DNA from: Verrucomicrobiales bacterium
GTDB lineage: Bacteria; Verrucomicrobiota; Verrucomicrobiia; Verrucomicrobiales; DEV007
Assembly: GCA_018058245.1 (NCBI GenBank)
Contig: JAGPCC010000009.1
Location: 1-37,016, forward strand
Length of the DNA stretch: 37,016 nucleotides
Direction: 5' to 3'
Below are positions 1 through 37,016 of the stretch, one piece after another (position 1 is the first letter of the stretch; every line of letters begins with the position of its first letter). The translations under genes and the position numbers were made by a program. Below the pieces are notes generated by a model, which worked only from the letters and a program-made list of their open reading frames with translations, made no database searches and was not told the DNA's origin.

Positions 1-29
1 TGTGCCGTTTCCTTGAGCTCTTCATCGGT

Positions 30-191
30 CTACTTAAAAAAACCCTTAGGCGGCCAAGGGAGTTGCGCCTCCACCGTTGTATGAATGGCAGTAAAAAACG
101 CAAACACGACCATCCAACCGATGAACCGTAGGGTCGGTTCCGTTGGGGGGATTCCGTTTCGGCTGCCCGGAATACTGGTGGTAGAAGACAT
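30..191 (-). CDS. Doubtful 53-residue membrane peptide ORF
   Basis: This short reading frame lies downstream of ptsI and starts at an ATG (189-191). It encodes 53 residues with one hydrophobic stretch at about residues 23-37 (FIGWMVVFAFF). I recognise no family. The last codons (P-P-K-G-F-F-K) are read straight through the hairpin and T-run of an apparent intrinsic terminator. If that terminator works, the message would lose its stop codon. No Shine-Dalgarno sequence precedes the ATG. The frame may therefore be chance rather than a gene. Confidence 0.25.
   Translation of the reverse strand: MSSTTSIPGSRNGIPPTEPTLRFIGWMVVFAFFTAIHTTVEAQLPWPPKGFFK
36..60 (-). terminator. Intrinsic terminator for the hprK-ptsH-ptsI unit
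   Basis: Read on the minus strand, CCCTTGG and CCTAAGGG form a seven-pair stem (one G-U pair) around a four-base loop. Seven T residues (42-36) follow directly. It lies about 210 bases past the ptsI stop, and no convincing gene intervenes, so it most likely ends the PTS transcript. Confidence 0.7.
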
Positions 192-269
192 AAAATCAGA
201 TCAGAAGGGGGGCATCATGTCAGACTACCATTGTCGGGGTCAATCCTGTATCCATCAGATTCATACGAG

Positions 270-2045
270 TCACATCAGAAGTTCTGGATACGCCAATCGT
301 GCGAGGGAGAGACTATGGGTGCGCACCGCGTTTGAGGTGCCGCAGGCGCGAAGTTGATCGGTCATCTCGTGGCAGACCGCTGAATTGAGCTTCGAGATCG
401 CTCGTCGAGTACGGAGCAGTTGGGCAGGGCCGACCGAGAGTTCGTCCAAGCCCAGTCCGATCCAGATCGGCGTCATTTCGATATCGCTAGCGACTTCTCC
501 GCAGATGCCGCACCAGATCCCGTTGCGATGGGCTGCCGCGACCGTTTCTCGGATCATCGCAATTACGGCGGGGTGAAAAGGTTGATAGAGATGGGACACC
601 TTGTCATTTACCCGGTCGACTGCGGTGGTGTACTGGACGAGGTCGTTGGTGCCGATGCTGAAAAAGTCCACTTCCTTGGCAAGATGATCCGCGATCATGA
701 CGGCACTGGGAATCTCGATCATCGCGCCCACTTCCAGATTCTCGTCAAAAGGAACGTTCAGAATACGAAGTTCCTCTTTTGCCTTTTCCAGTTCGGCTTT
801 TCCACCCTGTAGTTCCTCCAGAGTGGAGATGAAGGGAAACATCAGCCGCACTTTTCCGTGAGCACTCGCACGAAGCACGGCGCGGAGTTGGATGCGAAAT
901 TCCTCTGACTGATCCAGACTCAAGCGGATTCCTCTCCATCCAAGAAAAGGATTTGGTTCCGGAGTCTCAAAGAGTTCTGGACAGAGTTTGTCGCCGCCGA
1001 TGTCCACCGTCCGGATGATTACCGCATTCGGGGCAGTGCCTTCAGCGGCTTTTCGATAGTTTGCGGCCTGGTTTTCCTCGGACTGCAATTCCTTGCGTGT
1101 GAGATAGAAAAACTCTGTCCGATAGAGCCCAATGCCCTCGGCACCCCATTTTTTTACGCCTTTGAGTTCCTCAATGAACTCGATATTTGCAGAGAGGGTC
1201 AGTTTTTTCCCGTCCGCCGTGCGTGTTTCCTGGTCCTTGAAGCGCTCCAGCTCGCTGAGAATTGCTTTTTCCCGAGCGATGATTTGTTCATACTCCGAGA
1301 GGGTCTCCGCAGTGGCATGCAAAATGACCAAACCATGATATCCATCAATGAGGACAGAGTCACCCGAAGAAAAAGTGTCAGGGATTTCGTGAAGAGCAAC
1401 GACTGCGGGGATGTTCATGGAGCGAGCCATGATTGCCGTGTGAGAGGTGGGGCTGCCGACCTCAGTGGCGAACCCGATGACACGGCTCCGGTCGAGACTC
1501 ACGGTATCGGAGGGGGTGAGATCGTGCGCAAGGAGGACTTGGGCGTCAGGCTCGGGTAGGCTCTGCACGGTGTCCCCGAATTCTGATTGGGAAAGATTGC
1601 TTAGCACCCGCTTTGCGACATCTTCGATGTCAACGGCGCGTTCTCTCAGGTAGGGATCGGAAATGCGGCGTAGGGAATCGATGTAGCGCTTCACTACCGA
1701 GTAGTAGGCCCACTCGATCGAATTCAGTTTTGCTTCGACATGCCGCAGTACTTCGTTGATCACGGCAGTATCCTCAAGAAGGAGGAGGTGTACGTCGAAG
1801 ATCGCGGCACTATCATCGGCGTCGCCTCGCTGGACACCCTGCTGGAGTGCGATGATCTGTTCGCGGGTAGCGGCAACCGCGCGTGCGAAGCGCTCTTTTT
1901 CGTATTCCACCAGTTCGGCAGTGATGGAGCACTGCTCTGGTTCTTCGAGGGTCTTTCCGATTCTCTGTGCGGGACCGATTGCGATTCCTGGGGACACGCC
2001 GATCCCCTGAAGGCGGATTTCGGCTGTATTCTTCGGTACAATCAT
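270..2045 (-). CDS. ptsI: Phosphoenolpyruvate-protein phosphotransferase (PTS Enzyme I)
   Basis: Enzyme I takes phosphate from phosphoenolpyruvate in the cytoplasm and passes it to His15 of HPr. The protein has 591 residues, the normal family length. The N-terminal phosphohistidine domain carries G-S-P-T-S-H-T-A-I-M-A-R with the active-site histidine at 202; the usual GGRTSH is altered to GSPTSH. The C-terminal PEP-binding barrel has the expected G-I-G-L-Y-R-T-E-F segment, I-R-T-V-D-I-G-G-D-K, and the catalytic cysteine in W-C-G-I-C-G-E. The start is ATG (2043-2045). It lies 90 bases downstream of ptsH in the same direction, with a hairpin between them. No Shine-Dalgarno sequence is visible. 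The identification is firm; whether it feeds sugar transport or only regulation cannot be decided here because no Enzyme II gene is in the window. Confidence 0.97.
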   Translation of the reverse strand: MIVPKNTAEIRLQGIGVSPGIAIGPAQRIGKTLEEPEQCSITAELVEYEKERFARAVAATREQIIALQQGVQRGDADDSAAIFDVHLLLLEDTAVINEVLRHVEAKLNSIEWAYYSVVKRYIDSLRRISDPYLRERAVDIEDVAKRVLSNLSQSEFGDTVQSLPEPDAQVLLAHDLTPSDTVSLDRSRVIGFATEVGSPTSHTAIMARSMNIPAVVALHEIPDTFSSGDSVLIDGYHGLVILHATAETLSEYEQIIAREKAILSELERFKDQETRTADGKKLTLSANIEFIEELKGVKKWGAEGIGLYRTEFFYLTRKELQSEENQAANYRKAAEGTAPNAVIIRTVDIGGDKLCPELFETPEPNPFLGWRGIRLSLDQSEEFRIQLRAVLRASAHGKVRLMFPFISTLEELQGGKAELEKAKEELRILNVPFDENLEVGAMIEIPSAVMIADHLAKEVDFFSIGTNDLVQYTTAVDRVNDKVSHLYQPFHPAVIAMIRETVAAAHRNGIWCGICGEVASDIEMTPIWIGLGLDELSVGPAQLLRTRRAISKLNSAVCHEMTDQLRACGTSNAVRTHSLSLARLAYPELLM

Positions 2046-2068
2046 TCGGTGACGGTTTCTAAACGCGC

Positions 2069-2094
2069 AAAACCCTTCACAAATTATGGGTTTT
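2069..2094 (-). other. Intercistronic hairpin between ptsH and ptsI
   Basis: AAAACCC (2069-2075) and GGGTTTT (2088-2094) are perfect inverted repeats separated by twelve bases. On the minus strand the stem ends in only four T residues, so this would be at best a leaky terminator or an mRNA processing/stability element. It could set the ratio of HPr to Enzyme I. Confidence 0.4.
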
Positions 2095-2135
2095 TCTCCG
2101 GAAAATCGCCCATACTCGCAGATATTTCCGTAAGG

Positions 2136-2405
2136 TCAACAATCAGCCTCAAAGCCACTATGAACAAGAAGAGTCAACTTTTCCAAAGCGAGTTCCGCGT
2201 CTTCGCCTTCTGCCGTGACTTTGATGATCGATCCTTGACATGCCGCGAGCATCATTAGGCCCATAATACTTTTGCCGTTGATCTCCTCTTCATCCTTCTC
2301 CACCCAGACATCGCAGGCGAAGCGATTGGCCAGCTTCACAAATTTCGCGGCGGGACGGGCGTGCATGCCGTCTTCATTCGGGATGGTTAGTTCACAGACT
2401 GGCAT
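2136..2405 (-). CDS. ptsH: Phosphocarrier protein HPr
   Basis: HPr is the small cytoplasmic phosphocarrier between Enzyme I and its targets. I place the start at the ATG at 2403-2405, giving 89 residues, rather than at an in-frame TTG ten codons upstream. With this start the active-site histidine falls at position 15 (G-M-H-A-R-P) and the regulatory serine at position 46 (G-K-S-I-M-G), the canonical numbering. The G-K-S-I-M-G-L-M-M-L segment is the substrate site of HPr kinase, whose gene lies 30 bases upstream in the same direction. The presence of both sites means the protein can be phosphorylated by both Enzyme I and HprK. No Shine-Dalgarno sequence is seen, so translation may depend on coupling to hprK. 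Confidence 0.96.
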   Translation of the reverse strand: MPVCELTIPNEDGMHARPAAKFVKLANRFACDVWVEKDEEEINGKSIMGLMMLAACQGSIIKVTAEGEDAELALEKLTLLVHSGFEADC

Positions 2406-2435
2406 TAAAGCATATGGTTGAGAACCAAGGAGCAA

Positions 2436-3410
2436 TCAAAACATTGATTTACGTTGGTCGTGCATCCTTTTCAAGAGTTTCTTGTTGAATTCCACGGCGG
2501 AATCATGCCCCAGGGCTTTTAGTTTTTGATCCAAAGCCGCGACTTCGATGAGTTGAGCCATGTCCCGACCGGCTGCGACGGGGAGTTCGATATGGGGGAT
2601 TTGGAGCCCAAGGATGTCGAGCGTCTGGCGATCCATGCCGACGCGATCCACATCGTTGAGAGAGGCTTCTTTCTTCAGCGTGATAACGAGATCGAGTCTT
2701 TTTTCTGTTCGGAAAGTCCCGGCTCCGAAGAGCGCGGCCACATTAATGATGCCGAGACCTCTCACTTCCATGTAGCTTCGACCTAACTCCGGTGCTGTCG
2801 CGATCATCTCGCGATCTTGGAGGTTCCGGAGTCGTACGATGTCATCGGCGACGAGGCTAGCGCCGCGACGCAGTAGTCCGAGGACGGTCTCACTCTTTCC
2901 CGTGCCACTATCTCCCTGAATGAGGATCCCGATTCCGGTCACGTCGACCATGCAACCGTGCAGGGTCGTCGTCGGGGCAAATTCCCAGTCAAGGCGAACC
3001 GTGGCGGCATTGATGTAGTTCATCGTCACCATCGAGGTTTGAAAGACGGAGATACCGGCGTTGTTGGCGATTTCCAGTAAACTCGGAGGGAGGTGTTGCC
3101 CGCGACTCACGACGATACAGGGGATCTGTTGGCGACACAGGTCAAAGAAGCGTTTCTTCGCGTTTGGTTCGCTCAGGTGACGAAGGTAGGATCGCTCGGC
3201 CTGACCGATTACCTGAATCCGGTGGAGCGCGAAGTATTTGTAAAAACCGGAAAGGGCGAGTCCGGGCCGGTTGATCGTAGGTTCGAGAATCTTGCGATCG
3301 TAGCCCTCACTCGTCCCGACCAGTTCCATCGCTAGTCCATCGTGATGTTTTTCGTAATAATCACCAACCCGGATGGAAGTGGGCTTCGAAATAGTGGAGT
3401 TCCTTGCCAT
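2436..3410 (-). CDS. hprK: HPr kinase/phosphorylase
   Basis: HprK phosphorylates and dephosphorylates Ser46 of HPr, linking carbon status to gene control. The 324-residue length matches the family. The N-terminal domain (about 1-135) is followed by the kinase domain with H-G at 151-152, a Walker A loop G-D-S-G-T-G-K-S at 166-173, the D-D pair at 189-190, and the HprK signature E-V-R-G-L-G-I-I-N-V near residue 216. The start is ATG (3408-3410). It is first in a minus-strand unit with ptsH (30 bases on) and ptsI. The order hprK-ptsH-ptsI suggests a regulatory phosphorelay rather than a dedicated sugar uptake system. Confidence 0.96.
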   Translation of the reverse strand: MARNSTISKPTSIRVGDYYEKHHDGLAMELVGTSEGYDRKILEPTINRPGLALSGFYKYFALHRIQVIGQAERSYLRHLSEPNAKKRFFDLCRQQIPCIVVSRGQHLPPSLLEIANNAGISVFQTSMVTMNYINAATVRLDWEFAPTTTLHGCMVDVTGIGILIQGDSGTGKSETVLGLLRRGASLVADDIVRLRNLQDREMIATAPELGRSYMEVRGLGIINVAALFGAGTFRTEKRLDLVITLKKEASLNDVDRVGMDRQTLDILGLQIPHIELPVAAGRDMAQLIEVAALDQKLKALGHDSAVEFNKKLLKRMHDQRKSMF

Positions 3411-3451
3411 AGGCTAAGCCTACAATATCCCGCTGTGACCTTGAAGCGAAC

Positions 3452-3482
3452 AAAAAAGCGTGACCTGACAGGGTAGTGTCAG
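3452..3482 (-). terminator. Weak terminator-like hairpin upstream of hprK
   Basis: CTGACA (3465-3470) and TGTCAG (3477-3482) form a six-pair stem with a six-base loop. On the minus strand it is followed, after seven bases, by six T residues (3457-3452). It sits between the stop of the fusion gene at 3531 and the hprK start, where a terminator would be expected, but the spacing to the T-run is poor. Confidence 0.35.
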
Positions 3483-3530
3483 TGATTCAACAGGGTTCAC
3501 CGAGAATATCCACGGAGTGAAAACGGCGAA

Positions 3531-6500
3531 TCATGGCGATGCTTTCTTTTTTCCGAGTGATTCGAGATAGTCGAGTAGGCTTCCCATTTCGTGGACGGTG
3601 AACCCAGCGAGGAGTCCGGGCGGCATCATGCTCGTTGGCAGAGTCTCGCGTTTGATGATCGATGCCTTGTTGATGACGTGCTCCTGCGCAGCGATATCGC
3701 GGAGAGTGAGTTGCTCGCCCTGCTCGTCGGTGATGAATCCCATTTGCGTCGAGCCGTCCTTCAGCGTCAGGACGTTGGTGGCAAACCCCTGGGCAATGGT
3801 TTTGTTGGGATCGAGGATGGCGAGGGCGATCTCGGGACGTTTGTAGGTCTCGAAAATGGTACCGAGGTAGGGCCCTTTCTGCTGCTGATCCTGACTCACG
3901 GTGTGGCAGGCGATGCAGGTTGCTTTGGAAAAGACGGCTTCGCCAAGAGCAATGTCTCCTCCCGAATGCGCGAGGGCGGTTTCGAGTGCTTTTTCAGGTG
4001 AAAGGGAAGCAATGAGCGGGGTTTTGTCCTCTCCCTTCGGTTGCAGCTTTAGTTTTTTGGCAGCAGTTATTGCAGCCTTCGAGACGGTGGGATTGGCATC
4101 ATCGACGGCAAAACGAATGCGATCATCGAGGCTGTGATTGCCGGTGAGCGCCGCCGCCTCAATCAGGACGGCTTTCTGAACTGGGGAGTTCCACCCAAGA
4201 TGGATCGCCTTTTGCGACATTTCGCGGGACTCGGGAGAACCTCCGGTTCGAGAAGCGAGCGCGAGCAAGGCGGCATTCGCCCAGGTTCCCTCGGTCGAGT
4301 CAGGGCTCGCAGCAGCGAGGGTCTCGAGAGCAAGATGATGGTTCTCTAGTTTCGGAGCAGCGAGAAACGTCTTCAGGGTATCATCGAGGTACTTTTCCGT
4401 ATCGTTCAGGCTGCCTTTGGCATACTTGGTGTCGCTCTTTGCTTTGATCGGATCCGGCTTCGCCTGGGCGGTTTTCAGAGCCTCGCGGAGAGGCGCGATA
4501 CGGGCGGCCAGATTCGAAAGCCCGGCGAGCGATGCATGGAGGGCTTCCGTGCCATCGACCCGAGTGAGAGCGGTGACTGCAGCAGCGACGGTGGTGCCTT
4601 CGGCTTCTTTTGATTGAGATACTGTGATCAACAACGGAATCGCATCGGTCGGGATGGACTCGGTCGAGGCGAGCTGAAGGACGGCATCGGGCAGAACTGC
4701 TGGATTCTCTTTCGCTAGGGAGAGAATGCGTTGCAGCGCGTCGTCCGACTGAATGCGGTTTCGGCTCATTTCTTTCACAAGAAAGGAAGCTTCGTCGGCT
4801 GCCGCGCTGTCGAGAGTCACTTTGAGAACATCAAGGATACGATCGGACTCCGCCCAGGTGACGGGCTGGTAGTAGGGGCCGCGGGTGTCGGGGCGGGTTC
4901 CCCAACTGTCTCCGGCCCATTCGCCTTCACGCTGGTAGAGACGGCAGAGGACGGAGAGGAGGCGTTTCCGTATCCCAGGATTTTTTTCGGACTGGAGACG
5001 CTTCACTAAAATCTCGATAAGTTTTGGATCGTGAATTCGCATGAGAACGAATTCGGCTCCAAACCGTCCTTCGTTGAGAGTGGTCAGAGCTGCCTCGTAG
5101 GCCACTTCATTCCCCATGAGGGCGAGCGCACGGAAGGCCGTATGAGCGATGAGGGGATCTTCGCTGTCGAGGTAACCGCCGACGGACTGTGCAAACTTTG
5201 GCAAATCCAGTCGGGCGATGGCAATGATACTTTCCAATTTTGCACGAGGATCCGGTGATTTCAGCGCGGTAGCAATGAGTTCGAAGAGCGCCGATAGATC
5301 ACTGGCCCCGTAGAGGTCTCCTGCCGCTCGAACCACAAATGCCACTACCGAATCGTCCGATGCAGCAATTTCCGCGAGTTGTTCGATCACTTGGTTTCTT
5401 CCACGGTCACCTCTTTGGGAAATGGTATAAATCGCGGCAACTCGCGTTTTCAAATCTTTGGCAGGGTTCTTCGCCAGAGCGAGCAGTGCCTCAGACAAAG
5501 TAGGGTTAGGTTCCCGACGTAAGAGGGTTCGCTGCGCCGTCAGGGTTCGGATGTGACTCGGTGATTCCAGCGCGGTCACCAGCTCGGTATCACTCATCTT
5601 CTCAAAATCCGGCAAGGGATCGGGCGTGTATCCCTTTGGTGTCACTCGAACGATGTAACCGACCTCGGGGCCTTCCCATTTGAAGGTCGCCGGTCCTTTC
5701 CAGCTCGCCTGATAAACGGCGCTGTTTCCATCGACGTCGGCATCGGTCGGGCGGGTCATCTGGATAAAGGGCTGAGGTTCGGTGATCTCGGCAAAGCTCG
5801 CTCCCTGGCGTTGCACGGAGTGGTGAAAGGAGCCAGCACGTCCCCAGTCGCAGGTGATCGGAGCCTTGTTCCATTCCTCCGGAATCCCGGGTTCGTGCAG
5901 GTAGACGGAACCGCAGCCCGAACCGCCCCCGTAGTCGGCGAGGGGATGAATGTGCTCCTCCGGAAAGTTCTTGTAGAGACGCGGGTACCCGTGATCCTCC
6001 AGTCCCGATAGATGGTGAAAGCGCACGTCCCATCCGCCGCCGTCGTTGGTATTGTCGCGGGCAAAGAGGTCACAGAGCGGGCTCATCGGCGTTCCGAGAA
6101 TGTTGCGGGTGCCCGTCGCAAAAATTTCCAACCCGCTGCCGTCGGGACGAAAACGGATCACTCCGCCTCCGCGATGCTGGAGAGTGCGTCCGTCGGTGCC
6201 GGTTGCCTTTAGGAAACCGAAATCCCCACCGGCGATGTAGATCCAACCATCAATGCCGAGTTCAAGACCATTCGTGGTATGGTCGGCGGGACGGTCCGCA
6301 AATCCGAAGGCGATGCCATCGATGAGTTTTTTTGATTCTTCTGCGATTCCGTCGCCGTCGCGGTCGAAATAGACACTGATGTGCGGCGGGTGGAGCAGGT
6401 AGAGCCGGTCATGATCCCAGAGGAGACCGCGAGGGGAGTCGACATTTTTTACGAACTCGGTGACCTCATCGGCGCGACCGTCACCGTCCTTGTCGCGCAG

Positions 6501-8090
6501 GCGCAGGACCCGTCCGCGGCCCGGTTCGCGGCCGAGGGAACCATTTCCGTCACTGGAGACATAGAGGTCGCCATTTGGAGCGGCGGCGACATAGACGGGA
6601 TAGTTTGCGGCCTGCCAGTTCGAAAAGAGGGAGACCTTGAAGCCATCAGGGACCTTTACATCCTTGAGAATATTCGATTCCTCTTCTGCGCTGATTTTTA
6701 CAATTTTAGGCGGTATATTCCCGCCTTTTGCGTAGGGGTCAGCCTCTTTTGTTTCCCTTGCCTCGACGGCGGCCTGCTGTTTTTCGTCGAGTTTTGGGTA
6801 GAGTGATTTTAGTCCCGTGCCGCCAACGGTGAGTTCCCGGATGCTCGCCCATCCGCCTGTGCTCGTGCCGGTGCAGGTGACTTTGAGAAAGCGGAGTGTC
6901 GTTTCGCCAAAACTCGCCACAGTGTCGCCAGTCTTCTGGTTCCCGCTCGCCTCGCTCAGCACTGTCCATGTCTTTCCATCCGTCGATCCCTCGATGATGT
7001 GCCGGTAGATGTTGTTGCCGCTTTCCCAGACGATGTTGACTCCGGTGAGAGTCTGCGGTTTGTCGAAGGTGATCTGAAAGGACTGCGGAAAGGACGACGT
7101 CGCAGCACACCAGCGGGTCTCACGGTCTCCGTCGACGGCGCACCAGGTGAAATTGTTCTTTCCACTCTCTTCGCTGCTCGCGGCTGCTGTTACGAGGGTA
7201 GCCCCGGCAGGAGCGGTGCCGGGTCGGGAGGCGACCTTTTGCTCGGGCGTAGGCTGCTCGATTCCTTTGACAAAGGTGACTTCGTTCTTCCCGGTAAAAG
7301 CGGTTCCCAGATACCCCGGTTCCTCCAGTTTACCGCAAGCCCAGAGGAGACCGCGCGTGATGAGGTCGAGGTATTTCCCGTCGGCGACCGTTTCGGTATT
7401 GTGGCCGAGCGTGGTACTGAAGCTGCGTGCGCCCTGCGTTTCGTTGGTCCAGATGACGATGGAGACTTCCTCCTTTTCCTTCCCGTCCCGCTTCACGATC
7501 TGTCGCCCCATCGCGAGGGGATGGGCATCGAGGACGTTTACATTGTTGTAGAGTTCCTCCTTGATCGTAGTCCAGTCCGCGAGCGGGGCAGTTATGGGAT
7601 GCTCTTTGTCGACAAATTCCACCCGGATCGGCTCCTGCGGGCCATGGGAAGCGGACTGAATCCCGAGATGCTGGAACCATTGGTCCGTTCCGTTGCGGAA
7701 ACTGTGCATCGCACAATGCAGGTGGACTGCTGGGATGGTTCGGTGCACGTCGAGAATGTGTTTCATGACCTTGAGGTCTTTGTTTCCGGCGGCGCACTCG
7801 TCGTGGAGAATGATGTCGTATCCTTTTGCCCAATCCGGGTTGTCGTAGAGGGAAAGGGGAGGATTCACGGATTTGTCATCCGTCCACCAAACGTCCACCT
7901 GCACATTGGCCCTCGCTTGAATGCCTTCAGAGATCACCTTCTGCTGGGCCGCGTAGTCATGGCAGCATCCACCCGCGACGAGGAGAGCTTTGATCGGTTT
8001 CTTGATCTCCTGTGCCTGACCGGGAGAGAGGAGTATCCCCGACAGGATCAACAGCAGGGCAGAGCGGACAATGATGGACGAGATTTTCAT
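3531..8090 (-). CDS. Secreted ThuA / F5-8C / PVC-type dehydrogenase / HEAT / cytochrome c fusion
   Basis: This 1519-residue protein begins with a signal peptide (about 1-26, ending G-Q-A-Q). Domains in order are: a ThuA-like glutamine-amidotransferase fold (about 33-252, with L-L-V-A-G-G-C-C-H-D); a discoidin/F5-8 type C carbohydrate-binding module (about 300-422); a six-bladed 'PVC-type' membrane-bound dehydrogenase domain (about 478-840, with D-K-D-G-D-G-R-A-D and D-R-D-G-D-G-I-A calcium-like loops); HEAT-like helical repeats (about 870-1350); and a C-terminal c-type cytochrome with C-I-A-C-H at 1392-1396 and a candidate axial Met at 1488/1489 (S-M-M-P-P-G). Such fusions are common in Planctomycetes and Verrucomicrobia and are thought to oxidise sugars in the periplasm, but the substrate is unknown. 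Neighbouring sugar isomerase and hydroxyacid dehydrogenase genes fit that role. The start is ATG (8088-8090). Confidence 0.9.
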   Translation of the reverse strand: MKISSIIVRSALLLILSGILLSPGQAQEIKKPIKALLVAGGCCHDYAAQQKVISEGIQARANVQVDVWWTDDKSVNPPLSLYDNPDWAKGYDIILHDECAAGNKDLKVMKHILDVHRTIPAVHLHCAMHSFRNGTDQWFQHLGIQSASHGPQEPIRVEFVDKEHPITAPLADWTTIKEELYNNVNVLDAHPLAMGRQIVKRDGKEKEEVSIVIWTNETQGARSFSTTLGHNTETVADGKYLDLITRGLLWACGKLEEPGYLGTAFTGKNEVTFVKGIEQPTPEQKVASRPGTAPAGATLVTAAASSEESGKNNFTWCAVDGDRETRWCAATSSFPQSFQITFDKPQTLTGVNIVWESGNNIYRHIIEGSTDGKTWTVLSEASGNQKTGDTVASFGETTLRFLKVTCTGTSTGGWASIRELTVGGTGLKSLYPKLDEKQQAAVEARETKEADPYAKGGNIPPKIVKISAEEESNILKDVKVPDGFKVSLFSNWQAANYPVYVAAAPNGDLYVSSDGNGSLGREPGRGRVLRLRDKDGDGRADEVTEFVKNVDSPRGLLWDHDRLYLLHPPHISVYFDRDGDGIAEESKKLIDGIAFGFADRPADHTTNGLELGIDGWIYIAGGDFGFLKATGTDGRTLQHRGGGVIRFRPDGSGLEIFATGTRNILGTPMSPLCDLFARDNTNDGGGWDVRFHHLSGLEDHGYPRLYKNFPEEHIHPLADYGGGSGCGSVYLHEPGIPEEWNKAPITCDWGRAGSFHHSVQRQGASFAEITEPQPFIQMTRPTDADVDGNSAVYQASWKGPATFKWEGPEVGYIVRVTPKGYTPDPLPDFEKMSDTELVTALESPSHIRTLTAQRTLLRREPNPTLSEALLALAKNPAKDLKTRVAAIYTISQRGDRGRNQVIEQLAEIAASDDSVVAFVVRAAGDLYGASDLSALFELIATALKSPDPRAKLESIIAIARLDLPKFAQSVGGYLDSEDPLIAHTAFRALALMGNEVAYEAALTTLNEGRFGAEFVLMRIHDPKLIEILVKRLQSEKNPGIRKRLLSVLCRLYQREGEWAGDSWGTRPDTRGPYYQPVTWAESDRILDVLKVTLDSAAADEASFLVKEMSRNRIQSDDALQRILSLAKENPAVLPDAVLQLASTESIPTDAIPLLITVSQSKEAEGTTVAAAVTALTRVDGTEALHASLAGLSNLAARIAPLREALKTAQAKPDPIKAKSDTKYAKGSLNDTEKYLDDTLKTFLAAPKLENHHLALETLAAASPDSTEGTWANAALLALASRTGGSPESREMSQKAIHLGWNSPVQKAVLIEAAALTGNHSLDDRIRFAVDDANPTVSKAAITAAKKLKLQPKGEDKTPLIASLSPEKALETALAHSGGDIALGEAVFSKATCIACHTVSQDQQQKGPYLGTIFETYKRPEIALAILDPNKTIAQGFATNVLTLKDGSTQMGFITDEQGEQLTLRDIAAQEHVINKASIIKRETLPTSMMPPGLLAGFTVHEMGSLLDYLESLGKKKASP

Positions 8091-8215
8091 GAGGCGTCCG
8101 CAATGCTGAACGGAGAAGTTCGTCCGGTCAAACCTCGACTTCAGCGGAATGACGGGAAATTACGTATTGAGGAGATACGTTCCGGAAGTCGCCGGGAGAG
8201 GGGTAGTGCGGTCTC
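8091..8215 (-). other. Intergenic region with a small palindromic hairpin
   Basis: No gene is visible here between the fusion gene and the dehydrogenase gene. It holds a perfect six-base inverted repeat, ACGTAT (8162-8167) and ATACGT (8175-8180), with a seven-base loop. It has no T-run on either side, so it may be an operator or an mRNA element rather than a terminator. Confidence 0.3.
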
Positions 8216-9205
8216 CTACGTAAGCACTCCGTTGACAACGTTCGCGAGGGCTTCCCCGCGTACCGCGGCGAGGGCGATCCGGGCGGAGGTGGAGCGCATT
8301 TCGATTTTGGACTCGACACTGCAAAAGGCGGCGTGACAGGTTACGATCAGGTTCGGAGTGGCCGCTTCTTCGGCGGAGCGGAGCGGTTCATTTTCGATCA
8401 CATCGAGTCCGGCTCCGGCGAGGTGCCCGCTTCGAAGAGCTGCGAGGATGGCTTTCTTTTCGATGATGGCCCCCCGAGCGGTATTTACGACAAACGCACC
8501 TGCCCTCAGGAGGGAAAGTTCGCGTGTCGAGATCAAATGATGCGTTTCCTCATTCAACGGGCAATGCAGGGAGAGCACGTCGCTGCGGGTGAGCAACTCA
8601 TCGAGCGAAGTGGTTCGTTCGATTCCGATCGCTTTATCGACTCCATTGGGAAGATAGGGATCGTAGAATAAAATACAAAATCCCAGCGCTTTCGCCCGCA
8701 AGGCGGTGGCGGTCCCGATCCGTCCGAGACCGACGATGCCAAAGGTCAGTTCCCGGAGTCGTCGCAAGCGGGGCTCGACCCGAATCGCCCACCCGAGTTG
8801 GGAGGCTTCCTCGTGGAGCGGGAAAAGCTGTCGGCAAAGCGCGAGGGCCAGAGCGATGGAATGGTCTGCGACTTCTTCGGTTCCATAATCCGGGACATTG
8901 CAAACCGCGATTCCGAGGTCTCGCGCGGCGAGGATGTCAATGGAATCAAATCCGACTCCGTTGCGAACGAGAGCGCGGCATTGGTTTAGTCTCGCCATGC
9001 CGGAAGCTCCGATGGGAGCATTGTGCCACACGATGAGAGCGCTCGCCGAGCAGATCTCGTCGGTAAAATCCGCGTCACTCTCGCAGAGGTAACGTCTCAC
9101 TTCGGCCTCGTCCCCAACGACGGAGCGTTCGATCAAAGATTCCTCATCTCCGAGAGGTGCCTTCGCCCAATCAATGATTCCGATAAGGGGTTTCGCTGGC
9201 GACAT
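8216..9205 (-). CDS. D-isomer-specific 2-hydroxyacid dehydrogenase, CtBP-like
   Basis: This is an NAD-dependent dehydrogenase acting on a 2-hydroxy/2-keto acid; the substrate is not readable. I use the ATG at 9203-9205 (329 residues); a TTG three codons upstream is also in frame. The Rossmann dinucleotide loop G-L-G-R-I-G lies at 159-164, the catalytic arginine in N-T-A-R-G at 244, the glutamate in D-V-I-E-N-E-P at 273, and the catalytic histidine in C-H-A-A-F at 291. The arginine-glutamate-histidine triad is therefore complete. The C-H-A-A-F-C-S-V-E-S ending resembles the C-terminal-binding-protein subgroup rather than SerA. It has its own candidate promoter and lies downstream of a strong terminator, so it is probably expressed independently of the isomerase gene. 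Confidence 0.9.
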   Translation of the reverse strand: MSPAKPLIGIIDWAKAPLGDEESLIERSVVGDEAEVRRYLCESDADFTDEICSASALIVWHNAPIGASGMARLNQCRALVRNGVGFDSIDILAARDLGIAVCNVPDYGTEEVADHSIALALALCRQLFPLHEEASQLGWAIRVEPRLRRLRELTFGIVGLGRIGTATALRAKALGFCILFYDPYLPNGVDKAIGIERTTSLDELLTRSDVLSLHCPLNEETHHLISTRELSLLRAGAFVVNTARGAIIEKKAILAALRSGHLAGAGLDVIENEPLRSAEEAATPNLIVTCHAAFCSVESKIEMRSTSARIALAAVRGEALANVVNGVLT

Positions 9206-9214
9206 AGTGTGCAA

Positions 9215-9242
9215 AATGTATACAATCGGTTCGACAAGTCAA
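9215..9242 (-). promoter_or_regulatory. Candidate promoter with TGTATACA palindrome, very short leader
   Basis: On the minus strand TTGACT (9242-9237) is followed after 16 bases by TACATT (9220-9215). A start of transcription about seven bases on would leave only a few bases before the ATG at 9205. Overlapping the -10 region is the palindrome ATTGTATACAT (9226-9216), similar in form to operators of FCD-type GntR regulators. Promoter and operator assignments are inferences from pattern alone. Confidence 0.45.
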
Positions 9243-9268
9243 CCGTTCGAGGCGTGTTTGCGGAAGCG

Positions 9269-9302
9269 AAAAAAAGGCCGTTCCGGTTTCCCAAAACGGC
9301 CT
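9269..9302 (-). terminator. Strong intrinsic terminator after the sugar isomerase gene
   Basis: AGGCCGTT (9275-9282) and AACGGCCT (9295-9302) form a perfect eight-pair stem with a twelve-base loop. On the minus strand a run of seven T residues (9275-9269) follows. It ends transcription coming from the isomerase gene at 9357-10373. Confidence 0.88.
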
Positions 9303-9356
9303 CAAACCTGTCAGCTGGAACTGTCCAGACTCAATTTTTTCACCCCAGACAACGTC

Positions 9357-10373
9357 TCAGACCGCATCGCGGACGTCTATCATCGTTTTAAGGATCGTGT
9401 TCCAGGTGGATGATGTCTCGAGAACGGCGTTGGGGAACATGCAGCCATCCCAGCAGATGTGCTCAATGCCGCGGGCGGCGTAGTCCTTGAGCCAGAATTG
9501 GGAACATTTCACGATGTCGAGTTTTCCATTCGGATCGTCCGCCTGGCAGTGTTTACCGGTTTTATCGTGGCTTCCGGCTCCGTGGACGGTGCCATCGTTC
9601 TGAGCGACGTGGAAGTCGATCGTCCAAGGGCGCAGCTTGTCGGTCATCTCCTCATAGGCCGCATAAAATTCGTCTTGTCCGTACCCTTCCTTCAGCAGCG
9701 CACAATCCGGGGCGTTGTATCCGAGGAGATACAGATAAGTGTGGGCGAGGTCCGCTTGAAAACCAAGCGTTTCCGGCATTCCGACTTCCTCCAGGAGGTT
9801 CAGCATATCTTTCCAACTGTGCATCCCGGCCCAACAGATTTCGCCTTCGGCAGCAAGCCGCTCGCCGTGGTCGGCGGCGATTTTGGCTGCTTCCCGGAAG
9901 GTTGCCGCGATGCGTTTTGTGTTTCCCTTGGGATCTTCCCGCCACTTTTCCACTCCGAATTCGGCGGAGTCGATCCGGATCACCCCACGCTTGCGGACGC
10001 CGTGGGCATTAAATACGCCGGCAATGCGGCAGCCCACTTTCACCGCTTCGAGAAATTTGGCTTGAGAAGCGTCGTCGCCCATGGCGGTGTCTCCCACGGT
10101 GCCCGGCCAGACCGGAGCAACGAGCGATCCGACATCAAAACCCTTACCGGCAATCATATCCGCGATCTCCCGGAGCTGATCATCCGACGCCGCCGGATCA
10201 GTATGAGGGAGGAAAAGAAAGTAGTCGATCCCGTCAAACTTCTGGCCATCCACTTCCGCAGCAGCGGTGAGATCGAGCATGTGCTCTAAAGAAATCGGCG
10301 GCTCCTGACCTTCGTCGGTGCCTTTCCCGACGAGTCCGGGCCACATGGCATTGTGCAGTTTGAGGGATGACAT
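9357..10373 (-). CDS. Sugar phosphate isomerase/epimerase, TIM-barrel family
   Basis: This belongs to the xylose-isomerase-like TIM-barrel family (AP endonuclease 2 fold), metal-dependent enzymes that interconvert keto- and aldo-sugars or epimers. I choose the ATG at 10371-10373 (338 residues, starting M-S-S-L-K-L); the frame is open 22 codons further, but the protein-like part starts here. Candidate metal ligands are Glu176/Glu178 (A-E-G-E-I-C-W), Asp208 and His211 (D-L-A-H-T-Y), and His255 (I-D-F-H-V-A). No signal peptide is evident, so it is cytoplasmic. A strong terminator follows it. The substrate is unknown; nearby genes suggest a sugar or sugar-acid pathway. Confidence 0.82.
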
Positions 10374-10484
10374 AACGGATAAAAGATTGGGGTTGGATTG
10401 GTAGTGGCGTAAAGAAACATATTCGCCCATGAAGGGCAAGACCGAAACGTTCTAAGGAGAAACAGGCTGACACGGGGAGCGCGC

Positions 10485-11084
10485 CTATTCTCGATCGATG
10501 CTTGCGGGACGAGAGAGAATTCCTTCGACGGGATCGACTTCGGTGAAAATTCGGTCCATTGGGACGTCGTGCTCTTCAGGAGTAAGATCAGAGCACTGGA
10601 TCGAAAAACAGATCCCAAAAATCGGGACGTTCCCTTGGGTGGCGAGGCACTGAGCCAGATAACGATCGTAGTGGCCTTTTCCCCGGCCGAGTCTCGTTCC
10701 GTTCGATCTGTCAAAACTCACCCCTGGTACGAGGATGAGATCTGCATCGGCAGGACAGTGGAGTCGATCTGGATGGGCGCGTGGTTCGAGAATGCCATGT
10801 GAACCCATGATGCGGTCCGATTCCTCGATCCCGGAGTAAAACGCAAGCCTGTTCTCCTCGTTCACCCGCGGGAAAGCCCAACGTTTTGACGGATGCTCGT
10901 AAACGAGGCGATTCAGGTTCGGTTCTCCGGGAAGAGCGAGATAGGAAAAAATGGTCTGCGCTTTTTGAAATGCCCCGGTAGCGGCGATCCGGTTGCAGAT
11001 CGCATTGGAAAACGATGCCTTCTCGGTCGGAGAGAGGGATCGGATGAGGGCAAAACTGGCTTTGCGGCGCTCTTTTTTCTCCAT
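10485..11084 (-). CDS. ygfA: 5-formyltetrahydrofolate cyclo-ligase
   Basis: The enzyme converts 5-formyl-THF to 5,10-methenyl-THF with ATP, returning a stored folate to the one-carbon pool. The 199-residue length is typical. N-terminal basic residues K-K-E-R-R-K are followed by a hinge region and the family signature G-T-R-L-G-R-G-K-G-H-Y-D-R-Y-L (129-143), which binds nucleotide. The ATG (11082-11084) lies only seven bases after the stop of the upstream M48 gene, and a weak A-G-G-G-G sequence in that gene's end may serve as its ribosome site. I see no 6S RNA beside it, although ygfA is linked to 6S RNA in many proteobacteria. Confidence 0.94.
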   Translation of the reverse strand: MEKKERRKASFALIRSLSPTEKASFSNAICNRIAATGAFQKAQTIFSYLALPGEPNLNRLVYEHPSKRWAFPRVNEENRLAFYSGIEESDRIMGSHGILEPRAHPDRLHCPADADLILVPGVSFDRSNGTRLGRGKGHYDRYLAQCLATQGNVPIFGICFSIQCSDLTPEEHDVPMDRIFTEVDPVEGILSRPASIDRE

Positions 11085-11091
11085 CGCTGGG

Positions 11092-11883
11092 TTACCCCTT
11101 GTATTCTGCGAGTGCTTCGGGAAGATAATGCTCCAGCTCGGAAATACGTTTTTCGTCGACGGGGTGAGTGCTCAGGAAGCTCGGCGTCCCGCTACTCGTC
11201 CCACTTTGTGCCCGCCATTCGGCAAAGCGTTTCCATAGTGCGACCGCTTCGCGAGGATCATACCCTGCCCGAGCCATAAAGATCGCACCCATGCGGTCGG
11301 CCTCGAGTTCCTGCTTGCGGGACCAACTGCGGTTTAGCAGCAGGGCCCCGCCACCGAGAGCAGCGGTGGGGAGGACGCCACCTCCACCACCGTTCCGATT
11401 CAGCATGTAGCCAGCCCCGGCAACGGCGATTCCAGACGCCATCTGTGTGGAGACTCTCTCTCCGGAGTGGCGAGCAACGACGTGGGCGACTTCGTGACCG
11501 ATCACTGCAGCAAGTCCGGCGTCATTCTTAGTGATCTGAAAGATCCCCGTGTGGACTCCTACTTTTCCGCCAGGGAGCGCAAAGGCATTGGGAGTGGGGT
11601 CATCGAAGACAACAAACTCCCATTCTGCATTCGGGACCGGCATGACTTTCGAAAGTCGGCTGCCGACCCGCTGCACCAGAGCGTTGTAGCCGGGATCGGT
11701 CGAGATCTTGAGCGATTGTTTCATTTTCTGAAACTCCGTTAGACCGAGCGACGCTTCTTGCGAGGGATTCATCACATTAAACTGCCGCCGACCCGTCTCC
11801 GGGACGACGGTGGTGCAGGCAACAGCGACGAGAGCCACCGCGAGGGTGGTGACAGCAGCAACGGGAGCGGGAATCGTATACAT
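11092..11883 (-). CDS. M48-family zinc metalloprotease, lipoprotein
   Basis: This 263-residue protein is an M48 peptidase of the periplasmic BepA/LoiP type, which degrades or helps fold envelope proteins. A hydrophobic N terminus ends in a lipobox (A-V-A-C, Cys23), so it is probably a lipoprotein. The zinc site H-E-V-A-H is at 130-134, with the third ligand Glu192 in E-L-E-A-D. The segment P-N-A-F-A-L-P-G-G and the C-terminal S-T-H-P-V-D-E-K-R match the family. A Gly-rich insert (G-G-G-G-G) follows the metal motif near 165. The start is ATG (11881-11883). It is followed almost directly by ygfA, with which it is likely co-transcribed. Confidence 0.93.
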   Translation of the reverse strand: MYTIPAPVAAVTTLAVALVAVACTTVVPETGRRQFNVMNPSQEASLGLTEFQKMKQSLKISTDPGYNALVQRVGSRLSKVMPVPNAEWEFVVFDDPTPNAFALPGGKVGVHTGIFQITKNDAGLAAVIGHEVAHVVARHSGERVSTQMASGIAVAGAGYMLNRNGGGGGVLPTAALGGGALLLNRSWSRKQELEADRMGAIFMARAGYDPREAVALWKRFAEWRAQSGTSSGTPSFLSTHPVDEKRISELEHYLPEALAEYKG

Positions 11884-12038
11884 GAAATGGCGTCAAAAAA
11901 ATCTGATCAACACGCTTTCCTAAAACGTGCCGAAAGGTCTCTGCTTAGATGAAATCTGGCAGAGGATGATTTGTTGAGCGTCAAGTCAGAGTCTGGTGGA
12001 GGTCAGCCCGCCATCTCTCGTTGGGAATCCTAAAAAGC

Positions 12039-12476
12039 CTAAAAGAACAGGTCAGCGAGCGATGAATCGTCCAATTGCCCTGGATCTGCCACTGCCATGA
12101 GTTGCCCGAGGTACTCTACTGCAGCCATCTCCGCGGCCGGGTCAAAGGCGTTGGAATGATCGTCCATACTCACGAGCAAAGCAGGAATGCTTTTTCCCGA
12201 TTCCGTATGATTTGAATTTGTCGATAAAAATAACGTGAGAGCAAGCGCTGCAACGACTCCCGCTGTCCCAGTGGCGAGAAGAAGCCGGGGGTAACGGAGG
12301 AGCCCTGCAAACTGACGAAGTCCATGACGAAGTCCCTCAAAAACTCCCTTGGACTCAGCTTCGCTGCGCCGGAGTTCGCGGAGAACATTGCGAGCAAAAA
12401 ACGGGGAGGGCTCCACGTTTTTGGCTTTTGTTAGCAGTTCCCAGACGGGATCTCCTGTTTCCATATCATTCTTCAT
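12039..12476 (-). CDS. Small single-pass membrane protein downstream of rpoD (anti-sigma-like layout)
   Basis: This 145-residue protein has an N-terminal cytoplasmic part, one membrane helix (about 65-86), and a C-terminal outer part rich in acidic residues ending D-L-F-F. The N-terminal segment D-P-V-W-E-L-L-T-K-A and P-S-P-F-F-A-R-N-V-L-R looks like the short helical domain seen in anti-sigma-like proteins of Verrucomicrobia, but I recognise no named family with certainty. The layout (soluble N terminus, helix, outer domain) fits an anti-sigma factor. However, the gene follows the housekeeping rpoD by 51 bases rather than an ECF sigma gene. The start is ATG (12474-12476). The function is unproven. 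Confidence 0.75.
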   Translation of the reverse strand: MKNDMETGDPVWELLTKAKNVEPSPFFARNVLRELRRSEAESKGVFEGLRHGLRQFAGLLRYPRLLLATGTAGVVAALALTLFLSTNSNHTESGKSIPALLVSMDDHSNAFDPAAEMAAVEYLGQLMAVADPGQLDDSSLADLFF

Positions 12477-12527
12477 GCTGATGGAACCGTTCTCTTTCGA
12501 AAAAGTTTCGTGTGGAATCTAGAAATA

Positions 12528-14354
12528 TCAGCTCAGGTGCGGTGCATCAATAAATCCTTCCAATTGGCGGATTCGAGTGGGGTGGCGCATCTTCCGCAGG
12601 GCTTTTGCTTCGATCTGCCGGATCCGCTCTCGTGTGACGCGAAATTGTTTTCCGACCTCTTCCAGAGTGCGGCTGTAGCCATCAACGAGACCGAAGCGCT
12701 GCTCCAGCACCTCGCGTTCCCGCTGGTTGAGAGTATCGAGAACGTCTTTGATACGATCTTTCAGCATCGACATGGAAGTCATGTCACTGGGATCTTCGGC
12801 TCCCTTATCCTCGATGAAATCGCCGAGACTCGTCTCGTCACTGTCACCTACCGGTGCTTGCAAGGAGATGGGCTGTTGCGCCATTCTTAAGACCGCGCTG
12901 ACGCGCTCGACGGGCAGGTGAATTTCTTCGGCGATCTCTTCGGAGGTAGGTTCGCGACCGAACTCCTGCACGAGCTGCTTTTGCACGCGCATGAGCTTGT
13001 TGATCGTCTCGATCATGTGAACAGGGATCCGGATTGTCCTCGCCTGATCCGCGATGGACCGGGTGATCGCCTGTCGAATCCACCAAGTCGCGTAGGTCGA
13101 AAATTTGTATCCGCGGCGGTATTCGAATTTTTCCACCGCCTTCATTAGCCCCATATTACCTTCCTGGATCAAGTCGAGGAAAGAGAGTCCGCGGTTGGTG
13201 TACTTCTTCGCAATCGAGATGACGAGGCGGAGGTTCGCCTCGACCATTTCGTCTTTTGCTTTGCGCGAATCACTCACATACAACTGGAGAGATTCACCCA
13301 ACTGGTCGAACTCGGACTGCTCCATCCAGACCTCTTTTTCAAAGGCTGTTTTTGCACGGGTCGAATCGGATTTCTCATTCCGGTCCATTGCCTTTGCGGC
13401 TTGCTCTCGCAAGGATTTAGACTTCTCGAAGTATCCTTCGGAAATCTGAACGAGATCGTCGGTAACCTTGTGTTTGAAGTGGAATTTCCCGTAGGTTTTC
13501 GAGAGATCGGTGAGATCTTTCGTCCATCGCTCGGCTGCTTTTGTTCCAGCATCTTCCGAGCTTGGGTTTCGTAACTCCAGATAGGTCACAGAGAGTCTCT
13601 CGTGCAGGTCGCTCACCTGAGAGCACAACTTTGCGAGACTTTTCAGGTATCGGGCGCGGCTCTCGACCTTTTTATCGATGATGAGACGGTCAAATCTCTC
13701 GTCTCCCTCCTCCAGGCGTTTCGCCATCGTGAGATAGGCGTCAGGGATGAAACCAAAACAAGCAAGGATCTTCCGGATCTCTGTATCCGATTTCTCGATC
13801 CGTTTGGAAATTTCAACCTCTTGTTCCCGAGTGAGCAGTGGCACCTGCCCCATCTGCTTCAGATACATCCGGACCGGATCGTCGAGGATGTCGAGCCGAC
13901 CTTCACGGTTTTTTTCCCGAGTTTTGTCCGTTTCCTCTTCGTCTGAAGCGGAAGAGGGATCAATATCGTCGTCGTCTTCGTCGTCTTCGATTACCCCGGT
14001 TTTGATATTGTCGACTTCGGCCGCATCGATGATGCGAAATTTCATTATCTTGAGGCGCTCGATGAGATCCTCAAGTAACTCGATGTCGGTTTCCGTGTCG
14101 GGGAGGGCCTCGTTGATGTCCTCGAAGGTCAAATACTCTTGCTCCTTAGCGAGGCGAATGAGATCCCGGATGATGGGGCGGAACTCGGGTGAGTCGAGGG
14201 GAAGTTTTCCCCCTCCTTCAGGAATGTCATCACTCATGATAGCCGCTTCCGCATCTGCTGCCTTTCGGGAAGAACGAACTTTTTTGGTTGAAAGTTTTCC
14301 CGCAGTGTTGCTATTCTTAACGGCGACTCCGTTTTTGCTGATTTTGTCGGCCAT
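12528..14354 (-). CDS. rpoD: RNA polymerase primary sigma factor RpoD
   Basis: This is the housekeeping sigma-70 factor, 608 residues. Region 1.1 lies at about 55-115, followed by a very acidic linker (D-D-E-D-D-D-D-I-D at about 123-131), region 1.2 at 155-185 ([11 protein letters not shown]), and a long non-conserved segment to about 360. Region 2 spans 370-440 ([16 protein letters not shown] and [10 protein letters not shown]), region 3 about 450-525, and region 4 about 535-600, with the helix-turn-helix [10 protein letters not shown]. The start is ATG (14352-14354). It lies 56 bases after dnaG, as in the macromolecular synthesis operon of many bacteria; rpsU is not adjacent. Two hairpins lie in the dnaG-rpoD junction. 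A small membrane protein gene follows. Confidence 0.97.
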
Positions 14355-14391
14355 TTTCCAGTCGAAAGGGGGAGGGGAAGAAATAGATCAA

Positions 14392-14429
14392 TTTCTCGCG
14401 GGAGAAACTGCTAACATTCGTTTAGCAGT
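14392..14429 (-). other. Tandem hairpins at the dnaG-rpoD junction
   Basis: Two perfect inverted repeats abut. ACTGCTAA (14407-14414) with TTAGCAGT (14422-14429) gives an eight-pair stem spanning the dnaG stop codon. TTTCTC (14392-14397) with GAGAAA (14402-14407) gives a six-pair stem with a four-base loop. Neither has a T-run, so they look like mRNA processing or stability elements. In E. coli the dnaG-rpoD junction of the equivalent operon is a known processing site. Confidence 0.6.
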
Positions 14430-16276
14430 CCCCTCAGGTCAAGAAGGACTTTGGCGAGCCGATGTACTTCGCTTTCAAGCAGATTCGGGGCTCCCATCTG
14501 CACTTTTGTGGCTGCGATTTCTCGCTGAATGCTTTGGCGTTTTAGTGCACTGAGACAGTCATTTGCAAGATCGCAGGTGACGGTGGCGCTCTCGTCACTG
14601 AGGAGGCGGTTGACACATTGTTGTTCCACCGGTGGAAGCTGTCCGACAAAGGCGTTCACGCTCGCAGGACTCGCCGGGTCGAAGGATGCTTCCCAGATGC
14701 GGGTCAGTACTTCGGTTTCGGTAAGATTTCGGAAAAATCCAGGGATAGGGTTGGCGGTTACTTGCTTTCGGATTTCCGGATCGGTGAGGAGGCCGCGGCA
14801 CAGAAGACGAATCGAACGATTTGAGATTTCAATGACGCTCGGGACCGGCGGCACTTCGTTCGGGTTTGCCCCATAGTCGCCGGGGCGCTCGCCATTTTCC
14901 GCCTGTCGGCGTGCGATCACCGCATCGCGTTTCAGGGCAACCTTTTCCGCGCGGGACTTTGCTGAGATCGCATCTCGCACCAGCTTACGGATGTCATCTT
15001 CCCCTACGCCGAGACGGATCGTGACCCGGCTGATGAGCGAATCGAGCAACATTTTGTCGTCGATCAGGGCAATGTCTGCAGCGAGTTCTTTGGCAAAATT
15101 GAGACGTTCGCGTAATGAACCCTCGTTCAGTTTCCCGCCGCGGCGGTCGATCTGAAAATCAAAGAATTCCGGGGCATTTTCGATGATGGTCCGCAGGGCT
15201 TCGATGCCTTCTTTTCGGATCAGAGAATCGGGATCCTCGCCCTCGGGGAGCAGCGCGAGGCGGATCAAGATGCCGGAAGGGGCGAGGATGCGAAAGGCTT
15301 TACTCGCGGCATTCAGACCGGCGGTGTCGGAGTCGAAACAGAGGACCACTTCGTCGGTCTGCCGTTTCAGGATCTTTGCATGGCTCGCAGTAAATGCGGT
15401 GCCGAGAGGGGCGACGATGTTTTCGATCCCGGATTCAAACGCCGCGATGAGATCGAGTTGCCCTTCGAAGATGATCGCTCGTTTTTCCCGGAGAATGGCT
15501 CGTTTGGTCCGGTCGAGGCCGAAAAAAGTCTTGCTCTTGTTAAAGATGGCCGTTTCCGGGGAGTTCACGTATTTCCCGCCGCCCTGCTCTTTGGAAAGGA
15601 TCCGTCCGCTGAAGGCAATCGGTTCTCCAAAGTCATTGTTCACTGGGAACATGAGCCGATGGCGAAAAAAACTGTAGGCTCCCTGGGAGTGGTGATTTTC
15701 GTCCCGCCATTTTGCGAGACCACCCTCGACAAGCTGGGGAATCGAAAATCCTTCCGCCCTTGCCCAGTCGACGAATGGTCGCTGTTCCTGGGGGGCATAT
15801 CCGAATTTCCACGCCCGTGATGTCTCCATCGAGAATCCGCGGGATTTTAGATACTCTCGGGCCGGTTGCGCTTCCGGGCTTTTGAAAAGGAGGCGGTGGA
15901 ACCAGTCTGCGGCCGCCTTTTGCAGTCTCAGAATATCACTGCGGCCCTGCTGCCGGGCTTCCTCTTTGGGGTCGTAGGCTGCTTCGCGCACCGTGACCCC
16001 CACCTGTCCCGCGAGCTTCTTTGCTGCCTCCGGGAAAGAGAGGTTGTCATACATCATGATGAACTTGATCGCATCGCCGCCCGCCTGACAGCCGAAGCAA
16101 TGAAAAATCTGCCGTTGCGGATTGATGTTAAAGCTCGGCGATTTCTCGTTGTGGAACGGACAGATCGCGAGAAAATTCGTTCCGGCGCGTTTCACCGGAA
16201 AATACGAGCTGATCACCTCGACGATGTCCGTCGCATCGAGGATTTCCAACACGGTTTCCTGGGGGATGATCGCCAT
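14411..16276 (-). CDS. dnaG: DNA primase
   Basis: DnaG makes RNA primers at the replication fork. The 621-residue protein has the N-terminal zinc-binding domain with ligands Cys39, His42, Cys60 and Cys63 (C-P-F-H and C-F-G-C), then the RNA-polymerase core, then a Toprim domain with E-G-Q-L-D at 271-275 (commonly E-G-Y-M-D) and D-S-D at 315-317. The C-terminal part is the DnaB-helicase interaction region. The start is ATG (16274-16276). It is the first gene of a minus-strand unit with rpoD. A six-pair hairpin lies just upstream. The Y-M to Q-L change in the Toprim motif is a mild variation and leaves the acidic residues intact. Confidence 0.97.
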   Translation of the reverse strand: MAIIPQETVLEILDATDIVEVISSYFPVKRAGTNFLAICPFHNEKSPSFNINPQRQIFHCFGCQAGGDAIKFIMMYDNLSFPEAAKKLAGQVGVTVREAAYDPKEEARQQGRSDILRLQKAAADWFHRLLFKSPEAQPAREYLKSRGFSMETSRAWKFGYAPQEQRPFVDWARAEGFSIPQLVEGGLAKWRDENHHSQGAYSFFRHRLMFPVNNDFGEPIAFSGRILSKEQGGGKYVNSPETAIFNKSKTFFGLDRTKRAILREKRAIIFEGQLDLIAAFESGIENIVAPLGTAFTASHAKILKRQTDEVVLCFDSDTAGLNAASKAFRILAPSGILIRLALLPEGEDPDSLIRKEGIEALRTIIENAPEFFDFQIDRRGGKLNEGSLRERLNFAKELAADIALIDDKMLLDSLISRVTIRLGVGEDDIRKLVRDAISAKSRAEKVALKRDAVIARRQAENGERPGDYGANPNEVPPVPSVIEISNRSIRLLCRGLLTDPEIRKQVTANPIPGFFRNLTETEVLTRIWEASFDPASPASVNAFVGQLPPVEQQCVNRLLSDESATVTCDLANDCLSALKRQSIQREIAATKVQMGAPNLLESEVHRLAKVLLDLRGLLNEC

Positions 16277-16292
16277 ATACTATTCCGCTGCA

Positions 16293-16310
16293 TCGACCTG
16301 ATAGGGTCGA
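16293..16310 (-). other. Hairpin in the dnaG leader
   Basis: TCGACC (16293-16298) and GGTCGA (16305-16310) form a perfect six-pair stem with a six-base loop, 17 bases before the dnaG start codon. It lies in the 145-base divergent region (16277-16421) shared with the SHD1 gene. It could affect primase translation. I see no clear -10/-35 pair in this region. Confidence 0.3.
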
Positions 16311-16421
16311 GCGAGATACCTAACCCTCTTGCGTGCTGGCCGCAACGGGGGACGTAAAATACCGGAGAGAATCAGAGTGTTTTCGGCTTGTCGTTTCGAA
16401 GCGGATTTGTTTTTCTGAGAT

Positions 16422-17180
16422 ATGTCTCGTTTCCTGATCCTTTTTATTTCCTTGTTTCTTTCCGGAAATCTTTTCGCTCGGGAGTTCGTTAGTAGCGACG
16501 GTCGAAAGATCAATGGCGAACTGATTGCTCACGCGGGAGAGAATGTTCTCCTGAAAGTGGGGGCAAAAGAATTTTCGGTGCCCTCCCAGAATTTCTCCGT
16601 CGAGGATCAACAGTTCATCAAAGAGTGGATCGCACAAAACCCCGGGGCCGTGAGGTTCAAATTTGGATTCTATTTTGATCTCAAGAAAGAAAGTGCGATG
16701 TCCACTCAGGGAAAAGCGGCGGGAGGCATGTTCGAGGACAAGCTCAAGACCAATCCCTACACCTATGAAATGATCGTTTTTAACAAGGAGATCACTGACG
16801 CGACAGACATCGAGGTTCACTATGAGATCTACATCGATGATTTTGTGGATATCCGAAAGAACGCCTTTACGAAGATGGCGGTGGGCGGGGAAAAGAGGGC
16901 TCGTCTGGAAACGCTTGCTGGGAAACTGGAGATACCGAAAATCGCAGCGGGAGGTCGGCTCGATTTTTCCCGTCTCTTTAATACGGAGTTCTACATCGAC
17001 AGGGATGGCGGAAAGACCGATGAGGCTGCTCTCGACAAGATTCTAGGTGTCAGAATTCGCGTGATGAAGGATGGCGTAGTGTTGGGCGAAGGACTCAACG
17101 AAGAAAGTAATAACAGGGGACTCAAAGGCATCGAATGGCAGAACGCGGAGCAGACGGAGGGGGCTGTGATCAAAAAGTGA
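16422..17180 (+). CDS. Secreted protein with N-terminal SHD1-like domain
   Basis: A signal peptide (about 1-19, ending L-F-A) precedes an SHD1-like (SLA1 homology domain 1) segment at about 20-70. Its landmarks are R-E-F-V-S-S-D-G-R-K-I-N-G-E, V-L-L-K-V, and F-S-V-E-D-Q-Q-F-I-K-E-W. The remaining 180 residues look beta-rich and match no family I can name. SHD1-like domains are widespread in exported proteins of Planctomycetes and Verrucomicrobia, and their role there is unknown. The 252-residue gene is divergent from dnaG and ends 40 bases before the convergent PL10-like gene. The start is ATG (16422). Confidence 0.78.
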   Translation: MSRFLILFISLFLSGNLFAREFVSSDGRKINGELIAHAGENVLLKVGAKEFSVPSQNFSVEDQQFIKEWIAQNPGAVRFKFGFYFDLKKESAMSTQGKAAGGMFEDKLKTNPYTYEMIVFNKEITDATDIEVHYEIYIDDFVDIRKNAFTKMAVGGEKRARLETLAGKLEIPKIAAGGRLDFSRLFNTEFYIDRDGGKTDEAALDKILGVRIRVMKDGVVLGEGLNEESNNRGLKGIEWQNAEQTEGAVIKK

Positions 17181-17220
17181 AGGGAAGCGCTGGCGTCCTC
17201 GCGACCCACTCCAGATGGCC

Positions 17221-18687
17221 CTACTTCGGAAAAAGATCGCCCGCTTTCGTCGCGGCTTCGTAGTAGAGTGCCATCGCGTTGAGGTTCTTTACAAAGAGAC
17301 TGGCCTCGATTTTTCCCGAGGAGTGCCAGACTCCGTCGTCTGCGACACTGCGGAGAGCTTTGTTTACTTTCTCAACGAGCCCGCGAGCTGCTTTTGCCCA
17401 ACGTTCCTCGGAGTCCGGTGCGGCGTTCGATTTTTGAATTTCTTCTCTTGGTCGCTCCAGATCTTTGCGCATCCGTTCGATTTTGGACATCAGACTGGAT
17501 TCAATCTTGAACCCATAGTGCGTCGGTAGATCGGAATCGTCGTAGGTGATCTTGTAGGTATCGGCGTGGCAATAGAGCGGACGATCCGTTCCCAGTTCGT
17601 AGAATCGAGACCATTGACCATCAGGGAGGCGGACCTTCTCCAACCAAGTGAGAGCAGTCGGGATGGACTCACGATATTTTTCGTCGCCCGTGGCCACCCA
17701 GAGTTTAAATAGAGCTTCGATGGCTCCGTAGGACTCTCTCGCACTCAGCGCCGGCGGTTCGAATTTGCGGGCCCAGGCCGGTTGCATTGCTTCATTGTAT
17801 TGCTGCGCCCACCCGGGCTGCGGCGCGGGAAGCTGCGCCAGGAGGAGGAAGTCTCCCAGCCGACGGGCGGAGTCGAGATATCGCACCTCGCCGCTCAGAG
17901 CATGGGCGCGCAAAAGCACGTCAAGAATACGAACGAGGTTGTCGTCATTCAATGTAGCAAGTTGGCTATAGGGTTGGTCGGGCCAAGTTTTTGACCAGGA
18001 ATCGGGGAGCGACGCTTTGATGATTGTCTCATTTCCGGACGCCGGACCGCTGAATTGCTGGGGCCAGGCTCCGATGAAGGTTTGAGAGGAGAGGAGCCGA
18101 TCAAGCCCGTATTGTAGGGACTCCTGGAGGTCCTGATTGTCTTTTTCCTCGGGCAGATAAGCGAGTTCGAGGAGCAAGAGCAGAGCCGACTGCGTTTTGT
18201 TGTCATCAAGGGTCGAGCGGAATTTCCGTTTTCCGGGATCCGTATCCCCGGCGAGGACATGACGACGCAGATGATAGCGCTCCGGGTCACCTTTCCCAAA
18301 GTCAAAATCAGAAGTCCAACCACCCGAGGCGAGTTGGCAATCGATCAAAGCGCGGACCGCTGCGCGGGCACCTTCGAGGCAGGTTTTTTCTCCGGTCGCA
18401 TGGTAGGCTTTCAGCATCGCCAGTCCCACCGTGGTCGTACCATCGGGTTGGATCGAGATCACAGTGCGACTCTTATTGTGTTCGGTATATCCGAAACGGA
18501 GGTCGTCGTCCCAACTGGAGGCGTAACCGCCATCGGAGGCGAGTTTTGTGCGGAAAAATTCCACTGCGGTGAGCATAACCGCCGATACATTCGCCGCTTC
18601 CGGTTGTTCAGTTGCGGCCAGCCCGTCTTTTCCAGCACAGAGGAATGGGAGAAGAGACAGAATGAGCGATGGGATGAGAGGTTTCAT
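17221..18687 (-). CDS. Secreted pectate lyase-like protein (PL10 family)
   Basis: This resembles polysaccharide lyase family 10, enzymes that cleave polygalacturonate by beta-elimination with calcium. I choose the ATG at 18685-18687 (488 residues) because it directly precedes a signal peptide (M-K-P-L-I-P-S-L-I-L). Landmarks are S-G-G-W at 121-124, T-L-D-D-N at 159-163, A-W-P-Q at 207-210, P-G-W-A-Q-Q-Y-N at 291-298, and W-S-R-F-Y-E-L-G-T-D-R-P at 359-370. An alpha/alpha-toroid fold is expected. About 90 extra residues follow the core, partly coiled-coil-like (E-R-M-R-K-D-L-E-R-P-R). No sugar transporter or other lyase is adjacent, so substrate and regulation are open. Confidence 0.78.
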   Translation of the reverse strand: MKPLIPSLILSLLPFLCAGKDGLAATEQPEAANVSAVMLTAVEFFRTKLASDGGYASSWDDDLRFGYTEHNKSRTVISIQPDGTTTVGLAMLKAYHATGEKTCLEGARAAVRALIDCQLASGGWTSDFDFGKGDPERYHLRRHVLAGDTDPGKRKFRSTLDDNKTQSALLLLLELAYLPEEKDNQDLQESLQYGLDRLLSSQTFIGAWPQQFSGPASGNETIIKASLPDSWSKTWPDQPYSQLATLNDDNLVRILDVLLRAHALSGEVRYLDSARRLGDFLLLAQLPAPQPGWAQQYNEAMQPAWARKFEPPALSARESYGAIEALFKLWVATGDEKYRESIPTALTWLEKVRLPDGQWSRFYELGTDRPLYCHADTYKITYDDSDLPTHYGFKIESSLMSKIERMRKDLERPREEIQKSNAAPDSEERWAKAARGLVEKVNKALRSVADDGVWHSSGKIEASLFVKNLNAMALYYEAATKAGDLFPK

Positions 18688-19023
18688 ACGGGACGGCATA
18701 AGAGTCGATGGGATCAATCTGAAAGGATGATTCGAGAAATCAGAATCGACGTCAACAGATTATCCCAAACTCTGACCTGCTCCATTAGTCTTGTTCGTTA
18801 CTCAGCGATTTTCGGAAGCAACGTAGGTTGGGGCGAATTGTTCTCCAAGGATGCGGTGGGTTGCGATCGTGCAAAATGCGAAAATGAAGAGCAGGACCGA
18901 TGAGTTGAAAGAACCTAAGGCCGACAAAAATTAGGATAGGAAGTAAAGATAAGTGATTGATTGGTAATTTGTTGCCTGATAATCTCGATCCTGGGCAATG
19001 AAACTGCTCCCACCTCCCTCCTT
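18688..19023. other. 336-base divergent intergenic region
   Basis: No convincing gene is seen between the PL10-like gene (leftward) and the lipoprotein gene (rightward). On the minus strand a TTGACG box (18754-18749) could be a -35 element for the lyase gene, but no good -10 follows at 16-18 bases. On the plus strand a GATAAT-like sequence lies near 18979 without a well-spaced -35 element. Confidence 0.3.
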
Positions 19024-19347
19024 ATGAACCCAACTCAAATACAATCTGATTCGTCTTCACCCCATAGGGGCGGATGCCGAAGTCTTTCGGTTACTGCCGT
19101 CGTCCTTCTAGGAATGACATGTTTTCTCACTGGATGTGACTCCATGGGTACCTCCGCAGGGGGACCGGCGGTCGGACAATGGGTGGACAAACTCCCGTCA
19201 GACTTCCAGCCGGTCGAAATGAACGGTTTTGTCTATTATCAATTCAAAAACCAATACTACGTTCAGCGCGACGGGAAATTCGTGTCTGTCGGGCCACCAA
19301 CCTCGGTGATCCGAGAAAAGCGCTCGATCAGTTATCGGAGGTTCTGA
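19024..19347 (+). CDS. Small lipoprotein of unknown function
   Basis: I use the ATG at 19024 (107 residues) rather than the in-frame TTG at 18961, because it gives an ordinary exported N terminus. A hydrophobic stretch (about 23-36) ends in the lipobox L-T-G-C with Cys38, so the mature protein is lipid-anchored. The C-terminal part, F-V-Y-Y-Q-F-K-N-Q-Y-Y-V-Q-R-D-G-K-F-V-S-V, resembles the aromatic beta-hairpin repeats of small envelope proteins, but I cannot assign a family. It is followed by a long hairpin and then a convergent gene. Confidence 0.65.
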   Translation: MNPTQIQSDSSSPHRGGCRSLSVTAVVLLGMTCFLTGCDSMGTSAGGPAVGQWVDKLPSDFQPVEMNGFVYYQFKNQYYVQRDGKFVSVGPPTSVIREKRSISYRRF

Positions 19348-19365
19348 GCAAAGCGTAGGAGGGCG

Positions 19366-19406
19366 CACGGTGGATGAGGATCAATTCCGATCCAAGATCC
19401 ACCGTG
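19366..19406. terminator. Long nested hairpin between convergent genes
   Basis: CACGGTGGAT (19366-19375) and ATCCACCGTG (19397-19406) form a perfect ten-pair stem. Inside the loop GGATC (19378-19382) and GATCC (19389-19393) form a second stem around AATTCC. There is no T-run, but the position between a rightward and a leftward gene suggests a bidirectional transcription end. Confidence 0.55.
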
Positions 19407-19425
19407 AAACCTATCCCGATTTGAG

Positions 19426-19836
19426 CTAGACTCCCGAAAAGATCAGCCACCAAACGATTCCGCAGGCGAAGCTAAATAGGGTGAGAAAGTGCAGGCCGTT
19501 TTTGCTGCGCTCGGTGTGATACCGTCGACGTTCCGCAAGGGAGAGAGTTTCGCGAGAACGACTGCGACGGGCCGTTTTTTCTGGCGGGGGGAGAATGTTC
19601 TCACTCTTCATCTTCATTCGGGACACGTCGGCTTCGTTCTTCTTTGCGAGAAACGACTCGAGTGCTCCGATCTGAGCATTGAGCTGGTAGACATGGTCGC
19701 CAGTATCGCCCGATTCTCCACGCGGATTTTTCTTTTTCGATGAAGCGGCAGAACCCCATGTTTTCGAAGAACTGTTTTGATTTTTCGAAAAAGTACGGCG
19801 GCGGCGGTTCGCTGGTTTCGAGGAAAAAAAGCTCAT
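19426..19836 (-). CDS. Small basic tail-anchored protein
   Basis: This 136-residue protein has a very basic, Ser/Lys/Arg-rich N-terminal half (R-R-R-R-T-F-S-K and S-S-K-K-K-N), a possible short helix (Q-L-N-A-Q-I-G-A-L-E-S-F-L) at 51-63, another basic stretch (R-R-S-R-S-R at 90-95), and one membrane helix at the C terminus (about 115-134). It should be held in the inner membrane by its tail with the basic domain in the cytoplasm, perhaps contacting nucleic acid or acidic lipids. I recognise no family. It follows the 221-residue tail-anchored protein in the same direction. The start is ATG (19834-19836). Confidence 0.6.
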   Translation of the reverse strand: MSFFSSKPANRRRRTFSKNQNSSSKTWGSAASSKKKNPRGESGDTGDHVYQLNAQIGALESFLAKKNEADVSRMKMKSENILPPPEKTARRSRSRETLSLAERRRYHTERSKNGLHFLTLFSFACGIVWWLIFSGV

Positions 19837-19928
19837 GAATACGACGGAGGATTACGGAGGACGTGGAAGAGAGTTAAGGAATGCAGGTCACAGTGAGAGG
19901 TGCCATGGGCTGGAGCCGACAGTAGTAT

Positions 19929-19978
19929 TCCCGCCGGGGGCGGGATAGATCCGTCATCCGCCTCAAGCGAAGGAGGCG
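19929..19978 (-). other. Two GC-rich hairpins after the 221-residue gene
   Basis: CGCCTC (19959-19964) with GAGGCG (19973-19978), and TCCCGCC (19929-19935) with GGCGGGA (19939-19945), are perfect inverted repeats just past the stop at 19987. Neither is followed by a T-run on the minus strand. They may protect or process the 3' end of the upstream message, or reduce expression of the next gene. Confidence 0.45.
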
Positions 19979-19986
19979 TGAATCGC

Positions 19987-20652
19987 TCAGAAAAAGAGGA
20001 ATCCGATGAGAGCGACGACTCCGAATCCGACGAAGGGAAGGGAGAAGGCGAAGCCGCTTTTGAGCCAATACCGAAAGTCGCCCTGAAGTGACGGCAAACC
20101 CGGGATCGAAGGGCGGGAGGGAGTAGATCCTTTTTTAAAGGTATTCCCGCTCTTTTTCGTGAAGGAATTGATCGCAGGCATTGCATTGTCGATCTCGTCT
20201 TCGGCGGCTTCAATGTAGCTGAGGGCACGGGCCAGTTCTGCCTTGCGGTCGGCGCGGCTCCACATTTCCGGGCGGAGACCATTGATTGTCGCAAGGTGGC
20301 CTTCGAGTTTTTCGTGAACGTTGGAACAGTCCTCCGCAACCCGACGCGCCTCGGTTGCCTCCCGATCTAGGAGGGTCAGGTAGCGATTCAGTTCTTCGCA
20401 AACTTCAATGCGACCTGATTTGAAAAGTTGTTCTTTTTTCGTGAGCTCTTCGAGCTCAGCCGCCTGACGTTTGATTTGTTCCTCTTGTTGACGGAGTTGG
20501 CGGAGTTGATCCTGTGCCTGTTGATATTCGTCGTCGAGGTCGTCGCTGTAGGGCGTGACTGCCTGAAACTGCTTCGGATCGAACTGGATCTGAAGATCTT
20601 GAGCGTCGTCTTCTTCGAAGAAAAATGGTTTGATCTCAGCTACTGCAGACAT
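19987..20652 (-). CDS. Coiled-coil tail-anchored membrane protein
   Basis: This 221-residue protein has an acidic N terminus (F-F-F-E-E-D-D-A), a Gln/Glu-rich coiled coil at about 42-78 (Q-L-R-Q-L-R-Q-Q-E-E-Q-I-K-R-Q), further helix to about 160, a Pro/Ser linker (S-T-P-S-R-P-S-I-P-G-L-P) and one C-terminal membrane helix (about 199-221). It is expected to be anchored by its tail with the coiled coil in the cytoplasm. No family is recognised. It lies 37 bases downstream of the ABC-type permease gene in the same direction, so it may be part of that unit. The start is ATG (20650-20652). Confidence 0.68.
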   Translation of the reverse strand: MSAVAEIKPFFFEEDDAQDLQIQFDPKQFQAVTPYSDDLDDEYQQAQDQLRQLRQQEEQIKRQAAELEELTKKEQLFKSGRIEVCEELNRYLTLLDREATEARRVAEDCSNVHEKLEGHLATINGLRPEMWSRADRKAELARALSYIEAAEDEIDNAMPAINSFTKKSGNTFKKGSTPSRPSIPGLPSLQGDFRYWLKSGFAFSLPFVGFGVVALIGFLFF

Positions 20653-20689
20653 AGAAATAGAAGGTAAATTTTGTTAACCTCTATTAATA

Positions 20690-22432
20690 TTATAAATTGG
20701 TTAGAATTTCCAGTCTTTTTAGCTTTTTTTGTGAAAAAAATAATGGTCCGACCGTAACGAATGCCGTGAGGAGGAGGAGTGCCCCGAGCACGATTGGATT
20801 CGGGCCGTCCAGATACCATTGGGGATTGACGGTATTGTTTTTAAAAATATCCCATCTCAGGAACGCAAGGAGGAGGAGGAATGCGAGGATATATATGAAG
20901 CTTCCGACGAGACAGAGAGTGCCCCCAAAGCCGCTCACGATCTTCGCAGCGTTGGATTCTTGGAGATTGGGGAAGAGCACACCGAGACCTACCGCGAGTC
21001 CGTTGAGTCCCAGTGCGAGAAGCCCGATTGCTGTGGCGAAAAACACGGAATCCTGCATTCCGATCCGGAGATTGTACCCCCCAATGAACAGGATGGCGAT
21101 GACGATGAGGCCGCTACAGAGCGTACTGGTGACAAATTTTTGCATCACGATGGATTGGAGCTTGAGCGGTGACATCGCAAGAATCCAGAGGCGGCGTCCC
21201 TCGAGACTGAATTGGGGGAAAACAAAGCGTGTCGTGAGGGTGGAAAGCGCAAGCGCGCAAACCGAGAGATTAAGAAAGGCCACGAGGTAGAGATCACGCG
21301 GTTGACTCATCTCCCCGTTCATCTGCCGTAGACCGCCCGAGTAGATCGCGAGCAGTCCAAAAACGAGCGAAAACTGGACCCATTGCGCCGGTTCCCGAAA
21401 GAAGGTAAGGTAGTCCTTCCGCGAGATCGCGGCAAGCGGGCGACCGATGACCCGGGCGAGAAGAGAGCGGCGGGGGTAGTCTCGCGAAATTTCGGCGGCG
21501 CCTCCGATCTTGCTCTGATTTCTGCGCAGTGCGGAGTTCGCAGAATGCTGGAGGGAACGATTCCAGGAGCGGTAGAACCAGTATTTCCCTGCAAACGAGA
21601 GGAGCAAAATGGCCATGAGGGCATTGCTCAAGAGGAGAGTCGGGTAGAGGCCGTTGCGAAATTGCTGAAACGGGCGAGTCCAGTCGATGATGGCTCCCGC
21701 GACCCAAGTCCCGGGGAGGCCGCGGTTCACCGTGATCGCCGTGTGGTGCAGGACTCTCTGAAAGGTGAGTGCCGCCCCGAATCCTGTTTCCTCGACGATA
21801 CGTTGGTCCGACAAGGCCGTGTGGATCGCAGATCCGATCCAAAACATCCCGATGAGGGAGATGCCGATAACGATCTGTTTTCGCTTCAGCCAGCGTGCTG
21901 CAGTGATGAGCAAGAGGGCACCGACGGCACTCGAGAGAATGAGGAAGAGGATCAGAACCAGCGCGGTTTTTCCATAGAAGCCCGGGGAGGCATCGCGGAG
22001 GTTGGCGAAGGCAATGAGAAGCGGCGTGAGGATAAAGATGAGTCCCCAACTCGAAAACGTGGCTGATTCAAAGCATTTCCAGAGGAAGATCGCCCGGTGT
22101 GAAACGGGTAGAGTGAGGAGCCAGCGAGTGTCACGGTTCCGGTAGAGGGAGATGTAGGAGGTGACCGCTACGGAAAAAATCAGCATCATCATGAAGCAGA
22201 AGAACATGACGTAAACGAGTCGATCACTGATGAGTCCGCCGGCCGCAGGCAGTGCGGCGACATACTCCAGGCCCTCGCGGAAGAGCAGATAGGCAGCGAT
22301 GGCATAACTGGCGAGGAAGCCGAGAATGGTCGTGCTCATGAGCTTGGAGCGTGAGGCGGCGACACCGGCTTTGACCCGCATCATCCGTAGATGAACTCGA
22401 AAGAGCAGCAACCATTGTTGAGTGGTAGACAT
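20690..22432 (-). CDS. ABC-2-type exporter permease, no ATPase gene adjacent
   Basis: This 580-residue integral membrane protein has about a dozen hydrophobic segments in two groups, separated by a basic cytoplasmic stretch near residues 285-330. The segment Y-R-N-R-D-T-R-W-L-L-T-L-P-V-S near residue 100 is typical of ABC-2-type exporter membrane subunits, where such a loop contacts the ATPase. No Walker-containing partner gene lies on either side: purT is divergent upstream and a coiled-coil protein follows. The ATPase must be encoded elsewhere, or the protein works in another way. The substrate is unknown. The start is ATG (22430-22432). Confidence 0.75.
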   Translation of the reverse strand: MSTTQQWLLLFRVHLRMMRVKAGVAASRSKLMSTTILGFLASYAIAAYLLFREGLEYVAALPAAGGLISDRLVYVMFFCFMMMLIFSVAVTSYISLYRNRDTRWLLTLPVSHRAIFLWKCFESATFSSWGLIFILTPLLIAFANLRDASPGFYGKTALVLILFLILSSAVGALLLITAARWLKRKQIVIGISLIGMFWIGSAIHTALSDQRIVEETGFGAALTFQRVLHHTAITVNRGLPGTWVAGAIIDWTRPFQQFRNGLYPTLLLSNALMAILLLSFAGKYWFYRSWNRSLQHSANSALRRNQSKIGGAAEISRDYPRRSLLARVIGRPLAAISRKDYLTFFREPAQWVQFSLVFGLLAIYSGGLRQMNGEMSQPRDLYLVAFLNLSVCALALSTLTTRFVFPQFSLEGRRLWILAMSPLKLQSIVMQKFVTSTLCSGLIVIAILFIGGYNLRIGMQDSVFFATAIGLLALGLNGLAVGLGVLFPNLQESNAAKIVSGFGGTLCLVGSFIYILAFLLLLAFLRWDIFKNNTVNPQWYLDGPNPIVLGALLLLTAFVTVGPLFFSQKKLKRLEILTNL

Positions 22433-22434
22433 AG

Positions 22435-22460
22435 AGGGAAAGTTCCGGGATTTTTTCCCT
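22435..22460. other. Inverted repeat in the permease/purT divergent region
   Basis: AGGGAAA (22435-22441) and TTTCCCT (22454-22460) are perfect inverted repeats separated by twelve bases. They lie in the 62-base gap between the divergent permease and purT start codons. The site could be an operator acting on both genes or a leader hairpin of the permease message. Confidence 0.35.
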
Positions 22461-22494
22461 TTGGAAAATGCATTTTATCCTTACTGTTGCGCCT

Positions 22495-23679
22495 ATGGCA
22501 AGCATTGGAACACCCTTTACGACAGAAGCGACCCGAGTGATGCTCTGCGGGGCGGGCGAGTTGGGCAAAGAAGTTATCATCGAACTGCAGCGGTTTGGCG
22601 TCGAAGTCATCGCGGTGGATAGTTATGAGAATGCCCCGGGAATGCAGGTGGCAGATCGTTCTCATGTCGTTCCGATGCTCGACGGAGCCGCACTGCGACG
22701 GGTCATTGAGCTGGAAAAACCACATTTTGTCGTTCCCGAGGTAGAGGCGATCGCGACCGATGCCTTGGCGAAATTGGAAGCGGAAGGCAATGTCACGATC
22801 ATTCCGACGGCGAGAGCAGCCCAACTGACCATGAACCGCGAGGGGATTCGCCGCCTCGCGGCAGAGGAATTAGGACTCGAGACCTCCCCCTATCGATTCG
22901 CCGAGACAGAGGAGGAATTTCGCGCGGCGGTGGCGGAAATCGGGCTACCGCTCGTGGTGAAACCTATCATGAGCTCCTCCGGAAAGGGACAAAGCACCGT
23001 CCACCGCGAAGATCAGATCGAGGCCGCGTGGAAATATGCCCAAGAAGGCGGTCGCTCCGGGAAAGGGAAGGTGATCGTCGAAGGGTTTGTTGATTTTGAC
23101 TATGAGATCACCCTCCTGACGATCCGTCATGCGGATGGAACCTCATTTTGCGAGCCGATTGGCCATACGCAAGCGGACGGCGACTATCGGGAAAGTTGGC
23201 AGCCACAGGAGATGAGCGCGCTGGCGAAGGAACGAGCGCAGGAATATTCTAAGGCCGTCACGGACAGTCTCGGTGGACGGGGGATTTTCGGGGTCGAGTT
23301 GTTTGTGAAAGGGGATACGATCATTTTTTCAGAGGTTTCCCCTCGACCGCACGACACCGGGATGGTTACGATGATCTCCCAGGATCTTTCGCAGTTCGCG
23401 CTTCACGTCCGGGCGATCCTGGGATTGCCCATTCCAAATATCCGGCAACAGGGCCCCTCTGCTTCGGCAGTGCTCCTTGTGGAGGGGCACTCGACATCGA
23501 TCACGTACGGAAATCTGGAACAAGCCTTGGTGGAGGACGACACCCAGATCCGAATTTTTGGCAAACCGGCCGTTTTCGGGAAACGACGGATGGGCGTTGC
23601 GGTTGCACGGGGAGTTTCCATCGAAGAGGCCCGAGCAAAAGCGCGTCGGGCGAGTGCGGCCATTCAAGTTTCGCTCTAA
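22495..23679 (+). CDS. purT: Formate-dependent phosphoribosylglycinamide formyltransferase (GAR transformylase 2)
   Basis: PurT formylates glycinamide ribonucleotide using formate and ATP, the third step of purine synthesis, without folate. I choose the ATG at 22495 (394 residues, close to the 392 of E. coli); the frame is open nine codons further upstream. The N-terminal G-A-G-E-L-G-K-E-V Rossmann-like segment is followed by an ATP-grasp domain with [13 protein letters not shown] and [14 protein letters not shown]. It is followed 32 bases on by hisC, and both draw on the PRPP/purine-histidine branch. No Shine-Dalgarno sequence is visible before the start. Confidence 0.97.
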
Positions 23680-23711
23680 GATTCATTTTACTCGTTTACC
23701 TTAAAATTAGC

Positions 23712-24812
23712 ATGTCATCTATTGTAAAAGAAGCTCACCCATGGCTGGAAGGCCTGGTCGCCTATGACCCCGGGAAACCGATCGAAGAAACTGCTCGGGA
23801 GTTGGGCTTGGATCCGGGGCAGATCATTAAACTCGCTTCGAATGAGAATCCGCTCGGGCCGTCCCCCAAGGCCATCGAGGCGATGAAAGCGGCTGCAGAA
23901 GGAGTTCATATCTATCCAGATGGAGGGGGGTATCGTCTCCGCACAGCGATTGCGGAGAAATTCGGGTTTGATCGGGACAATGTAGTGATCAGTAACGGGT
24001 CGAATGAGATCATTGAACTGATCGGGCACGGATTTCTCAGTCCAGGGGACAATGTCATCGCTGCGGAGCATGCCTTCGTGGTCTACAAGCTCATGGCGAC
24101 ACTCTTCGGTGCCGAAACGATTGAAATCCCTGATCCGGGATTTGTTCATGATCTCGATGCGATGGCGGCAGCGATCACACCAAAAACTCGGATGATTTTT
24201 ATCGCCAATCCGAACAATCCGACCGGAACGATGGTGGGGCAGGAGACGATTGACCGATTTATGGAGAAAGTGCCCGATCACGTCATGGTAATCTTCGACG
24301 AGGCCTATTATGAATTCTTCCACGGGGCACCGGATACTTTGAAATACATCCGAGAGGGGCGAAATGTCGTCATCATGCGGACGTTTTCGAAGATTCAAGG
24401 GCTTGCCGGACTCCGCATCGGATATGGACTGACGACACCGGAGATTGCGAAAGTTCTCCACAAATGCCGCCAACCGTTTAATACCAACTCCATAGCTCAG
24501 GCTGGGGCGATTGCCGGATTGGGCGATGAAGAGCATCAGCAGAGAACTCGGGATTTAAATGATGAAGGGATCGCCTTTCTCCAGAAATCCTTCGACGAGA
24601 TGGGATTGGAATACGTGCCGAGTTTTGCGAACTTCGTTCTCGTGAAGGTGGGCGATGGCGATGCCGTGTTCGCGAGGATGCTGAAGGAGGGCGTCATCAT
24701 CCGTGCAATGCGGGCCTACAAACTGCCCGAATGGGTTCGCATTTCCTCGGGAACAATGCCGCAGAATCAACGTTGTATCGCGACGCTCAAGGAGGTCTTG
24801 GAGAAATTATGA
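23712..24812 (+). CDS. hisC: Histidinol-phosphate aminotransferase
   Basis: HisC is a PLP-dependent aminotransferase of histidine synthesis that converts imidazole-acetol phosphate to histidinol phosphate. The 366 residues match the family. Landmarks are the N-terminal S-N-E-N-P-L-G-P-S-P, N-P-N-N-P-T-G at 166-172, F-D-E-A-Y at 195-199, and the PLP lysine at 227 in T-F-S-K-I-Q-G-L-A-G-L-R-I-G-Y. Close relatives act on aromatic amino acids, so a broader or different substrate is possible; no other his gene is in the window. The start is ATG (23712). The stop TGA overlaps the start of the next gene by four bases (ATGA). Confidence 0.9.
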   Translation: MSSIVKEAHPWLEGLVAYDPGKPIEETARELGLDPGQIIKLASNENPLGPSPKAIEAMKAAAEGVHIYPDGGGYRLRTAIAEKFGFDRDNVVISNGSNEIIELIGHGFLSPGDNVIAAEHAFVVYKLMATLFGAETIEIPDPGFVHDLDAMAAAITPKTRMIFIANPNNPTGTMVGQETIDRFMEKVPDHVMVIFDEAYYEFFHGAPDTLKYIREGRNVVIMRTFSKIQGLAGLRIGYGLTTPEIAKVLHKCRQPFNTNSIAQAGAIAGLGDEEHQQRTRDLNDEGIAFLQKSFDEMGLEYVPSFANFVLVKVGDGDAVFARMLKEGVIIRAMRAYKLPEWVRISSGTMPQNQRCIATLKEVLEKL

Positions 24813-25096
24813 CCAAACACGAATGGCGCGAACGCTCCGAAGACGGCGAGATCACTTATTATCGAGCGAACCATCACGCTGGGAAGTGGGTCTTTTATTC
24901 GACCCTGAAAACGGATCCTGACTGGGCGCAGCATGAGATGTTGCCCCTCCCGGTGATGGAATCGCTCCGCGATGTGCTGTGGAATAAACATCAGCGCCGG
25001 AGGCTCCCGCTGAAGCACTTTGAACAGATCGAGGAGATCATCGGTAAGCTGCAAGCCGAGACCCAGACCGGGTCGGTAGATCCGGAATTACTCTAA
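24809..25096 (+). CDS. Conserved-looking 95-residue protein coupled to hisC
   Basis: The ATG (24809) overlaps the hisC stop as ATGA, and a GGAG sequence lies five bases before it inside hisC, so translation is coupled. The protein is soluble, with many Trp/His residues in its first half (H-E-W-R-E-R, W-V-F-Y-S-T-L, P-D-W-A-Q-H-E) and a basic helical second half (R-R-R-L-P-L-K-H-F-E-Q-I-E-E-I). I recognise no family. The tight coupling suggests a role tied to the aminotransferase. It is too short and too unlike known his genes to be a pathway enzyme. Confidence 0.7.
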   Translation: MTKHEWRERSEDGEITYYRANHHAGKWVFYSTLKTDPDWAQHEMLPLPVMESLRDVLWNKHQRRRLPLKHFEQIEEIIGKLQAETQTGSVDPELL

Positions 25097-25187
25097 TGGT
25101 TCCTCGAAGGTGGCGTCATTGCGTTTCCGATTGAATTGCAACGTAATGGGGAACTCGGGGTATTCATTGATGTTACCGACGATTCCC

Positions 25188-27539
25188 ATGAAACCGCTTT
25201 CCCTTCGCGCGACCACCGTTCTCAGTTTTTTGTTCGCTTTTGCCACTCTTCCTGCCAAGGGGGTGGATCACCCCGATTTTGATGTGGTCAAGGCCTCACG
25301 TGAGATCGATGGTTTGGTCGACGGAATGCTGAAAAAGCAGAATATTCCGGCAAACGCCAACATCGACGACGCGACTTTCGTTCGGCGGGCGTATCTCGAT
25401 ATTGCGGGTCGAGTGCCCACGATCGAAGAAGCCGAGAATTTCCACGGTTCGGACTATCCCCGGAAACGGGCGCAACTCATTTCCGATCTGCTCGAGAGCG
25501 ACGGTCACATGAGCCATTCCTACAACTTTTGGGCGGATGTACTGCGAGTCAATTCGGGATTGGGGGTCGGGGCACCGCAAGCGGAGGCCGCTTATCAGAT
25601 TTGGATCAAAGAAGCAATCAACGGGAATAAACCCTACGATGAGTTCGTCCGCGATCTGATCTCTGGACGAGGCAAGATCTGGGAGAATGGTGCGATCGGC
25701 TACTACATTCGGGATCGCGGCATGCCGCTCGACAATATGTCGAATACTGTGCGCGTGTTTCTAGGGACCCGATTGGAGTGTGCTCAATGCCACAATCACC
25801 CCTTCGATACTTGGACGCAGATGGACTATTTCCAAATGGCTGCTTTCTCCTACGGAATGGATGCTCGCGCCTACGACTCGCCGAATCGTGAGGCGGTGTT
25901 GCAGTTGCAAAAAAAGGAGCGCAGCGAGATCCTTGCCAAATACGTGCCGGATCGAAAGTTTCCTCAATTTCGATCGAATGCTGATCTCGCCCGCTTCGAG
26001 GCCAGTGACAAGCATGAGGTTCTCTTGAAAAAACTCAAGATGACGCCGGAACAATTTCGAGTTCTTGCGAAAAAATCTATCGCCGGATTTGAGGTCTACG
26101 ACCAAAGCAGCCGGGGTGTCAACAACGCGATGAACGAGATCTACAACCCGCTCCGCTACGTCGCGGTGAAAGAGGCCGAAAAAACCTTGAAACTCCCTCA
26201 TGATTATCAGTATTCCGATGCGAAACCCAACGCGACGGTTACTGCCAAAACGATGTTTGGCAAAGAGATCGATCTCGCAAACCTCGATCAGTCCACGATC
26301 GATGCTTATGCGAGTTGGATGACTTCGAAGGAAAACCCGACTTTCACCCGGGTCATCGCAAACCGGCTCTGGAAGCGAGTCTTCGGCCACGGAGTTTTCG
26401 AGCCGGTGGATGAATTGACCGAACAAACCCAGATTTCGAACCCAGAGTTGCTGGTCTACCTCGAAAGCATGATGAAGAACCTCGACTACGATATGCGCAA
26501 GTATCTGGAGGTCCTCTACAACACGGCTGCCTATCAGCGGGCCGCCAACGCAAATGAAAGAGTCATGGGCGAGCAGTACTATTTCGCTGGGCCGATGTTG
26601 CGTCGCATGAGCGCCGAACAGATCTGGGATTCGATCGTGGTGCTCGCCCTGCCCGAGGCGGATTCGTACCGTCCTCGAGTCGACGATCAACTTGCAGCGG
26701 TTGAGAGGGTCCGACGGATCTACGAAGCAGTCGAAGGACGATCTGAGAAGGATTTTATCGCGATGGTGAATGAGATCGGGAAAGTGTATGATCGAATTCA
26801 ACCCGAAGAAGTAAAAGCGCGTGCAGCTCTGGCGGCTGCCCTTGATTCGGGTGACAAGGAGAAATTCGCAAAACGTAGGACCGATCTGAATTCGCTCCGT
26901 CGCAAGACGCTGGATGCCGTCGAAGAAATTGGTTACAAAAACGTGGGCAAAAAAGTCAATGGAAATGAGCTGCTCGCGGCGATGGGGATGACGGAGATGA
27001 AGATGGGGATGGGCGAAGAAGAACCCGCTGTCGAGCGTGCCGTCATGACCAAGCTGCCCAAACCGGAGTTTGCGACCGCTCCGGCGGAGATCACCGATAA
27101 GAAAAAAAAGCGGGAATGGGAAGCCCGGCAAAAGGATGCCTACCGGACTTACACAAAACTGATCGCCGATCTTGCCCGTGCTTCTGAGCTGGAGTCGCCT
27201 GCTCGCCGTGGTCACTTCCTTCGTGAGTTCGGGCAGTCGGATCGCGAAGTCATCGAAAATGCCGGGAACAATGCCTCGGTTCCCCAGGCACTCAACCTGC
27301 TAAATGGTTCGATGGTCGAGGCACTGACCAATCAGTTTGCGGTCTTCGGTCGCCGCCTCCAGGCAGCGGGGAATCCAGACGAGAAAATCCGCATGATTTT
27401 TCAAGCGATGTTGACCCGCGAACCCACCGCGCGAGAAAAGTCGCTCGCCCTCACGGAAGTCGAGACATACGGCGACGACGCCTACGCTGGCATCGTCTGG
27501 TCACTCCTCAACACTCAGCAGTTCATTTTTGTCCAGTAA
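25188..27539 (+). CDS. Secreted DUF1549/DUF1553 protein
   Basis: I choose the ATG at 25188 (783 residues) because it precedes a signal peptide (about 1-25, ending P-A-K-G); the frame is open upstream. The DUF1549 domain (about 33-240) has F-V-R-R-A-Y-L-D-I-A-G-R-V-P-T and the cytochrome-like C-A-Q-C-H at 198-202 followed by N-H-P-F-D. The DUF1553 domain (about 390-780) has N-R-L-W-K-R-V-F-G-H-G and R-R-M-S-A-E-Q-I-W-D. Between these conserved parts lies a Met-rich stretch, M-G-M-T-E-M-K-M-G-M-G. Paired DUF1549-DUF1501 genes are a hallmark of Planctomycetes and Verrucomicrobia; their biochemical function is not established. The DUF1501 partner follows after 24 bases. Confidence 0.93.
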   Translation: MKPLSLRATTVLSFLFAFATLPAKGVDHPDFDVVKASREIDGLVDGMLKKQNIPANANIDDATFVRRAYLDIAGRVPTIEEAENFHGSDYPRKRAQLISDLLESDGHMSHSYNFWADVLRVNSGLGVGAPQAEAAYQIWIKEAINGNKPYDEFVRDLISGRGKIWENGAIGYYIRDRGMPLDNMSNTVRVFLGTRLECAQCHNHPFDTWTQMDYFQMAAFSYGMDARAYDSPNREAVLQLQKKERSEILAKYVPDRKFPQFRSNADLARFEASDKHEVLLKKLKMTPEQFRVLAKKSIAGFEVYDQSSRGVNNAMNEIYNPLRYVAVKEAEKTLKLPHDYQYSDAKPNATVTAKTMFGKEIDLANLDQSTIDAYASWMTSKENPTFTRVIANRLWKRVFGHGVFEPVDELTEQTQISNPELLVYLESMMKNLDYDMRKYLEVLYNTAAYQRAANANERVMGEQYYFAGPMLRRMSAEQIWDSIVVLALPEADSYRPRVDDQLAAVERVRRIYEAVEGRSEKDFIAMVNEIGKVYDRIQPEEVKARAALAAALDSGDKEKFAKRRTDLNSLRRKTLDAVEEIGYKNVGKKVNGNELLAAMGMTEMKMGMGEEEPAVERAVMTKLPKPEFATAPAEITDKKKKREWEARQKDAYRTYTKLIADLARASELESPARRGHFLREFGQSDREVIENAGNNASVPQALNLLNGSMVEALTNQFAVFGRRLQAAGNPDEKIRMIFQAMLTREPTAREKSLALTEVETYGDDAYAGIVWSLLNTQQFIFVQ

Positions 27540-27563
27540 GCCTCCCACTCCCAATCCACTACG

Positions 27564-28859
27564 ATGAATTCCACCCGCAAATCAGATGAATGGAGCCGTC
27601 GCCGCTTCATGGAAGGAACCGCGAAGACCTTTCTCGGGGTCGGCGCACTTGGCTTGACGACTCGCGCTGCTGGCGCTCTAGGGCCAGATCTTGGGATCGC
27701 ATCTCGTGCTGGAGCTGCCAAGCATATCATCTACCTGTACATGAACGGGGGGATGAGTCACCTCGATACCTTCGACACCAAACCAAATCATGAAAACCAC
27801 GGAGAGACCAAAACGATCAACAGCAATGTCGATGACTTGAAGATCTCCAGTTACCTGCCATCTCTTGCAAAACAGGCAGAAAAACTCACCATCGTGCGTT
27901 CCATGACCTCGACCGCGGGGGCGCACGATCAGGGCAATTACTTGATGCATACCAGTTACGATCAAGGGGCCACGATTCGTCACCCCGGGATTGGTGCTTG
28001 GTCATTGAAATACAAGGGACGCATCAATCCGAACCTGCCTGGTTCGGTCTTCATCGGGGGCGATAGCCGCATCAATGGTGGTGCGGGATTCTTCGAGCCC
28101 GAGTTCGAGCCACTCACGATCAGCGATCCGGAAGCCGGCTTGAAAAACTCAAAGATTCGGGGCATGAAAGAGGAGACTTTTCAGCATCGTCTCAGTCTTG
28201 CGAATGAGTTCGACGTCGAATTTCACAAGCGTTACCAAGTCAAGGAAGTGCGCGCCTACACGCAGATGTATGATGACGCCGTCCGCATCATGCAGAGTCG
28301 TGATCTTGCGGCGTTCGATCTCAGCAGTGAGGACAAATTGACCCGGGAACGCTACGGAGTCAATTCCTTCGGGCAGGGCTGTCTGCTGGCGCGCCGTCTC
28401 GTCGAGCACGACGTGCGAGCGATCGAGGTCTCGCTCGGCGGTTGGGACATGCACAACGGAGTATTTGTCTCTGCGCCCGAAAAATGTGCCATCCTCGATC
28501 AGGCAATGTCGGCTCTCCTGACTGATCTGGAGCGACGCGGAAAACTGGAGGACACCCTCATCGTCCTCACGACGGAGTTCGGACGTACTCCCCGGATCAA
28601 TCAAAACGCCGGCCGCGACCATTATCCCAAAGCATTTAGTTCCGTTCTCGCCGGGGGAGGTCTCAAGGGCGGCATCGCTTACGGTCAGACCGACGAAGCC
28701 GGAGAAAATGTCGTTGAGAATCCGGTCAAAATCGCCGATTTTAATGCGACGATCGCGTATGCACTGGGACTTCCACTCGATCAAGTACTCTACAGCCCGA
28801 GCAAACGCCCCTTCACCGTGGCGCACAAGGGCAAGCCGGTGTTAGATCTGTTTGCCTGA
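27564..28859 (+). CDS. Tat-exported DUF1501 (sulfatase-like) protein
   Basis: This 431-residue protein begins with a twin-arginine signal (S-R-R-R-F-M at 11-16, then a hydrophobic stretch L-G-V-G-A-L-G-L-T), so it is exported folded. The DUF1501 fold is related to the alkaline phosphatase/sulfatase group. Landmarks are M-N-G-G-M-S-H-L-D-T-F-D (60-71), G-G-W-D-M-H and T-E-F-G-R-T-P-R-I-N. It lies 24 bases after the DUF1549/1553 gene and is probably co-transcribed and co-acting. The metal-site residues (Asp, His) look present, but no substrate is known. The start is ATG (27564). Confidence 0.93.
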   Translation: MNSTRKSDEWSRRRFMEGTAKTFLGVGALGLTTRAAGALGPDLGIASRAGAAKHIIYLYMNGGMSHLDTFDTKPNHENHGETKTINSNVDDLKISSYLPSLAKQAEKLTIVRSMTSTAGAHDQGNYLMHTSYDQGATIRHPGIGAWSLKYKGRINPNLPGSVFIGGDSRINGGAGFFEPEFEPLTISDPEAGLKNSKIRGMKEETFQHRLSLANEFDVEFHKRYQVKEVRAYTQMYDDAVRIMQSRDLAAFDLSSEDKLTRERYGVNSFGQGCLLARRLVEHDVRAIEVSLGGWDMHNGVFVSAPEKCAILDQAMSALLTDLERRGKLEDTLIVLTTEFGRTPRINQNAGRDHYPKAFSSVLAGGGLKGGIAYGQTDEAGENVVENPVKIADFNATIAYALGLPLDQVLYSPSKRPFTVAHKGKPVLDLFA

Positions 28860-28918
28860 AAGGGAAAGGGCTCCAACGGCCCGTCACTTTCGAGAGTTCC
28901 AGAACAGGCGAAGGTGTT

Positions 28919-30082
28919 TTACTTGGATCGGTGGGCGGCGGACAGCGCGCATTGAAAATCTTCCAGGAGATCTTCGATATCCTCGATTCCGACGGAAACA
29001 CGGACGAGGCCATCGCGAATTCCGCATTGTTCTCGTTCGGTCGCACTCATTCCCCGGTGGGATGTCCGGCTGGGGATGCAGACGAGACTTTCGATTCCGC
29101 CGAGACTGAGGGCTGGAGTGACCACCTGAAATTCTCGCAAGAGTCTCTCGGCCACACTCGGGTCGCGTAGTTCGAACGAGAGCATTCCCCCGTATCCACG
29201 CATCTGCCCGGTGGCGATTTCATAGCAGGAATGGTCCGGGAGTCCGGGATAGTTGACCTGCGCGATCTGGGGATGTTTTTGCAAATACTGGGCGAGGGCG
29301 GTGGCGTTTTGATTGTGCTGGCGAATCCGCAAGGCGAGCGTTTTCAATCCGCGTTCCAGTTGATAACAGGAGTGAGCATCGAGCATCCCGCCGAGATTTA
29401 CGGCCGTTTTTGTGAGCCGATCTATGACTTCCCGGGACGAGATGACGGCTCCGGCGCTGACATCACTATGACCATTGAGATACTTGGTGGCACTGTGAAG
29501 AACCACGTCGATGCCGAGGGTGAGGGGATTCTGATTGATGGGAGTGGCAAAGGTGTTGTCGACGACGGTGAGGATCTTCTTTTCGCGCGCGATATCGGCG
29601 ATCGACTTCAAATCGATACAGTGGAGGAGAGGATTCGACGGCGACTCAAGGTAAATGACTCTCGTTTTGGGTTGGAGGGCGGAGGCAAATTCCTCTCCGG
29701 TTCCGCAAAAGGTGACCTTGACGCCCAGACGAACGAGCTCCTGCTGGATGAATTCGCGAGTGCCCCCATACAAGTCCTCTTGAAAAACGGCGTGATCTCC
29801 GGGCTGGAGATGAGACAGGAGCACCGAGGAGATCGCCGCCATTCCTGAACTGAAAACAAGAGCGTCTTCCCCCTGTTCGAGAGCGGTGAGCTTCTGACAG
29901 ACGACTTCCTGATTGGGTGTATTAAAATATCGTGGGTAGATCGGAGTATTGGTGTCGTTGGGGAACGCAAATGCCGTGGAGGTGTAGAGCGGGGTGCAAA
30001 CTCCGCCATTGGTAGGATCGAGATGAGTCCCGGCATGGAGGCAGAGGGTTGACTCGCGGAAGGTGCGATCAGAGATGGTCAT
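28919..30082 (-). CDS. Cys/Met-metabolism PLP enzyme (cystathionine gamma-synthase/gamma-lyase type)
   Basis: This is a fold-type I PLP enzyme of the trans-sulfuration family. I choose the ATG at 30080-30082 (387 residues, the usual length), although the frame stays open 97 codons further upstream. Landmarks are P-L-Y-T-S-T-A-F (31-38), V-F-S-S-G-M-A-A-I (76-84), D-N-T-F-A-T-P (175-181), the PLP lysine at 200 in S-A-T-K-Y-L-N-G-H-S-D, and E-S-L-V-C-I-P-S-R-T-S-H. Cystathionine gamma-synthase, cystathionine gamma-lyase and methionine gamma-lyase cannot be told apart from sequence alone. No other methionine gene is adjacent. It converges with the DUF1501 gene across a 59-base gap containing only a four-pair GC hairpin. 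Confidence 0.88.
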   Translation of the reverse strand: MTISDRTFRESTLCLHAGTHLDPTNGGVCTPLYTSTAFAFPNDTNTPIYPRYFNTPNQEVVCQKLTALEQGEDALVFSSGMAAISSVLLSHLQPGDHAVFQEDLYGGTREFIQQELVRLGVKVTFCGTGEEFASALQPKTRVIYLESPSNPLLHCIDLKSIADIAREKKILTVVDNTFATPINQNPLTLGIDVVLHSATKYLNGHSDVSAGAVISSREVIDRLTKTAVNLGGMLDAHSCYQLERGLKTLALRIRQHNQNATALAQYLQKHPQIAQVNYPGLPDHSCYEIATGQMRGYGGMLSFELRDPSVAERLLREFQVVTPALSLGGIESLVCIPSRTSHRGMSATEREQCGIRDGLVRVSVGIEDIEDLLEDFQCALSAAHRSK

Positions 30083-30520
30083 GGGGGAAAGTGGGGTCGC
30101 GAGTACTGAATCGAGAGAATCTTCGCCAAACTCGGAATCAAAAAATTCCGGTAGATAACAGGGTGGACTGAAATACTGAGGAGTATCCAGGGGCGCCCTG
30201 GGCGGCGGCGTACCGGATCGATCGTGAGATCCGGGGCGCTCTTTACTCTCGTCAGGGGAAGGCATGTCTAACGGGCTGTTGTTACGTTTTGATTTGGGGG
30301 TGGCAGCGGATCCGTCGCTTTTCGGAAAGAGAGTCCCTTCAATAAATATCGCATTACGATATGAGTCAATCAAAGAGCGAGTTCGTTTCCAGTTCCCGTA
30401 TTATCGATCGACTGCTCTGAGGGAGCGGCGAGGAAAACGTATTTCAAAATTGAAGCAACCGCCGCTTGCCTTTTTTTTTGATTTTGTCGTATTCTCACTG
30501 GATTCACTTCGAATTGCGCC
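30083..30520. other. Gap before the Whirly-like gene; open extension of the PLP enzyme frame
   Basis: On the minus strand the PLP enzyme frame is open to 30373. It has an ATG at 30263-30265 that would add 61 Pro/Ser/Asp-rich residues (S-G-T-P-P-P-R-A-P-L-D-T-P). I see no homology in it. The right end holds the candidate promoter of the Whirly-like gene and a run of nine T residues (30471-30479). No RNA gene is recognised. Confidence 0.35.
30466..30495 (+). promoter_or_regulatory. Candidate promoter of the Whirly-like gene
   Basis: TTGCCT (30466-30471) is followed after 18 bases by TATTCT (30490-30495), each matching four of six consensus positions. The spacer contains a T-run. A transcript start near 30502 would give a leader of about 19 bases. 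This is a pattern match only. Confidence 0.35.
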
Positions 30521-30967
30521 ATGAATCAGAATCCGCCTGTTCCGTCGTCCGACTACCCGATTTACAAACCGAATAACCGGGGGACCGGTGGTGTCATTCG
30601 GTTCGAGTTCAATCGGGAAAAAGCGGCGGTATTTGTGGAAGCCGCTTCGCAAGCAGGGGAGAAGCAGTTCGACTGGGAGAACAAAGCGACAATGAAATGG
30701 GGACTCCCGGACCTCGGAAACGCACTCGCGACGCTGCAGGGGCGGCAGTCGCAGACGAAGCTCTTTCATCAGTCGGAGCGGGCCAACAGCGCCTTTGAGC
30801 TGACGTATCAGACCGATCCGGATCGGGCCCCCTATCTGATGAGTCTGTCCCGGCAAAATCAGAGCGATAAATCTCTCAAAAAAGTCACGATACCGGTGTC
30901 GCACGGTGAGGCGGCGATTCTGGAAACGATCCTGAGAACGGCGGTGATTCGGATTCTTGGCTGGTAA
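30521..30967 (+). CDS. Whirly/MRP-like single-stranded nucleic-acid-binding protein
   Basis: This 148-residue soluble protein carries the landmarks of plant Whirly proteins and kinetoplastid MRP guide-RNA-binding proteins in the same order and spacing. They are Y-P-I-Y-K (12-16), a beta-rich segment V-I-R-F-E-F (25-30), G-E-K-Q-F-D-W-E-N-K (46-55; plant Whirly has G-E-R-K-Y-D-W-E), L-P-D-L-G (62-66), L-F-H (81-83), Y-L-M-S-L-S (105-110), V-T-I-P-V-S-H-G-E-A-A-I-L (122-134; plant V-P-V-T-K-A-E-F-A-V), and a terminal I-L-G-W (145-148). The plant K-G-N/K-A-A-L DNA-contact motif is replaced by K-P-N-N-R-G-T-G-G. Those families bind ssDNA or RNA as tetramers. The assignment is by eye, so the relationship is probable rather than proven. 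The start is ATG (30521) and no Shine-Dalgarno sequence is seen. The gene stands alone before two membrane-protein genes. Confidence 0.68.
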   Translation: MNQNPPVPSSDYPIYKPNNRGTGGVIRFEFNREKAAVFVEAASQAGEKQFDWENKATMKWGLPDLGNALATLQGRQSQTKLFHQSERANSAFELTYQTDPDRAPYLMSLSRQNQSDKSLKKVTIPVSHGEAAILETILRTAVIRILGW

Positions 30968-31037
30968 CACGAGCGGTCTCCGTTCACTCCCAACTTGCGA
31001 AGCGCGGGTGCGTAGCGTAGCAAGAGTCCATTTATCA

Positions 31038-31541
31038 ATGAAATCGCTTGAGTGGAAATGGGGACTTCTGATTGGAGGAGCGAATGTGGTCTGGCTCGTT
31101 CTTTCCTGGCTGATCGGCATGCACGGAAACGGGCTCGGTCTAATTCAGGTCATGTTTGTAGTTTCGTTTTTCCTCTCCCTTGTCGGATACGTTTTTGCCT
31201 TCCGAGCCATCCTCCTCGCGGAACCGGAGACAAGTTTTGTGGAAGGAATCCGGTCCGGCGCGATCATCGCCGGTCTTTCTGCGATCCTCGCGATCCTTGG
31301 GCAGGTTCTTTATTTCACGTTGCTGAATCCCGCTTGGACGGACTACTTAGTGGGGCTGACTCGCCAGCACTACGAAGCGATGGGGATCAATGCGGCCCAA
31401 TTGGAGCCTCTCCTGAGCCAAGCGCGGGCTGCCTACGGCTTTCAGAATTACGTAGTACAGTCCGGTCTTGGTGCTCTTCTCCTGGGGATGATCTTCAGTG
31501 CAGTGCTCATGGGTGCATTTCGATGGAGGGCTAGACGATGA
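31038..31541 (+). CDS. DUF4199-like membrane protein
   Basis: I choose the ATG at 31038 (167 residues); the frame is open further but the extra residues look non-coding. Four membrane helices are apparent (about 9-27, 36-60, 73-95 and 142-162), with a loop carrying Y-L-V-G-L-T-R-Q-H-Y-E-A-M-G. The arrangement (helical pair, acidic E-P-E-T-S-F-V-E-G-I-R-S-G, helix, amphipathic loop, helix) is that of DUF4199 proteins, whose function is unknown. The stop overlaps the start of the next gene by four bases (ATGA). Confidence 0.72.
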   Translation: MKSLEWKWGLLIGGANVVWLVLSWLIGMHGNGLGLIQVMFVVSFFLSLVGYVFAFRAILLAEPETSFVEGIRSGAIIAGLSAILAILGQVLYFTLLNPAWTDYLVGLTRQHYEAMGINAAQLEPLLSQARAAYGFQNYVVQSGLGALLLGMIFSAVLMGAFRWRARR

Positions 31542-32119
31542 TCCGAAAACGCAAACAATTGATCCTCGCGGCAGCCATGTTGCTCTTGATCCCTGCGGGA
31601 GTCTGGCTGCTCCTGCTCCAGCTGGGCCATGTGGCCGCCCCTGGGATGCAAGTTGTTCCGCCCTTCAATTTTTCGGATCGGATCGTCTCGATCGAAGTGG
31701 CCAAGGACGAGGCTGGAGTGCTACGAGCTCACTTCCATGGAGCAAAAGAAGGCACCATTGGATTAACCGGGGAGGAATTTCTCAATGAAATCGCGACCAG
31801 GAAAAAAACCCAACCGGGTGTCTACCGCCTCTTTGACGTTACATCTCTCACCGGGGTGTTGTGGGTGATCTTCGGATTTGTGGGACAGGCGATTTTCACC
31901 GCCCGCATGATTGTGCAGTGGCGGGCGAGTGAGAAAGCCCGCTCTTCCGTAGTTCCCCCGATCTTCTGGTGGCTGAGTGTCCTCGGAGCCTCCATGCTGA
32001 TGGTCTATTTCATTTGGAGAAAAGACATCGTCGGATTTATGGGCCAGAGTACCGGATGGTTTATTTACCTCCGGAATCTCTGGTTCATCTACGGAAAAGC
32101 TGACGCGAAAGCTCAGTAG
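31538..32119 (+). CDS. LAB_N (lipid A biosynthesis N-terminal domain) membrane protein
   Basis: This 193-residue membrane protein contains the LAB_N domain, in other bacteria sometimes fused to or found beside lipid A disaccharide synthase or glycosyltransferases. An N-terminal helix (about 8-30) is followed by an outer domain (about 35-105) and three helices. Signature segments are Q-A-I-F-T-A-R-M-I-V-Q-W (117-128), F-W-W-L-S (143-147) and G-Q-S-T-G-W-F-I-Y-L-R-N-L (169-181). Its ATG overlaps the DUF4199 stop and is preceded by GGAGG eight bases away, so the two are translationally coupled. The 3' end overlaps the convergent DUF1080 gene by seven bases. Confidence 0.88.
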   Translation: MIRKRKQLILAAAMLLLIPAGVWLLLLQLGHVAAPGMQVVPPFNFSDRIVSIEVAKDEAGVLRAHFHGAKEGTIGLTGEEFLNEIATRKKTQPGVYRLFDVTSLTGVLWVIFGFVGQAIFTARMIVQWRASEKARSSVVPPIFWWLSVLGASMLMVYFIWRKDIVGFMGQSTGWFIYLRNLWFIYGKADAKAQ

Positions 32120-33558
32120 GGCAGTTCGCGAATGTAGAGATTCTTGAAGTAGAGTTCGCTACCATGGTGCTGGAGCTCGATCTGGTCGGCTCTGGGGAGG
32201 GGGACGACGCCTTCCTTGTCCCAGTAGTTTTCAAGCACGGTGCGGTCCACGACCAATTTACCATTTAGCCAGATACTGACCCGGTCACCGACCATACGGA
32301 TGTAAAAGGTGTTCCACTCGCCCGGAGTTTTGTCCGCGAGGACGAGAGGGGAGTTGCGGGTCCGTTTGTTGTTCCAGAGTGCGCCGGAACCGAGGTTGCG
32401 GCCGTTCGTATATTGCGCCACCCATTCCTTGGCATCTACGGGCAGGCTGCCGTCTTTTTTCCTTGGATCCCAGGGATCCCAGATCTGAATTTGCGGGGTT
32501 CCGCGGAGGTAGATACCGCTGTCGGCACCGGGAGGGATTTTCCAATCGCAATAGAATTCGAAATCACCGTAGTCCTTTGCGGTGCAGAGACTGTCGCCTT
32601 TCCCGTCGTAAATGAGGACTCCGTTTTCGATCCGCCAATGGGCGTTCATGACTTCGTCCGCTGCGGTCTGGGCGGTCTTCAGGGCATCGCCTGCGAGGGC
32701 GCGACGGTCATTTGCATTCTTATTGGCGAGCCCTTTCCATCCGCTAAGGTCTTTGCCATTAAACATCGCTGAAAATCCGGCCGGAGGAGTGTTGTCACTG
32801 TTGTCCTTGAGGACTGGCGGAGAAACAGAAAAGTCTGCCACCTTCAGGTTCCGGAACTCCACGCGGTCGTTGTGACCTTCCAGTGAAATTTTCCCGGTGC
32901 GATTCTTCTTCCCGTTGAATCCTGCTTCGAGCGGAGTCAACTCTTCGAGAAACGCGTCGACGATGAGGGCACCGTTGAGGAGCACCATGATGTGATCTTC
33001 GATGGCGACAATGGTTTGGGTGTTCCATTCTCCGACTGGCTTGGAGTAGCCAGTTTTTGCAGGGAAATGGGCGTAGATGGAGCCATGCACTTGCCAAGGT
33101 TTCAACCAAGAGAGTTGCTTCGGTTTGCCATCGATCATCGCCTCGCCGTGGTAAAGACTGCCACCGTCGTCGAGGATCTGGATTTCGAGGCCGTCTTGTG
33201 CGGCCCGCCCGCCTGCAGGGACGCGGATTCCGATGCCGTTGTTGCCGCTCTCTTCCAGTTTGTACTCGAAGGTGATCGCAAAATCGGAGTAATCTTTCTC
33301 GGTTTGGAGTTGCTTCGCTCCCTTTGTAACCACGAGAATTCCGTCTTCCACGACGTGACCAGCCGTATCGCCCGTCCAGCCACTGAGATCCTTGCCGTTG
33401 AAGAGGTCCTTCCACGGGGCCGATTTGAGTATATTCAGCGGTCGTTCTGCCGCCTCCACGTTCGGATCGGGTTTGGCTGCCTTGTCCTGCGCTTGTGTCC
33501 AACCTGCCAGAGCGAGGCTGAAGATCGCGATTTTCAATACGGTGCTATGTTGCGTCAT
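32113..33558 (-). CDS. Secreted tandem DUF1080 protein (3-keto-disaccharide hydrolase-like)
   Basis: A signal peptide (about 1-24, ending T-Q-A-Q) precedes two DUF1080 domains, each a jelly-roll of the concanavalin type. The first starts at L-F-N-G-K-D-L-S-G-W (52-61) and the second at M-F-N-G-K-D-L-S-G-W (265-274). DUF1080 proteins include hydrolases acting on 3-keto-glycosides, and PVC bacteria carry many copies of unknown target. The two copies differ: the first has G-N-N-G-I-G-I-R-V-P and the second A-D-S-G-I-Y-L-R-G in the equivalent strand, so they may bind different ligands. The start is ATG (33556-33558). The stop region overlaps the convergent LAB_N gene by seven bases. Confidence 0.9.
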   Translation of the reverse strand: MTQHSTVLKIAIFSLALAGWTQAQDKAAKPDPNVEAAERPLNILKSAPWKDLFNGKDLSGWTGDTAGHVVEDGILVVTKGAKQLQTEKDYSDFAITFEYKLEESGNNGIGIRVPAGGRAAQDGLEIQILDDGGSLYHGEAMIDGKPKQLSWLKPWQVHGSIYAHFPAKTGYSKPVGEWNTQTIVAIEDHIMVLLNGALIVDAFLEELTPLEAGFNGKKNRTGKISLEGHNDRVEFRNLKVADFSVSPPVLKDNSDNTPPAGFSAMFNGKDLSGWKGLANKNANDRRALAGDALKTAQTAADEVMNAHWRIENGVLIYDGKGDSLCTAKDYGDFEFYCDWKIPPGADSGIYLRGTPQIQIWDPWDPRKKDGSLPVDAKEWVAQYTNGRNLGSGALWNNKRTRNSPLVLADKTPGEWNTFYIRMVGDRVSIWLNGKLVVDRTVLENYWDKEGVVPLPRADQIELQHHGSELYFKNLYIRELPY

Positions 33559-33617
33559 AGGCGTATCAGAACACTGGAATCGACTTTAAACAATACCGTG
33601 GTTGCGGTGGAATGGGT

Positions 33618-34676
33618 TCAGTTGAGAGGATCGGTGTGCTCCTCCAGGATTTCGTCGGTCCGCTGAATGTTTGCCTCGGCCCGTTCGGGATGGGGAGTCG
33701 TGGCGATATGAAAAAGGGCGTCTCCTTCGTCGGCGTGTCCTTCCCTCGTGATGCCGATGACGATCCCTTTGTATTCACTGACGATATAGGTTTCATTGCG
33801 ACCGAATGGGTCGGCGATGACCCCGAGTTTTGTCCCAGGTTTGATCGCCTTTCCGAGATCGGTCAAAGGAATGACAAGACCGCCCTGAGGTGCTCGAACC
33901 CAAGTCGTGGAATTGGAGAAAACCATTTTGGGAGCTGGCTCGACTGATTTTCGCAGGGCTGGCAACATATGGAGATGCCGCAAGACCGAGTGAATCCCGC
34001 GCAGACCGTAGCGGACAGAGTCGGCCGGTAGTCGGAGCGCTTCTCCTCCCTCAAAGAGCAAGGTCGGTAAGCCTCGGCTGCGGAGGTAGTGTCGTAGCGA
34101 ACCTTCCCGCAGGCCGGTTTCGATGACCACCGGTGCTTTGAAAGCAGTTGCCATCTCTGCCGCGACGGTATCCCCGGGAGAAATCCGTATCTGTGGCAGG
34201 TTCGGTCGGCCGACGGTGCCGCCGTGAAAATCGATCGAGTGCGTACAATGGGGCAGGATCTCCTGCACAAAGGCATTGGCGAGACGCGATCCTAGAGATC
34301 CGATCGAAGAGCCGGGAAAGAGCCGGTTCAGGTCCCGACGATCGGGGAGATAGCGACTGCGATTCAGAAAAGCCGGCATGCAGACGACCGGGATCACGAT
34401 GAGGGTACCGCGCAGGCTCCGCAGTGACTTTGAATTCAAAACCCGTCGCAGGATTTCCACTCCGATCAGTTCGTCTCCGTGAATCCCAGCAGTGAGCAAA
34501 AGGGTCGGGCCCGGTTTGCGACTCCGCTGGACATGGACGCTCATGCTGATCGGCTGGTAGCCGGTCAGAGAGCCGATCGGTAGCTCCACGACGCCCTTAT
34601 CGCCCGGGAGAAACGTTGCCGATCCAATGGTGAGGGGTGGGATCCCGCTCTCTTCTGTTTTTTCTACGGTGATCAA
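33618..34676 (-). CDS. M14-family succinylglutamate desuccinylase/aspartoacylase-like enzyme
   Basis: This 352-residue cytoplasmic enzyme is a zinc carboxypeptidase-like amidase. The zinc site is G-I-H-G-D-E-L (His66, Glu69) with His151 in [18 protein letters not shown] (111-122) is the substrate-binding segment and F-E-G-G-E (208-212) holds a candidate catalytic Glu. The start is TTG (34674-34676), overlapping the rimK stop as TTGA, with A-G-G-A upstream inside rimK. It is translationally coupled to RimK, which suggests it removes or trims glutamate-type modifications that RimK adds, or acts on a RimK product. Confidence 0.92.
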
Positions 34677-35581
34677 CCTTTTCCTTTTGTTTTAGTGCTC
34701 TTTGCGCCCTTGTCGCTCTTTTCGATGAATTCAATGATCAACTTGGCAATGTCTTTTCCGGTCGCACCCTCGATTCCTGCAAGACCAGGTGAGGAGTTTA
34801 CTTCCATCACGACGGGTCCGTGGTTCGATCGCAACAGATCGACCCCGGCGACATTCAGACCCAGGATCTTGGCTGCCCGAGTCGCGGTGGAACGCTCTTC
34901 CGGAGTGATTTTTACAACAGACGCAGTTCCCCCGCGGTGAAGGTTCGAACGAAATTCGCCCTCTTTTCCCTGTCGTTTCATGGCCGCGACGACCTTGTCA
35001 CCGACGACAAAACAACGGATGTCTGCGCCCCCGGCTTCTTTGATGTATTCCTGCGCGAGAATGTTCGCGTTGAGCCCTCGAAACGCCTCGATAACGGATT
35101 CAGCGGCTTTCCGGGTCTCGGCGAGAACGACGCCAACACCCTGGGTACCTTCCAGCAGCTTGATCACGAGCGGGGCACCGCCGACCTGATCGATGAGAGC
35201 CTCGGTGGTGCGCGGGTCGTGCGCAAATCCTGTCACGGGGAGACCGATGCCGCGGCGAGCGAGAAGTTGGAGGCTGCGCAGTTTGTCCCGCGAGCGGGAG
35301 ATCGCGACCGATTCGTTTACACTGTTTACTCCCATCATCTCGAACTGTCGGACTACCGCACATCCGAAATGGGTGTACGTCGCGCCGATCCTGGGGATGA
35401 TGGCATCGAATCCCGTCAGTTTTTCGTCGCCCAGATAGATCGATGGCCGCAGTGAGGTGATCTCCATGTGACAGCGGACGTAGTCGATGACGCGCATGTC
35501 GTGTCCCATTTTGATGCCCGCTTCGTAGAGGGCATTGGTGGAATAGAGTTTTCGGTTACGCGATAAAATGGCGATTTTCAT
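34673..35581 (-). CDS. rimK: RimK-type alpha-L-glutamate ligase (ATP-grasp)
   Basis: RimK adds glutamate residues to the C terminus of ribosomal protein S6 in E. coli and makes poly-alpha-glutamate in vitro. The 302-residue protein matches it along its length: M-K-I-A-I-L-S-R at the start, I-P-R-I-G-A near 65, [14 protein letters not shown] (the ATP-grasp loop), Q-E-Y-I-K-E-A, and [10 protein letters not shown] (metal and ATP site). A basic tail (K-S-T-K-T-K-G-K-G) ends the protein. It sits between rimB (25 bases upstream) and the M14 gene (four-base overlap). The start is ATG (35579-35581). Confidence 0.96.
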
Positions 35582-35606
35582 GGTGCGGGGGATAGGAGGG
35601 TAAAGA

Positions 35607-36092
35607 TCAGACAGAGCGAGATTTAGAAGACAGGAGAGATTTGCCGAGCAGGTAGGAGAGCGATGGATTCACGAGAAATCGATTCTTCATCGCAGTTCGT
35701 CCTAAAAGCATCCGAAATTTCATGTTATCGCGATTTGTGAGGCTGAATTCGATCTCATAGGTCACGGGACCGAGTTGGACCGGCACAAGAATGAAAGGTC
35801 GGACTTCCTCATGCCCTCCCGAGTCCTTCACCTGACGTTGATTGATGAGAGGCCAGTCGCAATCGACCGAGGTGATGTTGTCCCTCTGTTTCGGATGGAC
35901 CGAGAACCGCACTCTCTCTTCTCCCGTCGGGGCGTGGTAAATCTCGAAGGAATGGGTATGGAGGCAGGAAGTCCGCGCCCCGGTGTCGATCTTTGCTTTG
36001 ATCCTCGGGATACCGAGCGCGGGCATTGAGAGCCATTCCCGCCAACCGAGGAGCGTGAGATCAGAATTGGGGCATGGTACATTCACTCGCAC
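35607..36092 (-). CDS. rimB: RimB-type retropepsin-like aspartic protease
   Basis: This 161-residue protein belongs to the RimB (DUF785, retropepsin-like) family, often encoded with rimK. The catalytic motif is D-T-G-A-R-T-S at 36-42, preceded by G-W-R-E-W at 16-20 and followed by R-P-F-I-L-V-P-V and L-L-G-R-T-A-M. The family is proposed to act as a dimeric aspartic protease cleaving polyglutamate-modified targets. The start used is GTG (36090-36092); a second GTG two codons on is possible. No strong ribosome site is visible and two overlapping hairpins lie just upstream, so start and regulation are uncertain. It begins the rimB-rimK-M14 unit. Confidence 0.9.
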
Positions 36093-36108
36093 ACCATACC
36101 GCTACCTT

Positions 36109-36145
36109 CGCTCTCACCAAGAGCGGAAACTGAGAAAGTTTCCGC
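36109..36145 (-). other. Two overlapping hairpins upstream of rimB
   Basis: GCGGAAACT (36123-36131) with AGTTTCCGC (36137-36145) is a perfect nine-pair stem with a five-base loop. CGCTCT (36109-36114) with AGAGCG (36120-36125) is a six-pair stem with a five-base loop. They share 36123-36125, so only one can form fully. They lie 17 bases before the rimB start and overlap the transposase relic. Confidence 0.5.
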
Positions 36146-36328
36146 CCCTTTCTCGAAGCAGTTTCGGGCTACTCCGATCGGGATTGGAAAAAAGGTAGCA
36201 AACCTCCCTTCGAACCATTCCCGATGTTTAAAGTCCTCATCCTTCAGAAGTTCCACGGTCTCAGTGACAACGCCACCGAAGAGCAGATCTTCCACAAGAT
36301 GGACCGCTACGCGTGTTTGGGACTTTGA
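36134..36328 (+). pseudogene. IS5-family transposase relic
   Basis: On the plus strand a 64-codon frame runs from after a stop at 36131-36133 to a TGA ending at 36328. It reads like the N-terminal DNA-binding part of IS5-group transposases: F-R-P-F-L-E (36140-36157), K-P-P-F-E-P, M-F-K-V-L-I-L-Q (36224-36247), L-S-D-N-A-T-E-E-Q-I (36260-36289), then D-R-Y-A-C-L-G-L, matching the usual D-R-L-S-F-M-R-F-L-G-L. The catalytic DDE part is absent in all frames downstream. I cannot see terminal inverted repeats, so this is a decayed fragment. Confidence 0.72.
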
Positions 36329-36495
36329 TTACGCGCGATCCCTTCAAAATGTGAAAAAGCGACGAAAAACCGGCATTCCGGAGGTGCCCTTGAGCGACAT
36401 CTTTCGCGAATTGCAGGCGCTGTGTCCCCCAAGCGGGCGGCGAGTAACCCGACAGGGCTGGCGCTTTCCGTGCGAAAAATCGGCTGCGGAGATGC
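36329..36495. other. Gap after the transposase relic
   Basis: No gene or recognisable repeat is seen between the relic and the VOC gene end. Frames here are open in places on both strands but show no family features. It may be further decayed insertion-sequence or flanking DNA. Confidence 0.35.
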
Positions 36496-36939
36496 TCACT
36501 TTTCCAGCATCGCCGCCCAGCGTGCTTGCATTTCTTCGGGCGAAAGTTGCTCCTGTTGCTTTTGAAGATTCCAGACATGACCGAAGGGATCGCGGACGGT
36601 TGCGCTGCGCATTCCGTAGAAATGATCTTCCGCCGGGCACATTTCCTCGGCTCCCGCTTCGACTGCGCTCGCGAGCGCTGCATCGACGTCATCGACCATG
36701 AGGCAGAGCCGCCCCGTATGGCCGCCGAGAGTCGAGGGCGCCATTCCGTGCGAAGGGTATTCGTCGGATAGCATCAGAAGTTCCCCATTGATGATCAATT
36801 CAGAATGGCCGATTTTGCCGGATTCGGGATCCGTGAGCCGACATCGCTCCGTGGCACCGAAGGCAGCACGGTAGAAATCGACGGCCGTGGCTCCGTCGTT
36901 GACTGTGATGTAAGGGGCGAGGGGAGGATATTTGTTCAT
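36496..36939 (-). CDS. VOC superfamily protein, PhnB-like
   Basis: This 147-residue protein has the PhnB-like (glyoxalase/VOC) pattern: P-Y-I-T-V-N-D-G-A-T-A-V-D-F-Y-R-A-A-F-G near the N terminus, I-G-H-S-E-L-I-I-N-G, L-M-L-S-D-E-Y, V-D-D-V-D-A-A-L, R-D-P-F-G-H-V-W-N-L, and a C-terminal L-S-P-E-E-M-Q-A-R-W. These are small cytoplasmic beta-alpha-beta-beta-beta proteins; the PhnB-like branch often lacks clear metal ligands and has no defined reaction. The ATG (36937-36939) lies six bases after the stop of an upstream SRPBCC-like gene. Such VOC/SRPBCC pairs are common. Confidence 0.9.
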   Translation of the reverse strand: MNKYPPLAPYITVNDGATAVDFYRAAFGATERCRLTDPESGKIGHSELIINGELLMLSDEYPSHGMAPSTLGGHTGRLCLMVDDVDAALASAVEAGAEEMCPAEDHFYGMRSATVRDPFGHVWNLQKQQEQLSPEEMQARWAAMLEK

Positions 36940-36945
36940 CAGTTT

Positions 36946-37016
36946 CTATTTTTCAGTTTCACACACGCTTTTCAAATTCTCCAGCACCTGTCCCCAAGCA
37001 TGGTTATTGAATCCGT
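36946..37016 (-). CDS. C-terminal end of an SRPBCC (AHSA1-like) protein, cut by the window edge
   Basis: Only the last 23 residues are visible, G-F-N-N-H-A-W-G-Q-V-L-E-N-L-K-S and a short tail, ending in TAG (36946-36948). The N-H-A-W-G-Q-V-L-E-N-L pattern is the usual C-terminal helix of AHSA1-type SRPBCC proteins, and such genes often sit beside PhnB-like VOC genes, as here. The family call rests on a short stretch and on context. Confidence 0.6.
   Translation of the reverse strand, partial: GFNNHAWGQVLENLKSVCETEK

Follow-up and report, generated by a model that had tools for sequence, protein, structure and literature searches.

A Whirly-family protein encoded in Verrucomicrobiota, with relatives in phages

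A 148-aa protein encoded in a 37,016-nt stretch of DNA from a Verrucomicrobiales bacterium (contig JAGPCC010000009.1, the window) is almost certainly a member of the Whirly family. The explanation that we favour, with a probability of about 0.75, is that of a bacterial Whirly acting as an accessory binder of single strands. Recent papers treat Whirlies as specific to plants or as found in plants alone (PMC9070903, PMC11712025, PMC11359715), and Synechococcus is reported to have no Whirly homologue (PMC10909546). Real kin of Whirly are spread over one phylum of bacteria and occur in some phages as well, which means that the plant-organelle family exists in bacteria too. In the literature searched, outside which most subscription papers lie, there was no relevant pairing of Whirly and Verrucomicrobia. 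Individual bacterial or phage members are already flagged in databases.

Results

The gene starts with an ATG at position 30521 of the window and its stop codon ends at 30967, on the + strand. Translation bears out the 148-residue reading frame that an earlier note had placed here, and all seven landmarks listed in that note are found in it: YPIYK at residues 12–16, GEKQFDWE at 46–53, LPDLG at 62–66, LFH at 81–83, YLMSL at 105–109, IPVSHGEA at 124–131 and GW at 147–148. Between the window gene and its nearest orthologue the differences at codon positions 1, 2 and 3 are 0.13, 0.11 and 0.51, respectively, with dN of 0.15 and dS of 1.4. As the differences are mostly at third codon positions, the gene codes for a protein and is under purifying selection. 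The annotation of 30521–30967 (stop codon included) as a Whirly-family gene draws on the open reading frame, the Pfam match given below and this selection. Chance resemblance of motifs is ruled out by the profile, structure and selection evidence taken together.

In Pfam, the protein matches PF08536 (Whirly) with 41.8 bits, above the curated gathering cut-off of 23, and an E-value of 1.2e-10. A phmmer search against PDB returned plant Whirlies (StWhy2 as the best with E 4.7e-8, and also AtWHY2, p24, AtWHY1 and AtWHY3), the one non-Whirly match having an E-value of 1.6, as expected by chance. With a profile of the relatives the PDB match improved to E 2.4e-9. Moreover, hhalign of the bacterial against the plant Whirly alignments gave E 3.9e-13 over 118 columns, the GW of one aligned on the terminal GW of the other. 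The trypanosome-type MRP model PF09387, also named in the earlier note as a possible relative, has no sequence match to the protein at E up to 10, and the MRP link is therefore one of fold only. There is no model for the protein in NCBIfam and PHROGs and no match of it to PF00436 (OB-fold SSB). PF11680 (PUR domain/DUF3276) matches neither the protein at E up to 10 nor anything else in the genome.

The AlphaFold2 monomer model, made from an alignment of 16 sequences with no template, has a pLDDT of 91.8 and a pTM of 0.84. Strands are predicted at residues 11–16, 24–31, 36–46 and 56–60, followed by a helix at 62–72; then come strands at 78–84, 88–96, 105–113 and 119–126 and a helix at 128–146. 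This is the Whirly topology: two four-stranded antiparallel sheets with helices after strands 4 and 8. In the window the first predicted helix (LPDLGNALATL, residues 62–72) is encoded at 30704–30736 (+), the second sheet (residues 78–126) at 30752–30898 (+), and the C-terminal helix with its GW end (residues 128–148), placed as in plant Whirlies by the model and hhalign, at 30902–30964 (+). In plant Whirlies a C-terminal helix-loop-helix stabilises the sheets (PMC10909546).

The first 23 chains found by Foldseek are Whirly or MRP1/MRP2, and PURA is next. Superposed with VIA-align on Arabidopsis WHY2, the predicted model gives a Z-score of 18.1 and an rmsd of 2.0 over 132 residues, whereas the next fold after Whirly and MRP, that of PURA, has a Z-score of about 8 (8.2) at 4–5 Å. 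The structural match takes in residues 7–148; the earlier note had looked for coverage of residues 12–148, which is reached by the structure, while the Pfam match is limited to residues 35–136. Thus the Whirly/MRP-like identity proposed in that note is supported by the PF08536 match and the predicted Whirly fold.

Specifically, the protein shares with the plant Whirlies (PF08536; WHY1, WHY2, WHY3, StWhy2 and p24/PBF-2) significant homology, the same order of strands and helices, and the motifs Y-x-I-Y-K, F/Y-D-W, F-H, P-[VL]-x-x-x-E and terminal G-W. Z-scores against them are 17–18 over about 132–136 residues at ~20–25% identity. Unlike them, it has KPNxRGxGGVxRF for KGKAAL, fewer residues between strands 2 and 3, a bacterial host and no organelle-targeting region. 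Trypanosome MRP1/MRP2, which bind guide RNA, have the fold predicted here (2GIA, 2GID and 2GJE; Z about 16 over 134–137 residues) but no significant sequence similarity. PUR-domain proteins (Borrelia Bpur, 3N8B, and PURA) also bind single-stranded nucleic acid, and their sheets and helices resemble the predicted fold distantly; Bpur, a single repeat that dimerises, aligns with a Z-score of 4.9 over 69 residues. By fold, Bpur-type PUR proteins are the nearest studied bacterial cousins (PMC2954813, PMC3764826).

A region that differs from plants is a loop in the first sheet. KGKAAL, the ssDNA-binding motif common to higher-plant Whirlies, is absent, and the window protein has KPNNRGTGGVIRF in its place. 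The first strand and loop, DYPIYKPNNRGTGGVIRF (residues 11–28, window 30551–30604, +), were placed from conservation, the model strands 11–16 and 24–31 and the plant sequences. Among 80 relatives the loop consensus I-Y-K-P-N-x-R-G-[STN]-G-G-V-x-R-F is nearly invariant, and its start, I-Y-K-P-N-x-R-G, stands at the position of plant Y-K-G-K-A-A-L. The replacement of KGKAAL by a Gly/Asn/Arg-rich loop had thus been read correctly from the single sequence. Y15, K16, P17, G23 and R27 are the same in 80 of 80 relatives, and N18, R20, G21, G24, V25, R111, Q112 and K121 are nearly so. The FDW strand region, GEKQFDWENKATMKW (residues 46–60, window 30656–30700, +), is the counterpart of plant GERKYDWEK according to phmmer, hhalign and conservation; F50, W52, K55, M58, K59 and W60 do not vary in the 80 relatives. 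Elsewhere K34, F38, Q44, D64, G66, A70, K80, F82, H83, S90, P100, P104, P125, E130 and W148 are invariant in this set. The core is uniformly basic, with a pI of 8.9–9.9 in all 80 loci.

Relatives were found in 10 of 57 near relatives by protein search. The Pfam Whirly model detects the family in 8 of 388 Verrucomicrobiota genomes and the profile of the bacterial relatives in 52 (13%), belonging to 33 of 199 genera. A scan of genome contigs yielded 126 loci encoding relatives, of which 80 were kept; the titles name Verrucomicrobiota lineages except in one case, 'uncultured bacterium'. Genomes assembled from metagenomes and named Prosthecobacter or Luteolibacter are among the carriers. The proposal of a family member in Verrucomicrobia therefore stands, with a wider range than the window genome: the family occurs across Verrucomicrobiota and in phages. 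There are two subfamilies, and the window protein is in one ending R-[IL]-[LI]-x-W. In the second (L112–L120), inserted residues precede the FDW strand and the terminal GW gives way to a hydrophobic sequence, LLQTGLFFVTF; the two members tested score near the Pfam cut-off. Presence is patchy even inside the genus of the window organism. Many near-complete relatives lack the gene, which is therefore dispensable. A protein from the same genus (G024) is 55% identical to the window protein, as against 67% for one from another family (G054), so that some transfer or old paralogy may be involved. The tree (141 columns, unrooted) has long branches for the plant sequences, L105 and L129.

Relatives are also encoded on nine IMG/VR contigs, of which seven form a close group and two are divergent. 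The 170-aa protein of L129, a 167-kb contig, has a Pfam Whirly match of its own above cut-off (E 3.3e-7), and a model built for the L101 protein can be superposed on AtWHY1 with a Z-score of 15.9. Among the phage proteins of BFVD, A0A6J5NR37 of an uncultured Caudovirales phage, already named 'Whirly transcription factor' in UniProt, matches the window protein with a Foldseek E-value of 2.4e-7, TM of about 0.7 and 23% identity. The plasmid and sequenced-phage collections gave no match to the window protein or the tested relatives. Both phage types with readable context have a gene for a homing/HNH-type endonuclease, a conserved protein and the Whirly gene in the same order within a few genes. 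The endonuclease upstream of Whirly belongs to phrog_559 (E 1e-12 to 1e-14).

It was also noticed that the conserved phage protein lies directly or closely upstream of Whirly (L099–L104, e.g. L101:3554–4510, and L129:7025–7678) and has motifs common to both phage types. By eye it resembles a single-strand annealing protein; Pfam, PHROGs and PDB did not confirm this, the best PHROGs E-value being 0.39 for one C-terminal stretch. When the phages were searched for T4 gp32, the control genomes themselves gave no match.

No conserved operon was found around the bacterial copies, the recurrent neighbours being a minority and lineage-bound. These are priA (directly adjoining in 10 loci, in divergent orientation), a P450 gene in 12, sulfatases and gyrAB. 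The priA neighbourhood is scattered, with 11 changes on the tree, and that of gyrAB is found mostly in one clade and at one further locus. Since the neighbours are scattered or clade-bound and mostly not conserved, context says little about function. As separate observations, L082, L097, L084, L049, L073 and L079, which belong to one lineage, have the Whirly gene a short way downstream of gyrA, and in five of them also of gyrB, on the same strand, and priA is near the Whirly gene, usually divergent, in 15 other loci.

Discussion

Our results on sequence, predicted fold and conservation point to a nucleic-acid binder. The basic charge and the invariant Lys, Arg and Trp residues are compatible with putative binding of single-strand DNA or RNA, and by analogy with the studied members we regard single-strand binding by the window protein as probable. 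Whirlies form tetramers that assemble into 24-mers; in plants they protect organelle genomes from rearrangement and coat single strands during repair or recombination. Judging from plant Whirlies and MRPs, a small basic protein with the predicted pair of antiparallel sheets, each of four strands, and two helices could form a similar tetramer. Its binding of ssDNA (perhaps RNA too) would depend little on sequence and would follow the edges of the sheets, between the subunits. The conserved K-P-N-x-R-G-x-G-G loop would stand in for KGKAAL of plants.

It is important to note that KGKAAL is required for ssDNA binding in plants and that algal and liverwort Whirly-like proteins do not have it (PMC9070903). 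The motif thus marks a higher-plant subgroup and not the family. As it is absent here, the contact surface may differ, and the invariant basic, glycine-rich loop found in its place suggests, at the level of sequence, a different contact. The loss of KGKAAL and the lack of an operon partner that would account for function could also be taken as signs of a diverged fold relative that has given up nucleic-acid binding, e.g. for a role as protein-interaction module, but this is very improbable given the invariant Lys, Arg and Trp on several strands, the uniformly basic charge and the absence of KGKAAL from the algal and liverwort proteins too (PMC9070903).

The window genome has two OB-fold SSBs, both elsewhere than the Whirly gene, and an OB-fold SSB is found in 3 of the 9 phage records, which may be fragments. 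A role as the main SSB is ruled out by these, and because ordinary SSBs coexist with the Whirly protein, an accessory binder is the best reading. Beside SSB, it might coat single strands exposed at stalled forks, breaks and transcription bubbles. With plant Whirlies in organelles as the model, such coating could steer repair away from error-prone short-repeat annealing. By this analogy we put the chances that the protein serves genome maintenance, and not RNA handling or regulation, at about even.

The strongest competitor is an RNA binder similar to MRP1/MRP2, which would keep RNA unfolded and promote RNA annealing, its target being mRNA or small RNA and not the chromosome. MRPs are heterotetramers acting on RNA, and our model matches MRP1/MRP2, including the guide-RNA complex, nearly as well as it matches Whirly. 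In sequence, however, the matches are to Whirly only, with PF09387 absent even at E 10; moreover, the phage copies have an endonuclease gene beside them, and priA or gyrAB adjoins some of the bacterial ones. We therefore consider this MRP-like reading rather unlikely. Less likely still is a role in nucleoid architecture, in which the protein would compact or coat the double-stranded DNA of the chromosome in the manner of barley WHIRLY1 in chloroplasts, for which an architectural function in nucleoids has been described (PMC9070903). All relatives are basic, but the patchy presence, in 13% of the genomes, is not what one would expect of a core nucleoid protein. In E. coli, compaction has been linked to the PRAPP motif that monocot WHIRLY1 carries, and neither dicot WHIRLY1 nor WHIRLY2 shows it (PMC9070903).

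Regarding origin, one tentative scenario, which we think has less than an even chance, is that Whirly is an old prokaryotic and phage family of single-strand binders with the KPNxRGxGG loop, from which the plant organelle Whirlies were derived by bacterial or phage transfer. The bacterial and phage branch is a lead on the origin of plant Whirlies. It also offers small proteins for biochemistry and a natural test of the need for KGKAAL in ssDNA binding.

Several further features of the window were noticed. A 239-codon antisense ORF at 30401–31120 (−) spans the entire Whirly gene. In 64 of 89 loci a homologous antisense frame is open too, which probably just follows from the conservation of the sense strand and from base composition. 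Downstream, at 31038–32119 (+), are a DUF4199 gene and one for a lipid A biosynthesis N-terminal domain protein (LAB_N), with no indication that these two belong with the Whirly gene. Further on, a three-gene run at 33618–36092 (−) resembles, by eye only, a desuccinylase/aspartoacylase, a RimK-type ATP-grasp ligase and a retropepsin-like zinc protease.
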